A stretch of 64,000 nucleotides of DNA from Acidimicrobiales bacterium. GTDB taxonomy: Bacteria; Actinomycetota; Acidimicrobiia; Acidimicrobiales; Acidimicrobilacustridaceae. The stretch covers positions 1 through 64,000 of the forward strand of contig JAURMR010000004.1 in NCBI GenBank assembly GCA_030830565.1. Direction: 5' to 3'. Below, one piece after another: positions 1-64,000 of the stretch; the first letter of the stretch is position 1, and every line of letters starts with the position of its first letter. The notes under the pieces were generated by a model. It made no database searches. It was not told the DNA's origin and saw only the letters and a program-made list of their open reading frames with translations. A program made the translations under genes and the position numbers.

Positions 1-2
1 GA

Positions 3-170
3 CTGATGGCCAAGGGCTCAACCGACGATTTCGTGACCGATTTCGGCCCATTTCTCAGTCTTTTCTGGCGCGATCCCGATGGTCTTGAAGGCGAAGTTTG
101 CGTCGAGAACCCCGATGCGACCCCCGGCGTTATGAATCCGCCCGGGACTCGCGCCGCTCGCTACAGCTGA
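3..170 (+). CDS. VOC/glyoxalase family protein, C-terminal fragment (truncated by window start)
   Basis: Open frame from base 3 to TGA 168-170 reads ...DFVTDFGPFLSLFWRDPDGLEGEVCVENPDATPGVMNPPGTRAARYS*; 'RDPDGLEGEV' is typical of VOC C-termini. Confidence 0.6.
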   Translation: MMAKGSTDDFVTDFGPFLSLFWRDPDGLEGEVCVENPDATPGVMNPPGTRAARYS

Positions 171-250
171 GCGTTCGAACGGGGCCCCACCTGTCCATCC
201 CCCATGACGCCGGATAGGCTGCCAAACAGTCATTTCACCCGGAGGGGACA

Positions 251-364
251 ATGGAGCAGACGCTCGAAATCACCGAAACCGATGCCGTCGACACCGACGA
301 GGTCTACGAAGAAGAACTGCTTGTCGAGGAAATCTCCATCGACGGCATGTGCGGCGTCTACTAG
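251..364 (+). CDS. mftA: Mycofactocin precursor peptide MftA
   Basis: Translated by hand: MEQTLEITETDAVDTDEVYEEELLVEEISIDGMCGVY* (37 aa); ends in the hallmark IDGMCGVY core; GGAGGGG RBS just upstream; followed by mftB and mftC. Absent from the ORF track because of length. Confidence 0.97.
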   Translation: MEQTLEITETDAVDTDEVYEEELLVEEISIDGMCGVY

Positions 365-373
365 GACCCGCCT

Positions 374-391
374 GAATGCCCTTGGGCATTC
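374..391 (+). terminator. Perfect 8-bp hairpin (GAATGCCC-TT-GGGCATTC) between mftA and mftB
   Basis: Inverted repeat read directly; located 10 nt after the mftA stop and before mftB ATG 399; no T-tract. Confidence 0.6.
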
Positions 392-398
392 ACTCGTC

Positions 399-683
399 AT
401 GACCGCCGTTGCCTTCGATGCCGACCGCCCTTGGCGGCTCCACGAACGGGTCGCGCTACGGCCCGAGCCCTTCGGCGCGCTCGCCTATCACTACGGCAAT
501 CGCCGACTGACGTTTTTGCGCTCACCTGATTTAGTGACGCTTGTGGAGTCGCTCGATGCCCAGCCTTCGCCCCGGGCCGCGTTCGATGCAGCGGGCCTCG
601 ATGCCAAGCGTTGGCCATCGTTCGAAAAAGCACTCACCTCACTCGCCGCTGGCGACTTTCTTGTCCTTGAAAACGCCGCGTAG
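399..683 (+). CDS. mftB: Mycofactocin biosynthesis chaperone MftB (PqqD-like)
   Basis: 94 aa from ATG 399 (MTAVAFDADRPWRLHERVALRPEPFGALAYHYGNRRLTFL...); MftB-like sequence and position between mftA and mftC. Confidence 0.92.
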   Translation: MTAVAFDADRPWRLHERVALRPEPFGALAYHYGNRRLTFLRSPDLVTLVESLDAQPSPRAAFDAAGLDAKRWPSFEKALTSLAAGDFLVLENAA

Positions 684-694
684 GAAGACACGAC

Positions 695-1828
695 ATGACC
701 GCGCTCACTGATCAACTCGCCGAGGGTCTCAACTCCCCCATCTGTCTCACGTGGGAATGGACCTACGCATGCGACCTCGCTTGCGTGCACTGTCTTTCCT
801 CATCGGGGCGTCGCGACCCCAATGAGTTGTCGACCGAACAAATGAAGGCCGTTGTTGATCAGCTCGCCGAAATGCAGGTGTTCTACGTGAACATCGGTGG
901 CGGCGAGCCCATGCTGCGCCCCGATTTCTTCGAGATCGTCGAATACTGCGTGGAAAAGGGCGTAGGCGTGAAGTTCTCGACCAACGGTGGTCGCATCAAC
1001 GCCGAGAACGCGAAGCGCCTTGCGTCGATGGATTACGTCGACATCCAAATTTCGCTTGATGGTGTCGACGAGATCACCAACGATGCTGTGCGCGGCGAAG
1101 GCACCTACGCACGAGTTCGCACCGCAATGAATCATTTGCGCGATGCCGACTTCGGTCAGTTCAAGTTGTCCGTTGTGATGACTCGCGAAAACGTCGAGCA
1201 GGTCGACGCGTACGAAGCGCTTGCCAACGAATACGGTGCTGAACTTCGTCTCACGCGTTTCCGTCCTTCTGGTCGCGGCATCGACACTTGGCACGAACTG
1301 CATCCCACACAGGCGCAACAGATTGAGCTGTACAACTGGTTGCTCGCACGCCCGCAGGTTCTTACCGGTGATTCGTTCTTCCATCTCTCCGCACTTGGTG
1401 AACCGCTTCCTGGTCTCAACCTTTGTGGTGCTGGTCGCGTTGTGTGTCTGATCGATCCGGTTGGCGATGTCTACGCCTGCCCATTCGTATTGCACGACAA
1501 CTTCAAGGCCGGCTCAATTCACGGTGAAGGTGGCTTTGCTGCAGTGTGGCAGTCATCCGATCTGTTTACCGAACTGCGCGAACCCACCAATCCCGGCGCG
1601 TGCGGATCATGCGGCAGTTACGACGCATGCGGTGGCGGCTGTATGGCCACGAAGTTCTTCACCGGTCTTCCGCTCGATGCTCCTGATCCGGAATGCGTGT
1701 TCGGACACGGCGAAACCGCACTTGCCGAACTCGAAGCGAACGGCGGCGCGATTCGCCCGACCGTCAGCGTTGATCACTCGAAGCCCGTAGGCGTCGGCAA
1801 AAAGCGCATTCCCGTTTCAATCCTCTGA
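695..1828 (+). CDS. mftC: Mycofactocin radical SAM maturase MftC
   Basis: CxxxCxxC motif (CDLACVHC), SPASM-type C-terminal cysteines (CGSCGSYDACGGGC), directly after mftB. Confidence 0.97.
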   Translation: MTALTDQLAEGLNSPICLTWEWTYACDLACVHCLSSSGRRDPNELSTEQMKAVVDQLAEMQVFYVNIGGGEPMLRPDFFEIVEYCVEKGVGVKFSTNGGRINAENAKRLASMDYVDIQISLDGVDEITNDAVRGEGTYARVRTAMNHLRDADFGQFKLSVVMTRENVEQVDAYEALANEYGAELRLTRFRPSGRGIDTWHELHPTQAQQIELYNWLLARPQVLTGDSFFHLSALGEPLPGLNLCGAGRVVCLIDPVGDVYACPFVLHDNFKAGSIHGEGGFAAVWQSSDLFTELREPTNPGACGSCGSYDACGGGCMATKFFTGLPLDAPDPECVFGHGETALAELEANGGAIRPTVSVDHSKPVGVGKKRIPVSIL

Positions 1829-1849
1829 CGCGACCGCAGTCGCGTTGGA

Positions 1850-3025
1850 TTACTTGTCGCCCAAGGTGACGAAGAAATCGCGCGGGGCGATGACGTCGTC
1901 GGGCGTGAGTTCGCTGATGTGCGACTTGCCGAGGCCAAGAAGGCACGAGTCGATACCGCCGTGCAGGATGTCGAGAACGTTTTCGACACCGGCTTGACCG
2001 TTGGCGGCAAGGCCCCAGAGATACGCGCGGCCGATCATGACAGCCTTCGCACCCATCGCAACTGCCTTCACGACATCGCTACCGCGACGAATACCGCCGT
2101 CGAGTACGACGTCGATGTCGTTACCAACGGCGGCAACGATTGACGGAAGCACACGAATCGGTGACGGGGTTCCGTCAAGGTTGTTTCCACCGTGGTTTGA
2201 AACCGAAAGGCCAGTGGCACCGAGATCGCGGACGCGCTTGGCGTCGTCGACACGACACACACCCTTGACCACGAATGGTCCGTCCCACTGCGCACGCAAC
2301 CATGCGATGTCTTCCCAACTGGGAGGAGGCATTTGCATCCACTCGTAGTACGCACCGAAGAACGCGGGCGGCTTCTGACCGGGATGGGCCATATTCGGCG
2401 CGCTGAGGTCGGGAAGCTTGCCGGTCTTGAGATAGGCAAGGAGCCACTTGGGCCTCGAAAGCGCTTGCGGCGACAACTTGATCATCGTCTTGAGATCGAG
2501 CTTCTCGGGGATCCAGGGGCTACCCCAGTCGCGACCGTTCGAGAAGGTCCAGTCGAGCGTGAGGATGATGCCCTTCGCGCCGGCGGCCTTGGCCCGCTCG
2601 AGGCGCTGCACCATGACGTCGCGGCCACCGCTCCAGTACATCTGGAAAAGCAGTTGCGAGTTCACCGCAGCAACGTCTTCCATCGAACGACTACCGAATG
2701 AACTGAGGCCCATCGGAATGCCACGATTCGCTGCGGCTCGAGCAACAGCAACTTCGCCTTCGGGATGCACGGCCTGCACACCGGTGGGAGAAATGATGAC
2801 GGGCATCGAAATATCGAGTCCGAAGACCGAGGTGTTCATCGAACGCTCGGCTTGCAGGCCAGCGACATGCGGCGCGAGCCCGAGCTGATCGAATGAGGTC
2901 AGATTGCCGTTGAGCGAAACGCCCTTTTCCGCACCACCGATGATGGCGCCGTAGACCGACTTCGGCAGACGCTTCTCGGCCCGGCGCTGTGCCACGGCAA
3001 CGGTTTCAAACCACTTATTGGCCAT
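1850..3025 (-). CDS. mftD: Mycofactocin system FMN-dependent dehydrogenase MftD (lactate dehydrogenase-like)
   Basis: 391 aa FMN alpha-hydroxy-acid dehydrogenase fold (SNHGGNNLDGTPS, DGGIRRGSDVVKA); convergent with mftC. Confidence 0.92.
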   Translation of the reverse strand: MANKWFETVAVAQRRAEKRLPKSVYGAIIGGAEKGVSLNGNLTSFDQLGLAPHVAGLQAERSMNTSVFGLDISMPVIISPTGVQAVHPEGEVAVARAAANRGIPMGLSSFGSRSMEDVAAVNSQLLFQMYWSGGRDVMVQRLERAKAAGAKGIILTLDWTFSNGRDWGSPWIPEKLDLKTMIKLSPQALSRPKWLLAYLKTGKLPDLSAPNMAHPGQKPPAFFGAYYEWMQMPPPSWEDIAWLRAQWDGPFVVKGVCRVDDAKRVRDLGATGLSVSNHGGNNLDGTPSPIRVLPSIVAAVGNDIDVVLDGGIRRGSDVVKAVAMGAKAVMIGRAYLWGLAANGQAGVENVLDILHGGIDSCLLGLGKSHISELTPDDVIAPRDFFVTLGDK

Positions 3026-3092
3026 ACAGCCCTCCCAGAACGAAGGAGAACTCTACCGGGAGGCCCGGATCAGGCCCCATTCGGCGGGTTGG

Positions 3093-4061
3093 TCACCAGA
3101 ACAGGTGATGTCCGTCAGCGGTGTTGGCCGGGGTGAGGACCCCGAACTCGGCACGGATCTCGGCCAGCGGCCGATCGGCCATTGCGAAGTGGTCGACCCG
3201 AGAGAAGTCGGCCGAGCATTCGCCCCCGCGAGCAATCTCCGCAGCCAGGAGTTCAGCAGCACCCGGTCGGGCAAGTATCCCCTGCTCGGCTTTGACCTTG
3301 TTTGAGTCGCCAAAACCCGCTTCATGCACGATGAGCGAAGCGAGCAGCGCTGAACGATTCACCGAGTCGTCGACCATGGCCATGAGAAAGGCGCTGAGGG
3401 CGACTTCAGCTTCTGCCGTTGTTCCGATTCCTGAGATCACGTGGGTCATGTCATGACCGACATAGAAGTGGTTCATTGGCGTGGCCTCGACGCCAGGGAA
3501 TGGCAGGCCGGCGATCTCGTAGAACTCGACATACGCGTGACCAAGCGTGCCGGGCGCGCAAGCACGCAGTTTCTCAATACGGGCCACGAGTTCGGGTTCG
3601 CTCGAACCTTCTGGAACGGCAATATCGCGAAGCGAAGGTTCCACTCTGTCTTCAACGCTGCCATTGAGGAAGCGAGCGAAGTCCGCCTTTGCCCGATCAG
3701 TTCCTTCATCAACCATCGTGCGGAACAGCGCAGCATCGGGACCAATGATTCCGATTGCGGTTTCGTAGGCCTCAGCACGTTCGAGTTGTGCATCAAGAAG
3801 CGGGTGACGACAGGCCTCAAGGGTCACGATCATTTCTTGAAAGTGACGGCGATCAGTTGGCGACTGAACCGCAGCAGCGAGTTGTGCAGGACCAAGCGGC
3901 GTTTGCGCACGCAGATCGAGATCGGGACGACGCCACACCTGCGAAACAATCGCCTGCAGAACAACGAGTTGTTCCTCGGTAGGCCCACCATCCACATCGC
4001 ACACGCCGAGAAGCCCACCAACAAACGGTTCTACGAGTTCAGGGGCAAGCGCGAGGGACAC
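3093..4061 (-). CDS. Coq4-like protein with N-terminal alpha-helical domain
   Basis: TLGHAYVEFYEIAGL...NHFYVGHDMTHVISGIGTTAEAE contains the Coq4 HDxxHx11E motif. Confidence 0.65.
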   Translation of the reverse strand: MSLALAPELVEPFVGGLLGVCDVDGGPTEEQLVVLQAIVSQVWRRPDLDLRAQTPLGPAQLAAAVQSPTDRRHFQEMIVTLEACRHPLLDAQLERAEAYETAIGIIGPDAALFRTMVDEGTDRAKADFARFLNGSVEDRVEPSLRDIAVPEGSSEPELVARIEKLRACAPGTLGHAYVEFYEIAGLPFPGVEATPMNHFYVGHDMTHVISGIGTTAEAEVALSAFLMAMVDDSVNRSALLASLIVHEAGFGDSNKVKAEQGILARPGAAELLAAEIARGGECSADFSRVDHFAMADRPLAEIRAEFGVLTPANTADGHHLFW

Positions 4062-4159
4062 AGCATCTCCAAGAGTGAATGACCGGCGCTATCCAATCAC
4101 AGGCCCAACATTCGCAGCGAGCGACCCGTAGGATCTGCGCAGCATTCTGAGGGGGAACA

Positions 4160-5272
4160 GTGGAATCAACAATGGCTATGGCCGAATTAGCCGAACTCAT
4201 TGCAGCCATTAACGCCGATGCGGACGACGAGCGTTGGCACTTTGTGTCCGACCTTGATCGCGCGTCGTATCGCGAATTCGCAATGCATTGTTTGCATCAT
4301 TCGCTGCAGTTCTGGCTTGAAGCAGATCCTTTGCGACCGCGTTGGAATCGTTGGTTCATGCCCAATAAAAAGTTGCTCGGCGATAACCCCGACACCGTTT
4401 ATTACGGCACGGTTATCGACCCCACGAAGTCCTATCGAATTCGCGGCAACATCGAAAACGCCTGTTACACGTCCTTCACCGTTGAAATCGGTACTGCTGG
4501 CGGTGCGATGTCGCAAAAGCTCGGCCACACCCTGAACGACAGCGAGTTCGAGGTTGACGCTGCGGGCAACTACGAACTGATCGCTGCTCCCACAGGAAGC
4601 GGCCCGAATTGGTTGCGACTCGATCCTGACGCCGGGTCAATCACGACCCGCCACTATTTCGAATGGCAGCGTTGCGCGGCGCTCGATCCGAGCCTGCACA
4701 TTCCGCTCACAATTGAGCCGCTGGAAGATCCCGGTCCGCCTCCGGTTCCAGACGACACAGCTGTGGCCGCGAATATTCGACGCGCCATCACCTTCTTGCG
4801 GTCCGTCACGGTTGATTGGGGTCACACTCCGATGCCGCCTGGTGCAATTCCTTGGGTCTCGGCCGAACCGAATGTGTTCACCAACCCTGCCGATCACGAC
4901 GGCAACCTCGGTATTGGTTACGCGGCCACCGACAACATCTATCGATCAGCGCGTTGGAAGTTGGCCCCCGACGAAGCGTTAGAAATTCGTGGACGTTGGC
5001 CGCGGTGCACGTTCGCCAACATCGTGTTGTTCAACAACCACATGCAAACGCCCAACTACGACCGACGACTCGTATCGCTCAATCGAGTGCAAACCGAGGT
5101 TGAGGACGACGGTTCGTGGCGCATGATCCTTGCCCATTCCGATCCCGGCCTTCCCAACTGGTTGGACACTCGCGGGCTTGAACACGGAACGATGTTCTGG
5201 CGGTTCTTGCTGCCAACTGAGCCGCTGACACAACTCGAGACACGGGTTGTGAAATTCAGTGACCTTTCCTGA
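4160..5272 (+). CDS. DUF1214 domain-containing protein
   Basis: 370 aa; shares NPDTVYYGT..., RIRGNIENACYTSFT, RGRWPRCTFANI, HSDPGLPNWLDT with ORF 6696-7814 (-). Confidence 0.75.
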   Translation: MESTMAMAELAELIAAINADADDERWHFVSDLDRASYREFAMHCLHHSLQFWLEADPLRPRWNRWFMPNKKLLGDNPDTVYYGTVIDPTKSYRIRGNIENACYTSFTVEIGTAGGAMSQKLGHTLNDSEFEVDAAGNYELIAAPTGSGPNWLRLDPDAGSITTRHYFEWQRCAALDPSLHIPLTIEPLEDPGPPPVPDDTAVAANIRRAITFLRSVTVDWGHTPMPPGAIPWVSAEPNVFTNPADHDGNLGIGYAATDNIYRSARWKLAPDEALEIRGRWPRCTFANIVLFNNHMQTPNYDRRLVSLNRVQTEVEDDGSWRMILAHSDPGLPNWLDTRGLEHGTMFWRFLLPTEPLTQLETRVVKFSDLS

Positions 5273-5290
5273 GCAATCGGTGGGCAAACT

Positions 5291-5851
5291 GTGAGAATGA
5301 CCCACGCGCTTGAAGGAACTGTCACCAGCCTGCATGCCGATGGCGGCCATAACTTCTCAAAGCCACTCATTGAGGAGGCCGTCTTCCTTGCCGGGATCGG
5401 CATCGAGGGCGATGCCCACTCCGGCCCGACCACCCAGCACCTCAGCCGCCAGAAAAAGGATGCGAACCGTCCCAACCTTCGCCAAGTCCACCTTGTGGCC
5501 AGCGAGATCCACGAGGGGCTGCGTACTGAGGGATTCGAGGTTCCGTTCGGAGGGTTCGGCGAAAACCTCACCACCAAAGGTATTGAACTCGGTCAACTAC
5601 CTGTGGGCACCACACTGCGCCTTGGCGAAGACGTGATCGTTGCTCTGACTGGTTTTCGCGATCCCTGTTCGCAGATCGACAAGTTTCAAGAGGGCCTGCG
5701 CGCTGCGGTGTCATTCAAGCCCGAGGTTGGCCCACAGTTGTTTCGTAACGGAGTGATGTCCGTTGTGGTTCGCGGTGGAACGGTTCGCGTTGGCGACACC
5801 ATCAAGGTTGCGTTGCCGGCCGAACCGCATCAGCCGATGCAGAAAGTTTGA
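5291..5851 (+). CDS. MOSC domain-containing protein
   Basis: GIEGDAHSG, RQVHLV, FGENLTTKGIEL, TGFRDPCSQIDKF match MOSC motifs. Confidence 0.88.
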   Translation: MRMTHALEGTVTSLHADGGHNFSKPLIEEAVFLAGIGIEGDAHSGPTTQHLSRQKKDANRPNLRQVHLVASEIHEGLRTEGFEVPFGGFGENLTTKGIELGQLPVGTTLRLGEDVIVALTGFRDPCSQIDKFQEGLRAAVSFKPEVGPQLFRNGVMSVVVRGGTVRVGDTIKVALPAEPHQPMQKV

Positions 5852-5867
5852 TTGCCGTTTCGAAGTT

Positions 5868-6692
5868 TCAGTTGCGGCCGCGCATTGCTTCGAGGAGCGA
5901 ATCAATCGAACCGGCTTCTTTGAAGCGAGTCTGGCCACCAGCAGCCAAGAACCGGCGCATTGGTTCACGGTGTCTTCCATCCACCATTGCCGCGTTGAGT
6001 TCCGCGCTCTCAATAGTGAGCGCAGCTGGGTCATTCTCAAGCGCTGCATTCACGACTCGCTTCACCGTTTGAACGGATCGGCGATCAAGATGGGCGAAGC
6101 GATCGACATACACATCAAGCGCAATGTCGAGGTCCTCGGAAAGAACTACCGACTGCAACCAGCCGATCGAGAGAAGTTCTTCAACGCCGATGTCGCGTCC
6201 GCTCAGAATGACTTCAAGGGCTTTGGCCCGTCCGAGTTGGCGGGCAAGGCGAACGGTGCCACCCGCTCCCGGCAGAATTCCCATTGGGACTTCAGGCTGT
6301 CCGATGATGGCGCGAACGGTTCCCACACGCAGATCAAGCGCCGAGAGGAATTCACATCCGCCGCCCCGGGCGTATCCATTCAAAAATCCAATTGTGAGAA
6401 ACGGTGCGTTGTGAAGTCGTTCGAACAATGCAGCTGCGATGTTCGGTTGGGTTACCGGCTCGTCCGATGGGGTTGACGCCAGAATCGTTTCAACATCGCC
6501 GTGCATGAGGAAGAAATCAGGATCGGCGCTGCGGAACACAACGACTGCCACCGAATCGTCGGATTCAAGTTCAGGAAGCAACTCAATCAAACCGACCACG
6601 AACTCGGCACCGACAATGTTGTGAGGCGGAATAGTGATTGTGACGGTGACGACAGCGCCACTACGCGTCGTACGCAGCGCGCCGTCGGTCAT
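5868..6692 (-). CDS. Enoyl-CoA hydratase/isomerase family protein
   Basis: Crotonase fold: GYARGGGCEFLSALDLRVG, GQPEVPMGILPGAGGTVRLARQLG. Confidence 0.9.
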   Translation of the reverse strand: MTDGALRTTRSGAVVTVTITIPPHNIVGAEFVVGLIELLPELESDDSVAVVVFRSADPDFFLMHGDVETILASTPSDEPVTQPNIAAALFERLHNAPFLTIGFLNGYARGGGCEFLSALDLRVGTVRAIIGQPEVPMGILPGAGGTVRLARQLGRAKALEVILSGRDIGVEELLSIGWLQSVVLSEDLDIALDVYVDRFAHLDRRSVQTVKRVVNAALENDPAALTIESAELNAAMVDGRHREPMRRFLAAGGQTRFKEAGSIDSLLEAMRGRN

Positions 6693-6695
6693 TGT

Positions 6696-7814
6696 TCAGA
6701 CCAGATCGGGAGTGAGGTCCGCGAACTTCACGACTTCGCACGCGGGCTTTTCAATCTCACCCTCGGGCAGGAAGAAGCGGAAAAACATCGTGCCGAGGTT
6801 GCGGCCTTCGGTGTCGATCCAGTTCGGGTGTCCCGGGTCCGAATGCGCAAGCACCATCGTGAACGAGCCGTCCGCGTTCAACGTGGTGTTGGCGCGATTT
6901 CGGCTGACCTGGCGATTCACGTAGTCATACATCTGCGACCAACGATTCCAGAGACAGATATTGCCGAATACGCACTCGGGCCAGCGGCCACGGATCACAA
7001 GCGCTTCATCGTCACCGATGAAATACGGAGCCATTGCATAGGCAGCGTCAAATGCAGCAAACGCCATGTTTCCTGGCACGACGGGCTGCGGAAGTTCATT
7101 CGGAACTCTCGATACGAACGGAATGGGTGTGTCTTCTGATGGCGCAACGGACGCAACCGTCTTGGTGCGAACGTGATTGATTACGCGTTGCAGGGCCTCG
7201 GAGACCCGTTCGTCATTCCAACGAGGCGGAGCAGGGACCTTGGTGACCGCTTCAATGCTGATCGGCACATGCAGTGTTTGCGATGCCGATGATGACCAAG
7301 GAAATTCGAAGTAGTGGCGCGTCGTGATGCGACCACCGTCGGCAGGAATCTCGAGCCAGTTTCGATCGGCGGCCGGGCCACCGAGACGAATCTCGTAACT
7401 GCCGTCGGCAGCGATATCCATTTCCGTGTCGTTCAATACACCGGACGTGTGCGTCGCATAGGAACCGTCGGCCGCGCCCGCTTCCATCGTGAACGAGGTG
7501 TAGACCGCGCCCGCGATGTTGCCGCGCACGATGTATTCATTGCCCGGTGCAACTGGCGTCTCGAAGTACACAGCATCGGAGTTGTCGCCGGTGAACGAAC
7601 GCGTGGGCGACACGATGCGGTTGAACACTGGACGCTGCGGATCGAACTCTTGGTGCGAATACAGCGCGCTCTGGAGAATGTGCGTGAGGTTGCGAAAGCC
7701 CTCGGCGACATCGTCGTCGCTCATGGCCGGGCCTGGCACGACCCATTCATCGCCGGCCTGCTGGAGCAGTGCCACCAACTCGTTGTACTTCTCGCGCGAC
7801 TTGAGTTCGCCCAT
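6696..7814 (-). CDS. DUF1214 domain-containing protein (second paralog)
   Basis: 372 aa; colinear with ORF 4160-5272 (GDNSDAVYFETPV, RGNIAGAVYTSFTMEAG, RGRWPECVFGNI, HSDPGHPNWIDTEGR). Confidence 0.75.
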   Translation of the reverse strand: MGELKSREKYNELVALLQQAGDEWVVPGPAMSDDDVAEGFRNLTHILQSALYSHQEFDPQRPVFNRIVSPTRSFTGDNSDAVYFETPVAPGNEYIVRGNIAGAVYTSFTMEAGAADGSYATHTSGVLNDTEMDIAADGSYEIRLGGPAADRNWLEIPADGGRITTRHYFEFPWSSSASQTLHVPISIEAVTKVPAPPRWNDERVSEALQRVINHVRTKTVASVAPSEDTPIPFVSRVPNELPQPVVPGNMAFAAFDAAYAMAPYFIGDDEALVIRGRWPECVFGNICLWNRWSQMYDYVNRQVSRNRANTTLNADGSFTMVLAHSDPGHPNWIDTEGRNLGTMFFRFFLPEGEIEKPACEVVKFADLTPDLV

Positions 7815-7926
7815 GTCTTCCCCCTTGAAACGTCAGGGGCGCATCCTCGCAAAGATCAACCGACTCTGCACACAAAGACGGTTGGGGCATCGGGCGGCTA
7901 CGGTCGACACATTCAAGGGGGGCCTG

Positions 7927-8427
7927 ATGAAAACAACTGATGAACGACTGGCCGAGGCACTCGATTATCTCGATATTCGTCGTCTGCAGAATCGTTACGC
8001 CGACATCGTGACCCGCAGGGCATGGTCCGAGCTTCACGAGATCATGCGACCGGGCTGCAAGCTCGAGCTCGACCTCGGCGACAACCAGATGGTGTTCGAC
8101 GGTCCCCAAGCCATCGGTGACTTCATCGGTGAACAACTTGAAGCGTTTGAATTTTTCGAATTCGTCATCCTCAACACCGTGATCGAGGTTGATGTCGAAG
8201 CTGGCGTGGCCGGCGGCCGCATGTACATGCAAGAGCTTCGCCAAAACGTGAGCGATGGTCGTCGCACAAATGCCTACGGCGTTTACCACGACCGCTTCGA
8301 ACGGCACGAAGGCACGTGGTGGCTGGCTCGTCGTCGCTACGGCTCGTTCTCCCGCACCATCGCGCCGGGGCCGGAACACGAACAGGTCGTCTTTCCCCTT
8401 CCCCTGCACGACCTCGGCACGCTGTAA
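7927..8427 (+). CDS. SnoaL-like/NTF2-like domain protein
   Basis: From ATG 7927: MKTTDERLAEALDYLDIRRLQNRYADIVTRRAWSELHEIM...; typical SnoaL_4 layout. Confidence 0.7.
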   Translation: MKTTDERLAEALDYLDIRRLQNRYADIVTRRAWSELHEIMRPGCKLELDLGDNQMVFDGPQAIGDFIGEQLEAFEFFEFVILNTVIEVDVEAGVAGGRMYMQELRQNVSDGRRTNAYGVYHDRFERHEGTWWLARRRYGSFSRTIAPGPEHEQVVFPLPLHDLGTL

Positions 8428-8447
8428 CGCTTCCGGTCAGATCCCAC

Positions 8448-8873
8448 TCAGGGGTGAAGGTCGACCTCGTTGTCGTTGCCGTCGCGAGCAGCGAGGGTTC
8501 GAGGGCTCGACGGTGCACCGCCGATGCCAATTGCTGAAAGCACTTCAAACGCGGAATCAGTCGCCGTCGTACCCGGAGGCTGACGAAGCGTTGCTCCTTC
8601 CCGATCTTCATCGAGGTGCCATCCGCGTTTGCTCAGCGCATCGGCGACGTTGCGGAGCCGAGAGGCCGAAAGTTCATTGAAGCGGACAATGAGCACGCTG
8701 CTTCCGCCCTGTTTGGCGTTGATCACCAGTGGATGCCATCCCTCAGGCGCACTCACCGTGGCTGAAGCATCGACCTCGTTGATCAACACATGGGCCCGCA
8801 ATGAGACGATGGCTTCGGTCAAGACGCCAACCGCATCGAAATCTGTGGGGTCGATCACGACAGGTTGAGCCAT
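8448..8873 (-). CDS. Hypothetical protein
   Basis: Intact ORF (8448-8903) with good codon usage; start at 8873 (MAQPVVIDPTDFDAVG...) or 8903. Confidence 0.5.
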   Translation of the reverse strand: MAQPVVIDPTDFDAVGVLTEAIVSLRAHVLINEVDASATVSAPEGWHPLVINAKQGGSSVLIVRFNELSASRLRNVADALSKRGWHLDEDREGATLRQPPGTTATDSAFEVLSAIGIGGAPSSPRTLAARDGNDNEVDLHP

Positions 8874-8962
8874 AGGCCAAGCCTCGCGCATGGGGACCTG
8901 CACCGGGAATGTCCAGCACCGACCCGCACCCGTAGGATTCGGGTCCTTGGGGAGGAACAGTC

Positions 8963-9772
8963 ATGGCTCGTGAAAATCCCGTTGCCGTCATCACCGGTGC
9001 CGCTCGCGGTATCGGCGCGGCCACTGCAGCCCGACTCGCTGCACGTGGCTTCACCATCGCGCTCATCGACCTTCCGCTTGAATCGCCCGGCCGCCTCGGC
9101 GAGATCCCTGGCCCCTACCGCCCCGCACATGGCCAAGACCTCGACGAAGCCGCCGCCGCTTGCGGAGGACGGGGCCACGCCCATGCTGCCGATGTTCGTG
9201 ATCCCGAAGCTCTTGCCAAAGTGATCAATACCGTCATCGCGCATCATGGTTCGATCGATGTTGTTGTTGCCGCTGCTGGCGCAGTCGCCGGCGGTGCACC
9301 GCTGTGGCAAACCGACGATGACACGTGGCGTTCAATGATCGACATCAACCTCACCGGCGTGTTCAACATTGCACGCGCTGCTTTGCCATCGATGCTTGAT
9401 GCTCCGGCACCGCGCAACGGTCGATTCGTTGCCGTTGCATCTGCCGCTGCTCATCACGGGCTTCCCCAACTCGCGGCGTATTCCGCGGCAAAGCACGGCG
9501 TTGCCGGACTCGTGAAAGCGCTTTCGGCCGAGCTCGCAGACAGTGGCGTTACTGCGAACGCAGTGTGCCCTGGTTCGACAGCCACCGGCATGCTCGACGC
9601 CAGTGCTGCCATCTACGGCATGGAAAACCGTGACGCGTTCGCCGACCAAGCTCGCATTGGTCGCCTCATCAATCCCGATGAAATCGCCGCCACTATTGAA
9701 TGGTTGTGTGTTGACGCACCCGCAGCGCTTACTGGTTCGCTTCTTGATGTCGATGGTGGTTTTCGGGCATGA
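8963..9772 (+). CDS. SDR family oxidoreductase, mycofactocin-coupled type
   Basis: TGAARGIGAATAARLAARG nucleotide-binding motif, long insertion after beta-2 (ESPGRLGEIPGPYRPAHGQDLDEAAAACGGRG...), YSAAK active site; in the mft locus. Confidence 0.85.
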   Translation: MARENPVAVITGAARGIGAATAARLAARGFTIALIDLPLESPGRLGEIPGPYRPAHGQDLDEAAAACGGRGHAHAADVRDPEALAKVINTVIAHHGSIDVVVAAAGAVAGGAPLWQTDDDTWRSMIDINLTGVFNIARAALPSMLDAPAPRNGRFVAVASAAAHHGLPQLAAYSAAKHGVAGLVKALSAELADSGVTANAVCPGSTATGMLDASAAIYGMENRDAFADQARIGRLINPDEIAATIEWLCVDAPAALTGSLLDVDGGFRA

Positions 9773-10674
9773 GTTCGTTTAACCGCGCTGCAGTCGACGC
9801 AATCTGCGCCGACGTTGTTGGCCGCCGCAATGAAATCGACGTGGTTGTCGCTGCACTTGCCGCTGAGCGTCACGTGCTGCTCGAAGGTCCTCCAGGCACT
9901 GGCAAGTCCTCGCTGCTACGTGCCCTTGCGCACGCCTCTGGCGTCGAACTCGTTTTTGTCGAGGGCAACGCTGAACTCACACCTGCACGTTTGGTCGGAA
10001 CCTTCGACCCTGCTCGCGTCCTTACCGATGGCTACAGCGCCGATGTGTTCCTCGACGGGCCTCTCGTGGATGCGCTTCGCACTGGTTCGCTGCTGTACAT
10101 CGAGGAAATCAATCGTGTTCCGGAAGAAACGCTCAACGTCATCATCACCGCAATGAGTGAGCGCGAACTCAACATCCCGCGACTCGGTCGTGTTGTTGCC
10201 GAACCAGGTTTTCGAGTTGTTGCAGCAATGAACCCATTCGATGCAATCGGCACCGCTCGAATTTCTTCCGCTGTGTACGACCGCGTGTCTCGAGTCGCGA
10301 TGGGCTATCAGACCGAAGCAGAAGAGACCGAAATCGTTGCTCGCGAAGCAAAAGGTGCAGGCAACGGGCCAGTTGGTCGTCGCGCGGTTCGCGTCGTGCG
10401 CGCAACCCGTGATCACTCCGACCTTCGCGTTGGTTCTTCTGTGCGCGGTGCTATCGACCTTTCGCTCATTGCTGAACAATTGGCCTCGTTACGCGAACTC
10501 GACGTCACCAGTGAGGAACTCGGACTTGATGCGGCACTTGCTGCACTTTCGGGCCGCATCCGCGTTCGTGAAGGTTCCGGTCGCACCCCCGAGGCAATTG
10601 TGCGCGACTTGTGGGCCGCCAATCCGCTTGAAACTGACGACCCCGCTTCGGAGACCGACCCGGGAAAAGCCTGA
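9769..10674 (+). CDS. MoxR-family AAA+ ATPase
   Basis: Walker A GPPGTGKSSLLRA, YIEEINRVPEETLN Walker B; overlaps SDR stop by 4 nt. Confidence 0.9.
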   Translation: MSSFNRAAVDAICADVVGRRNEIDVVVAALAAERHVLLEGPPGTGKSSLLRALAHASGVELVFVEGNAELTPARLVGTFDPARVLTDGYSADVFLDGPLVDALRTGSLLYIEEINRVPEETLNVIITAMSERELNIPRLGRVVAEPGFRVVAAMNPFDAIGTARISSAVYDRVSRVAMGYQTEAEETEIVAREAKGAGNGPVGRRAVRVVRATRDHSDLRVGSSVRGAIDLSLIAEQLASLRELDVTSEELGLDAALAALSGRIRVREGSGRTPEAIVRDLWAANPLETDDPASETDPGKA

Positions 10675-10766
10675 GCCCCCCGCCCCAACAAGGCGAAGGG
10701 GGAAGCCGACCCCCACAGGCACCCGACGAAGAGCGCGTTCTTGAAGGCGAAGAAGCCGAACACGCG

Positions 10767-11657
10767 TTGGCGGAGGCCGGTCGGCAGTCGACGTCACGAC
10801 GGCAGATGGAACAGCACGAATCGTTCCAAGAGATCTCGCCCGAAGTCGGTGTACTTGACGAGGAAGCGTTCGCGGACGCACTGCGAGACAACCCCGATGA
10901 CACACTCACGTTGTTGGCGGAACTCACCGGTGCCACCGATGAGAAGTTGCGTGAACTCGCTCGCTCTCTTGCCGGCCGTGTTGTCGTTGATGTTGTTCGC
11001 ACCGGCGCACCGCGGCGCAGGGGCATCGGCCGGCTGCGCCATCGACGAGCCGATCATGGTGGCGAACTCGATATCGACCGAAGCCTGGAAACCATCGCCG
11101 CTGCTCGCGCCCGCGGTGATGCCCCATCACTCGAAGACCTCACTGCTCGAGACTGGTCGAAACCTGATCTTGCTCTGTGTCTCCTGATCGACCGAAGCGG
11201 ATCCATGGGCGGCGATCGCCTTGCCACTGCCGCAGTTGCCGCCGCGGCCTCGCTATGGCGTGCACCGATCGACACCAGCGTTGTTGCATTTTCCGACGAC
11301 GCGATCGTGATCGCCTCACAAGGTTCAGGGCGAGACGCCGAAGATGTCGTGAACCAACTCTTTCGCCTTCGAGGTTTTGGCACGACTGACCTCGCGTTCG
11401 CGTTCCGCACCGCCGCTTCCCAACTTTCGCGGTCCTCGGCGTCTCGTCGCATCACGCTCCTTCTCTCCGATGGACGAGCAACCGCTGGCGATGATCCAGT
11501 GGATGCCGCCGCAGCTCTCGACGAACTCGTTGTTCTGGCTCCAGCCGATGACCTCGACAGTGCTGTTGAACTCGCAGGCGCCGTTGGCGGCCGATGCGTC
11601 GGGATTACCGGTCCCTCTGCCGTTCCCGAAGCGTTGGCCGAAGTTCTTCTTGGCTAA
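10767..11657 (+). CDS. VWA (CoxE-like) domain protein paired with MoxR ATPase
   Basis: MIDAS motif LCLLIDRSGSMGGDRLATAAVAAAASLW; directly after MoxR; start uncertain (TTG 10767 or upstream). Confidence 0.85.
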   Translation: MAEAGRQSTSRRQMEQHESFQEISPEVGVLDEEAFADALRDNPDDTLTLLAELTGATDEKLRELARSLAGRVVVDVVRTGAPRRRGIGRLRHRRADHGGELDIDRSLETIAAARARGDAPSLEDLTARDWSKPDLALCLLIDRSGSMGGDRLATAAVAAAASLWRAPIDTSVVAFSDDAIVIASQGSGRDAEDVVNQLFRLRGFGTTDLAFAFRTAASQLSRSSASRRITLLLSDGRATAGDDPVDAAAALDELVVLAPADDLDSAVELAGAVGGRCVGITGPSAVPEALAEVLLG

Positions 11658-11688
11658 CGAGTGGGCAGACCCTTCCATCGGTGCGACG

Positions 11689-12381
11689 ATGTCCACCATG
11701 GAGTCGTCGCATGCGCTTGGTGATCTCACGTGGACGGAGGTCCGCGACACGCCGCGCATCGTGCTGATTCCGGTCGGCAGTCTTGAGCAGCATGGGCCGC
11801 ACCTTCCGCTCGATACCGACACTCGCATTGCCACTGCGATTGCCGAACACGTTTGCGAGTTGCGAGAAAACCTGGTGATTGGCCCGGCAATCGCTCTCGG
11901 CGCGTCGGGTGAACACGCCGGTTTCGAGGGCACATTGTCAATAGGAACCGATGCGCTCACCACCGTGCTTGTTGAACTCGCTCGATCCGCCGATGCATTC
12001 AGCGGTGTGGTGTTCGTCAATGGTCACGGCGGAAATCGCGATGCACTCCTTGCTGCGCGCGCCATCCTCCGCCTTGAAGGCCGCACCGTCGTCGCATGGT
12101 CTCCGTCACTTCCCGGCGGCGATGCACACGCGGGACACAGCGAAACCTCGTTGCTCCTAGCAATTGATCCCGATTGCGTGCGGGTCGATGCACGTGAAGT
12201 GGGCTCAACTGCTCCGCTCAGCGAACTGCTTGATGACTTGAGGGCAGGAGGCGTGAAGTCCGTGAGTGCCAACGGGATTCTTGGCGACCCCACGACTGCA
12301 AACGCTGAACACGGAAATGAACTCTTCCTCGCCCTCATTGCCGACCTTGCGTTCACCATCGACAAAGTGTTTGCCCAATGA
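11689..12381 (+). CDS. mftE: Mycofactocin biosynthesis peptidase MftE (creatininase family)
   Basis: From ATG 11689: PVGSLEQHGPHLPLDTDT, NGHGGNRDAL, GDAHAGHSETS; followed by mftF with 4-nt overlap. Confidence 0.92.
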   Translation: MSTMESSHALGDLTWTEVRDTPRIVLIPVGSLEQHGPHLPLDTDTRIATAIAEHVCELRENLVIGPAIALGASGEHAGFEGTLSIGTDALTTVLVELARSADAFSGVVFVNGHGGNRDALLAARAILRLEGRTVVAWSPSLPGGDAHAGHSETSLLLAIDPDCVRVDAREVGSTAPLSELLDDLRAGGVKSVSANGILGDPTTANAEHGNELFLALIADLAFTIDKVFAQ

Positions 12382-13826
12382 CCAGCGATCTCACTGGTCT
12401 TTACGTTGTTGCTGATCCCTCGCTGCAACGACGTGAACGCGGCACGGTGCTTCTTGGCGGCTCTCCCCTTCGCATTGTGCGCATCAGCGAAAAAGGCGCC
12501 GATCTCCTCGACGAACTTCTCAATGGCAACCCTGTTCCTTCGGGAAAGGGAGCCACCTCGCTCGTGCGGCGGCTTCTCGATGGCGGTCTTTTGCAGCCTG
12601 TCCCTGCTGCCTCCCCATTTCGTTCAAGCGACGTCACGGTTGTCATTCCTGTTCGCGGCGAACTTGAATCGGGTTTGCTCGACGGCATCGGCCACGCGGC
12701 TCGCATCATCGTTGTAGATGACGACAGTCCTGACCCGCTTGTTGTTCCACCGACAACACTCCATGGCGTCAAGGTCGAATGCATTCGTCGATCAACAAAT
12801 GGTGGTCCAGCCGCAGCGCGCAATACCGGTCTGCGTGAAGTCAAGACCTCGATCGTTGCGTTTCTTGATGCTGATTGTTTGCCGAGAGCCGGTTGGCTCG
12901 ACCCGTTGCTTGAACAATTCGGTGATCCCAATGTTGCCGTCGTTGCGCCACGCATTACGTCAATCGAACCGCTCGGTGTACCCGATCATCCGCTACTGAC
13001 TCGTTATGAACGCGCGCATGCGTCTCTTGATCGCGGCACACAACGCGGTCGGGTACGCGCTCGTACACGTCTCTCCTACGTTCCCTCCGCCGCACTTGTT
13101 TGTCGCGTCGATGCCCTCAATGCACTCGGCGGTTTCGATGAAGACATGCCTGTCGGCGAAGACGTTGATCTTGTTTGGAAACTCGACGAAGCCGGCCACA
13201 GCGTTCGTTATGAACCCAGCGTCACCGTCGGCCACCGTCACCGCACAACTCCGTGGGCCTGGTTACGTCGTCGCTTCGATTACGGCACTTCCGCGGGGCC
13301 TTTGGCCAAACGTCATCCCGGTGCGCTCGCGCCAGTAGAGGTTTCGGGCTGGAGTCTCGCCACATGGGGACTTGTCGCCACCGGGCATCCGCTCGCTGCT
13401 GGTGCAGTTGTTGGCGCAACCGCAGGAATGCTCAGCGGGAAGCTCGATGGGCTTTCGCGACCGATGCCCGTTGCTGCACAACTCGCAGGACGCGGGCATC
13501 TCAGCGCTGGTCGCACGATTGCCCAAGGACTTATTCGCCCGTTGTGGCCCCTCACTGCGCTCGCCATCGTGTTTGTGCCGTGGAAGCGGCTCAAGTTGGC
13601 GGTGCTTGCTGGCGTGCTGGCGCCTTCAGTCATCGACTGGGTCCGAAATCGCCCAGACATCTCCCCGCTCCCCTACGTTGCGCTTCGATTGGCCGACGAT
13701 GTCGCCTACGGGACCGGCGTATGGGTGGGTTCGTTGCGCGCTGGAACCCTCGAGCCACTTCTGCCCGAGGTCACCAGCTGGCCGAAGCCCAGTCGCTATT
13801 CGCGCTGGCGTTCAGCGTTGTCGTAG
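12378..13826 (+). CDS. mftF: Mycofactocin biosynthesis glycosyltransferase MftF
   Basis: GT2 domain (TVVIPVRGELESGLL, NGGPAAARNTGL, FLDADCLP) with MftF-type N-terminus; adjacent to mftE. Confidence 0.93.
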   Translation: MTSDLTGLYVVADPSLQRRERGTVLLGGSPLRIVRISEKGADLLDELLNGNPVPSGKGATSLVRRLLDGGLLQPVPAASPFRSSDVTVVIPVRGELESGLLDGIGHAARIIVVDDDSPDPLVVPPTTLHGVKVECIRRSTNGGPAAARNTGLREVKTSIVAFLDADCLPRAGWLDPLLEQFGDPNVAVVAPRITSIEPLGVPDHPLLTRYERAHASLDRGTQRGRVRARTRLSYVPSAALVCRVDALNALGGFDEDMPVGEDVDLVWKLDEAGHSVRYEPSVTVGHRHRTTPWAWLRRRFDYGTSAGPLAKRHPGALAPVEVSGWSLATWGLVATGHPLAAGAVVGATAGMLSGKLDGLSRPMPVAAQLAGRGHLSAGRTIAQGLIRPLWPLTALAIVFVPWKRLKLAVLAGVLAPSVIDWVRNRPDISPLPYVALRLADDVAYGTGVWVGSLRAGTLEPLLPEVTSWPKPSRYSRWRSALS

Positions 13827-13834
13827 TTCGGCGA

Positions 13835-14209
13835 TCAGCCGACGTTGAGAAGATCGACGACGAACACGAGGGTTTCGCCGCCCTTGATGACGCCACCGGC
13901 GCCACGATCCCCATAGCCGAGGTGTGAAGGAATGGTGATGCTGCGACGGCCGCCCACCTTCATGCCGGCAACACCTTGATCCCAACCGGCGATGACCTGT
14001 CCGGCACCGAGGCGGAACTCAAAGGTGTCGTTGCGATCCCAAGAAGCATCGAACTGCTGGCCGTCGCTCCAGGCCACGCCGACGTAATGCACGGTCACGT
14101 TTGCGCCAGCGACGGCTTCGGTACCGGTGCCAACTTCGATGTCCTCGAGAACGAGGTCAGCCGGAGGGGCAGTGTCGGGAATGGTCACGGTTGGTTTGGT
14201 GTCAGCCAT
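13835..14209 (-). CDS. FKBP-type peptidyl-prolyl cis-trans isomerase
   Basis: VTVHYVGVAWSDGQQFDASWDR, GQVIAGWDQGVAGMKVGGRRSITIPSHLGYG. Confidence 0.95.
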   Translation of the reverse strand: MADTKPTVTIPDTAPPADLVLEDIEVGTGTEAVAGANVTVHYVGVAWSDGQQFDASWDRNDTFEFRLGAGQVIAGWDQGVAGMKVGGRRSITIPSHLGYGDRGAGGVIKGGETLVFVVDLLNVG

Positions 14210-14288
14210 GGCCGCAACCTAGTTCCGATCAACGCGCCCCTCCGACGTTCTCCGTGCGAGCCAAAGCCGCCGGAACTACTTTTCCAAA

Positions 14289-15782
14289 ATGCGCCGACTT
14301 CTCGCATTCTTGCTACTTGCTCTTCTCCTCCTCGCTGTGGCGTGTGGAGGGGGTGGGAATTCTTCAGGTTCGTCGACCGCTGCTGGGAGCTCAGCGTCTT
14401 CTCCTTTCGCTGACTTGCGAATGATTCCGATCACTACGTCTCGCGCAGGAGTCGAGGTCTCGCGCTACCTGACTCGAGAGGAAGGCGGATCGCTGACGGC
14501 GACGTTGTCAGACGGCACGACGGCGACCCTCACGGTGCCGGCCGAGGCATTGGAATCACGAACTCTCGTCTCGATGATTCCCGTCACGACCGAGAACGGA
14601 ATCGGTGTCGAACTTGAGCCGGCCGGACTCTGGCTTGATCGAAACGCCACACTGTCGTTTTCACGCGGATCGGGAGTCGTGCTTGTTCGTATGGGCGCCG
14701 CCACCGACGCCGATCAATTCGTCATGACGCCGGCTCAACGCTCAAACATTGCCATCGCTCGATTTCGTCCAGTGCTGGTGATCGACCGTTCCGGTGACGA
14801 CGCCCTGATCCCCGATTGGGACTGGGAACGTGATGTGGCACCACGAGTCCGAGCACCTTCGTCTGATCCGAAACCTGAGGACTACGACGAGTTCAGTATC
14901 ACGGCCTATCTGTTTGAAAACCCCGCCCCCTCTGCTCCAGAGCGGACGCCTGATCAAAATGAAGAGGTGCGAGTCGGTGCGGCCGGTGGGATCGCGCCTC
15001 TTGACAACAAGTGTGACGATCGAACAAGCGCGGCGGCCGCACGCGTTGCTGAACTGGCCACAACTGCAGGCGCAAAAGCCACAACCGCCCCCAAATGTGT
15101 GAAACGGGTTGTAACCGTGACGGCTGCCCTGGATGGCTCCATGACCGGTGAAGGAATGACGATCGATTTCAATGAAACCATCGCCGGCCACGGATTCGTC
15201 AGCGCCTCGAAGACCGGTGATCCGCTCACAATTCCCCTCGAAGGACAGGCCGAGGGACTTCAAAAACTTTCGAGCCTCATGGCAACAGGAATTGTTTGGG
15301 GGTTTGGAACCATGGCCGGTCTCAACGTCCCTGCCCCCTCTATGGACAAGTGCTCAATGCTTCCGCTCCAAGGTGGGGTGATGAGCGGTACCGCAGTGCT
15401 CACTGAGGACGCACAGATCAGGTTCACGCTCACACCTAGCGGAACCTTCCAAATGGACTGCGGTGAATGGGGAATCCACCCTGTGCCCCCGATTCTCTGG
15501 GACTTCATCACCGAACTCGGTCTCACCGTTCCGATTGAGATCACCGTTGCTGATGGACAGAACAGCGTAAGGACACTTGGCGAACTCGTGCAGTTCTCCG
15601 ATGTGGCGGTTTCCAAGTCGCCAAACGGTTCCATTCAAGTCAGCGAGGATGGATTTACTGTGTCGATCATGCTCGCAATCGGGGTCTTCTGGTCGCGAGC
15701 CGACCGTTGCGACCTCACTGCGGAAGAAAAAGCGAAGGGGCCCGACTACGAGCAGCAAGTCTGCGGTGCTGGTCCGGCCTGA
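14289..15782 (+). CDS. Putative secreted lipoprotein, function unknown
   Basis: Signal peptide and lipobox MRRLLAFLLLALLLLAVAC followed by low-complexity GGGGNSSGSS. Confidence 0.7.
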   Translation: MRRLLAFLLLALLLLAVACGGGGNSSGSSTAAGSSASSPFADLRMIPITTSRAGVEVSRYLTREEGGSLTATLSDGTTATLTVPAEALESRTLVSMIPVTTENGIGVELEPAGLWLDRNATLSFSRGSGVVLVRMGAATDADQFVMTPAQRSNIAIARFRPVLVIDRSGDDALIPDWDWERDVAPRVRAPSSDPKPEDYDEFSITAYLFENPAPSAPERTPDQNEEVRVGAAGGIAPLDNKCDDRTSAAAARVAELATTAGAKATTAPKCVKRVVTVTAALDGSMTGEGMTIDFNETIAGHGFVSASKTGDPLTIPLEGQAEGLQKLSSLMATGIVWGFGTMAGLNVPAPSMDKCSMLPLQGGVMSGTAVLTEDAQIRFTLTPSGTFQMDCGEWGIHPVPPILWDFITELGLTVPIEITVADGQNSVRTLGELVQFSDVAVSKSPNGSIQVSEDGFTVSIMLAIGVFWSRADRCDLTAEEKAKGPDYEQQVCGAGPA

Positions 15783-15789
15783 TCACACC

Positions 15790-16626
15790 TCAGGAGCGTT
15801 CACAAACAACCGTTCGCCATTCACCATCGGCGCGCACCTCGAAGTTCGCCGCACCCGCCGTCTCGAAGGCGCTGATGACTCCTTCGGCTTGCTCGCCGAG
15901 AATTCCGCTCAGAATCAACGCTCCTCCCGGTCGGGTGATCTGTACCAACTCCTGAGCCATCGAACAGAGCGTGGCGGCACCGATATTTGCCACGACGATG
16001 TCGAACGAGGACCGATCAAGTTCCTCAACCGTCACTGTCGATACATCAACAACGTCATCAACTTCGTTACGACGGGCATTGTCGAGAGTGGCGATGATCG
16101 CATCGGGTGCGATGTCGGTAGCAATCACCGTCGTTGCACCTTGGCGCGCTGCGGCGATGGCCAACACGCCACTTCCGCAACCAATATCGGCAACTGCACA
16201 ACCCGGTATGGCCGCGTCGACAATTGCCTTAAGGCACATTCGAGTGGTCTCGTGCGATGCGCTACCGAAGGCATGTCCCGGATCGATGAACAACACCAGA
16301 TCTTCGGCGGTGATGTCCGAAGGAGTGGCTAACCATGGCGGGACGATGACGATGTTCGCTCCGGCCCGCCATACCTGCGCGTGATCTCGCCACGAATCGA
16401 GGCCCTCGTCGGCCGCAACTGGTTCGGCATTCGGCAACCATCGATCGCTCAGAGCATCGAGGACTTGTTGTGCGACGCTCGCTTCGGATCCGATACGCAG
16501 TTCAACGCGGCCATCGCTGAGCACCTGCTCTTCGATTCCACTTACCCCGAGTTCCCACACCATTCCTGAAACAAAATCAACGTCGGGTGAGTCGACGATC
16601 ACAGTGATCGTCCTCCACTCCGTCAC
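15790..16626 (-). CDS. prmA: 50S ribosomal protein L11 methyltransferase
   Basis: LFIDPGHAFGSASHETTRMCL, VADIGCGSGVLAIAAARQGA; ORF extends to 16656 but GTG at 16626 is a likelier start. Confidence 0.85.
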   Translation of the reverse strand: MTEWRTITVIVDSPDVDFVSGMVWELGVSGIEEQVLSDGRVELRIGSEASVAQQVLDALSDRWLPNAEPVAADEGLDSWRDHAQVWRAGANIVIVPPWLATPSDITAEDLVLFIDPGHAFGSASHETTRMCLKAIVDAAIPGCAVADIGCGSGVLAIAAARQGATTVIATDIAPDAIIATLDNARRNEVDDVVDVSTVTVEELDRSSFDIVVANIGAATLCSMAQELVQITRPGGALILSGILGEQAEGVISAFETAGAANFEVRADGEWRTVVCERS

Positions 16627-17348
16627 AAGTCCGCTCCGAACGAAGGGCCATCGCATCGATCAACGGTGGCGAAGCTACTCACCGGTTCGCGCCGCAACTT
16701 GGTGGGTTGATGAACGGGATGACCGAGCATCATCACCCCCGCTAAGGCGAGGTGTTGGGGAACGTGCAGGAGTTCACGCACTTCCGGTTCGACACGGGCG
16801 TGCATCGTGGTGATGACACCGCCGAGTCCCTCGGAACGCGCGCCAAGCATGATGTTCCACATGAACGGATAGATCGATGCACCGGCAACCATCGTGTAGC
16901 GACCAAGGTCTCGATCCGTAGCCACTAAACGTTCAAAGTCACCGAAAATCGCAAGAATGACCGGCGCAGCAAACGTGAGTTCAACCCGATCACGAACAAT
17001 TTCGTCGTATTCGCCATTCAGTCGTCCCGACTCGATCACACGTTCTTCTGCATCACGATCACCAATCGGCGCCCACGGCGTGAAGCCGGCAACGGTTTGC
17101 GCGAAGTAATCCCGCCACGGCCCGAGGTACAAATCACGCATTGCGTTTCGCACCGTCGGGTCCTTGAGGAAGACGACCTTCCAGGCTTGGCGGTTTCCGC
17201 CGTTTGGAGCGAACCGCGCGTGATCAAGAATTCGAGCAACGACGTCGTCGTCCACGGGTTCATCAGTGAACTCTCGTACCGAACCTGTTCCCCGAAGTGT
17301 CGCAACCAGATCCATTGAGCCCTCCATCATGAATTGGCCATCACGCAA
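16623..17348 (-). CDS. Nitroreductase family protein
   Basis: RGTGSVREFTDEPVDDDVVARILDHARFAPNGGNRQAWKVV. Confidence 0.88.
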   Translation of the reverse strand: MRDGQFMMEGSMDLVATLRGTGSVREFTDEPVDDDVVARILDHARFAPNGGNRQAWKVVFLKDPTVRNAMRDLYLGPWRDYFAQTVAGFTPWAPIGDRDAEERVIESGRLNGEYDEIVRDRVELTFAAPVILAIFGDFERLVATDRDLGRYTMVAGASIYPFMWNIMLGARSEGLGGVITTMHARVEPEVRELLHVPQHLALAGVMMLGHPVHQPTKLRREPVSSFATVDRCDGPSFGADL

Positions 17349-17366
17349 CCGAGTACAGGCAGGTTC

Positions 17367-18905
17367 TCACCGACCGAGGTACTCGTCGCGGATCTGTTGC
17401 TTGTAGAGCTTGCCGGTTGGAAGTCGCGGCAGTTCATCTCGGAAATCAAAGACGCGCGGAACCTTGAAACCGGCCAGATGTTCGCGGGCATAGGTGCGCA
17501 ATCGCTCAACGGTTTCATCGTCGGCGGCAACGCCTGGTTCGAGCTGCACTACAGCGTGCACATACTCCCCAAATTCCGGATCGGGAAGACCGAACACTGC
17601 GATGTCGACGACATCGGGGTGCATGATGAGCGCCGATTCGATTTCCGCCGGGTAAATGTTCACGCCACCCGAAATGATGGTGAACGCGCGTCGGTCGGTG
17701 AGGTAGAGAAAGCCATCCTCGTCCAAATAACCGATATCGCCAAGCGTCATCCAGTTGTCACGGTGCGGGTGGCGACTGTTCTTCGTCTTTTCGGGATCTC
17801 CGTGGTATTCGAAATTGGCTTGAGGCTGTTCGAAATAGACGAGACCAGTTCCACCGGTTTCGAGTTCGTTTCCTTCCTCATCGCAAATATGGGGAATGCC
17901 GTTGATCGGTTTACCGACCGAACCTGGATGTGCAAGCCATTCCTCGGACGTCAGAAACGTCATGCCGTTCCCTTCCGTTCCGGCGTAGTACTCACTCACG
18001 ATCGGTCCGAGCCATTCGATCATTTGTCGTTTGGCCTCGGGAGGGCACGGTGCCGCTGCGTGCACCATCAACTGAAGGCTCGACAAGTCGTATCGAGATT
18101 TGACCTCGTCGGGAAGAGCCAACATTCGCACCATCATCGTGGGAACAACTTGCGCATGCGTGACCGAATCGCGTTCGACGACGCGCAGGAACTCTTCGGC
18201 ATCGAACTTTTCGAGAACGACAACGGTGCCACCAATTTCGTGCACACCACAGGACCAAATAATGGCCGCCGAGTGATACAGCGGTGCCGGGCACAAGTAA
18301 ATCGACTCAGAGTTCATCCCCAACATGAACTGCAGGAGCAACGAGATCGTTCCGCCTTCGCCGTCGTCGATCATCCGATCGGGAAGCTCGCGCTTAATGC
18401 CCTTCGGCCGACCAGTGGTTCCCGAGGAATAGAGCATGAAGTCGCCGCGGGGCTGCTCGGCAAAAACTTCGTCGCTGACCGCTGCGATCGCGTCTTCGTA
18501 CGACTCAAAACCATCGACAGTTCCGGCCATCATCAAGCGAACGGAACAATCGGGAATGAACTCGAGCATCTCGGAGGCAACCTTCGACTGCTGCGTCGTC
18601 GAGATGAACGCCTTCGCACCCGAGTCGGTGATGAGGTACGCCGCTTCTTCGGCCTGCAGATAGCGGTTCACGGTGACGAGATACATCCCGGAACGCAATG
18701 CGGCCCACGCGACTTCGAAATACCGCGGATGGTTTTCGGCGAACAACGCAATCATGTCGCCGCGTACAAGACCGCGCTCGTGGAGTAAGCGGGACAATCG
18801 CCGTGAACGTTCATCGAGTTCGGCGTAGGTAACTACCGTTCCCGAGGATCCCATGATCACTGCTGGCTTATTCGGCGTTACACGCCCGTGTTCTCCCGGA
18901 TACAT
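17367..18905 (-). CDS. AMP-dependent acyl-CoA synthetase/ligase
   Basis: YSSGTTGRPKGIKR, YYAGTEGNG, GDIGYLDEDGFLYLTDR, PTGKLYKQQIRDEYLGR. Confidence 0.93.
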   Translation of the reverse strand: MYPGEHGRVTPNKPAVIMGSSGTVVTYAELDERSRRLSRLLHERGLVRGDMIALFAENHPRYFEVAWAALRSGMYLVTVNRYLQAEEAAYLITDSGAKAFISTTQQSKVASEMLEFIPDCSVRLMMAGTVDGFESYEDAIAAVSDEVFAEQPRGDFMLYSSGTTGRPKGIKRELPDRMIDDGEGGTISLLLQFMLGMNSESIYLCPAPLYHSAAIIWSCGVHEIGGTVVVLEKFDAEEFLRVVERDSVTHAQVVPTMMVRMLALPDEVKSRYDLSSLQLMVHAAAPCPPEAKRQMIEWLGPIVSEYYAGTEGNGMTFLTSEEWLAHPGSVGKPINGIPHICDEEGNELETGGTGLVYFEQPQANFEYHGDPEKTKNSRHPHRDNWMTLGDIGYLDEDGFLYLTDRRAFTIISGGVNIYPAEIESALIMHPDVVDIAVFGLPDPEFGEYVHAVVQLEPGVAADDETVERLRTYAREHLAGFKVPRVFDFRDELPRLPTGKLYKQQIRDEYLGR

Positions 18906-18989
18906 GACTCCCCCTCGCCCTCACTGCAACTGATTACAACGAAACGGACCCTAGCCCCACGCGCGTAAAAACACGGGGGGAAACGTTGT

Positions 18990-19250
18990 TCAGTCAGAGC
19001 CGTTCATCATTGTGAGTGCCGCGCGACAGCCTTCACAGACCGGGTACTGATAGGGGTCTCGAGTGGGGATGAATTTCTCTCCGCATAACGCCGTGATTTC
19101 TTCGCCAAGGACGTAGCCGCGCATTTGGTCATCCTTGCGAATGATGTGTGCGACCTTGCCTTCTTCGAGACCCGGATCGGAAGGGCGCGTGTCTTGACGC
19201 TCAATGACGTCGGAGTCGGTGACAGAAAGGCGGACGGCGGTGCTACTCAC
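18990..19250 (-). CDS. DUF3039 domain-containing protein
   Basis: HIIRKDDQMRGYVLGEEITALCGEKFIPTRDPYQYPVCEGCRAAL; the ORF (to 19370) overlaps the next gene, so GTG 19250 is a plausible start. Confidence 0.75.
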   Translation of the reverse strand: MSSTAVRLSVTDSDVIERQDTRPSDPGLEEGKVAHIIRKDDQMRGYVLGEEITALCGEKFIPTRDPYQYPVCEGCRAALTMMNGSD

Positions 19251-19288
19251 AGTTTCAGCGTATCGCTCCGTACCGACAGCGTTGAAGG

Positions 19289-20620
19289 TCAGGTTCCGCG
19301 TGTATCCCAATGCCAGGGCTCGCTGGGCAGGTTGTAGAAACCAAAGCGACCGGCATTTGCCGCAAGCCAAACGAATCCTGGATTGCTCCGTGAGTTGATA
19401 AATCGACCGTTCGCCATGAAATCAATGGCCAATCCGCGTTCGTGGTACGAGTACCCGGGTCGAGCGGTTGGAGGCGAGCATGAATCGGGCGGCATTTCCC
19501 AAATCGCGTAGTCAGAGGTTCCGCAGTTTTGGCGGCGCAATGAGATCTGGGTGTTGAAATCGCGATAGCCATAGCCACTCAGATTGATGCCGTCAGCTGC
19601 GGCCGCATTGAGGAGCCCCCGCACCCGATCCGCAACGCTTGACGCAACGGTGATGCCGTTCACCGTGGTGAGCGAAGGCGTCGGGTACGGCGTACTTCCT
19701 CCGCGCGACACGGGTGTTGTCGTCGTTGGGGATCCAGATCCATTTGGCGGTTGCGTAGAACCACCCGATGCCGATCCGGTCGCCGGAGCAGGAATCGGGC
19801 TCACAGCGCGGGCGAGTTCGGAAGCTTCCGCCGCAATTTGGCGACCCAAGTCCGCGTCCATTCGTGAGAGGAATGCAGCGTCGGAAAGGCTTTCATCGAG
19901 ACGTTGACGAACCTGAATTGCAAAAAGTTGCTGTTGCTCCTGAGCACCTGCCAACGATGCGAGTGCGCTTTCGGCTTCGGCGGCGTGAGCCTCGGCGGCA
20001 CTCTTTGCCGATTGAGCCCGAGCAAGTTGTTCTTCAAGTCGAGCCTTTGTTGATCGAAGTTGGTCGATCACATCGGAATCGGTTCGCGACTGCATGTTGA
20101 GGAAGGCGTTGCGCGTCGCGTCCTCTTGCGCCGAGGCTGCTTCGAAGCGACGCATGAGTTCTTCGCCCGGAGGATCGACATACGCCTTCACGGCGTACTT
20201 CGCGACACGCGCACGAAGCGCATCAAGCTCGCGCGTGGTTTGGGCGGCATCACGTTCGGCTTGGGCTGCTTCGGCGGCGCTGGCCTCGGCCTGGCGGCGA
20301 GCTTCAGACAATGTCGCTTGTTGACCACGAACGTTTTCGTTCAGTGTGTTCAACGCCGCCATGACCTGTGCTTGGGAACCTTCAAGTGCATTGACCTGCG
20401 CAGCAACCTTTGCCTGTTCCGCACGAACATTTGCTCGCTGCGTCCGAGCATCAGTCGCAACAGCACCGGCATTGACCGACGAACCTATGGCCACCCCGAC
20501 GGTGCCGACCAATGTCAGCGCCGCAACAGCGAGCGCGGCGAACCGATGAGTTCGCCGAGTCAGTCGCTGCTGCAGTGTGCTGCGGGGGGATGTGGTGGCC
20601 ATGGTTCCTCGTTTGACCAC
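19289..20620 (-). CDS. M15-family D,D-carboxypeptidase-like protein with N-terminal coiled coil
   Basis: N-terminal signal/TM, long Ala/Gln coiled coil, VanY-like C-term (GYGYRDFNTQISLRR...SYHERGLAIDFMANGR...EPWHWD). Confidence 0.85.
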   Translation of the reverse strand: MVKRGTMATTSPRSTLQQRLTRRTHRFAALAVAALTLVGTVGVAIGSSVNAGAVATDARTQRANVRAEQAKVAAQVNALEGSQAQVMAALNTLNENVRGQQATLSEARRQAEASAAEAAQAERDAAQTTRELDALRARVAKYAVKAYVDPPGEELMRRFEAASAQEDATRNAFLNMQSRTDSDVIDQLRSTKARLEEQLARAQSAKSAAEAHAAEAESALASLAGAQEQQQLFAIQVRQRLDESLSDAAFLSRMDADLGRQIAAEASELARAVSPIPAPATGSASGGSTQPPNGSGSPTTTTPVSRGGSTPYPTPSLTTVNGITVASSVADRVRGLLNAAAADGINLSGYGYRDFNTQISLRRQNCGTSDYAIWEMPPDSCSPPTARPGYSYHERGLAIDFMANGRFINSRSNPGFVWLAANAGRFGFYNLPSEPWHWDTRGT

Positions 20621-20841
20621 GTCAGAGACGTGATCTTGGAAGGCCCGGAATCCGCCCGAGGACCCATAACCCTACTGCAGGCGAAGTGGGCTACGTCAAC
20701 CCCTGTGGAAAAACTTGTGGATGACCCTGCGGAATGCTGGGGATATAGCTGTGGACAATTTGGGGGTTCGGCCTTCGAGCCTCCCGATCTGGACGAGCGA
20801 CCCGAGATTCTCCGTTGATCGTCGGCAGTACTGTCCTGATC

Positions 20842-21438
20842 ATGACCGCTCAGGCCGGATCCATTGATCCACTGTCCTCCTTCGAGACCATTGCCGCACA
20901 GCGTCGATCCTCACTTCGGGTCGACCCTGACAATGCCGTTCCCGACGAGCTCATCGACCGCCTGATCGCAATCGCGGCGACTGCCCCCAATCACAAGCGC
21001 ACCTTCCCCTGGCGTTTTCGCATCATCACTGGCGATGCCCGTGCCGACCTTGGCAACGCGCTCGCGCAGGATCTCATCGAGGCCAGCCAGCCAGCGACCA
21101 AGGTCGACAAGGCCCGTTCGAAGTATCTCCGAGCACCAGTCATGATCGCCGTTGGTTCTCGAGCCGGTGACGATGCCACCATGTCCGCGGAAAATCGCGA
21201 CGCCGTTTCCGCCGCAATCCAAACGCTGCTCCTCGGGGCAACAGCGGCCGGCCTTGCGTCGTACTGGTCCACCGGCGCCGCCATGACCTCGACTCGACTA
21301 CGCGAGTTCTGCAGGTTCGACGAGACCGACACGGTGGTTGGTCTGCTCTATTTGGGGTGGCCCATTGGCGATCCGCCAGCGATTGAGCGGCCACAGCCTG
21401 AATCGCTGCGCATCGGATCTTCCACTCAGAACCCCTAG
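20842..21438 (+). CDS. Nitroreductase family protein
   Basis: RRSSLRVDPDNAVPDELIDRLIAIAATAPNHKRTFPWRF; ORF begins 20815. Confidence 0.8.
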   Translation: MTAQAGSIDPLSSFETIAAQRRSSLRVDPDNAVPDELIDRLIAIAATAPNHKRTFPWRFRIITGDARADLGNALAQDLIEASQPATKVDKARSKYLRAPVMIAVGSRAGDDATMSAENRDAVSAAIQTLLLGATAAGLASYWSTGAAMTSTRLREFCRFDETDTVVGLLYLGWPIGDPPAIERPQPESLRIGSSTQNP

Positions 21439-21448
21439 GGTCTCGCCG

Positions 21449-22042
21449 ATGGCTGCTTCGAAAAAAGACGCAAAACGATTCGGACCGAACCGGCCCGATG
21501 CACCACCCCTCGTCCGGCGTCAGCGGGTGTGGTCGGTGATTGGCACATGGCTGTTCATCCTCGTGTTTTTCGTTTCACCTATTGGTTTCGGCAATCCGTT
21601 GTTTGTCTTGCCTGCGGTGGTGTTCACCGTGCTTCTCATTTCGACGATGCGTCTTTCACGCCGCCCCGACGGACCGGATGCCGAAACGCTTTCGAAAGGC
21701 GAACTTCGCGCTGCAACGCCAACTGATCCCGTTTCCGTGAACGCGACCTGGTCGCCGGGAGCACGAGTTCGCGGAGAACCTCCGCAGCGTGGCTTTCTCA
21801 TTTGCGATGGCAAACGACTCCGCTTCGAATGCCTCAATGATGAGGTTCGATTCGATGCCGATATCAAGCGCATCGAAGTGATCACGGTTCCCAGCTTCAT
21901 GCGCCCCCAACTCGATCTTTCAATCGGTGGAGTAAATCATTCGGTGCGGTTCTTCCCCGTCTGGGATCTCGGTGCGACCTTTGTTGGGCCAACCGTTGTT
22001 GGCGAGTGGTACGCCCAATTGCGAGAACTCGGCGCGTCCTGA
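21449..22042 (+). CDS. Membrane-anchored protein of unknown function (tandem paralog 1)
   Basis: From ATG 21449; two N-terminal TM stretches then soluble domain ending MRPQLDLSIGGVNHSVRFF... Confidence 0.6.
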   Translation: MAASKKDAKRFGPNRPDAPPLVRRQRVWSVIGTWLFILVFFVSPIGFGNPLFVLPAVVFTVLLISTMRLSRRPDGPDAETLSKGELRAATPTDPVSVNATWSPGARVRGEPPQRGFLICDGKRLRFECLNDEVRFDADIKRIEVITVPSFMRPQLDLSIGGVNHSVRFFPVWDLGATFVGPTVVGEWYAQLRELGAS

Positions 22043-22043
22043 A

Positions 22044-22676
22044 ATGGCCCGCATCAATCACACACCCGACCCCAATCCCACGCGAGCAAAAGCGAGAGCA
22101 CGGCGAAACATCAACCTTGTGGTGTGGTGGGGTATCGCCCTTCTTTTGTTGTTCTTGCTCTCCATGGGTGGTCCGTGGATTCTGATTCTTCCGTTGATTG
22201 TGATTGGTGCTCTCGTGGTTACCAACACCATTCAGGTCGTGCGCGGCGATGGCGCCGAGCAGCACGCAATCGCACCGGGACGCCTCGCACAGGCAACCGC
22301 CGACAATGATCCCGTCGCCGTTCCGGTTACCCGGGCACCGAACCGACGCGAAAAGGGACGCCGGCGCGGAACGCTTCATTTCGCCGGTGGTCGTCTGTCA
22401 TTCACCTTCGGTCCCAACCCGAAGTCACGTTCGAAAACGACCGATGAAGACCTTGAGGGTCAGACCATCTTTGATGTCTGGCCCTACGACATCGTTCTTG
22501 GTCCGCGACCCACAACGATGCGACCCCAACTCACACTGACGATCGATGGCGTGGTGCACGTCATTGAATTCACCATGCCAGAGGATCTCGCCGCCGGGAT
22601 GCTCGGGAGCGTTGTGGCTGGAGCGTGGTTCGATCAGCTCATCGAACTCGGCGCAACGAGCTCGGGATCAACGTAG
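22044..22676 (+). CDS. Membrane-anchored protein of unknown function (tandem paralog 2)
   Basis: From ATG 22044, 1 nt after previous stop; same layout and MRPQLTLTIDGVVHVIEF motif. Confidence 0.6.
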   Translation: MARINHTPDPNPTRAKARARRNINLVVWWGIALLLLFLLSMGGPWILILPLIVIGALVVTNTIQVVRGDGAEQHAIAPGRLAQATADNDPVAVPVTRAPNRREKGRRRGTLHFAGGRLSFTFGPNPKSRSKTTDEDLEGQTIFDVWPYDIVLGPRPTTMRPQLTLTIDGVVHVIEFTMPEDLAAGMLGSVVAGAWFDQLIELGATSSGST

Positions 22677-22718
22677 GCAAAGCACCACCAATTCGCGCTG
22701 TTGCCGTGACACCATGGC

Positions 22719-23516
22719 GTGGTGGCACTTCTCCCCCCCGGTCCGCCTGCTGACCAAACCATGCTCGACAACGCTGTCGAGATTCTTCGCGCTGCTGGCG
22801 CCTTCACCATGCAGTGGTTCGACAATCCGGCTCTTGACGTCGTCACCAAGAGCGATGGAACGCCGGTCACCGAGGCAGACCGCGGTGCTGAGCGAATCAT
22901 TCGCGACCGTCTCGCCGCCCTGCATCCCGAGGACTCAATCCTCGGCGAAGAACTCGACGATTACATCGGCAGCAGTTCACGAACTTGGATCGTCGATCCC
23001 ATCGATGGAACGAAAGCATTCACTCGTGGCGTTCCGCTGTATTCGAACCTGCTCGCAGTCGTCGATGAATACGGTCCGCTCATTGGCGTGATCAATCTTC
23101 CGGCTCTCAACACCACGGTGTACGCCGGTCGTGGCCTCGGGTGTTTTCGCGATGGTCGTGCTGTACGCGTGAGCGATCGATCCGATCCCGCAACGTGTGT
23201 GCTTTCCACAAGTGGTTTCGGAACGTGGAGCGAGGATGCACTTCTTGGTGTGAAGCGCGCAGGGTTTGAGTTGCGAACATGGGGCGATGGTTACGGCTAC
23301 GCAATGGTCGCGTGCGGCGCGCTTGACGCAATGGTTGACCCTCAAGTGTCGTTATGGGATATCGCACCGATGCCCGTGATCTTCAATGAAGCCGGCGGAA
23401 CATTCACCGGCACTGATGGCAACGACGTCTCGCTCGTCCCCGGTTCCAAAGTTTCGGGCGTGGCCTCAAACGGAATTGTGCACGACGCGGTGATTGCCGC
23501 ACTTGCCAACCGTTAG
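22719..23516 (+). CDS. Inositol monophosphatase/histidinol-phosphatase family protein
   Basis: SDGTPVTEADRGAERIIRDRL, GEELDDY, WIVDPIDGTKAFTRGVPLY, WDIAPMPVIFNEAGG. Confidence 0.9.
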   Translation: MVALLPPGPPADQTMLDNAVEILRAAGAFTMQWFDNPALDVVTKSDGTPVTEADRGAERIIRDRLAALHPEDSILGEELDDYIGSSSRTWIVDPIDGTKAFTRGVPLYSNLLAVVDEYGPLIGVINLPALNTTVYAGRGLGCFRDGRAVRVSDRSDPATCVLSTSGFGTWSEDALLGVKRAGFELRTWGDGYGYAMVACGALDAMVDPQVSLWDIAPMPVIFNEAGGTFTGTDGNDVSLVPGSKVSGVASNGIVHDAVIAALANR

Positions 23517-24331
23517 CGTTCGTCGTCGTCCTCGCACACGGTGTGATCGTGACCGTGAGCGTGATGATGCGGATCATCAATCAGCACGATGCCATCGGCC
23601 AAACGCAGCAGGCGTCCGCCATAGGCCTCGGCAAGATTCGCAGCAGTAAGAACGTCATCGGCAGCACCGCTCGCCACAACGCGGCCAGCCAGTAACAGCA
23701 CGTGATCGGTTTCCGCGGCCTCTGAAAGATCGTGTGTCGTCATCACGATGGTGCGGCCTGCAGCTCGTTCTTCGGCCACCACATCGAGAATGTGTTGGCG
23801 GCTCACGACATCAAGTCCAGTCACCGGTTCATCAAGCAGAAGAACCTCACCGGCTTGGGCGAGGCCTTGTGCGACGAAAACCCGTTGGCGCTGGCCGCCG
23901 GAAAGTTCGTGAAGGTGACGATTTGTGAGCTCGCCTAACTCAAGCCGGTCGATCGACTCGTCAACGATTCGCCGATCCTCTGCGGACATCCGACCAAAGG
24001 CGCCGCGTGTGGCGAATCTTCCCATCGTGACGACTTCTCGGACCGTGACTGGGAGTTGGTCATTCACTTTGGCCGATTGCATGACATAACCAACGTGGCG
24101 ACGCATGTCGACTGGTGATCTACCCCCGACTGTGAGGGTTCCTGACTCAACTGGCAGCAAGCCCACGATCGCGTTCAACAAGCTCGACTTTCCCGCGCCA
24201 TTTGGACCAACAAGCGAGGTCACTGCACCCGAGGGCAACGCGAATGTTGCATCTCGTAACACTGGGTGTCGGCCGTAGGCCAGGGTGACGTTGTGTCCTT
24301 CGACGGCGATCGCTGAACGTGTCTCAGTCAT
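23513..24331 (-). CDS. ABC transporter ATP-binding protein, metal-type, with His-rich C-terminus
   Basis: GPNGAGKSSLLNAI, LSGGQRQRVFVAQGLAQ, LLLDEPVTGLD; tail DDPHHHAHGHDHTVCEDDDER; start M at 24331. Confidence 0.88.
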   Translation of the reverse strand: MTETRSAIAVEGHNVTLAYGRHPVLRDATFALPSGAVTSLVGPNGAGKSSLLNAIVGLLPVESGTLTVGGRSPVDMRRHVGYVMQSAKVNDQLPVTVREVVTMGRFATRGAFGRMSAEDRRIVDESIDRLELGELTNRHLHELSGGQRQRVFVAQGLAQAGEVLLLDEPVTGLDVVSRQHILDVVAEERAAGRTIVMTTHDLSEAAETDHVLLLAGRVVASGAADDVLTAANLAEAYGGRLLRLADGIVLIDDPHHHAHGHDHTVCEDDDER

Positions 24332-24569
24332 GGCAGTGACCGCGCCAGGCTGCTGCGAGTGTGGGAATACGATCGGACACCCGGACAGTCTTGCCCAATC
24401 GGTGGAAAACGAGAACACAGGTCCCGATTCACCCAACAACTTCTCGCAGTCCTCGGCCGGATTGGAGCCGATCAACCGGCAACTACCAACCTCTCAATCC
24501 GGCTTCTCCACCGAACAACGGGCCGAGTTCAAGGTCCCGGTCTATCCCTCACCAACCTCAAGGATTCCC

Positions 24570-24980
24570 ATGACCTTCTCTCGACGTTTCCTCATCGCAC
24601 TAGCTGCATCATGTGTTGCCGTCGTCGCGCTGACTGGACCGGCTTTCGCAAATGCCATATCTGCAGCGGGGGGACACCCAAATGTTGCATGGATTCAAAC
24701 CGAACCAGATCACAACCCAGGATCGACTCGAACCTCATCCAGATTCGTTGTTCCAACAAACAGCACTTCAGTCACGAGTACCACGATCTCCAATGCTGCT
24801 CCAAACGGTTCATCAACAACCGCAACCGCACGTATGGCGACGCAGGCAAACGCCGTGACCGATGAAGGCAGCGAAACGAACGCCGCGGGTCGCTACGTGT
24901 TCATCGGCATCTGCGCAGTCATCGCAATCGGCGCTGTCTCACTGTTCCTGAAGTACCGCAAGAAGCCGACGCAGGGCTGA
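24570..24980 (+). CDS. Secreted/membrane-anchored small protein
   Basis: Signal peptide MTFSRRFLIALAASCVAVVALTGPAFA, S/T-rich middle, C-terminal TM (FIGICAVIAIGAVSLFLKYRKK). Confidence 0.55.
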   Translation: MTFSRRFLIALAASCVAVVALTGPAFANAISAAGGHPNVAWIQTEPDHNPGSTRTSSRFVVPTNSTSVTSTTISNAAPNGSSTTATARMATQANAVTDEGSETNAAGRYVFIGICAVIAIGAVSLFLKYRKKPTQG

Positions 24981-25083
24981 ACCTCACGCTGGTTGGACTT
25001 CGTCGAGTCGATGGTGTTCGCGCGATCGCGACTGCAATCGTTTGCGCAACTGCGACGGTGGCGAAGCGACGCTGCTCGCGTGG

Positions 25084-25875
25084 TCAAGCCGTTGTCGGGA
25101 GCGGGAACGACCCGGCTCCAGCCTCAACCGCATGATCTTTGCGCGGTGGCACTGGTCCGTAGTGACCGGTAATTGAGCGCCGAAGTTCATGTAGCGCATC
25201 CGTTCGGAGTTGGCTGATTCGAGATCGGGTCACTCCAAGTTCGCTCGCTAATTCCGCAGTGGATTGACCGTCGACAAAGTGTCCGAGGATGACGCGGCGT
25301 TGGCGAAGAGGAAGTTCCTCGATCGCCTCACGCAGATACGACAGCAGTTCGGCCTGCTCAAGCAGTTCGACCACGCCGAGTTGCGAGCCGTCGGCAGGTT
25401 CCTCGCTTCGGTTCGGACTCGTGGATTCTTCGGAATAGCCCTGATCGAGTCGACCGATGGAACTGGTTTCAAGAAGTGCTTTGACCTTGATGACCCGCTC
25501 GACAGTTGTTCCAGACTCGGCGGCAAGTTCTTCTGTCGTTGGTCGTCGGCCGTACCGAGCAGTAAGAGCGTTTTCCACTAGCTCAATTCGCCGGGCAGCT
25601 GAGCGCAATGATCGCGGTGCCCAATCCTCGGCACGAACCGCATCGAGCACTGCTCCGCGAATGCGCAGTGCGACAAACCGTTCAAACGGAACACCGCGAG
25701 TGGCGTCAAACCTCCAGGCAGCTTCGACAACACCTAGTGCCCCGGCGCGGATGAGTTCCGCTCGTTCAACATGGCGAGGAAAGTTGGCGGCAATTGAGGC
25801 GACCACTTTGGGAACCACCTCGAGCCCTCTCTCGACCAATGCTGCGACTTCCGGATCCATTGATTGACCGTTCAT
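25084..25875 (-). CDS. RNA polymerase sigma factor, FliA/WhiG family
   Basis: Sigma-70 regions 2/3/4: RAELIRAGALGVVEAAWRFDATRGVPFERFVALRIRGAVLDAVRAEDWAPRSLR; ELASELGVTRSRISQLRTDALHELR. Confidence 0.85.
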   Translation of the reverse strand: MNGQSMDPEVAALVERGLEVVPKVVASIAANFPRHVERAELIRAGALGVVEAAWRFDATRGVPFERFVALRIRGAVLDAVRAEDWAPRSLRSAARRIELVENALTARYGRRPTTEELAAESGTTVERVIKVKALLETSSIGRLDQGYSEESTSPNRSEEPADGSQLGVVELLEQAELLSYLREAIEELPLRQRRVILGHFVDGQSTAELASELGVTRSRISQLRTDALHELRRSITGHYGPVPPRKDHAVEAGAGSFPLPTTA

Positions 25876-26073
25876 GTGACTCCCCTTTCGTGCTTGCGCA
25901 CGCTCCCGCACCCAGAGTTCGACGAAACCTCCCCTTTCGCCGCCCATCCCCGCAACCGGTTGATTGCCGGATCGACACCCTAGGAACGCGCGCCGACCAA
26001 TTTCTGGTCACCCCGGCCCTTTTTTCTGGGTCATTGCGCCCAAGTTGTCTGGATTCCAGGCCCGCAAAGGGGA

Positions 26074-27066
26074 CTAGGCGCCCGCTTCACCCTCAAAGAC
26101 AGCTGCCCGAACACCGCGGCGAGCAAGTTCCGACAGGAACGGAAGAGAATCAACCGACTCGGCGAGTCCCGCCGAACCGAAACGGTGCAACGACCCAGCG
26201 ACGACGAAGCGGCAGGCAACTGCAGCGACTGCGCCAGCGGCAACCGCCGGACGATCCATCGCGCCGTAGACCAGCACCGAGCCACGACCATCGATGCGAC
26301 CACGAACTTCAACGCGCACCGCGCCCGGACCACCTTCGGGGTCGGTAGGCCACAGCATCGGGAGACGAGCAGTGAGCCGGTCGCGTCGAGTCGCTGAAAC
26401 TCGTGATGTCACTCGCCGAACACCGGGGAACGCCGGCACCAACACAAGTGCGTCGGGCAATTCGGCTCGATAACAGTCTTGCGGTCCAATGGGATCGGGG
26501 AACCAACACAGTTCGCGACCAGAACCACCGGGACGCGCGTCCCACGCGCCATCACGCCAGTCGATTGCACCGCGGCCGAGCGCTCGGTGGTGTTGACGTG
26601 CGCACGCTGGACCGCCGGTGCCTGATTTCGCAATGTGGATTTCATCCACCTGTTCGAATTTTCTTGAGGCATGCGCGGCAAGCACACATGTCAATCCGGG
26701 AGCGAAACCCGCACCAATCACAACATGAACATTGCGTTCGCGAGCGTGCTGATCAAGCGCCAAAAGCGCACGAACATCGGTGAGGTCATCAGTTGTGCTG
26801 ATGACATGGATGCCCCGTCGAACAAATTGTTCAGCGACAGGAGATTGCGTGCGCGCCGGACCAGCAAGCACGACAACGTCGACGTCGAGTGGGTCATCGA
26901 GCGCTCCGCGATCGATGATCGCTCGATCTCCGAGACTGTTCGCAACAACTTCGACGCGGTTTCGTCGTTCGTCGCGAAGAACGACCTCGTCGTCATCTGT
27001 CGACACAAGCTGTCGGGCAAGACGAGCGCCGACTGCGCCGACACCGAGAATTCCGATACGGGCCAT
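26074..27066 (-). CDS. Saccharopine dehydrogenase-like NAD(P)-binding protein
   Basis: From M at 27066: MARIGILGVGAVGARLARQLVSTDDDEVVLRDERR; GAGFAPGLTCVLAAHA. Confidence 0.7.
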   Translation of the reverse strand: MARIGILGVGAVGARLARQLVSTDDDEVVLRDERRNRVEVVANSLGDRAIIDRGALDDPLDVDVVVLAGPARTQSPVAEQFVRRGIHVISTTDDLTDVRALLALDQHARERNVHVVIGAGFAPGLTCVLAAHASRKFEQVDEIHIAKSGTGGPACARQHHRALGRGAIDWRDGAWDARPGGSGRELCWFPDPIGPQDCYRAELPDALVLVPAFPGVRRVTSRVSATRRDRLTARLPMLWPTDPEGGPGAVRVEVRGRIDGRGSVLVYGAMDRPAVAAGAVAAVACRFVVAGSLHRFGSAGLAESVDSLPFLSELARRGVRAAVFEGEAGA

Positions 27067-27067
27067 G

Positions 27068-27205
27068 TCAGTCGAGGTCCGGTCCGGACAGTTCGCGCCA
27101 CCCGCCCGAACGAGGCGGGGCGACACCTGATCCGCGGAGCCGAACGGCGGCGGCGACAAGCGCCCCCATGCCGATGGCAACCATGGCCCGTCGGATCATC
27201 TTCAT
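27068..27205 (-). CDS. Candidate 45-aa membrane micro-protein
   Basis: Hand-translated: MKMIRRAMVAIGMGALVAAAVRLRGSGVAPPRSGGWRELSGPDLD*; stop lies 1 nt before the ATG of the next gene (27066). Confidence 0.4.
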   Translation of the reverse strand: MKMIRRAMVAIGMGALVAAAVRLRGSGVAPPRSGGWRELSGPDLD

Positions 27206-27207
27206 CG

Positions 27208-27281
<74 letters not shown>

Positions 27282-27334
27282 GAACTGGCCGGGGCGTCAC
27301 CATACCGGACCCCCCGGCAGCCGGGAAAACCGGT

Positions 27335-27868
27335 TCAGGAAGACTGGTCGGGAACAGCCTGTGCCGTCTCGAGTTCGACCACCGTAAACCGCAGCCCACC
27401 AAGCACTCCGGCAATGAGGTTGAACAGGACACTGGTGACCACCGCAAAGAGGGCTCCGCCGACAAAGAGCACAAGTCCAGCGATCGTTGCGCCTTCGAAC
27501 ACCTTGATTCCGTCGATCGTGAAGGAACTTTCGGCCAACAACTGCGCCAAAAAGTCCTCGACCTTGCCGATACTGCCGGTCACCACGGCTCCCTGCCACA
27601 GGAGGACCCCAGCAACCACGATGATGAGCCAAAGGCAAAAGGCGAACGACAGCGAGACTCGCAACATCGACCAGGGATCGATTCGGGTGACAACGCGCTG
27701 GACCTGACGGGCCTTCACTGCCTTGCCCTGTCCCCGACCGATGGTGTTCCGGGGGGGTGGAGGGGCCGAGGCAGTCGGGGGCGCCGAGAAGGTGACTCCG
27801 GGCGTCTGGTCGACGGTCATCGTCGAAGTGTACGCATCGGGACACTTGATGGACGACAGGGTCACCAT
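27335..27868 (-). CDS. DUF3566 domain-containing transmembrane protein
   Basis: RVVTRIDPWSMLRVSLSFAFCLWLIIVVAGVLLW; conserved actinobacterial neighbour downstream of gyrA. Confidence 0.85.
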   Translation of the reverse strand: MVTLSSIKCPDAYTSTMTVDQTPGVTFSAPPTASAPPPPRNTIGRGQGKAVKARQVQRVVTRIDPWSMLRVSLSFAFCLWLIIVVAGVLLWQGAVVTGSIGKVEDFLAQLLAESSFTIDGIKVFEGATIAGLVLFVGGALFAVVTSVLFNLIAGVLGGLRFTVVELETAQAVPDQSS

Positions 27869-28185
27869 TGCCGCCTCGCTCGGGCGGTGGCTCGTAGGTC
27901 CTCGAGTCGCACCACCACTTCGACTTCAGCACCCTGCACCACGAAGGATTCGAGGACTGCTCCGTTCGCTTCGGTCACTGCTCCGGCGACGTCCTCACCC
28001 TCCGTTGCACCCGCCAGCGCAGCGGCGTCGGCCGCAGCCTGTGCCCGAGCCCTGCGGTCGACCTGACCACCGAGACGAACCACGACAAGCGCAATGACCA
28101 TGACGATGGCGAGCGCAACGACCGCCATCGGCACGATCTGGCCATCGTCACCTCGACAACGAAGGGTTCCGCTGTTTTGAACCAT
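27862..28185 (-). CDS. TadE-like / pilus-assembly-like protein
   Basis: DDGQIVPMAVVALAIVMVIALVVVRLGGQVDRRARAQAAADAAALAGA, the TadE/Rv3654c-like signature. Confidence 0.7.
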   Translation of the reverse strand: MVQNSGTLRCRGDDGQIVPMAVVALAIVMVIALVVVRLGGQVDRRARAQAAADAAALAGATEGEDVAGAVTEANGAVLESFVVQGAEVEVVVRLEDLRATARARRQW

Positions 28186-28316
28186 GACCCACTCCCCTGT
28201 TGCGGATCAACAGTCGGCTCCGACCAATGGCGGAACCGACCGCAAGAATCAGTCAGGGGAAGGAATATTTGAGCCGGTTGAAGCCGCCCCTATGTATCGC
28301 CGTCAGACGACGAAGA

Positions 28317-30818
28317 TCAGTCGTCGTCCTCGGTACCAAGGACCGGAGCAACCGAGGCGACGGTTTCGCCGTCGACCACGTTCATGACGCGAACGCCGGT
28401 GGCATCGCGACCTTGCGAGGAGATTTCACGAACCTCCATGCGAATCACGGTGCCGACACTGTTGATCACGAAGATTTCGTCGTCGATGCCAACCATGAAG
28501 GCGGCAACCACCGAACCCTTCTTTTCGTTGATCTTGATGCCCCGCACGCCCTGACCGCCGCGGCCCTGACGATTGAACTTGTCGAGCTGCGTGCGCTTTC
28601 CGTAGCCACCGTCGGTCACGATGAGGATTGCCGCGTCGTCGCGAGTGACATCGCAAGACACCACTTCGTCGCCTGCACGCATCTTCATGCCACGAACGCC
28701 GGCCGCAGCGCGACCCATTGCACGAACTTCGTCTTCGGCAAAGCGAATCGCTTGTCCTGCTTTCGACACCATGAGGATGTCGTCGCCACCATTGGTGGGG
28801 ATAACGCGAACGAGTTCATCGCCATCTTTGAGGTTGATGGCAATGATGCCGGCACGAAGCGATGAGTCGTATTCGGTGAACTTGGTCTTCTTGACCTGAC
28901 CGTTCTTGGTGCAGAAGAAGAGGAACTTGTTCGACTCGTAATCGCGAGTATCGATGATCGCCTGGATCTTTTCGTCCGGTTGCAACGGAAGAAGGTTGAC
29001 CACCGCGGTTCCGCGTGCGGTGCGTTCCTTCATCGGAATTTCGTGCGCCTTGAGGCGATACACGCGACCGCGTGTCGAGAAGAACAACAGGTACGCGTGC
29101 GCGGTGGTGTGAATGATGTGCTGGACGTAGTCCTCATCCTTGAGTTTCGTGCCCGCAACGCCACGGCCGCCGCGGCCCTGCACCTTGAATGCGTCAGAGG
29201 ACACGGTCTTGATGTAACCCTTGGCCGACATCGTGACCACAAGATCTTCATCGTCGATGAGGTCTTCGATGTCGAGATCGCCAACATCGAACGTGATTTG
29301 GCTGCGACGAGGCTGTCCGTAGGTTTCACGAACCTTGCCCATTTCTTCAGCGATGACGGCCCGTTTCTTGCCTTCATCGCCGAGGATGGCTTCCAGATCA
29401 GCAATGGTTTCGCGCAACTTCGCCATTTCCTCTTCGAGTTGCGAACGACCCAAACGAGTGAGGCGCGACAACTGCATGTCGAGGATGTGCTCGGCCTGTT
29501 CGGTCGAGAATTCAAACGGCGCAGCCATCAACGCTTCGCGTGCGGCCTGCTTATCGGCCGAAGCGCGGATAGCGGCGATGATTTCGTCGATGAGGTCGAG
29601 GGCCTTCAGCAGACCTTCAACGATGTGAGCGCGGCGTTGCGCCTCATCGAGGCGGTATTGCGAACGACGAGTAATGACTTCGATCTGATGATCGATATAG
29701 GCAACAAGCGCGTCGCGAAGGTTGAGGGTGCGAGGAATTCCGTCGACGAGTGCAACGGTGTTCACGGCAAAGTTGGTTTGCAGTGGAGTGCGCTTGTAGA
29801 GGTTGTTGAGAATGACGAGTGCAGGCGCATCGCGCTTGAGGCGAAGCACAAGGCGCATCTTGCCCTTGGCGGATTCGTCGTTCAGTTCAGCAATGCCTTC
29901 GAGCTCGCGGTTATCGACCAGTTCTTTGACCTTGACGATGAACTGGTTCGGGCTGACCTGGTAGGGAAGTTCGGTAATGACGATGAAGTCCGAACGCGCG
30001 CCTTCTTCGATTTCGGCCTTACCGCGAAGCTTGATGGAGCCACGACCAGTTCGGTACGCGTCGATAATTCCCTGGCGACCCATGATGAGCGCGCCGGTCG
30101 GGAAGTCAGGACCCTTGACGAACTCCATGAGGTCGTCAGGCGTTGCTTCTGGATTTTGCAAAAGGTGATTCACTGCGTCGATGACTTCACCAAGATTGTG
30201 CGGCGGAATGTTGGTGGCCATACCAACCGCAATGCCCTGCGAACCATTTACCAACAGGTTGGGGAAACGGCTGGGGAGAACTACTGGTTCTTGGAACTCA
30301 CCCGAATAGTTGTCGATGAAGTCGACGGTGTTTTCGTCGATGTCGGCGAGCATGTCAAGCGCCATCGGAGCAAGGCGACATTCGGTGTAACGCGCAGCAG
30401 CCGGTGGTTCATCGAGCGAACCGAAGTTTCCCTTTGGATGCACGAGTGGGTGACGCAATGAAAACGACTGGCCCATTCGAACCAGCGCGTCATAAATCGC
30501 GGAGTCACCATGCGGGTGGTACTTGCCCATGACTTCGCCGGTTACACGAGCGCATTTCATGGTTGGGCGGTCAGGAAGGGCACGGAGGTCGTACATGCCC
30601 CAAAGGATTCGGCGGTGAACGGGCTTCAGACCGTCTCGTGCATCGGGAAGTGCACGCGACACGATGACTGACATCGCGTAGTCGAGGAAGGAGCGTTCCA
30701 TCTCCTCCTGGATCTCAATTGGCTCGATGGTGCCAAACGTCGCCGGCGGCGCATCACCTGAACCGGTGTCGTCGCCTCCGGAGTTTGCGCCCTCGTCCGA
30801 TGCCTTTTTCTTCGCCAT
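28317..30818 (-). CDS. gyrA: DNA gyrase subunit A
   Basis: [44 protein letters not shown]; 833 aa, no intein evident. Confidence 0.99.
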
Positions 30819-30853
30819 CTGTTGCCTGTGGTTCCTGTCGTCGGGCGGCTTCC

Positions 30854-32791
30854 TCAGATATCGAGGAAGCGCACGTCCTTCGCGTTTGTCTGAATGAAGT
30901 GCTTGCGGGATTCAACGTCGTCACCCATAAGCACCGAGAAGATTTCGTCGGCGATTGCGGCTTGTTCGACGGTGACCTGAAGCAACGTGCGCTTCGTGGC
31001 GTCCATCGTGGTGTCGCCGAGTTCGTCGTAATCCATTTCGCCGAGACCCTTGAGTCGCTGGAACTCTTTCTTGTGGTCTGGTTTCTCGGACAAGAATGCG
31101 GCCTTTGCGGTGTCGTCCTTGAGATAGATCTTCTCTTTGCCGACAACCGTTGAGTAAAGCGGCGGCTGCGCAATGTACACGTGCTGCTGTTCGACGAGTT
31201 CCTTCATGTGACGGAAGAAGAACGTAAGTAGAAGTGTACGAATGTGTGAACCGTCGACATCGGCGTCGCACATAAGGATGACTTTGTTGTAGCGAATCTT
31301 TTCAACATCGAATTCCGCACTCACACCAGCACCGATGGCTGTAATAAGGGTTTGGACTTCATTGTTCTTCAGCATCTTGTCGAGACGAGCTCGTTCGACG
31401 TTGAGAATCTTGCCGCGAATGGGAAGGATCGCTTGTGTGCGCGGATCGCGCGCAGCGACTGCGGAGCCGCCAGCGGAATCGCCTTCCACGATGAAGAGTT
31501 CGCATTCGTCGGGATTGCGGCTGGCGCAGTCTTTGAGTTTGTCGGGCATGCCCGCACCTTCAAGTGCGGACTTCCGGCGAGTGGCGTCACGCGCGTTTCG
31601 GGCAGCGAGACGAGCGCGGGATGCGAGTGTCGCTTTCTGCACAATCTTGCGAGCTTCGGCAGGATTTTCTTCAAGCCAATCGGCAAGGCGTTCGTTCGTG
31701 GCCTTTTCAACCAATGAACGCATTGAAACGTTGCCCAACTTGCCCTTGGTCTGACCTTCGAACTGCGGTTCACGAAGTTTCACCGAAATGATTGCGGTGA
31801 GACCTTCACGAATGTCATCGCCAGTGAGATTGTCTTCCTTCTCTTTGAGAAGTGACTTTGCTCGGGCGTACTTGTTCACCACGTTGGTGATGGACTTTTT
31901 GAAACCTTCTTCATGCATGCCGCCTTCAATGGTGGCGATGCCATTTGCGAAAGAGTGAAGCCCGTCGGCGTTGAAACCGGTGTTCCACTGGAACGCGATT
32001 TCTACTTCCTGATCTTCTTCGGCTTGTTCGTAGTAGCCGACTTTTTTGAAGAGGGCTTCTTTCGAGGAATTCAGGTGGCGAACAAAATCGACGATGCCGC
32101 CGGCGTACTTGAAGACGATGACTTCGGAATTTGTCGCATCGGGACGCTTGTCCTGGAAACGAATTTCGAGTCCCTTATTCAAGAACGCCATCATCTGAAA
32201 GCGCTCGAGCAAGGTCTGAGCGCGGAACACCGTTTCGTCGAAAATGGTGGGGTCGGGCCAGAAACGAACCGTTGTGCCGGTTCGGCCCTTCGGTGCCTTT
32301 CCGCGAACCTCAAGCTTGGTGGTGAGCTTTCCGCCGTTGGTGAAGTCCATGTAGTGGCGATTGTCAGAGTGATCGATTTCGACCTCAACCCGCTCAGAGA
32401 GAGCGTTCACAACAGAGATACCCACACCGTGGAGACCGCCGGAGACCTTGTAACCGCCTCCGCCGAACTTGCCACCAGCGTGAAGCACGGTGAGCACGAC
32501 CTCGGCCGCACTCATGCCCTTCATTTTTGGATCAGGATGTTTGTCGACCGGGATACCGCGTCCGTCATCGACGACTTCGCATCCGCCATCGGGCAACAAC
32601 GTGACTTCAATGCGAGTGGCGTGACCGGCCATCGCTTCGTCAACAGAGTTATCGACCACTTCGTACACCAAGTGATGCAGACCAGCTGGACCGGTTGAAC
32701 CGATGTACATGCCGGGTCGTTTGCGCACCGCCTCGAGGCCCTCGAGGATCGTGATGTCTTTTGCGCCGTACTCTTCGGTGGTTTTCGCCAC
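30854..32791 (-). CDS. gyrB: DNA gyrase subunit B
   Basis: GLEAVRKRPGMYIGSTGPAGLHHLVYEVVDNSVDEA; EGDSAGGSA; 645 aa. Confidence 0.99.
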   Translation of the reverse strand: MAKTTEEYGAKDITILEGLEAVRKRPGMYIGSTGPAGLHHLVYEVVDNSVDEAMAGHATRIEVTLLPDGGCEVVDDGRGIPVDKHPDPKMKGMSAAEVVLTVLHAGGKFGGGGYKVSGGLHGVGISVVNALSERVEVEIDHSDNRHYMDFTNGGKLTTKLEVRGKAPKGRTGTTVRFWPDPTIFDETVFRAQTLLERFQMMAFLNKGLEIRFQDKRPDATNSEVIVFKYAGGIVDFVRHLNSSKEALFKKVGYYEQAEEDQEVEIAFQWNTGFNADGLHSFANGIATIEGGMHEEGFKKSITNVVNKYARAKSLLKEKEDNLTGDDIREGLTAIISVKLREPQFEGQTKGKLGNVSMRSLVEKATNERLADWLEENPAEARKIVQKATLASRARLAARNARDATRRKSALEGAGMPDKLKDCASRNPDECELFIVEGDSAGGSAVAARDPRTQAILPIRGKILNVERARLDKMLKNNEVQTLITAIGAGVSAEFDVEKIRYNKVILMCDADVDGSHIRTLLLTFFFRHMKELVEQQHVYIAQPPLYSTVVGKEKIYLKDDTAKAAFLSEKPDHKKEFQRLKGLGEMDYDELGDTTMDATKRTLLQVTVEQAAIADEIFSVLMGDDVESRKHFIQTNAKDVRFLDI

Positions 32792-32974
32792 GCTTTGGGC
32801 TTCCCCTTACCGGTACTTCGCCGGTGTCTTGATTGCGAGATCAACAGGTACAAACTGCGAATTCGACACGTAAAGCGCGTCTGTCACAGTCGGAGAATCC
32901 TACCAGCGACACGCGTGTTTAACGGGTATTACGACGCGCAAATCATGGGTTTCGCGTGAAGCGAAGCGACAGGG

Positions 32975-33310
32975 TCAACCAGCCTGTTCTGGCCGAACAC
33001 GAACATCGATTGCGTCAACTGCATTGCGTCCAAGTTCTGCTTGAAGTCGCTCGATCAAATCGTGTTCGAGAAAGCGCAATTGCGTTGCCCATGCCGGATC
33101 AGAAACAGCAACAACCAGCGTCGTTCCCTTTATTGCAACCGGACGACTTTGCGCGGCGACTGCGTCTCCGACGAGTTCAGGCCAACGTCCAAAAATGCCC
33201 GTTGTGACATCGGCTGATGGTCCACCGAGATGACGAACAATGCGATCAAGGCTTGCATGCATTGACACCGGATCGCCGGTTGATGCATCTGGCAATGGTT
33301 CCCACGGCAT
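32975..33310 (-). CDS. DUF721 (DciA-like) protein
   Basis: WPELVGDAVAAQSRPVAIKGTTLVVAVSDPAWATQLRFLEHDLIERLQ between recF and gyrB. Confidence 0.85.
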   Translation of the reverse strand: MPWEPLPDASTGDPVSMHASLDRIVRHLGGPSADVTTGIFGRWPELVGDAVAAQSRPVAIKGTTLVVAVSDPAWATQLRFLEHDLIERLQAELGRNAVDAIDVRVRPEQAG

Positions 33311-33373
33311 CCACGCAGTGTACGAAGCGCTTCTCGCACCACGATGCCTACACGAGAAAAACTGCGTTTTTTC

Positions 33374-34453
33374 TTAGTCCGGACGGATTGTTGCGTTCGA
33401 GACTCTCAACACCAGTTCGGGTGACGCGCCTGGCGGAAGTCCGGCGGCACTCGACAAGACCGTTTGGCCTGGTGGCAAATGCTCGAGAAGTGCCGCGCTG
33501 CGATCGGGGTCGAGTTCGGAGAACACGTCGTCGAGCAACAAAATCGGTGAAGAGCCCGTTGCATCGGTAACAACGCGATGGGCAGCAAGGCGCAGTGCTA
33601 ATGCGAGTGAGCGTTGTTCTCCTTGTGACGCATGCGTTCGGGAGGGCAGTTGATCAAGGTGAAGGACGAGATCATCGCGATGAGGGCCTACAAGCGAAAC
33701 CCCACGGCGGAGTTCGTCTCGACGAGCGGCTTCAAGTGCTGCGGCCAAACCTTGTTCACGCCACGGCGCGTCGTACGACACCGTGACAGGGACTGGCCGC
33801 CCGGCAACCTGGGAGTAAGCAAGATCAAGTGCTGGACCGAGTTCTCGCACCAGTTCATCGCGAGCATCGGCTAAGGCCTCACCGGTCTCGATCAGCTTTG
33901 CGTCCCACACCATGAGCGTTGCTTCGACTTCTGGACTGAGTCGCCCACCGGACTGCTTCAGCAACGCGTTTCGTTGACGAAGGATTCGGTCGAGATCTGA
34001 GCGCAATGAATCAAACGCCGGCCGCCGAGCGACAAGCGCATCATCCAAATAGCGGCGTCGTTCCGCCGGGCCCCCCTTAACCAACTCAAGGTCATCGGGC
34101 GCAAACACCGAAACGCGCAAGGCGCCGAGGAGATCGCGGGTTCGGGCCAACTTTTGCTTATTGACCTGCACGCGACCGCGACCACTTGACGCGATTTCTG
34201 CCTCGATAAGAAGTTGCCGCCCCTCGCGCTCCCCTTCTGCGCGAACAATCGCCGAGGTTGCTCCCGATCGAACGAGCGCGTCGTTCGGAGCTCCGCGAAA
34301 TGAGGACAGAGTCGCGAGATAGCCAATGGCTTCCATCACGTTTGTCTTTCCTTCGCCGTTTTGGCCAAGGAGAGCCGTGAGCCCAGGTGCAAAGGCGATA
34401 TCCGCGCTGGCGTAGGACCGAAAGTCAGTGAGCCAGAGACGAGCGAGGCGCAC
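33374..34453 (-). CDS. recF: DNA replication and repair protein RecF
   Basis: LWLTDFRSYASADIAFAPGLTALLGQNGEGKTNVMEAIGYLA; downstream of dnaN. Confidence 0.97.
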   Translation of the reverse strand: MRLARLWLTDFRSYASADIAFAPGLTALLGQNGEGKTNVMEAIGYLATLSSFRGAPNDALVRSGATSAIVRAEGEREGRQLLIEAEIASSGRGRVQVNKQKLARTRDLLGALRVSVFAPDDLELVKGGPAERRRYLDDALVARRPAFDSLRSDLDRILRQRNALLKQSGGRLSPEVEATLMVWDAKLIETGEALADARDELVRELGPALDLAYSQVAGRPVPVTVSYDAPWREQGLAAALEAARRDELRRGVSLVGPHRDDLVLHLDQLPSRTHASQGEQRSLALALRLAAHRVVTDATGSSPILLLDDVFSELDPDRSAALLEHLPPGQTVLSSAAGLPPGASPELVLRVSNATIRPD

Positions 34454-34454
34454 G

Positions 34455-35555
34455 TCAGTTGCGGATCGGCATCAACAGGTACAAGAAATCGTCGGTTTCA
34501 TTACCTCGAATAAGTACGGGGCTTGTGGGTCGAGCGATCTCGATAGTGATTTCATCAGAAGGTGCGGCTTCGATGCCGGCGCGCAGGTACTCGGGGTTAA
34601 ACGAAATCTCGAGTTCTTCTCCAACGTGACGCGCATCGATGACTTCGTCAGCCTTACCAACATCGAAACTTTCGGCAATGAGTTCAACGGAATCGTTTTT
34701 GATATCAAGACGAATCTTGGTGTTTTCCTTTGAAAGCAGGCCCACGCGCTTGAGTGCTTCAAGGAATGTCTCGCGTTCAATCGTGAGACGGTTCGGGTGA
34801 GAGTCCGCGGTCTTCGGAAGAAGGTTTTCGTAATCGGGGAAACTTCCGTCAAGAAGCTGGCTCACAAGTCGAACGCCATCGACTTCAAAGGAAACATGTC
34901 GTTCGGCGAGACGGATTGTGACGTTCTCGGCAGTCGTAAGAAGTCGGTTGAGTTCTTTCAGCGCTGAAGAAGGAACAAGAACCTTTTGTCCTTCGGTGAG
35001 AATTGATGTGCCCGGAAGATCTCGGATCGCTAAACGATAGGTATCTGTCGCAACCAGGCGAATCCCGGTGCCTTGAGCAGCAATGGAAACACCAGTGAGT
35101 TCGAACTTGCGAGATTCATCGGTACTTGCGGCCGACACGACCTGAGAAATGGCGTCGCGCAGAAGTGCGGCGTCAATCGTGACAGCGGACTCGGGTGCTT
35201 CAGGCATCGGCGGGTAGTCAACAGCGATGGTCTTGACTGCGAACTGTGAACGACCAGAGCCAATACGGACTTCGTTGTCGTCGGCCTCAAAGGTGACTGC
35301 GCCTTCAGGAAGATTGCGAACAATCTCGGAAAGGAGCTTGGACGGGACGAGCACCGTGCCGTCACGAGAACCAGAAACTGAGGCAGTGGCGATGATGGTG
35401 AGATCGAGATCACTTCCGGTCACCTGAAGTTGATCGCCAACCAACACGAGGTTGAGACCCATAAGGGCCTGACGTCCAGAGCTGCGCGTGGTGACACCAC
35501 GAGCCGCTACGGAGATGGCTTCGACGAGTGGATCTCGCTCACAACGGAACTTCAC
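34455..35555 (-). CDS. dnaN: DNA polymerase III beta subunit (sliding clamp)
   Basis: MKFRCERDPLVEAISVAARGVTTR...; ends YLLMPIRN; next to dnaA. Confidence 0.98.
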   Translation of the reverse strand: MKFRCERDPLVEAISVAARGVTTRSSGRQALMGLNLVLVGDQLQVTGSDLDLTIIATASVSGSRDGTVLVPSKLLSEIVRNLPEGAVTFEADDNEVRIGSGRSQFAVKTIAVDYPPMPEAPESAVTIDAALLRDAISQVVSAASTDESRKFELTGVSIAAQGTGIRLVATDTYRLAIRDLPGTSILTEGQKVLVPSSALKELNRLLTTAENVTIRLAERHVSFEVDGVRLVSQLLDGSFPDYENLLPKTADSHPNRLTIERETFLEALKRVGLLSKENTKIRLDIKNDSVELIAESFDVGKADEVIDARHVGEELEISFNPEYLRAGIEAAPSDEITIEIARPTSPVLIRGNETDDFLYLLMPIRN

Positions 35556-35874
35556 GTCGGCTCACTTTCCTGACAGACGGTGTTGCTTGTTGTAGTTGTA
35601 AAAAAGAATGAGAAATAGGTAGTAGTTGTAATAAGCGCTGTGGATTGTGGACAAATAGGCATAGTCCCAGCGTGGCGCCAGTTTTGTTGTCCCTGCGTCA
35701 TCCACAGTGATCCACAGTCTGAACGGTGGGAGTGACAGCGCGGGGGATCATCAACCAGTCGTCCACTTTTCATGCAGTGGCGCGCGCGCCATGGTCCACT
35801 GGGTTGTCCACCGCGCGAGCGTTCGAAACTCCGCGCGGGCGTTCGGCTCGAGTAACGGTTGAGGGTCACGGCGG
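35556..35874. other. oriC: Putative chromosomal replication origin oriC
   Basis: dnaA-dnaN intergenic region; DnaA boxes: perfect TTGTCCACA (35646-35654, -), TCATCCACA (35698-35706), TGATCCACA (35708-35716), TTGTCCACC (35804-35812); AT-rich tract at about 35585-35635. Confidence 0.9.
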
Positions 35875-37329
35875 TCAACTGTTTCGGATCCGTTGGGTCA
35901 ACTCAGTGACCTGGTCGTAAATCTGTCGACGCTCTTTCATGAGGCCGCTGATCTTCTCGACTGCATGGATAACCGTGGTGTGATCGCGGCCACCAAATTC
36001 ACGTGCGATCGCCGGGTAGCTCAGATCAGTCATTTCCCGCATGACGTACATACCGATCTGGCGAGCGGTCACGAGTGGGCGGCGTCGGCTTTGCCCGCGG
36101 ATTTCGTCGATCGTGAAATCGAACATTTCCGAGGTCTTCTCGAGAATGAGTGCCGGTGTGATCGGGCGGGGTTGAGTATTGGTGAGGATGTCGCTGAGGA
36201 CCCCTTCGGCCAATTCCACCGTGAGCGGATTACCGGTGAGGCTGGCAAATGCGCAGACACGAATCAGGGCGCCTTCAAGCTCACGAATGTTGTTGGTGAT
36301 ATTCGAGGCAATGAATTCAAGGACATCGGGCGGCGGAGCAATGGGCTCACGCTCGGCTTTCTTGCGAAGAATCGCTAGACGAGTTTCGAGTTCCGGCGGA
36401 TTGATCTCGGTAATGAGCCCCATCTTGAAGCGGCTGCGGAGCCGATCTTCAAGGGTGGAGATGGCGTCGGGCGGACGATCGGAGGACAGCACAATCTGGG
36501 CGTTGGCCTGATAGAGAGACTCGAAGGTATGGAAGAGCTCTTCCTGGAGACCTTCCTTGCCTTCAATGATCTGAATGTCATCAAGGAGGAGAACGTCGAT
36601 TTCGCGGTAGCGCTTCTTGAACTCGGGCATCGTGTTCTGGCGGATGGCGTCGACGTACTGATTGAGGAATTGCTCGGTTGAGACGTACCGGACCTGATGG
36701 CCGGGGTAAATCTCGCGCACGTAGTTGGCGATCGCTTGGAGAAGGTGGGTCTTGCCCAATCCGGCGTCGCCATAAATGAAGAGTGGGTTATACGACTTCG
36801 CCGGTGTCTCGGCCACGCTCAGCGCAGCGGCATGAGCGAAGCGATTCGATGTACCGGTGACGAAGGCGTCGAAGGTGTATCGCGGATTCACTGTCAGGCC
36901 GAGTTCCTGCTCGGGAACGGGAGTTGTCCCCAGAGCCTCGGAAGTTGTCAACAGCGGCTGGGAATCGTTGGGGACATCGGCGGAAAAGCCTGTGGACGGC
37001 GCTGGGGAGAAGTTTGCTGATGCCGGCGCGACGTCGGTTTGGACTTCGATGGCCAGTCGCACGGCGCTTTGGCCAATATCAGCGAGGGCGCCATTCACGA
37101 GCGTGAGATAACGCGATTCGATGCGATCTTTTACGACAGAACTCGGCACGGCGACCGAAAGAACCGTTCCCTGAAGATCGAGTGGGGTCACCATGGAAAA
37201 CGTCGTGAGCCAGACGGCCTCGGACACCTGCTCGCGCAGCGCGACAGTGCACGTCGTCCACAATTGTTCGGCTTGGTCCACCTGCACGAAAGCCCCTGAC
37301 AATGGGTTTGGTTCCACAACAACGTTCAC
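35875..37329 (-). CDS. dnaA: Chromosomal replication initiator protein DnaA
   Basis: NPRYTFDAFVTGTSNRFAHAAALSVAE, GDAGLGKTHLLQAI, GGRDHTTVIHAVEKI; ORF reaches 37401 but GTG 37329 (VNVVVEPNPLSG...) is a likely start. Confidence 0.97.
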   Translation of the reverse strand: MNVVVEPNPLSGAFVQVDQAEQLWTTCTVALREQVSEAVWLTTFSMVTPLDLQGTVLSVAVPSSVVKDRIESRYLTLVNGALADIGQSAVRLAIEVQTDVAPASANFSPAPSTGFSADVPNDSQPLLTTSEALGTTPVPEQELGLTVNPRYTFDAFVTGTSNRFAHAAALSVAETPAKSYNPLFIYGDAGLGKTHLLQAIANYVREIYPGHQVRYVSTEQFLNQYVDAIRQNTMPEFKKRYREIDVLLLDDIQIIEGKEGLQEELFHTFESLYQANAQIVLSSDRPPDAISTLEDRLRSRFKMGLITEINPPELETRLAILRKKAEREPIAPPPDVLEFIASNITNNIRELEGALIRVCAFASLTGNPLTVELAEGVLSDILTNTQPRPITPALILEKTSEMFDFTIDEIRGQSRRRPLVTARQIGMYVMREMTDLSYPAIAREFGGRDHTTVIHAVEKISGLMKERRQIYDQVTELTQRIRNS

Positions 37330-37616
37330 ACTTGTGGAAAACCTCGACCGCTGTCCACATGAGGTGGTTCGCCGTTGTTCGACACAGATGTGCCCGCTCA
37401 CGGGCGTCGGTGTCGAGGCCCTGTGGACGGGCGAGGGACGGTAGCACCTTGCTGATGTTGCTGCATCCGGGCTTCACCCTCTAGCGTTGCGATCCGAACA
37501 GGTGTCGGGCTCCTTGCGCATGCGTAAGGCCGGGCCCGTTTCCACACCACAATCCATGTCGAAGAAGCAACGATCTGTTGACCCCCTCTTGGGTTTTCGG
37601 GTCACGGAGGCCCCTC

Positions 37617-37751
37617 GTGAAGCGTACGTTCCAGCCCAATAACCGCCGTCGGGCGAAGAAGCACGGCTTCCGTTCCCGCATGTCCACTCGCGCTGGGCGC
37701 AATGTTCTGCGGTCGCGCCGGCTCAAGGGCCGTCGACGTCTGTCGGCCTGA
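37617..37751 (+). CDS. rpmH: 50S ribosomal protein L34
   Basis: GTG start: [44 protein letters not shown]; 44 aa, missed by the ORF track because of length. Confidence 0.98.
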
Positions 37752-38101
37752 TCTGGCGAGTTCGTGACCGCCGCACGTTCCAAGAACTGCGGCGGCGCGG
37801 CCGTCGGGTCCGTAGTGGCACCGTGTCGGTGACCATGTTGGCGTTAACACCATCCTTCAGTGACGAACCGCCGCGAGTCGCGTTCGCAGTGTCCCGCAAC
37901 GTCGGAACTGCCGTGGTTCGTAATCGTTTACGGCGCCAAGTTCGTGCGCATTTAGTGGAGGTTCGCGCATCCGAACCCGCTCGAATTCCCTCTGGCGCTT
38001 GGCTTTTTACGATTCAGCCCAGCGCAGCCGCGGTTGACCGCGACACCCTGTTGCGTGATGTGGACAGCTGCCTTGAGCGCCTCGTCGGGAGCCCCCGGTG
38101 A
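37748..38101 (+). CDS. rnpA: Ribonuclease P protein component
   Basis: Frame gives (L/M)[32 protein letters not shown]...[26 protein letters not shown]-box present. The conserved N-terminus is only recovered from CTG 37748. Confidence 0.85.
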
Positions 38102-38388
38102 GCGCAACCTGCCAGCACGATCACGATTCTGCGCCGACAACTGAACCGGCGCGTTCCCTTTCCATTCCTGCGCGTCTGACGACACGGTGTGTGCGCGGCT
38201 ATCAATGGTTGTTCGCCGGCAGGGTTTCTCCCTGTCGTTATGTTCCCTCCTGTTCGTCCTACGCTCTCGAAGCTCTCGAGACCCATGGGTTCGTTCGGGG
38301 CTCCTGGTTGTCGATTCGACGACTGGGTCGGTGCCATCCTTGGGGTGGTTCCGGATGGGATCCCGTTCCCGATAGGAAGGCCGCCTAG
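38098..38388 (+). CDS. yidD: Membrane protein insertion efficiency factor YidD
   Basis: GTG start overlapping rnpA stop (GTGA); [32 protein letters not shown]...[14 protein letters not shown]. Confidence 0.93.
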
Positions 38389-38391
38389 TCA

Positions 38392-39573
38392 ATGGAAGCG
38401 TTTTTTAAAGCCTTCGCGTCAGTGTTGGCGTTCTTCTACGACATCACCGGGAACTACGCAGTCGCCATCATCCTGCTGACGCTGGTCGTCATGATCATCG
38501 TGACGCCGCTGACCCTCAAGGGCACGCGGTCGATGATGGTCATGCAGCAACTCCAGCCGGAGATGAAAAAGATCCAGGCTCGGTACAAAGACGATCGCCA
38601 GAAGCTCAACGAAGAACTCCTGAAGTTTTATAAGGAAAACAGCATCAATCCGCTTGGCGGCTGTCTGCCGCTTTTGGTGCAGATGCCCGTTTTCCTCGTG
38701 CTGTACCAGGTGCTGCGCGGCCTCACTCGTCGAGTCAGCGACCTCGGCGGCGATATCGGCTGGGCATCCAGTCAGTTCGGTCTCGGCAACGCACCATCCA
38801 AAGCACCCTCGTTCGAACGTGTGTTCGATCCAGCGTGGATCAACCCGTCGACGAAGATGTACCAAAATCTCTCAACCTCCTATCAGATGGAGGCTTTTGG
38901 CCTCGATCTTTCGGAGAGCGCGAGCAAAGCAATGCAGCAGGGCATCGGGCATGCCCTTCCGTTCCTCGTTCTGATTCTGATCGTTGCCATTACTGGCTTC
39001 ATTCAGCAGCGTCAGATTCAGGGACGTAATCCCGGAGCGCAAACCAATAGCCAGCAGCAGATGATCATGAAGATCATGCCGTTCTTCTTGCCGGTGATTT
39101 CGTTTGGTCTGCCCGCCGGTCTTGTCCTGTACTTCGCGGTGTCAAACCTCTACCGAATTGGGCAGCAGGCATTCATCTCGAAGAGCATCTATGGCATCAG
39201 TGCCCCTGACGGCACGAAGTCCTGGAAGCATCTCTTTGGTTTCGGTGTGCAGCCCAAGGCCGCCCCGAAGGCCAAGAAGTCAGGGTCGAAGTCAATCAGC
39301 GCGACCTCTCGTCCGGCCAAGAAGGCCGGCGCGAAGGGTGGCGCTGCGAAGGGCTCGACCAAGGCACCAGCTACAGCTGGTGCCTCCAAGGGCGGCCGGA
39401 CCACCGGTCGCGCCACCACCAGTTCCCGAGACACCAAGGGCAGCGATTCTTCGAAGGGACCCGAGAAGGGTTCCGATCGCGCTACGTCGACACCGTCGAC
39501 CCCCTCGTCCGACGCCGGCGAAGCTTCGACTTCGCAGCCGTTGCAGCCTCGGGTGCGCAAAAAGAAGAGGTAA
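38392..39573 (+). CDS. yidC: Membrane protein insertase YidC
   Basis: NYAVAIILLTLVVMIIVTPLTLKGTRSMMVMQQLQPEMKKIQARYKDDRQKLNEELLKFYKENSINPLGGCLPLLVQMPVF. Confidence 0.97.
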   Translation: MEAFFKAFASVLAFFYDITGNYAVAIILLTLVVMIIVTPLTLKGTRSMMVMQQLQPEMKKIQARYKDDRQKLNEELLKFYKENSINPLGGCLPLLVQMPVFLVLYQVLRGLTRRVSDLGGDIGWASSQFGLGNAPSKAPSFERVFDPAWINPSTKMYQNLSTSYQMEAFGLDLSESASKAMQQGIGHALPFLVLILIVAITGFIQQRQIQGRNPGAQTNSQQQMIMKIMPFFLPVISFGLPAGLVLYFAVSNLYRIGQQAFISKSIYGISAPDGTKSWKHLFGFGVQPKAAPKAKKSGSKSISATSRPAKKAGAKGGAAKGSTKAPATAGASKGGRTTGRATTSSRDTKGSDSSKGPEKGSDRATSTPSTPSSDAGEASTSQPLQPRVRKKKR

Positions 39574-39579
39574 CACCAC

Positions 39580-40440
39580 ATGGAGTGGGTGGAAATCACT
39601 GGCCGCACCGTTGAAGAAGCGAAAGACGCGGCACTCGATCAATTGGGCGTCGACACTGCTGATGCCGAATTTGAAATCCTCGAAGAACCATCTCGAGGTC
39701 TCTTCGGGAAGATGAAGGGCCAGGCCCGCGTTCGGGCTCGCATTGCCCCGACCAGTCCCCGACCGAAGGTGGAACGACGAGATCGGCGTAAGAAGGGCAG
39801 TGGCAATGGGGCCGGCCGCAAGCAGTCGCAACGCCCTGCAACCCCAGCCGCTGACGCAGCGCCGGCAGCACCAGCAGCAGCATCATCCAATGGCAAACGC
39901 CCTGACCGCCGTCGTGGCGGTCAGAAGGCTGCGCCCACCGAGAAGGAAAACACCACCGTGACTGAAACCGTTGATGTCGATCTGGTAGAGCACACCCGTA
40001 TCGTCACCGAGTTCCTTGATGGCCTCGTTGACGCATTCGACCTCGAAGGCCGCGTCGAAGCGGTCTCGATTGATGACGACACCAGTGAGGTTCGCGTCGA
40101 GGGCCGTGACCTTGGAATCCTTGTCGGCCCCAAGGGCAACACCCTCGCTGCCATCCAGGAGCTTTCCCGCACGGTGATTCACCGCAAGGTGTCCGGAACC
40201 GCTGCAGGCCGAGTTCGTCTCGATGTTGCTGGGTACCGCCAGCGCCGCCGTGAAGCCCTTGAGCGCTTCACTCAGGGTGTGGCTGAGGAAGTCCGTTCTT
40301 CTGGCGTGCAGAAGGCCCTTGAGCCCATGGGTTCGGCAGACCGCAAGGTTGTGCATGACACCGTGAATGAACTCGATGGCGTTTCCACCATTTCTGAGGG
40401 CGACGAACCCCGTCGCCGCGTGGTGATCATTCCTTCCTGA
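39580..40440 (+). CDS. jag: Jag/KhpB-type RNA-binding protein (KH-R3H)
   Basis: MEWVEITGRTVEEAKDAALDQLGVDTADAEFEILEEPSRGLFGKM Jag-N, LVGPKGNTLAAIQELSRTVIH KH, R3H tail. Confidence 0.93.
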   Translation: MEWVEITGRTVEEAKDAALDQLGVDTADAEFEILEEPSRGLFGKMKGQARVRARIAPTSPRPKVERRDRRKKGSGNGAGRKQSQRPATPAADAAPAAPAAASSNGKRPDRRRGGQKAAPTEKENTTVTETVDVDLVEHTRIVTEFLDGLVDAFDLEGRVEAVSIDDDTSEVRVEGRDLGILVGPKGNTLAAIQELSRTVIHRKVSGTAAGRVRLDVAGYRQRRREALERFTQGVAEEVRSSGVQKALEPMGSADRKVVHDTVNELDGVSTISEGDEPRRRVVIIPS

Positions 40441-40459
40441 TTATCACTTCCATCTGTTC

Positions 40460-40490
40460 CAATGGCCCCGCTTCGTGCGGGGCCATTGTT
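40460..40490 (+). terminator. Hairpin CAATGGCCCCGC-TTCGT-GCGGGGCCATTG followed by T-rich run
   Basis: 12-bp inverted repeat 40460-40471/40477-40488 then TTGTTTT. Confidence 0.8.
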
Positions 40491-40561
40491 GTTTTCGGGC
40501 ACGGGGAGTTCTTCGAAGGCTGTTGCCCGAAACGCCGAGGCACGGGTGCAACAATGGCGAG

Positions 40562-41173
40562 GTGCAGCCTTCTCCCCCATTGCTTGAGGTCCTCGAGCGA
40601 GCTCGGCGCCTTGGCGTCCTCGGTCCGGGTCCGGTTCTCGACCACGTTGCCCACGCCGAAGGATTCATTGCCGCCATCGGCGAGGTTGCCGAAGGCTCCC
40701 TTTTGGTGGATTTGGGTTCGGGTGGGGGCGTCCCTGGCCTGGTGATTGCTGAAGCTCGCCCCGACCTTCGAATCGTTTTGCTTGATTCGCTTGAACGTCG
40801 GGTGGCGTTGTTGGCCCAGGCCGTCCTCGCAATGGAATGGGAAGGACGGGTGGTTGCCGAACTGGCACGAGCCGAAGAGACAGGCCGATCGGTGGAATGG
40901 CGAGCCGAGGTCGATGTCGTTACTGCCCGATCCTTTGGTCCGCCAGCCACCGTTGCTGAGTGCGCCGCTCCCCTGCTTCGACTCGATGGCATTTTGGTGG
41001 TGAGTGAGCCTCCGGAGGACACCAATCGCTGGCCATCTGAAGGCGTGGCCCTACTCGGTCTGACGGATGAAGGGTCGCCGGTACCAGGAATGCGTCGGCT
41101 TCGACAGACCAGTCTCTGTCCAGAGACCTACCCCCGCCGGGTAGGAATTCCCGCCAAGCGGCCGCTGTTCTAG
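40562..41173 (+). CDS. rsmG: 16S rRNA (guanine-N7) methyltransferase RsmG
   Basis: LVDLGSGGGVPGLVIAEARPDLRIVLLDSLERRVALL; position between jag and parA; GTG 40562 start chosen. Confidence 0.92.
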   Translation: MQPSPPLLEVLERARRLGVLGPGPVLDHVAHAEGFIAAIGEVAEGSLLVDLGSGGGVPGLVIAEARPDLRIVLLDSLERRVALLAQAVLAMEWEGRVVAELARAEETGRSVEWRAEVDVVTARSFGPPATVAECAAPLLRLDGILVVSEPPEDTNRWPSEGVALLGLTDEGSPVPGMRRLRQTSLCPETYPRRVGIPAKRPLF

Positions 41174-41194
41174 CGCCTCACCTCCAAACCCTCA

Positions 41195-41210
41195 TGTTTC
41201 ACGTGAAACA
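41195..41210. promoter_or_regulatory. parS: parS centromere site 1 (TGTTTCACGTGAAACA)
   Basis: Perfect 16-bp consensus palindrome read directly. Confidence 0.98.
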
Positions 41211-41253
41211 TCCCGAGGAGGGTCCGAGGCGAACCCGGGAAATCATTTGCCGT

Positions 41254-41269
41254 TGTTTCACGTGAAACA
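41254..41269. promoter_or_regulatory. parS: parS centromere site 2 (TGTTTCACGTGAAACA)
   Basis: Second perfect copy, 59 bp from the first. Confidence 0.98.
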
Positions 41270-41405
41270 ACGGCGGAACGGGATCCCCGTTGCCGGTCAG
41301 AGCGCGAGATCGAGTGGGGGCGGGGGAATCCTTGACCGGAGGGGCCCGGGCGGGCAGGATGGCATCTGCTCGATCGCGAGAAGCGATTGACGCCCTCCGA
41401 CTGCG

Positions 41406-42332
41406 GTGTGTGCCGCCAAATCCGAGTTGGGACGCATGGAATCTGACGAAACTGGTAGCGCAACGGACGGGGGAGAGCACGGCGTGAAGATGCCGCCAAA
41501 TATCTCTGCTGCCGAAGCGATTGTGGAAGGGGCTCGTCCGATCTCGGCCGAGCGACCTTTGCCTCGCGTGATTGCTGTGGCGAACCAAAAGGGTGGTGTG
41601 GGGAAGACCACCACCTCTATCAACCTCAGCGCCTGCCTCGCTGAGCTTGGGTATCGGACCCTTGTGGTCGATCTCGACCCTCAGGGCAATGCGTCAACGG
41701 GCCTGGGTGTCGATATTCGCTCGCTGGAGTCCTCCATGTATGACGTGATCCTCCACGACGTGCCCCTCGAGGACTGCATTGAGGGCACGGTTGTTCGCAA
41801 TTTGTTCGTTGCTCCGGCCAGCCTGGACTTGGCCGGCGCCGAAATCGAGCTGGTTCCGGCCTTTAGCCGTGAAATGCGCCTCAAGATGGCAATCGACTCG
41901 GTAAAGGACGATTACGACTTCGTACTGATCGACTGCCCGCCTTCTCTTGGCTTGCTGACCGTCAATGCCATGGCTGCAGCCACCGAGGTCCTCGTCCCCA
42001 TTCAGTGCGAATACTTCGCCCTTGAAGGTCTTACCCAACTCACCAAGAACGTGGCGCTCATCCAGAAGAGCCTGAACCCAGCGCTGGAAATCAGTGCCAT
42101 TGTGCTCGTGATGTATGCCCGTACCAATCTTTCCGACGGCGTTGTGGCCGATGTGCGCGAGCATTTTGGCGACAAGGTCTGTCAGGAAGTCGTTCCCCGT
42201 TCGGTGCGCCTCTCAGAGGCCCCCGGATTCGGACAACCAATCATCACATTCGATCCAAGTAGCCGGGGGGCAACCGCCTACCGGAAGTTGGCCCAGGAGG
42301 TCAGTGGTGGCACGCCGCAGCGGACTCGGTAA
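41406..42332 (+). CDS. parA: Chromosome partitioning ATPase ParA
   Basis: VIAVANQKGGVGKTTTSINLSACLAELGYRTLVVDLDPQGNAST; start may be 41436. Confidence 0.97.
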   Translation: MCAAKSELGRMESDETGSATDGGEHGVKMPPNISAAEAIVEGARPISAERPLPRVIAVANQKGGVGKTTTSINLSACLAELGYRTLVVDLDPQGNASTGLGVDIRSLESSMYDVILHDVPLEDCIEGTVVRNLFVAPASLDLAGAEIELVPAFSREMRLKMAIDSVKDDYDFVLIDCPPSLGLLTVNAMAAATEVLVPIQCEYFALEGLTQLTKNVALIQKSLNPALEISAIVLVMYARTNLSDGVVADVREHFGDKVCQEVVPRSVRLSEAPGFGQPIITFDPSSRGATAYRKLAQEVSGGTPQRTR

Positions 42333-43206
42333 AGGTCTCGGATCTCTCATTCCGACCACGGAACGATTGCAGGACAGCGATGCCGTCCTGCGGGAACTTC
42401 CGATTTCGGAAATCGTGGCGAATACCTATCAGCCCCGTAGTCATTTCGACGAGGAAGCCCTCGTAAGCCTTTCGGCGTCGATTCGCTCCGTTGGTGTTCT
42501 GCAGCCCATTCTCGTTCGCGAGTTAGGGGAGGATTCCTATGAACTGATTGCGGGGGAGCGCCGCTGGCGAGCAGCAAAGCGTGCTGGCCTTCAGTCCATC
42601 CCTGCCATCGTTCGTACCGCAGAGGACGAAGGTTCACTCGAACAGGCTCTGGTTGAGAACCTCCACCGTGAGGATTTGGGGGCGCTTGAGGAAGCCGCGG
42701 CCTATCAGCAGCTCATCGAAGAGTTCAAGCTCACCCAGGATCAGGTCGCCACCCGTGTTGGCAAGAGCCGTTCGGCTGTTGCGAACACCATGCGCCTTCT
42801 CCAGCTCCCCGCGAGCATTCAGCGTTTGCTGGGCGAGGGGCAACTCTCTGCAGGTCACGCTCGTGCGCTCCTCGGAACTCCCGATCGGGCCTTCCAGGAG
42901 AAGCTTGCCAAAGCGGCTGTGTCGGAGAAGCTCACCGTGCGTGAGGTAGAGGATCGTGTTCGCGAGCACGATGGAAATGCTGCAACCGATACGGGCGCCA
43001 CGCCCACTGCCGGCACCAAGCCCACGGCCACGGTTCGTCCGGCTCCCCTGCTGGAACTTGAGGAAATGCTTTCCGACCACCTTGACACTCGCGTCGCAGT
43101 TTCGATGGGTCAGCGCAAGGGCCGCATCGTGATTGACTTCTCAACCCTCGAGGATCTTGAGCGCGTGTATCGCGTCATTGTCGATGGCAAAGAGCCAATG
43201 GACTGA
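42307..43206 (+). CDS. parB: Chromosome partitioning protein ParB
   Basis: GTG start: VARRSGLGKGLGSLIPTTE...; GERRWRAAKRAGLQSIPAIVR, QDQVATRVGKSRSAVANTMRLLQLP. Confidence 0.97.
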   Translation: MARRSGLGKGLGSLIPTTERLQDSDAVLRELPISEIVANTYQPRSHFDEEALVSLSASIRSVGVLQPILVRELGEDSYELIAGERRWRAAKRAGLQSIPAIVRTAEDEGSLEQALVENLHREDLGALEEAAAYQQLIEEFKLTQDQVATRVGKSRSAVANTMRLLQLPASIQRLLGEGQLSAGHARALLGTPDRAFQEKLAKAAVSEKLTVREVEDRVREHDGNAATDTGATPTAGTKPTATVRPAPLLELEEMLSDHLDTRVAVSMGQRKGRIVIDFSTLEDLERVYRVIVDGKEPMD

Positions 43207-43316
43207 CACACCTCCACCAAAACCTTTGGTGAAGGGTTCTGCACAGCCTGTGGATGAGGTTGTGGTCAACCTCCAATGTTTCTCTGCTCGGGTTTGGGCA
43301 TGTTGAACGAAAAACA

Positions 43317-43348
43317 ACGAGGGCCCCGGTTTCGACCGGGGCCCTCGT
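43317..43348. terminator. Strong bidirectional terminator hairpin between convergent parB and trxA
   Basis: ACGAGGGCCCCGGT-TTCG-ACCGGGGCCCTCGT, 14-bp perfect stem with UUCG loop. Confidence 0.88.
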
Positions 43349-43394
43349 TCGTTCCTGCGTTGGACTGTCGACAGAGGTCGACACACCTGACGTC

Positions 43395-43721
43395 CTAGAT
43401 GAACGGCTTGAAATCGTCAAGAAGCTGCGACTTGCCCTTGGCGCCAACGATGCGAGCAGCTTCCTGACCGTCTTTGAACACGATCATGGTCGGGATGCTC
43501 ATGACACCGAATCGGCGAGCAACGTCAGGGTTGTCATCGACATTGAGCTTGGCGATGGCCAGGCTGCCGGCTTGTTCTTGAGCGATTTCTTCAAGAATGG
43601 GGGCCACCATCTTGCACGGGCCGCACCATTCGGCCCAGAAGTCAACGACGACTGGCACAGAAGATGAGCCAATCTGCTCATCGAACGTGGCGTCGGTGTA
43701 GGTGGAGATGTTTTCGGACAT
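43395..43721 (-). CDS. trxA: Thioredoxin
   Basis: [26 protein letters not shown]; start MSENIS at 43721. Confidence 0.97.
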
Positions 43722-43921
43722 GGTTCCTCGTTCACGTTGTGGCCGGTCGCTGCCGACCGAATGGATGAGATCTGTTTTGATCGAACAGATGTTCGAAATC
43801 AAAGGGCGGCGCGCTTTGCACTTCAGATCTGGGCACCATCCCAAGGGATAGGGCTACGGATGACAACGCTACCGCGTGTCGGTTTGATTCCCGATCGGGA
43901 AGATCGTTGCAGTGACTGGGA

Positions 43922-44899
43922 TTAGTGAACGTTGGCTTCGAGCCAACGTTCACAGTCAATGGCCGCCATACAACCGGAACCGGCGGCGGTAATCGCCTGG
44001 CGATAGACGTGATCCTGCACGTCGCCGCACGCGAAGACACCCTCGATGTTGGTGAGAGAGCCGCTATGGGTGACGAGGTAGCCGTTTTCGTCCGTCGTGA
44101 GTTGTCCAGCGAACAAATCGGTGTTCGGACGATGACCGATAGCAACGAAGACGCCAGTGACGGCGAGTGGGCGTTCCTCGCCGGTGATCGTGTCGGTCAA
44201 CGTCACGCTTTCGACGGTTTGGTCTCCGTGAATTGCGCTCACTGTGGAGTTCCACGCGAAACGCATCTTCTCGTTGGCGAATGCACGGTCCTGCATGATC
44301 TTCGAGGCCCGCAGTTCGTCACGACGGTGAACGAGGGTGACTGTTTTGGCAAATTTCGTCAGAAAAAGCGCCTCTTCTATGGCCGAGTCGCCACCGCCAA
44401 CAACAGCGATGTCGTGATCGCGGAAGAAGAAACCGTCGCAGGTCGCGCAGGTTGAGAGACCGTGACCGAGAAGACGAGACTCTTCTTCAAGACCAAGCAT
44501 GAGTGAACGCGCACCGGTAGAAACGATGACCGAATGTGCGAGATGCGTTGGTTCGGGAGCCTCGGTGTCGCCGATCCAGACCTTGAAGGGACGGGCTGAC
44601 AGGTCGACCTTGCTTACTTTGCGGGTCACGATTTCGGTTCCAAAGCGCAGTGCTTGCTCACGAAACTTCATCATGAGCTCGGGGCCCATGATGCCGTCGG
44701 GCCATCCCGGAAAGTTCTCGACCTCGGTGGTGAGCATGAGTTGGCCACCGGGCTGATCGCTGGTCGATGACGGCTCCCCCTCGATCAACAGCGGAGCCAA
44801 ATTGGCTCGGGCGGTGTAGATCGCGCTGGTCAGGCCGGCAGGACCTGAACCGATGATGATGACGTTACGAATCTCAGGCACGGGAACTCCAGAACTCAA
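43922..44899 (-). CDS. trxB: Thioredoxin-disulfide reductase
   Basis: VIIIGSGPAGLTSAIYTARANL, STCATCDGFFFRDHDIAVVGGGDSAIEEA. Confidence 0.97.
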   Translation of the reverse strand: MSSGVPVPEIRNVIIIGSGPAGLTSAIYTARANLAPLLIEGEPSSTSDQPGGQLMLTTEVENFPGWPDGIMGPELMMKFREQALRFGTEIVTRKVSKVDLSARPFKVWIGDTEAPEPTHLAHSVIVSTGARSLMLGLEEESRLLGHGLSTCATCDGFFFRDHDIAVVGGGDSAIEEALFLTKFAKTVTLVHRRDELRASKIMQDRAFANEKMRFAWNSTVSAIHGDQTVESVTLTDTITGEERPLAVTGVFVAIGHRPNTDLFAGQLTTDENGYLVTHSGSLTNIEGVFACGDVQDHVYRQAITAAGSGCMAAIDCERWLEANVH

Positions 44900-44953
44900 T
44901 GACCATTCGTGGTCATGTCAGGTGATGAGGGAGACAAAAGGTGTGACAACGAC

Positions 44954-45370
44954 TCAGCGCTTGGATGTCTTTCCGACAGCGGGTGCTGGCGCGGGTGCGT
45001 TGCGACGCCGAAACAACAGTGCTCCGACCACGGTGAACACCACACCAAGGATGAGATAGGGGAGCCACACACCAGAAGGAAGGGCTTCATCAAGCAGTCG
45101 GATGAGGCCGATAATGGCGAGCACTGCGATGGTGAGCGTGATTGTTCCGGCGAACACACCAAAAACCAAGCCCCGAGCGATTTTCATTATCGGGGTGGTG
45201 GTGCGGTCGCGGACGGTCTCGACCGCGTTGACGATCGCGTCGGCAGCCTGAGCCGGCCAGTCGCCCCCAATCATCGAAGACGCCGCACCGACCGAAGGAA
45301 TCGAACGCGGGGGCGTCGAAGAGGTAGGTCCCGTGCTGCCAGTTGTTGACGCGTCCGAGTCCGTGTCCAT
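44954..45370 (-). CDS. Membrane protein of unknown function
   Basis: Two TM segments (GLVFGVFAGTITLTIAVLAIIGLIRLL, YLILGVVFTVVGALLF); ORF 44954-45388, likely start at 45370. Confidence 0.6.
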   Translation of the reverse strand: MDTDSDASTTGSTGPTSSTPPRSIPSVGAASSMIGGDWPAQAADAIVNAVETVRDRTTTPIMKIARGLVFGVFAGTITLTIAVLAIIGLIRLLDEALPSGVWLPYLILGVVFTVVGALLFRRRNAPAPAPAVGKTSKR

Positions 45371-45400
45371 AGCTGCGATCCTACCCACGAAGCACCCGGA

Positions 45401-46906
45401 TTAGGAGGTGACAATCACGTCGGTGATGGTGACAAGCCAAGGAGGCGTGTCTTTCAGTTGCGTAATCCACAAAAGAACAGCGTTGCCTCTTGCTCGGTGC
45501 AGATCAAGCAGTACTGAACCTTGGATGTCGGTTGCTGACGCAACAACCGGTCCCCAACCGAGAAGGGTGGTCGGGGCACCCGTGGCGACGTAGGCCTCGA
45601 CTGACCATCCACGTGATGGTGAGTCGATCGCAACGGTGCCGACGATGTCTTCGGCGGTCAGGTCAATTACCAAACCAATACCTGCCTTGAGATTTCCGAA
45701 TGTGCGCGACGAGTAGACCTCGGTCGACCATGACGTGAGCGAATCAGCGTCAACCGCATTCATTGCCGCCGATTCATTTTCGAAACCGGTTTTGTCCGTT
45801 GGATCGAACGAATGCGCCGTTGAGATTGCAAGTTGTCGCGGCGTCGTTGTCGTTGTTGATGCAGGTTGATTGGAAAGAAATGTTCGAGCGGCGTCAGTGT
45901 TTGCGACAAGAAGCGCGATGAGTAACAGCACCCCGACAACCACGAGAGTCACAACGATTCCCGATTTTCCCCGTTTGGCTCGCGGTGCTGGCACTGAACT
46001 GTTGGTGGGCTCGGGCGGAGCGGTGGGGTCGGCGAGTACGTCAAGTCGGGTGGAAAGCAGCGCGGCGCGCATGTCGTTCGCCGACGCGAACCGGTCGCCA
46101 GGCGCACGGGACATCGCGCGCATGACCGTTGACTCGAGGTCGACGGGAATCTCAGTAAGAACAAGAGAAGGTCGTGTTGGATCGCGATGCATGCGAGCAA
46201 GCGCGAGTGCAGCAGGCGTTTCCGCGCGGAACGGTGCGTCACCGCAAACGGCTTCGTAGAGAACGGCACCGAGCGCGTAAAGATCGGTTCGCCCATCGAC
46301 GGGACCACCCTCAACCTGTTCGGGAGCGAGGTACTTCACGGTGCCGAGTACCTGCGCCGTTCGTGTGAGGTCTGGTTCGTCGAGAACCTTTGCGATACCG
46401 AAGTCGGTCACCAACACTCGACCATCGTCGGACAAAAGAATGTTTGCGGGCTTGATGTCGCGGTGAATGACTCCGGACTTATGCGCAATAGCAAGGGCTC
46501 CTGCCACTTCTGCACCGATGTGTACGACTTCGATCGGATCAAGTGCTCCGCGCTCGTCGAGGAAGTCACGCAAGGTTCGGCCGCGAACAAGTTCCATGAC
46601 GATCGCGTCGCAACCATCGAGGTCGACGGTGTCATAAATCGCAACAATTGATGGGTCTACAAGCCTCGCGGCAGCGATTGCTTCGATGTGAAAGCGCTGT
46701 CGGACGACGGGGTCATTGGCGAATTGTGGGTGAAGAATCTTGACTGCAACCGCGCGACCAAGCACGAGGTCCTCGGCTTCCCACACTTCGGCCATACCGC
46801 CAACAGCCAACTGCTGACGAAGTTGATAGCGCTGCGCGAGTACACGTCCGGAGAGCGTGCGACCACTTTGGTTCACGGGTGGTAACCCGTTGTCGTCCGC
46901 GTTCAC
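45401..46906 (-). CDS. PknB-type serine/threonine protein kinase with extracellular discoidin-like domain
   Basis: GVIHRDIKPANILLSDDGRVLVTDFGIAKV, TM (VVTLVVVGVLLLIALLV), extracellular ESAAMNAVDADSLTSWSTE...; likely start GTG 46906 within ORF to 46990. Confidence 0.92.
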   Translation of the reverse strand: MNADDNGLPPVNQSGRTLSGRVLAQRYQLRQQLAVGGMAEVWEAEDLVLGRAVAVKILHPQFANDPVVRQRFHIEAIAAARLVDPSIVAIYDTVDLDGCDAIVMELVRGRTLRDFLDERGALDPIEVVHIGAEVAGALAIAHKSGVIHRDIKPANILLSDDGRVLVTDFGIAKVLDEPDLTRTAQVLGTVKYLAPEQVEGGPVDGRTDLYALGAVLYEAVCGDAPFRAETPAALALARMHRDPTRPSLVLTEIPVDLESTVMRAMSRAPGDRFASANDMRAALLSTRLDVLADPTAPPEPTNSSVPAPRAKRGKSGIVVTLVVVGVLLLIALLVANTDAARTFLSNQPASTTTTTPRQLAISTAHSFDPTDKTGFENESAAMNAVDADSLTSWSTEVYSSRTFGNLKAGIGLVIDLTAEDIVGTVAIDSPSRGWSVEAYVATGAPTTLLGWGPVVASATDIQGSVLLDLHRARGNAVLLWITQLKDTPPWLVTITDVIVTS

Positions 46907-46928
46907 GCGGTAGCAGGATGGAGTTCGA

Positions 46929-47768
46929 TCACGGACGCAGGTAGCACATGCCGATGACGCCCGGACCGCCATGGGTTCCGATGACGGCACCGATCTTCCC
47001 CAAACGAATCTGATCTCGTGGATAACGCTCGGAGATCATGTCGAGGAATGCATCGATATCGGGAGCTTCACCGTGAAGGATCGAAAGCTTCTCGACGGTT
47101 CCTTCGGTGAAGAGTTGATCGCGCATCCACTCAAGCGCGCGCTTGCGGGTGCGCTGCTTTCCCGCTTCTTCCACTGCGCCATCGCCGATGTGGATGATTG
47201 GTTTCACAGACAACATTGAGCCGAGAAGCGCCTTCGCGCTGCCGATGCGGCCACCCTTCTTGAGGTTCTCAAGGGTGTCGAGCGCGCCGTAAATCTCGGT
47301 GCGCGCAATCATTGACTCGACGAGTGCAACAACGGCGTCGGCATCGGCCCCATTGCGTGCTGCGGCTGCGGCTTCAAGCACCATGGTGCCGAGTCCGCCG
47401 GTGAGTGATCGACTGTCGATCACGCGAACATCGATGTCGCCAGCGACGGCGGTCGCAGCGTTTCGTGCCGATTGCACGGTCGCAGAGAGTTCGCCGGAGA
47501 GGTTGATGCACACCACTGCGCTCGCTCCGACTGCAGCGGCGCCGCGGAAGGCTTGCTCGAAACGACCGGGCGAAGGTGCAGCGGTTTCGGGAAGGAGCCC
47601 CGTGCTCGCCATCTTGTCGTAGAAGGCCTCGACACTCAGCTCTTCGCGGTCGATGAATTCCTCGTCGCCAAAGCGAATGCTCAGTGGAACAACACCGATG
47701 CCGTTCGTGGTCGTTTCTGCTTCAGATAAATCGCACGAACTATCGGTGACGATGTGGACGCCGGTCAT
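46929..47768 (-). CDS. DegV family (fatty-acid-binding) protein
   Basis: MTGVHIVTDSSCDLSEAETTTNGIGVVPLSIRFGDEEFID...SGELSATVQSARNAA...DSRSLTGGLG. Confidence 0.95.
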   Translation of the reverse strand: MTGVHIVTDSSCDLSEAETTTNGIGVVPLSIRFGDEEFIDREELSVEAFYDKMASTGLLPETAAPSPGRFEQAFRGAAAVGASAVVCINLSGELSATVQSARNAATAVAGDIDVRVIDSRSLTGGLGTMVLEAAAAARNGADADAVVALVESMIARTEIYGALDTLENLKKGGRIGSAKALLGSMLSVKPIIHIGDGAVEEAGKQRTRKRALEWMRDQLFTEGTVEKLSILHGEAPDIDAFLDMISERYPRDQIRLGKIGAVIGTHGGPGVIGMCYLRP

Positions 47769-47804
47769 GGTGCTCCTGTCGGATCAGTGACGGGAAGACG
47801 CTAG

Positions 47805-49799
47805 TCATCCACCCGAGGTTGGTGATGGTTCGTCGGCAGCGACGAGGGCGCGGGCTCGGCGAGTGTGCCGGAAGTGGCGACCCCACCACACCAGAAGGAA
47901 GAGGCCGGCGAGGATGGAAACGAACAATCCGAACCCAGAAATGGCCGTGGAGCGCACATCGATACGGCTGCTTGCGACAAGGAGACCTCCGCCAGAGGAC
48001 GCGATTTCCACATCAAGAGGGAAGGCACCCGATGCGCGGGTCGTGACTGCAATGTCGGTTCGTGTCGTACTTGATGGGGAAAGAACGATTTCGTAGGTCG
48101 TGCCTTCGGGGAATTCGAGTTTCGGACTACTCACGGTGATCTGCACCAAGGCCTCGACGGGCAGCGTGTTGGTGATGACGAGAGGGATCTTGCCGCTGCT
48201 TGAGGTCAGCGTGACCTTTTGAGAGGTCGGCAAACTGATGGCCGAGGTCAGAGAATCAAGTTGCGCATCTGCGTTCGAGAGGATGGCTTCCCGGTCACCG
48301 AGAGTCAGTGTTGTCTCGGCGGAGGCAAGCACGGTTCGTTCGATGGGGGCGATGAGCTCGTTGCCTTCGGGAAGAAGTGAGCGCAGGCCTAACAGGTTCC
48401 ATTGCGCCTGTTCGAGCAGCGTTCCATAGGTACCGAGTTCGGTTGGCTCGTTGCTAGTCCAGTCGCGAACGATTGGCTTTTGCGATGCAGTTGCAATGCC
48501 TGTGCGAGTGAAGACTTCATCAAGGGTGACTGGTTGAATCACGCTGTTGCCGAGAGAACCGCTTGGTGCGCCCGTTGCTGTCGAAAGGCCAGTGAGAAAT
48601 TCGGTGAAGGCGGCTGTGTCCGTGGCCGCAGGAATCGTGACGGCAACACCCCGATTGGCGCCAGGTTGCTCCTCGTGAAGCATCATCAACTCCGCAAGCG
48701 CGTGGTGAGCGCCGAGGATGGGATCACTGGTCATCACAAAGCGCGACGACGTGGTGTCGTCGTTTGCCATTGCGGCAAAAGAAGTTCCGCTTTCGCCTTC
48801 GATGAGGAATCGGTTTGTGAGAACGGAGGATTCGTCCGTCACGATCGAGGATCGCAATTGGGAAGACTGGAGAACCACTGACCGGGTTCCCATTTTCGCT
48901 AACTGATCGAGTGCAGCGGGACTCACCGAAGGGTCAAGAACCATCGTTTCGTGATCGGGAGCGGCTTCGAACGCTGCCGCCAAAATTGCGTCGGCAGCCG
49001 TGTACTCCTGTTCAATCAACGAGCCACGACCGCCGGCCATCAACGATCCAGAATCAATCGGTACATACGGTCGACTGAGTGTTTGGCGAAATTGGCTGTT
49101 GGGGCGAGCGGAGGAATTGCCTGCATCGGCGAGTGCTTGAACAACAAATGGCGTCGCAGCAAGGGTGAGGGGCGTTGTTGCAAAACTGCTCATGATGCGG
49201 AACTGGTCGTTGGCTCGCAGGATTTCAGCAGCTGAGAGCTCGGGAGATCCGTCAGGACTCACGTTGAGCGGTGCATCGACGACAACTGTTATGGCAAGCG
49301 CAAGTGGAGCGGTCGGTGTCGTGACGGACGGCAAGCGCAGAAGATGAGTGACGATGCTGTCGAGTCGAGACCCGTTCGCTGCGGTGGCCTCTATAAGCAC
49401 CGGATACACGCCGCTTGTGCTCAGAACGGTGCCACCTTCCGGTGCCGGCCATTGATCGTTGATGGGAAGAGGGAGCGTTGTTGAAGCGCTGTTGGCAGTG
49501 ATCGCCGTCGAAGGTGTTGAGAACAGTGCGCTTCCAAGTTGTTCGCCCGCGATGGTTCGATCGAGACGGCTGCGACTGGTGATGGCGTTGTAGATGACGA
49601 GGTTGAGCTTTGAGTTCGCAGGTAAATCGCCGGTTGCAACTTCAACAGTGAACGTCCCGTTTGGTCCGACAAATGCGGTTTGACGCACGAGCGAGAGTTG
49701 ATGCGTTGCCACATTCGTTGCCTGTGCAGTCGCGTCGTCGGGGCAAAGCACGACGAGTAGCGCGAGAACGCCCACAAGCGAAAGTAGGCGGCGCATCAT
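47805..49799 (-). CDS. DUF6049-like secreted/anchored protein
   Basis: Signal peptide, about 600-aa extracellular region, C-terminal TM (GLFVSILAGLFLLVWWGRHF); position next to the CCA-adding enzyme. Confidence 0.65.
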   Translation of the reverse strand: MMRRLLSLVGVLALLVVLCPDDATAQATNVATHQLSLVRQTAFVGPNGTFTVEVATGDLPANSKLNLVIYNAITSRSRLDRTIAGEQLGSALFSTPSTAITANSASTTLPLPINDQWPAPEGGTVLSTSGVYPVLIEATAANGSRLDSIVTHLLRLPSVTTPTAPLALAITVVVDAPLNVSPDGSPELSAAEILRANDQFRIMSSFATTPLTLAATPFVVQALADAGNSSARPNSQFRQTLSRPYVPIDSGSLMAGGRGSLIEQEYTAADAILAAAFEAAPDHETMVLDPSVSPAALDQLAKMGTRSVVLQSSQLRSSIVTDESSVLTNRFLIEGESGTSFAAMANDDTTSSRFVMTSDPILGAHHALAELMMLHEEQPGANRGVAVTIPAATDTAAFTEFLTGLSTATGAPSGSLGNSVIQPVTLDEVFTRTGIATASQKPIVRDWTSNEPTELGTYGTLLEQAQWNLLGLRSLLPEGNELIAPIERTVLASAETTLTLGDREAILSNADAQLDSLTSAISLPTSQKVTLTSSSGKIPLVITNTLPVEALVQITVSSPKLEFPEGTTYEIVLSPSSTTRTDIAVTTRASGAFPLDVEIASSGGGLLVASSRIDVRSTAISGFGLFVSILAGLFLLVWWGRHFRHTRRARALVAADEPSPTSGG

Positions 49800-50518
49800 G
49801 CGTTTGAACCTTCACGGAACGTGTACTCCAAGACGGCTAATCCCGTTGGTTCATCGGTAAAACCGAGATGGCGATACAACGAGTGTGCCCGCTGATTGAT
49901 CTCTTGCGTGTTCACAAGCACCGATTCGCAGCCACGACGTCGACACCAACTGAGGGCATCGCCAACAAGAGCGGTTCCAATTCCACGACCGTGAAACTCT
50001 GGGTGGACGGCGAGACGTTGGAGGTACCCAAGGCGTCGAGCAACACCGGCAACGTGGTAGCCAACGACGCGGGAATTCACACACGCGACGCGGAATCTTG
50101 AACGGGGTGTTGCGTGGCGTGCGTCGAGGAGGCCATCGAGGTCGAAACGCCAGAAGCCATCGAACGCGAGGCCGTCAAGAGCCAAGACAGCCTCGAGATC
50201 GCGGGTTTTCCCTCGGCGAATCTGTGTGTTCGGTGCTGTGGAGCCGGGGAGATCAAAGAGGTCATGCCGAAGTAGGTGCAACCGTTCGTGAACCGAAAAT
50301 CCTGAGTCGAGAAACACTTGTTGTTCGGGAAAGGTCAGGGCGGGAGTCAGGACGGCTCGGTACCCGTGTGCGGCGATCGAGACGAGCGCTTGGCGCAGGC
50401 CGGCGGGCGAAGGCGGTGCGCCCGGCGTGGGACTGAGCAGCGCCAGCGAAGGGTCGCCCCTCCAAGGGCCGATCCTCATGCGGTCGGCGAGTCCGGTGAT
50501 GGTGTCAGTGCGTCGCAT
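49796..50518 (-). CDS. GNAT family N-acetyltransferase
   Basis: RLGYLQRLAVHPEFHGRGIGTALVGDALSWCRRRGCESVLVNTQEINQRAHSLYRHLGF. Confidence 0.9.
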   Translation of the reverse strand: MRRTDTITGLADRMRIGPWRGDPSLALLSPTPGAPPSPAGLRQALVSIAAHGYRAVLTPALTFPEQQVFLDSGFSVHERLHLLRHDLFDLPGSTAPNTQIRRGKTRDLEAVLALDGLAFDGFWRFDLDGLLDARHATPRSRFRVACVNSRVVGYHVAGVARRLGYLQRLAVHPEFHGRGIGTALVGDALSWCRRRGCESVLVNTQEINQRAHSLYRHLGFTDEPTGLAVLEYTFREGSNA

Positions 50519-50582
50519 GGCCTTGGCGTGAGCCTAGGACCGATGGCCAGTGCACTGAGATTGCCCCGGTAGCCTCCGCCCG

Positions 50583-51965
50583 GTGATTCCCGACCGTCTC
50601 CGCCCCGTTCTTGAGCGAACCGCTCCGTTGGCTGAACGCTTCGCCGCGTCGGGATTCAAGCTCTATCTGGTGGGTGGAGTGGTCCGTGACCTCCTGCTCG
50701 GACGGGATATGAGCGATGGCCGTGATATCGACATGACGACCGATGCGCTCCCGGCCGACACCAAACGGTTGGTCAAGGGCTGGGCCGATTCGGTCTGGAC
50801 GCAGGGTGAGCGATTCGGGACGATCGGCTGTCAGAACGATGGCTGGACCTTCGAAATCACCACACACCGAGCCGAGGCCTACGACCCTGAGTCGCGAAAG
50901 CCCGAGGTCATGTTCTCCGACGTGATCGAGGCCGATCTGTCTCGACGCGATTTCACGGTCAACGCCATGGCGTTGTCGTTGCCAGACCCGGAGCTCATCG
51001 ATCCGTTTGGTGGCGCTGAAGATCTGGCCGCCGGCCGACTGCGCACACCGCTCTCGCCCGAAGAATCGTTCTCTGACGACCCGCTGCGCATGCTTCGTGC
51101 TGCGCGATTTCTTGCGGGGTATGGCCTGACTCCCGATGACGACCTGCTCGCGGCAGCAACATCAATGTGCGAACGGTTGTCGATTGTTTCGGCCGAACGC
51201 ATTCGTGACGAGTTCGACAAGTTGATGGTCGTTGACGACCCAACACCTGGTTTGTGGTTCCTTGCTGACACTGGATTGATGGATCAGTTCCTTCCCGAGT
51301 TCTCGCGAATGCGTCTCGAACAGGATCCAATTCATCGACATAAGGATGTGCTGACGCACACGATCGCGGTCATCGGAAAGACGAGCACGAATCGACTCGT
51401 TCGCTTATCGGCTCTGTACCACGACGTTGGGAAGCCGAAAACACGCGCAATTGGCGATGCCGGTGTGTCGTTCCATCACCACGAAGTCGTAGGCGCGCGC
51501 ATGACACGTGAACGAATGAAGGCGCTGAAGTACTCAAGCGACGACGTTGAAGCCGTAAGCCGTTTGGTATTTCTTCACTTGCGTTTTCATACCTACAAAA
51601 TGGGATGGACTGATTCTGCTGTTCGTCGTTTTGTGCGCGATGCGGGCGATCTTCTTCCCGAACTCATCGAACTCACTCGTTGCGACTGCACGACGCGCAA
51701 TGAACGTAAAGCACAAGAACTTGCGAAACGAATGGACGAGCTCGAAGAGCGCATTGATGATCTTCTTGCGCGCGAGGAACTCGCATCGATGCGTCCCGAC
51801 CTTGATGGCAATGCCGTCATGACCTATCTCGGCCTTACGCCTGGCCGTGATGTTGGCGACGCGCTCGATTTCCTTTTGGAACTTCGTTTAGAAGAAGGAC
51901 CGTTGGGTGAGGACGAAGCGAAACGTCGCCTCGATGCCTGGTGGGCCGAACGTCAGTCGAAATAA
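50583..51965 (+). CDS. CCA tRNA nucleotidyltransferase
   Basis: LYLVGGVVRDLLLGRDMSDGRDIDMTTDALP, RRDFTVNAMALSLPDPELIDPFGG, HD motif YHDVGKPKTR. Confidence 0.93.
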   Translation: MIPDRLRPVLERTAPLAERFAASGFKLYLVGGVVRDLLLGRDMSDGRDIDMTTDALPADTKRLVKGWADSVWTQGERFGTIGCQNDGWTFEITTHRAEAYDPESRKPEVMFSDVIEADLSRRDFTVNAMALSLPDPELIDPFGGAEDLAAGRLRTPLSPEESFSDDPLRMLRAARFLAGYGLTPDDDLLAAATSMCERLSIVSAERIRDEFDKLMVVDDPTPGLWFLADTGLMDQFLPEFSRMRLEQDPIHRHKDVLTHTIAVIGKTSTNRLVRLSALYHDVGKPKTRAIGDAGVSFHHHEVVGARMTRERMKALKYSSDDVEAVSRLVFLHLRFHTYKMGWTDSAVRRFVRDAGDLLPELIELTRCDCTTRNERKAQELAKRMDELEERIDDLLAREELASMRPDLDGNAVMTYLGLTPGRDVGDALDFLLELRLEEGPLGEDEAKRRLDAWWAERQSK

Positions 51966-51983
51966 GTGCAAGAACTGTTTGCT

Positions 51984-53045
51984 TCAGCCGGTAAAGGCTG
52001 GAACTACTTCGGGATCGACTGCGACCGTCGTGGTGGTTGATGGTGTCGGTGCTTGGCACGGGAGTATGCCGACACTCAGCGGGTTGGCGCCAACGGCGAC
52101 TGAACCCGTGACGGTGTTGGTGCTGATGTCAATGACAGAGAGCGTGTTCGCGCCGTAGTTCGCGACGTAGGCAATCGCACCGTCGGGAGTGATGGCGATT
52201 CCTTCTGGAAGTGAGGTGACGGCAATCGTTGTCGCGACGGTGTTTGTGGAGGTGTTCACCACCGACACCGAGTTGGAGTTGTAGTTCGCGACGTAGGCAA
52301 TCGCCCCGTCGGGAGTGATGGCGATTCCTTCGGGGTTGGTTCCGACGCCCACCGACGTTGTCACAGTGTTTGTACTCGTGTCGATGACTGACACGTTGGC
52401 GGAGTTGTAATTCGCAACGTACGCAGTTGCGCTATCTGGCGCAAAGGTAACGGCGATTGGAGTTGTTCCAACGGGAATGGTGTTCGTCACCGAGTTTGAG
52501 TTGGTGTCGATGACTGACACGGTGTTCGGAACAGAGTTTGTGACGTAGGCGAAGTTGCCGTTGGGAGCGATGGCGATGTCGACGGGATTTGAGCCAACAG
52601 CAATAGGCGAACCGACGACGGTGTTTGTTGCAGTGTTAATGATGGACACACTGTTTGAACCGGAAATGGTGACGTAGGCGAAATTGCCGTTCGGGGTGAT
52701 GGCGACTCCGAGTGGGATTGCACCAACGCTGATTGTCGCCACAACTGTGTTCGTTGTGGTGTTGATGACCGACACCGTGTCCGAGGTGGAGTTTGTGACG
52801 TAGGCGAAGTTGCCGTTCGGGGTGATGGCGATGTCATTCGGACGGTTTCCGACGCCGATCGGTGAACCCGCTGCAGTGTTTGCTGGGCTTTCGATCACCG
52901 ACACGTTGTCGCCGGTGTAATTGGTGACGTAAACGCGGGTTTGGCAGGTGCCGGTGGCACCAACGGAACCGCCCTCGGAAACGAAGACGCCGAACGATAC
53001 AAGCGTGATGAGCGAGACGGCGAGGGCTTTCATGACCTTGAACAT
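51984..53045 (-). CDS. Secreted YVTN/YncE-like seven-bladed beta-propeller protein
   Basis: Signal peptide plus seven about 42-43-aa YVxN...SVI.T.TNTV...P.GIAITPDG.IA repeats. Confidence 0.9.
   Translation of the reverse strand: MFKVMKALAVSLITLVSFGVFVSEGGSVGATGTCQTRVYVTNYTGDNVSVIESPANTAAGSPIGVGNRPNDIAITPNGNFAYVTNSTSDTVSVINTTTNTVVATISVGAIPLGVAITPNGNFAYVTISGSNSVSIINTATNTVVGSPIAVGSNPVDIAIAPNGNFAYVTNSVPNTVSVIDTNSNSVTNTIPVGTTPIAVTFAPDSATAYVANYNSANVSVIDTSTNTVTTSVGVGTNPEGIAITPDGAIAYVANYNSNSVSVVNTSTNTVATTIAVTSLPEGIAITPDGAIAYVANYGANTLSVIDISTNTVTGSVAVGANPLSVGILPCQAPTPSTTTTVAVDPEVVPAFTG
52080..52930. repeat. In-gene tandem repeats (about 126-129 bp) encoding beta-propeller blades
   Basis: Recurring GTAGTTCGCGACGTAGGCAATCGC(A/C)CCGTCGGGAGTGATGGCGATTCCTTC-like segments. 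Confidence 0.85.
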
Positions 53046-53095
53046 GGCCGGAACCCTAGGTCATTGCACCTAGCGAGTCGCCGGAGAGCGACGTC

Positions 53096-53854
53096 TTACA
53101 CCCCGTCTTTGCGACCGCGCATGATGATCGTGCTCGGCACGATTGCGCGTCCAGAACGCGCTTCGGGTTCGAGCAATGCATCAACGCGGAAGTTTGCTCG
53201 CATGAATGATCCGAACAGTTCGGCCACCGAGCGCGAGAAGATCTCGATGCCGTCGATGTCCTGCGGCATGTCCTCGCCGTAACGGCGGGCAAGTCGGGGC
53301 GAGTTCATCGGGTCGTGATCGAGCATGAGCCACGCGGGATGGGGGAGCGACACGCTGAAGGAACCACCAGTGCGCAGCACGCGATTGACCTGACGCAGCA
53401 CACGGTCGAAGTCCTCGGCGCGAGCGAGGGCATAGACCGAGAGCGCAAGATCGATTTGGTCGGCACGAACGAAGGCGAGATCGGCAAGGTCGCCGTGATG
53501 GAGTTCGACCTTGACCTCGTTGACCTCGGCAAGTTGGCGAGCGGCATCGATTCTGGAGAGGTCATTGTCGACAGCGATCACGTGGGCTCCGGCGAGGGCC
53601 AGGCTCACGGCGTTATGGCCTAGGCCAACGCCCAGTTGGAGGATCTTCTTGCCCTTTGGTGCGGTGATGAGACGCAGGGAGTCGTCGCCAGGGAGGTCAG
53701 GTCCCCATGTGACGGTGTCGAGTGGGAGTTCGGCACGGCCAGGGAAGGAACTCGAGGAGCTGGGAGAGGGGCGAGGGGATCCGAAGTCAGTCACCGAAGC
53801 AGTCTTCCGCGGGTCGGGCTGCGGCCGGTGGACCGCGGTCGAAACCGTGTGCAC
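53096..53854 (-). CDS. Class I SAM-dependent methyltransferase
   Basis: GKKILQLGVGLGHNAVSLALAGAHVIAVDNDLSRIDAARQLAE; VLRTGGSFSVSLPHPAW. Confidence 0.88.
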   Translation of the reverse strand: MHTVSTAVHRPQPDPRKTASVTDFGSPRPSPSSSSSFPGRAELPLDTVTWGPDLPGDDSLRLITAPKGKKILQLGVGLGHNAVSLALAGAHVIAVDNDLSRIDAARQLAEVNEVKVELHHGDLADLAFVRADQIDLALSVYALARAEDFDRVLRQVNRVLRTGGSFSVSLPHPAWLMLDHDPMNSPRLARRYGEDMPQDIDGIEIFSRSVAELFGSFMRANFRVDALLEPEARSGRAIVPSTIIMRGRKDGV

Positions 53855-53890
53855 CGCGAGTCGCCGAACCCGTCGCTAGCCTCGGCCCCC

Positions 53891-54301
53891 ATGGGTTCCG
53901 CCTCACGACCCTTCCGCGGTGCCCCGAGCGGCAGAGGCGGCGAGATCGATTACCGACTCGCGCGTCAGCACCTCATCTCTGAATTTAAGAAGGGCCGCCT
54001 GGCGCAGCACGAAGTCTGCGACGCCCACCCGGAATTGGTTCGCGCAGCCCGGGAAGTCGGACAGCCCACCAGCGAGGACTGCCCCATCTGCCAGGACCAC
54101 AAATTGGTCCTCGTCTCCTATGTCTTTGGTCCTCGACTGCCTGCTTTTGGCCGGTGCATTACGACGGCCAAGGAACTCAAAGCCTTTACCAAGCGCTCGA
54201 AAGAGGGCGAGTTCGCTTGTTATGTGGTCGAAGTCTGCCCCGCCTGCCATTGGAACCATTTGGCCCGTACCTTTTTATTGAATCCGGCCCGCTCGGCCTG
54301 A
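53891..54301 (+). CDS. DUF5318 domain-containing protein
   Basis: From ATG 53891: IDYRLARQHLISEFKKGRLAQHEVCDAHPELVRAAREVG...CPICQ...CPACHWNHLARTFLL. Confidence 0.8.
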   Translation: MGSASRPFRGAPSGRGGEIDYRLARQHLISEFKKGRLAQHEVCDAHPELVRAAREVGQPTSEDCPICQDHKLVLVSYVFGPRLPAFGRCITTAKELKAFTKRSKEGEFACYVVEVCPACHWNHLARTFLLNPARSA

Positions 54302-54314
54302 TTCCCCTTTCGTT

Positions 54315-56504
54315 ATGTCCCCCTCCACCCGCGGCCAAGCCGCTTCCGGACGTCGTTCGACGCGCGCTGCCCGTAAGACCGGGCCTGATGGCGTGCGCCG
54401 CAGCATCTTCTGGCGTTGGCGTCGAGGCTTTTTTGCGATCGGGCTTGTTGGCATTCTGTTAATCGGCGGTGCCGGGTATCTGTTCACACAGGTTCCCTTG
54501 CCCGATAGAGACCCGCCTCTCCTGCAGACGACCTTCATGTGTGCGTCGGATGTTTCTTCAGGTTGCAACGCCGATAACTCAATCGCGCAGTTGTCCGGTG
54601 GGGTGAACCGTATTTCAGTGGACTGGAATGAAATCCCGCAGGTGGTGGTCGACGCTGTTCTTTCGGCCGAGGATCGAACCTTCTTCGAACACGGTGGCGT
54701 CGATCCTGCGGGCATCTTGCGCGCGGTGTGGTCGAACGTTCAGGCCGGCGGTGTTTCGCAGGGCGGTTCGACAATTACGCAGCAGTACGTGAAGAACGTC
54801 TACCTCACTCAAGAGCGCACGCTTACTCGAAAGATCAAAGAAGCAGCGCTTGCGGTGAAGGTTGAGCGCGAGTTACCGAAACAGGAAATCCTGACTCGCT
54901 ACCTCAACACGATCTATCTCGGTCGCGGCGCCTATGGCATTGAGGCCGCGTCTCGCGTCTACTTCGGCAAGAACCTTGATCAGATAACGCTTCCGGAAGC
55001 GGCCTATCTCGCGGGACTTATCCGCTCACCTGAAACCGCCGACGCGAAGCTGCCGGAAAACGATCCGAAAGCAGCGAGAAACCGTCAGACCGCCATTGAG
55101 CGAAGAGCCTCAGTGCTTGATGCCATGGTCGTAACCGGTTCGATTACTGAGGCCGAAGCATCTGTAGCGAAGGCGAACGACTGGAGCGATGTTCTCGTTC
55201 GCAGCACGCAGAACAACTACGGCGATGTTTCCCATCCCGAGTGGGGCACCGAATACTTCATTGATTATGTGCGCCACTGGCTCATTACCGAAGGCGGATT
55301 TACCGACGCGCAGGTCTACGGAGGTGGCCTTCGCGTCTACACAACGATCGATATGGAAGATCAGGGAGCCGCTGCTGATGCAGTGACATCAACCTTGAAT
55401 CAACCGAATGATCCCGCAGCGGCACTCGTGTCGATTGATGACGCTGGTGCGGTCAGGGCAATGATCGGCGGACTCGATTTCAACGGAACGGGTAAGTATT
55501 CGAAAGTGAATCTCGCCGTTGGTGCCGAAGGCGGCGGTGCTGGTCGTCAGGCTGGTTCCTCGTTCAAAGCGTTCACGCTTGCTGAGGCGATGAACCAGGA
55601 CTTTCCGATGTCGAAGTCATATAACGCGCCGTCGCGAATTTCCATTCCGAAAGCTGACGGCGGACGCGACTGGAGCGTCGGCAATTACGCCGATGCCGGA
55701 CTCGGCCAACTCGATCTCATTTCGGCAACCATGCGCTCTTCGAATACGGCCTATGCACAGTTGATGATGGATGTTGGTCCACAGAATGTTGCTGATCTCG
55801 CCAAGCAAATGGGCATCACCAGTTCGTTGAAGGCTGTGCCGGCTCTCACCCTTGGAACCAGCGAAGTTTCTGTCTACGACATGGCATCGGCCTATTCGAC
55901 GCTGGCGGATAACGGCGAGCACATCAAGCCGAGCCCGGTGATGAAAGTGACCGACGCAAAAGGCAACGTTCTTTACGAGAACAAAGTTGTGCGTAAGCGC
56001 GTGCTCGAGGCCAAGGCTGCGGAAAAAGTGAATTACATCCTCAATCAGGTGGTCGAGGGTGGAACCGCAACTGGCGCCAAGTTCGGACAGCCTGCGGCAG
56101 GAAAGACCGGTACAACGGAGAACTATCGCGACGCGTGGTTTGTTGGTTTCACTTGCAAGCTCACGACGGCAGTGTGGGTGGGCTATCCCGACGGCACGTT
56201 CATGAAGTCGGTGCATGGAATGTCGGTAACAGGCGGATCATTCCCCTCCACGATCTGGCGTAAGTACATGACTGTGGCGACGAAGGGTCTGTCCTCGTGT
56301 CCATTTCCGTACCCGACTGACGACGGAACCAACATGGGATCGACCTCGTCGACGAGTGCCACAAGCAGCTCGAGTTCCTCGACCTCCTCAACGGTGAAAC
56401 CGTCCAGCACCTCTTCGTCGAGCACCTCGTCAACGAGTTCGACCTCAACGAGCTCAACCACGACGACCACGATTGTTCCCCCGGGGCCTCCGACACCAAA
56501 TTGA
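54315..56504 (+). CDS. Bifunctional penicillin-binding protein (PBP1A/PonA-like)
   Basis: GT51 (SAEDRTFFEHGGVDPAGILRA, GGSTITQQYVKN) and transpeptidase (AGSSFKAFTLAEAM, SSNTAYAQL, GKTGTTENYRDAW); S/T-rich tail. Confidence 0.96.
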   Translation: MSPSTRGQAASGRRSTRAARKTGPDGVRRSIFWRWRRGFFAIGLVGILLIGGAGYLFTQVPLPDRDPPLLQTTFMCASDVSSGCNADNSIAQLSGGVNRISVDWNEIPQVVVDAVLSAEDRTFFEHGGVDPAGILRAVWSNVQAGGVSQGGSTITQQYVKNVYLTQERTLTRKIKEAALAVKVERELPKQEILTRYLNTIYLGRGAYGIEAASRVYFGKNLDQITLPEAAYLAGLIRSPETADAKLPENDPKAARNRQTAIERRASVLDAMVVTGSITEAEASVAKANDWSDVLVRSTQNNYGDVSHPEWGTEYFIDYVRHWLITEGGFTDAQVYGGGLRVYTTIDMEDQGAAADAVTSTLNQPNDPAAALVSIDDAGAVRAMIGGLDFNGTGKYSKVNLAVGAEGGGAGRQAGSSFKAFTLAEAMNQDFPMSKSYNAPSRISIPKADGGRDWSVGNYADAGLGQLDLISATMRSSNTAYAQLMMDVGPQNVADLAKQMGITSSLKAVPALTLGTSEVSVYDMASAYSTLADNGEHIKPSPVMKVTDAKGNVLYENKVVRKRVLEAKAAEKVNYILNQVVEGGTATGAKFGQPAAGKTGTTENYRDAWFVGFTCKLTTAVWVGYPDGTFMKSVHGMSVTGGSFPSTIWRKYMTVATKGLSSCPFPYPTDDGTNMGSTSSTSATSSSSSSTSSTVKPSSTSSSSTSSTSSTSTSSTTTTTIVPPGPPTPN

Positions 56505-56595
56505 TTCACCCCATCTTTGTGGTGGGAGTGGCGGCCCGATAGCGTCGTGAACATCCGCCGGTAGCCGAGGGGCACTGGACGGGCAGGAGGCTCCA

Positions 56596-57459
56596 ATGAG
56601 CACGCGAATCACCGTTCCATCGGTTCAGGGCCGCAAGGTCAGGCGTGGCGACGTTCCTTTGGTGATGGTTACTGCATATGACGCGCCGGGCGCGCGTATG
56701 GCTGATGCTGCTGGCATCGACATGATCCTTGTTGGTGATTCGGTCGCAATGGTCGTGCTCGGTTACGAGGACACGCTTCAGGTGACCGTTGCCGACATGG
56801 CACACCACACCGCCGCCGTTGCTCGAGCAACTCCTGCCTCACTCATCGTCGCCGACATGCCATGGCTCAGCTACCACGTGTCCGTCGCTGACACGGTCAC
56901 GAATGCTGCATCGCTGGTTCGTGCGGGCGCGCAAGCCGTGAAACTCGAAGGTGGCCGCAAGCGCCTTCCCATGATCGAAGCACTTGTCGACGCCGAGATT
57001 CCGGTGATGGGCCACATCGGTCTCACGCCGCAGTCGGTCAATGCGATGGGCGGTTTCAAGGTGCAAGGCCGCAAGCACGAAGCGGCACTCGCACTTGTCG
57101 AGGACGCGAAAGCCCTTGCACATGCTGGTTGTTTTGCGATCGTCATCGAGGGAGTTCCCGATGAAGTTGGTCGCATGATCACTGAAGCGATCGACATTCC
57201 GACTGTCGGCATTGGTGCGGGCGCAGGTTGCGACGGACAGGTTCTTGTCTTCCACGACGTACTTGGAATTGAAGAGCGCGTGCTTCCCAAGTTCGTTCGT
57301 CGTTACGCCGATCTCGGCGCCGAAGGCGTTCGTGCACTTGGTGCCTATGCCGACGATGTTCGTACCGGTCGTTTCCCATCGGCGGCCGAGAGTTATTCGC
57401 TCGAAGCTCGCACAGCCGAAACGCTCGGTCTCTACGGCACACCGATCTCACCGGTCTGA
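56596..57459 (+). CDS. panB: 3-methyl-2-oxobutanoate hydroxymethyltransferase
   Basis: VMVTAYDAPGARMADAAGIDMILVGDSVAMVVLGYEDTLQVTVADM; KLEGGRKR; PVMGHIGLTPQSVN. Confidence 0.97.
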   Translation: MSTRITVPSVQGRKVRRGDVPLVMVTAYDAPGARMADAAGIDMILVGDSVAMVVLGYEDTLQVTVADMAHHTAAVARATPASLIVADMPWLSYHVSVADTVTNAASLVRAGAQAVKLEGGRKRLPMIEALVDAEIPVMGHIGLTPQSVNAMGGFKVQGRKHEAALALVEDAKALAHAGCFAIVIEGVPDEVGRMITEAIDIPTVGIGAGAGCDGQVLVFHDVLGIEERVLPKFVRRYADLGAEGVRALGAYADDVRTGRFPSAAESYSLEARTAETLGLYGTPISPV

Positions 57460-57462
57460 CCA

Positions 57463-58002
57463 ATGACGCGACGAGCGGTTGCCGTCGTCGCGGCACTCGC
57501 GATCCTGCTGGTATTTGCAGGCTGCGGTTCGGGAGTGTCGTCAACAAAACAGTCAGAGCAACAGTCGACCGCTGCGGCCGAGGCCTCGCTGCGCGCGCAG
57601 GGCTTCACGAAAGTGACTCTGCGCATTCGCCTCGCTGACGGCTCGGTCGAGGAGCATTGCGTGTGGTTGGCCGATAGCGAACTGGAATGGCAGCAGGGTC
57701 TTTCGGGAATCACTGATCCACTGATCGCCGGTGGCGAGGCGATGGTGTTCTCGTTCGACAGCGACTCGGATCGAAGCTTCTGGATGAAGGACACTCTGCT
57801 CCCACTTTCGATCGCTTGGATCGATGGCGAAGGTGCGGTGATTGGCACTGCGGACATGGATCCCTGCCCCGCCGGCACCACGAACTGCCCGCGATTTCCC
57901 CCGGGTCGCCCCTACCGAATGGCCATCGAAATGGCCCAAGGTCGGCTCCAGGACTGGGGAATCGGACCTGGTGCCACCGTCACGCTGGCCGGGGGCTGCT
58001 GA
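57463..58002 (+). CDS. DUF192 family lipoprotein
   Basis: Lipobox LLVFAGC; LADSELEWQQGLSGI...MVFSFDSDSDRSFWMKDTLLPLSIAWID. Confidence 0.85.
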   Translation: MTRRAVAVVAALAILLVFAGCGSGVSSTKQSEQQSTAAAEASLRAQGFTKVTLRIRLADGSVEEHCVWLADSELEWQQGLSGITDPLIAGGEAMVFSFDSDSDRSFWMKDTLLPLSIAWIDGEGAVIGTADMDPCPAGTTNCPRFPPGRPYRMAIEMAQGRLQDWGIGPGATVTLAGGC

Positions 58003-58134
58003 ACGGGCCGAACCGCTCTTGGGGGTTCGGTGCCTGCTCCTATAGGGTTCGAACTCCAATTGAAGCCCTGCCCTGAGCGTTCGGGGCTCCGGTTCCCGCC
58101 CTGCGGCCCGGATCCAGAGGGAGGTGATGCGCTC

Positions 58135-58476
58135 ATGCGAGCGTATGAACTCATGATCATTTTCGACGGTGACGTCGAAGACACCGCTGTCAACGCGATG
58201 CTCGCCAATGTCAACAAGCTTGTTGAAGCTGGTGGCGGCAACGTGAAGAAGACCGATCGTTGGGGTCGTCGGCGTTTCGCTTACGAAATCAACCACAAGT
58301 GGGAAGGCATCTACGTCGTGCTTGAGATCTCGACCGAGGGTCGCGATCTTCACGAGGTTGAGCGCGTTCTGCACCTCGCGGACGAAGTTGTTCGCCACAA
58401 GGTCATGCGTCTGCCCGAGAAGGAAGCCGCCCGACGCGGTCTACTCGGCGACGCCACCCCGGCTACTGCCGGTTGA
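58135..58476 (+). CDS. rpsF: 30S ribosomal protein S6
   Basis: MRAYELMIIFDGDVED...WGRRRFAYEINHKWEGIYVVLEI; upstream of ssb/rpsR. Confidence 0.97.
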   Translation: MRAYELMIIFDGDVEDTAVNAMLANVNKLVEAGGGNVKKTDRWGRRRFAYEINHKWEGIYVVLEISTEGRDLHEVERVLHLADEVVRHKVMRLPEKEAARRGLLGDATPATAG

Positions 58477-58492
58477 GTGGAAGGTCACGACA

Positions 58493-58960
58493 ATGGCAGC
58501 AGATAACAACGTTGTACTTGTAGGAAACTGCACCCGCGATCCAGAACTTCGTTTCACCGCAAGCGGTCAAGCAGTCGCAGCTTTCGGGCTCGCTGTAAAC
58601 CGTCGCTGGCAGAACCGCCAGACAAATGAGTGGGAAGAGCAAGTTTCGTTCTTCGATGTCACCGTCTGGCAACAGATGGCGGAGAACGTTGCGGAAACGA
58701 TCACCAAGGGCACTCGTGTCGTTGTGAGTGGTCGTTTGCAGCAGAGTTCGTGGCAGACCCAAGACGGCGACAAGCGCACCAAAGTTGAAATTGTCGCTGA
58801 CGAGGTTGCTCCGAGCCTCCGCTACGCCACCGCACAGGTCGTGCGCAACGAACGCCGTGAAGGCTTCGATAGTGGCGGCAACTCCGGTGGCGGTGGCGCA
58901 AGCCGCCCCGCTCCTAATGATCCCCCCGCTGGTTACGACATGGATGAGGAACCGTTCTGA
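58493..58960 (+). CDS. ssb: Single-stranded DNA-binding protein
   Basis: [56 protein letters not shown]-term MDEEPF. Confidence 0.98.
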
Positions 58961-59412
58961 TGGCAAAGGCAGCCCCAAAGCGCGGCAAGAACAAAGACAA
59001 CGCTCGCCGCAGCAAGAAGAAGATCAGCCTGCTTACGCAGGACAAGGTCGACTTCGTTGATTACAAGGACGTCAACATGCTTCGTCGGTTTATGTCCGAC
59101 CGAGCAAAGATTCGCGCCCGTCGTGTCAGCGGCAACGACTCACAGCAGCAGAAGGAAATCGCACGAGCAATTAAGAATGCTCGTGAAATGGCACTTCTGC
59201 CTTATACCAACCGCGTGACCACCCAGCGTGGCGGCGGTCGTGATCGTGGCGAACGCGGTGATCGTGGCGATCGCGGGCTCAAGCTCGAGAACGCCGAGAT
59301 TCGCGAAACCGTTACTGATGACGCCGTGATCGAGGAGCTCGAGGCAACGTTTATCGACGCTGAAGGCACCGAGATTGATGTCGTCGTGGAAGATGTGGAG
59401 GTTTCCGAATGA
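58960..59412 (+). CDS. rpsR: 30S ribosomal protein S18 with long C-terminal extension
   Basis: [53 protein letters not shown] then a roughly 65-aa RG-rich and acidic tail. Confidence 0.96.
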
Positions 59413-59855
59413 AGATTCTCCTCCGTTCCGACGTCAACGGTGTTGGTAAGAAAGGCGACGTGGTCGAGGTGGCCGATGGTTTCGGTCGCAACTACCTCCT
59501 CCCCAAGGGTTTCGCAGTTCTGGCGACCCGTGGTGGAGAAGCCCAGGCCGCAGCGATGCGCCGCTCACGCGATCAGCGTGATGCCGCCGATCGCTCTGCA
59601 GCTTCGGACATCGCCGCCAAACTCGTGCCCGCGGTCATTGCCGTTTCGGCCCGAGCCAAGGCCGAAGGCGATCTCTTTGGCTCTGTTTCGGTGACCGACG
59701 TGGTCGAGGCCGTTGCCGCACAAACCGGCATCGAACTCGATCGTCATTCGATTCACATCGACGAAGCGATCAAGACCGTTGGTACCCACTCGGTGTCAGC
59801 ACGGCTGCACCCCGAAGTGCAGTTCCAGATCACCGTTGAGGTCTCGCCGGCCTGA
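59409..59855 (+). CDS. rplI: 50S ribosomal protein L9
   Basis: [40 protein letters not shown]. Confidence 0.98.
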
Positions 59856-59880
59856 GCCGCAGACACCGACGAGTATCGAG

Positions 59881-59906
59881 ACAGAGGGGCCGGTTCGCCG
59901 GCTCCT
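59881..59906 (+). terminator. Hairpin AGAGGGGCCGG-TTCG-CCGGCTCCTCT downstream of rplI
   Basis: 11-bp stem (one G-U) with TTCG loop, then GTGCGTTTT. Confidence 0.7.
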
Positions 59907-60157
59907 CTGTGCGTTTTCCCAGCGTGTGGCGTTGGTCTCAATAACCGAGTCAAGGAGTCGTTGTCCACATTGTGAGACCTGTGGTGCTGTCACAGTGGAT
60001 TTCTAGAGTGATCCCATGGCGCAGAAGGGTTTCGGAGGGTCCGTTCCTCCACAGACGGCAAATGTTGTCCACACTCTGTCCACAGGGTCGTCCCCCGAAA
60101 AAACCGGGGTTGTCCCTCTAGCGATCCCCAGCCAAAGAGGGGGAGGCTTAGGCCCTC

Positions 60158-61525
60158 ATGAGTGAGTACGACGAACCCCGATCCGCCAACCGCCCTGCTG
60201 GGGCCGGTCGGGTCCCTCCCCACAATCTCCAGGCGGAAGAGTCGCTTCTTGGCGCCATGCTGCTGTCCAAGGAAGCGGTGTCAATCGCGTCCGAAACGTT
60301 GTCGGCCGACAACTTCTACAAGCCGGCGCACGCACACATTTTCGATGCCATTACGTCGTTGTCTGCTGCGGGCGAACCGGCCGACCCGGTCACGGTGGCC
60401 GAAGAACTCAGCCGTGCTGGGTTACTCGAAGCCATTGGTGGACCCGCAACCCTCGTCACGCTGCAGGCAGCAACGCCAGCGGTGTCGAGTGCCTCGCGTT
60501 ATGCACGCATCATCGAAGAGCACGCCTTGTTGCGCCGCCTCATTGGTGTCGCTGGCGAAATCGCTGAAATGTCCTACAGCCTTCCTGAAGACGTCACCAA
60601 GACCGTCGACCAGGCCGAAACCATGGTGTTCGAAGTTGCACAGCGTCGCGCCACCGACACGCTTGCACCGTTGTCTGATCTTCTCGGTACCAACCTCGAC
60701 CATCTCGAAGACGTTGTCAGTCGTGGCGAATCCATCACCGGTATGCCCACGGGCTTTCTTGATCTCGACGAACTGCTCTCAGGCCTGCAGCCCAACGCGC
60801 TCTATGTGCTTGGCGCGCGCCCTTCAATGGGAAAGACCGCGCTCGCGCTTGGCATGGCCTGCAACGCGGCAATCGAATCGCATCGTCCCGTGTTGTTGTT
60901 CTCGCTCGAAATGGGCCAGCTTGAACTCACACAACGTTTGTTGTGTGCCGAGGCGCGCGTCGACTCACGCAAAGTGCGCACCGGCCAACTCACCGAATCT
61001 GACTGGGGCAAGATCGCACACGCAACCGGCCGTCTCGCCGATGCTCCTATCTGGATCGACGACAACCCCAATGTCACCATCATGGAAATCCGTTCGAAGG
61101 CGCGCCGCTTGCGCAGCCGCCTCGGCGATCTTGGTCTCATCGTGGTCGACTACTTGCAGCTCATGAGCGGTCGTTCCAACGCAGAAAACCGCCAGGTGGA
61201 AATCTCGGAAATCTCTCGAGGTCTCAAGATCCTCGCTCGTGAACTTGAGTGTCCTGTCGTTGCACTGTCGCAGCTTTCACGCCAACTCGAAATGCGGGCC
61301 GATAAGCGACCGATGCTGGCCGACCTTCGTGAATCTGGCGCTATCGAACAGGATGCCGACGTCGTCATGTTCATTTACCGAGACGACGTCTACAACCTCG
61401 ACTCACCTGATCGCGGTACCGCCGAGATCCTTATCAGTAAGCACCGAAATGGGCCTACGGGCATGGTGCGACTTGCCTTCCTCGATCACTACACAAAGTT
61501 CGCCAACATGGCCCGAGGCACCTGA
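60158..61525 (+). CDS. dnaB: Replicative DNA helicase DnaB
   Basis: VPPHNLQAEESLLGAMLLS, GARPSMGKTALALGMACNAA, VVDYLQLM, LADLRESGAIEQDADVVMFIYR; no intein. Confidence 0.98.
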   Translation: MSEYDEPRSANRPAGAGRVPPHNLQAEESLLGAMLLSKEAVSIASETLSADNFYKPAHAHIFDAITSLSAAGEPADPVTVAEELSRAGLLEAIGGPATLVTLQAATPAVSSASRYARIIEEHALLRRLIGVAGEIAEMSYSLPEDVTKTVDQAETMVFEVAQRRATDTLAPLSDLLGTNLDHLEDVVSRGESITGMPTGFLDLDELLSGLQPNALYVLGARPSMGKTALALGMACNAAIESHRPVLLFSLEMGQLELTQRLLCAEARVDSRKVRTGQLTESDWGKIAHATGRLADAPIWIDDNPNVTIMEIRSKARRLRSRLGDLGLIVVDYLQLMSGRSNAENRQVEISEISRGLKILARELECPVVALSQLSRQLEMRADKRPMLADLRESGAIEQDADVVMFIYRDDVYNLDSPDRGTAEILISKHRNGPTGMVRLAFLDHYTKFANMARGT

Positions 61526-61545
61526 GCGGATTTTCCCCGATCGAC

Positions 61546-61562
61546 TACTACACTCTGTCGTA
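61546..61562. promoter_or_regulatory. Candidate BlaI/CopY-type operator (TACTACACTCTGTCGTA)
   Basis: TACnACAnnnTGTnGTA perfect dyad overlapping the first base of the copC/copD start codon; BlaI-family gene lies at 63847. Confidence 0.65.
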
Positions 61563-63103
61563 TGTCGATGTTGGCTCATGTCGCAACGAGATCATCGTTC
61601 CGCCGGCTCGTTGTGGCATTTGGGTTGGGCCTTCTTGGCCTCATCCTCTGGTCGAGCCCTGCCGCAGCGCATGTCGACTTTCTCGGAAGCTCGCCGGCGA
61701 ATGTCTCAACGGTTCCGGGACCGGTTTCAGAGATCGTCCTTGAGTTTTCTGGAGCCGCGGAACCAATCGAGAGTGATTTCCGTATCGAGAACTCCTCAGG
61801 TGATTCACTTCCGATCGACTCTGTTGCAAATGACGGTGAAACCAAAGTGGTTGTGACGAGTGCGGCGCCACTTCCAACTGGCCGCACCAAAGTGTTGTGG
61901 GCCCTCCGTGGCGCTGATGGACACAAAATGTCTGGCTCCGTTGCGTTCACGGTGACGGCCGACGCAACGCCTACGCCCTCCACATCAGTTGCCGCGAACC
62001 AATCAACCACGACCGTGGTTCCATCAACCTCTCAAACGGAAAACGAAATCGAGAGTTCTGAAACGGCAACTGCTCCGATTTCGAAAACAACGAATGAAGA
62101 CTCGGGAGTAGCCGAAACGATTGGTGTCGTTGCACGCTGGATCGTGTACGCCTCAATCCTTCTCACCATTGGTGCGCTCGCGTATCTTCTTTGGGTTCAT
62201 CGGGGCACTCGAGCAGAAGGCCGACGCATCGTCTATTTCACTCGCAGAGCCTCGGTGCTTGTCATCCTCGCTTCCGTCGTTGAATGGTTTGCTCAACTTG
62301 CGCTTTGGGGATCTGGATCAGTGAGTGATCTCGTCAGCCCTTCGGCATGGAGTGAACTGCTCACATCAGGTTTCGCATTCGGCACGTTGCTCCGCCTTGT
62401 CGGAGCTGCGCTCGTCTTGAAATTTGTCGCTATGGAGGTCGTGCCCGATCAGTCGAACGAGCTTGCGCCTATTGCAGATCTCAACTGGATCGCAGAGCCT
62501 GACGACAACCGCTCGCTACTCGTTGATGAACGTCCACGATCCGCCACCCTCACCAGAGTGCGAGTGGAGTCGGGGCCACTCGCGATTCTCGGCGCACTTC
62601 TCCTGGTGATCTCTGAATCTTTCATCGGCCATACCGCCAGCGTTGAACCTCGAGCCCTGATGGCGGTGAGCGATGCGGTGCATCTGACTGCTGCCGGAAT
62701 TTGGGCCGCAGGGGCATGGCTGTTGGCGGCAACGCTGTGGCGTCGACACCGACGGGGCGAACCGGTTGATGCTGCTCTCCTGGCCACACGGTTTTCGCTC
62801 CTTGCGACGGTTTCATTGATTGCCGTCGCAGTATCGGGTGCGGTCTTGGCCTGGGCCATTCTTGAACAACTGTCGGCACTCTGGTCTTCAGAATTCGGTC
62901 GACTCCTTCTTGCCAAGACGTTTGTTGTCTTTGTCATCGGATGTTTCGGACTCCACAATCGACGCGTCGTGCTCCCAGCGCTTGTCTCTGGCGACGAGGG
63001 CTACGAGGAGAAATTTCGCAAGACCATTGCCATTGAGGCAGGACTCTTCGCTGTGGTTCTGCTCATCACGTCATTGCTCGTGATCGCCAACCCTTTGTCG
63101 TAA
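61562..63103 (+). CDS. CopC/CopD fusion copper resistance/import protein
   Basis: HVDFLGSSPANVSTVPGPVSEIVLEFSGAAEP (CopC-like) plus multi-TM CopD domain. Confidence 0.9.
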   Translation: MSMLAHVATRSSFRRLVVAFGLGLLGLILWSSPAAAHVDFLGSSPANVSTVPGPVSEIVLEFSGAAEPIESDFRIENSSGDSLPIDSVANDGETKVVVTSAAPLPTGRTKVLWALRGADGHKMSGSVAFTVTADATPTPSTSVAANQSTTTVVPSTSQTENEIESSETATAPISKTTNEDSGVAETIGVVARWIVYASILLTIGALAYLLWVHRGTRAEGRRIVYFTRRASVLVILASVVEWFAQLALWGSGSVSDLVSPSAWSELLTSGFAFGTLLRLVGAALVLKFVAMEVVPDQSNELAPIADLNWIAEPDDNRSLLVDERPRSATLTRVRVESGPLAILGALLLVISESFIGHTASVEPRALMAVSDAVHLTAAGIWAAGAWLLAATLWRRHRRGEPVDAALLATRFSLLATVSLIAVAVSGAVLAWAILEQLSALWSSEFGRLLLAKTFVVFVIGCFGLHNRRVVLPALVSGDEGYEEKFRKTIAIEAGLFAVVLLITSLLVIANPLS

Positions 63104-63173
63104 CGCCGCTGTGGCGAACCGACGGAACCTCCAGTTCGCTCCCCCCTACAACCCAAACACAACGAGGTAACTC

Positions 63174-63803
63174 ATGAACTACCGCCGAACTCTCTCCGTA
63201 CTCTCTGCAACGTTCATCGCCGGCGCACTCGTCGTCTCGTGTTCATCCTCAGGCAGCAGCCATTCCTCGATGACGACGATGGCGGCGGCCACAATCCCCG
63301 CGACGGCAAATTTCAACGCTACCGACGTCGGTTTCGCCCAGGGAATGATTCCCCATCACGCGCAAGCGGTGGAAATGGCCGATATGGCGATCGCAACGAG
63401 CACGAACGCCGATGTTCTCGCCTTAGCCAAGCAAATTAAGTCCGCACAGAATCCAGAGATCGAAACGATGACTGGATGGTTGCAGGGATGGGGTCAAGCG
63501 GTTCCCTCAACGGCCTCGATGGCCGATGGCGGTCACGACATGACCAACATGAGCGGAATGATGATGGACGGAATGATGAGCGATGCCGATATGAAGCGTC
63601 TTGAATCGTCGACGGGGACAGCGTTCGATCGGCTGTGGCTCGAACTCATGATTCAGCATCACGAGGGAGCCGTTCGAATGGCACAGGACGAACTCGCAGA
63701 CGGAAAGAACCCTGATGCGAAGGCTCTCGCGCAAGCGATCATCACGAGTCAGCAGGCTGAAATCACCAAAATGAATGCGCTGTTGGCTGCGCTCCCTAGT
63801 TGA
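63174..63803 (+). CDS. DUF305 family lipoprotein
   Basis: Lipobox ALVVSC; GFAQGMIPHHAQAVEMADMAI...LMIQHHEGAVRMAQDEL. Confidence 0.92.
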   Translation: MNYRRTLSVLSATFIAGALVVSCSSSGSSHSSMTTMAAATIPATANFNATDVGFAQGMIPHHAQAVEMADMAIATSTNADVLALAKQIKSAQNPEIETMTGWLQGWGQAVPSTASMADGGHDMTNMSGMMMDGMMSDADMKRLESSTGTAFDRLWLELMIQHHEGAVRMAQDELADGKNPDAKALAQAIITSQQAEITKMNALLAALPS

Positions 63804-63846
63804 CTATGGCGATGGAACTGCATGTCGAACGTGTAGGCTGTTCACG

Positions 63847-64000
63847 ATGAGCCGGCGGCCGCTGGGATCTCTGGAATCTGACATCCTTGATGTGCTTTGG
63901 CAGAGCTCGGAGCCGCTCACGCCGGCAGACGTCCTTGATCGCCTCGATACTGACCTTGCCTATACAACCGTCATGACGGTGTTGGGTCGACTCTGGCGTA
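63847..64000 (+). CDS. BlaI/MecI/CopY family transcriptional repressor, N-terminal part (truncated by window end)
   Basis: MSRRPLGSLESDILDVLWQSSEPLTPADVLDRLDTDLAYTTVMTVLGRLWR... Confidence 0.88.
   Translation, partial: MSRRPLGSLESDILDVLWQSSEPLTPADVLDRLDTDLAYTTVMTVLGRLWR

Follow-up and report, generated by a model that had tools for sequence, protein, structure and literature searches.

A putative BlaI operator overlapping the copCD start codon and a candidate protease-mediated copper switch in an Acidimicrobiales bacterium

A 17-bp dyad overlaps the start codon of a copCD fusion gene and very probably serves as operator for the BlaI-family repressor that this operon also encodes. The comparison of related sequences supports the linkage between operator and BlaI, the conservation at copCD promoters, the gene order and the type of protease encoded behind blaI. 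The gene content points to a copper response, and the whole statement, that this BlaI operator is combined with protease-mediated derepression of the operon by copper, is probably correct. The repressor family, the protease family and their use in copper control are each already known. Their combination with copCD and CopM-like genes, the 3-bp spacer and the overlap with the start codon were not found in the limited open-access literature searched.

The dyad and the copCD promoter

The window, which is the whole stretch of 64,000 nucleotides analysed, is the first part (bases 1-64000) of a contig of 79,393 bases in a 2.0 Mb assembly that is only 71% complete. The dyad TACTACACTCTGTCGTA, with the arms TACTACA and TGTCGTA on either side of a CTC spacer, lies at 61546-61562 (no strand assigned), and its final base is the A of the ATG at 61562, as the original prediction had placed it. 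It matches the pattern TACnACAnnnTGTnGTA with 0 mismatches. The dyad had been called perfect, which holds for the 12 fixed bases but not for the whole arms, which are complementary at 6 of 7 positions, with T and C unpaired at the two free positions. It is the sole site with up to two mismatches in the window, where 0.59 are expected by chance, and a genome scan of the kind proposed with the original prediction gave a single exact site in the assembly. Markov models of order 1-3 expect 0.0002-0.0004 exact matches in 64 kb and, when derived from the window, 0.006-0.013 genome-wide; the chance of an exact dyad within the 50 bp upstream of any one gene is about 3e-7 under such models.

Two orthologues in the same genus (G302, which is contig L074, and G299) encode copCD proteins about 65% identical to that of the window. 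The 22-nt block CTACTAC[A/G]CTCTGTCGTATGTC, which consists of the dyad and the ATG, agrees at 21 of 22 positions across the three sequences, compared with 25 of 118 ungapped positions outside the block. A start at ATG 61568, which had been raised as the possible true start, is unlikely and was rejected because this codon is missing from both orthologues, whereas ATG 61562 lies inside the conserved block and is kept. At two other copCD loci (L064 and L036), the final A of the dyad is again the A of an ATG.

A putative -10 element, TACACT (TANNNT; 61549..61554, forward strand), lies within the dyad and 7 nt upstream of ATG 61562, and TACGCT stands at this place in both orthologues. Leaderless actinobacterial promoters usually have a TANNNT box that ends 7 nt before the ATG. 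This suggests that the copCD transcript is leaderless, in line with a possibility raised originally. The 22-nt footprint and its overlap with the ATG support a mode of repression in which the -10 box, the transcription start and the start codon would all be covered. A sigma-70 consensus scan of the copCD promoter gave no match. A leaderless-type -10 box, TAGGCT, also lies 7 nt before blaI in the window; it is absent from the nearest relative, where a ribosome-site-like sequence stands instead. Within the window, no second operator with up to two mismatches precedes DUF305 or blaI, so autoregulation would hinge on read-through from copCD; relatives do have such sites.

The gene row, its repressor and its protease

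The genes are arranged in the order of the dnaB end, the dyad, copCD, DUF305, blaI and a protease gene, followed by an SRPBCC gene. The copCD fusion (61562..63103, forward strand, 513 aa) matches CopC (PF04234, 52 bits) and CopD (PF05425, 73 bits). The DUF305 gene (63174..63803, forward strand, 209 aa; PF03713, 181 bits) encodes a protein that passes the NCBIfam CopM model NF049983 with 103.6 bits against a cut-off of 90, and its product is predicted to be a CopM-family metallochaperone. The blaI gene (63847..64203, forward strand, 118 aa) starts behind DUF305 where it had been placed and runs past the window end at 64000. The question whether an M56-type gene follows beyond that point is answered by a gene for a BlaR1-like HExxH membrane protease (C9:64200-65081, forward strand, 293 aa), which shares an ATGA overlap with the blaI stop. 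The comparison of genomes upholds the predicted copCD-DUF305-blaI unit and adds the protease gene to it. Three genomes of the genus have the four-gene module between dnaB (60158-61525 in the window) and the SRPBCC gene (L002:7128-7610). Other genomes of the genus carry a different gene between dnaB and SRPBCC, and in G312, whose dnaB is practically identical, about 1.3 kb of unrelated sequence takes the place of the module. The position adjacent to dnaB is a variable slot.

BlaI has a winged-helix Penicillinase_R domain (PF03965, 80.3 bits against a cut-off of 22.6), and the assembly contains no other PF03965 match. Its structural relatives are M. tuberculosis BlaI (2g9w, E 1.5e-11) and MecI (1okr). 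The former (Rv1846c) is the nearest solved BlaI, and its LAYTTVM recognition region is nearly identical. Work on Rv1846c has dealt with its control of blaC and ATP synthase genes, not with copper genes. Its operator motif was reportedly described by Sala et al. in 2009, and a spacer-3 operator may already be known.

The protease carries the motif HENAH, and H161, E162, H165, E199 and D203 are invariant in 60 proteins. C71 and H79 lie in the loop between TM2 and TM3, and H281, H282, H289 and H292 in the C-terminal tail; many acidimicrobial relatives have a WC...H loop and a QxHH...H.C tail. No penicillin-binding or beta-lactam sensor domain was found in the protease, whose chain ends after the last helix. 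Pfam assigns it to M48 rather than M56. An AlphaFold2 model built with 60 homologues has a mean pLDDT of 91 and places HExxH between TM3 and the last TM helix. In the PDB it is matched best by structures of S. aureus BlaR1, with a probability of 0.99-1.00, weak E-values of 0.011-0.04 and modest TM-scores; the likeness is one of fold type, not close kinship. In BlaR1, sensing is the task of an extracellular C-terminal domain, which is coupled to the loop that joins helices 2 and 3 (PMC9834060). The system resembles BlaI/BlaR1 and MecI/MecR1 of S. aureus in its repressor family, its TACA/TGTA-type dyad and the predicted position of HExxH. However, it has a Cys/His tail and loop instead of a penicillin-binding sensor domain, a 3-bp spacer, and copper genes in place of beta-lactamase.

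Occurrence of the operator at BlaI loci

Enrichment at BlaI loci, genome linkage, promoter conservation and a base preference at a position left free by the search agree in favour of the predicted BlaI-family operator. In 1.69 Mb of sequence around BlaI genes, the spacer-3 dyad occurs at 21 exact and 59 one-mismatch sites; over the same 1.69 Mb, the reversed pattern gives 0 exact and 7 one-mismatch sites and a second control 0 and 0. Spacer 3 is the only spacing clearly enriched at 120 actinobacterial BlaI loci, a few of which overlap because some genomes sit in two collections. Among 298 genomes from the order, exact sites occur in 17 of the 56 that have BlaI and in 5 of the 242 without it (p=6e-10), and the reversed pattern shows no link to BlaI. 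Counted over entire genomes of the family, one-mismatch sites come close to background and are uninformative.

Loss of the site from orthologous copCD promoters, which the original prediction had named as contrary evidence, was sought and not found. At acidimicrobial BlaI loci, sites with up to two mismatches lie upstream of 9 of 12 copC genes (two controls, 0/12 each), 10 of 18 DUF305 genes (controls at most 2/18) and 14 of 43 blaI genes (controls 0/43). Thirty hand-chosen sites give the consensus C-TACKACA-N3-TGTMGTA-G for relatives. At position 4, which the search pattern leaves unconstrained, every site has G or T, and 72% have C as the flanking base. Spacer-3 dyads also precede blaI in Actinobacteria without copper genes or the loop Cys, and thus the dyad alone does not imply copper.

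Two side observations concern these counts. The five genomes with exact dyads and no detected BlaI (G036, G070, G106, G116 and G182) have several of their sites on short contigs, and BlaI may be absent from the assembly in these cases. In genome G006, 24 copies of the reversed control pattern were counted, compared with 0-5 in the other listed genomes; those in G006 are probably a repeat family.

The proposed copper switch and its alternatives

The BlaI-family regulator PetR of Synechocystis is destroyed by the copper-activated BlaR-type protease PetP (PMC7896320, PMC12292863, PMC13421787). Judged by these descriptions, PetR/PetP of Synechocystis sp. PCC 6803 and the present system share adjacent genes for a BlaI-family regulator and a BlaR-type protease that are tied to copper-related genes, and presumably a regulator that does not sense copper directly; they differ in that PetR/PetP switches plastocyanin and cytochrome c6, whereas copCD and a CopM-like gene would be switched here. 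PetR/PetP is the closest precedent. Because this precedent exists and the pair is joined to copper genes here, copper-driven derepression through the protease is, by analogy, the best reading and a fairly probable one. Without a signal, a BlaI dimer would bind the dyad and cover the -10 element, the transcription start and the start codon. The bound dimer would keep the presumably leaderless copCD-DUF305-blaI-protease operon off, including its own gene by way of read-through. A rise of copper outside the cytoplasmic membrane would be the signal, with excess rather than shortage as the cue. Copper would bind Cys and His residues on the outer face of the protease, in the TM2-TM3 loop and the C-terminal tail, and the protease, once switched on, would cleave BlaI. 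Upon loss of BlaI, the CopC/CopD and CopM-like proteins would be made. In other bacteria, CopCD fusions can function in uptake (YcnJ), a role that would fit induction by shortage.

The dyad may instead be a BlaI operator under a protease that senses a non-copper signal, such as cell-wall damage, thiol or redox stress, or another metal, the copper genes being part of a wider envelope response. This reading is less likely. In relatives, BlaI-type dyads also precede LGT (prolipoprotein diacylglyceryl transferase) genes (L040:7258-8190, L045:10053-10931, L059:3443-4621 and L067:7657-8541), and sites lie directly before DsbD_TM genes (L044 and L064) and rhodanese-domain genes (L035 and L038) as well as before sortase and L,D-transpeptidase genes. 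Copper genes lie within 5 kb of 35 of 42 proteases with the loop Cys and of 2 of 18 without it (p=2e-7 with descent ignored), an association that speaks for copper. On the tree, this link for Cys71 comes down to about 4 independent changes, most of them as expected, and is not significant, which again favours a non-copper signal. On the other hand, the operon contains neither a beta-lactam sensor domain nor a beta-lactamase, the DUF305 protein passes the CopM model, and the recurring neighbours are copper genes. Multicopper oxidase genes (L036 and L037) and a plastocyanin-like (cupredoxin) gene (L043) lie directly behind sites. Copper handling and envelope-protein maturation fit together as targets, and a thiol or envelope stress signal is possible.

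It is very unlikely that the palindrome arose by chance or serves another regulator, for example the CsoR-family protein encoded at L002:9409-9714 on contig C9 beyond the window. The distance from blaI to this downstream gene is about 3.2 kb, and the incompleteness of the assembly also leaves room for such a reading. However, the low chance expectation before a given gene, the conserved 22-nt footprint and the genome-wide link of exact sites to BlaI argue against it. Furthermore, the CsoR-family gene and an MBL-fold/rhodanese fusion gene (L002:7617-9347) are arranged back to back, which suggests persulfide (CstR-like) rather than copper sensing.

Direct sensing of copper by BlaI in the manner of CopY was implied by the original proposal to assay BlaI with and without Cu(I). 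The cop box of CopY/CopR is RNYKACANNTGTMRNY, and CopY is recognised by a CXC copper motif (PMC7253601). The present system shares with CopY/CopR the KACA/TGTM half-sites, the repressor superfamily and the copper target genes (PMC7253601). However, the gap between ACA and TGT is 3 bp instead of the 2 bp of CopY, and the 118 residues of BlaI contain no Cys and hence no C-terminal Cys-X-Cys motif. Release of BlaI from DNA by Cu(I) binding to the repressor itself has the slimmest chance of all and was rejected as unlikely because BlaI lacks cysteine and its gene is coupled to a protease gene, even though the target genes are copper genes and the CopY_TcrY model TIGR02698 is its best NCBIfam match, at 30.9 bits far below the cut-off of 121.95. 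The protease, with its Cys and His residues in the outer loop and tail, would be a better candidate for the copper sensor than BlaI.

Under copper-driven derepression through the protease, a broader proposal can be advanced tentatively. Many Acidimicrobiia, and perhaps other Actinobacteria, may control copper homeostasis by a BlaI repressor that is degraded by a BlaR1-like protease in which Cys71 and an HH...H tail replace the beta-lactam sensor domain, acting through a spacer-3 operator that extends into the leaderless start codon of copCD. If so, copper sensing by way of a protease, so far described for a single cyanobacterial pair, would reach a large and little-studied actinobacterial group. 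It would also supply a concrete metal site for how a BlaR1-type protease that is free of a sensor domain responds to a small ligand, and many genes annotated as penicillinase repressors in these genomes would be copper regulators, not antibiotic-resistance genes.

A second set of BlaI-protease pairs adjoins DUF305 in Lentzea, Amycolatopsis, Prauserella and Rhodococcus (L117, L142, L088, L103, L096, L105, L090, L131 and L119). No spacer-3 dyad lies near these loci. Their proteases have a CW...HG loop and a C-terminal Cys, and the pairs apparently combine the same partner genes with a different operator.
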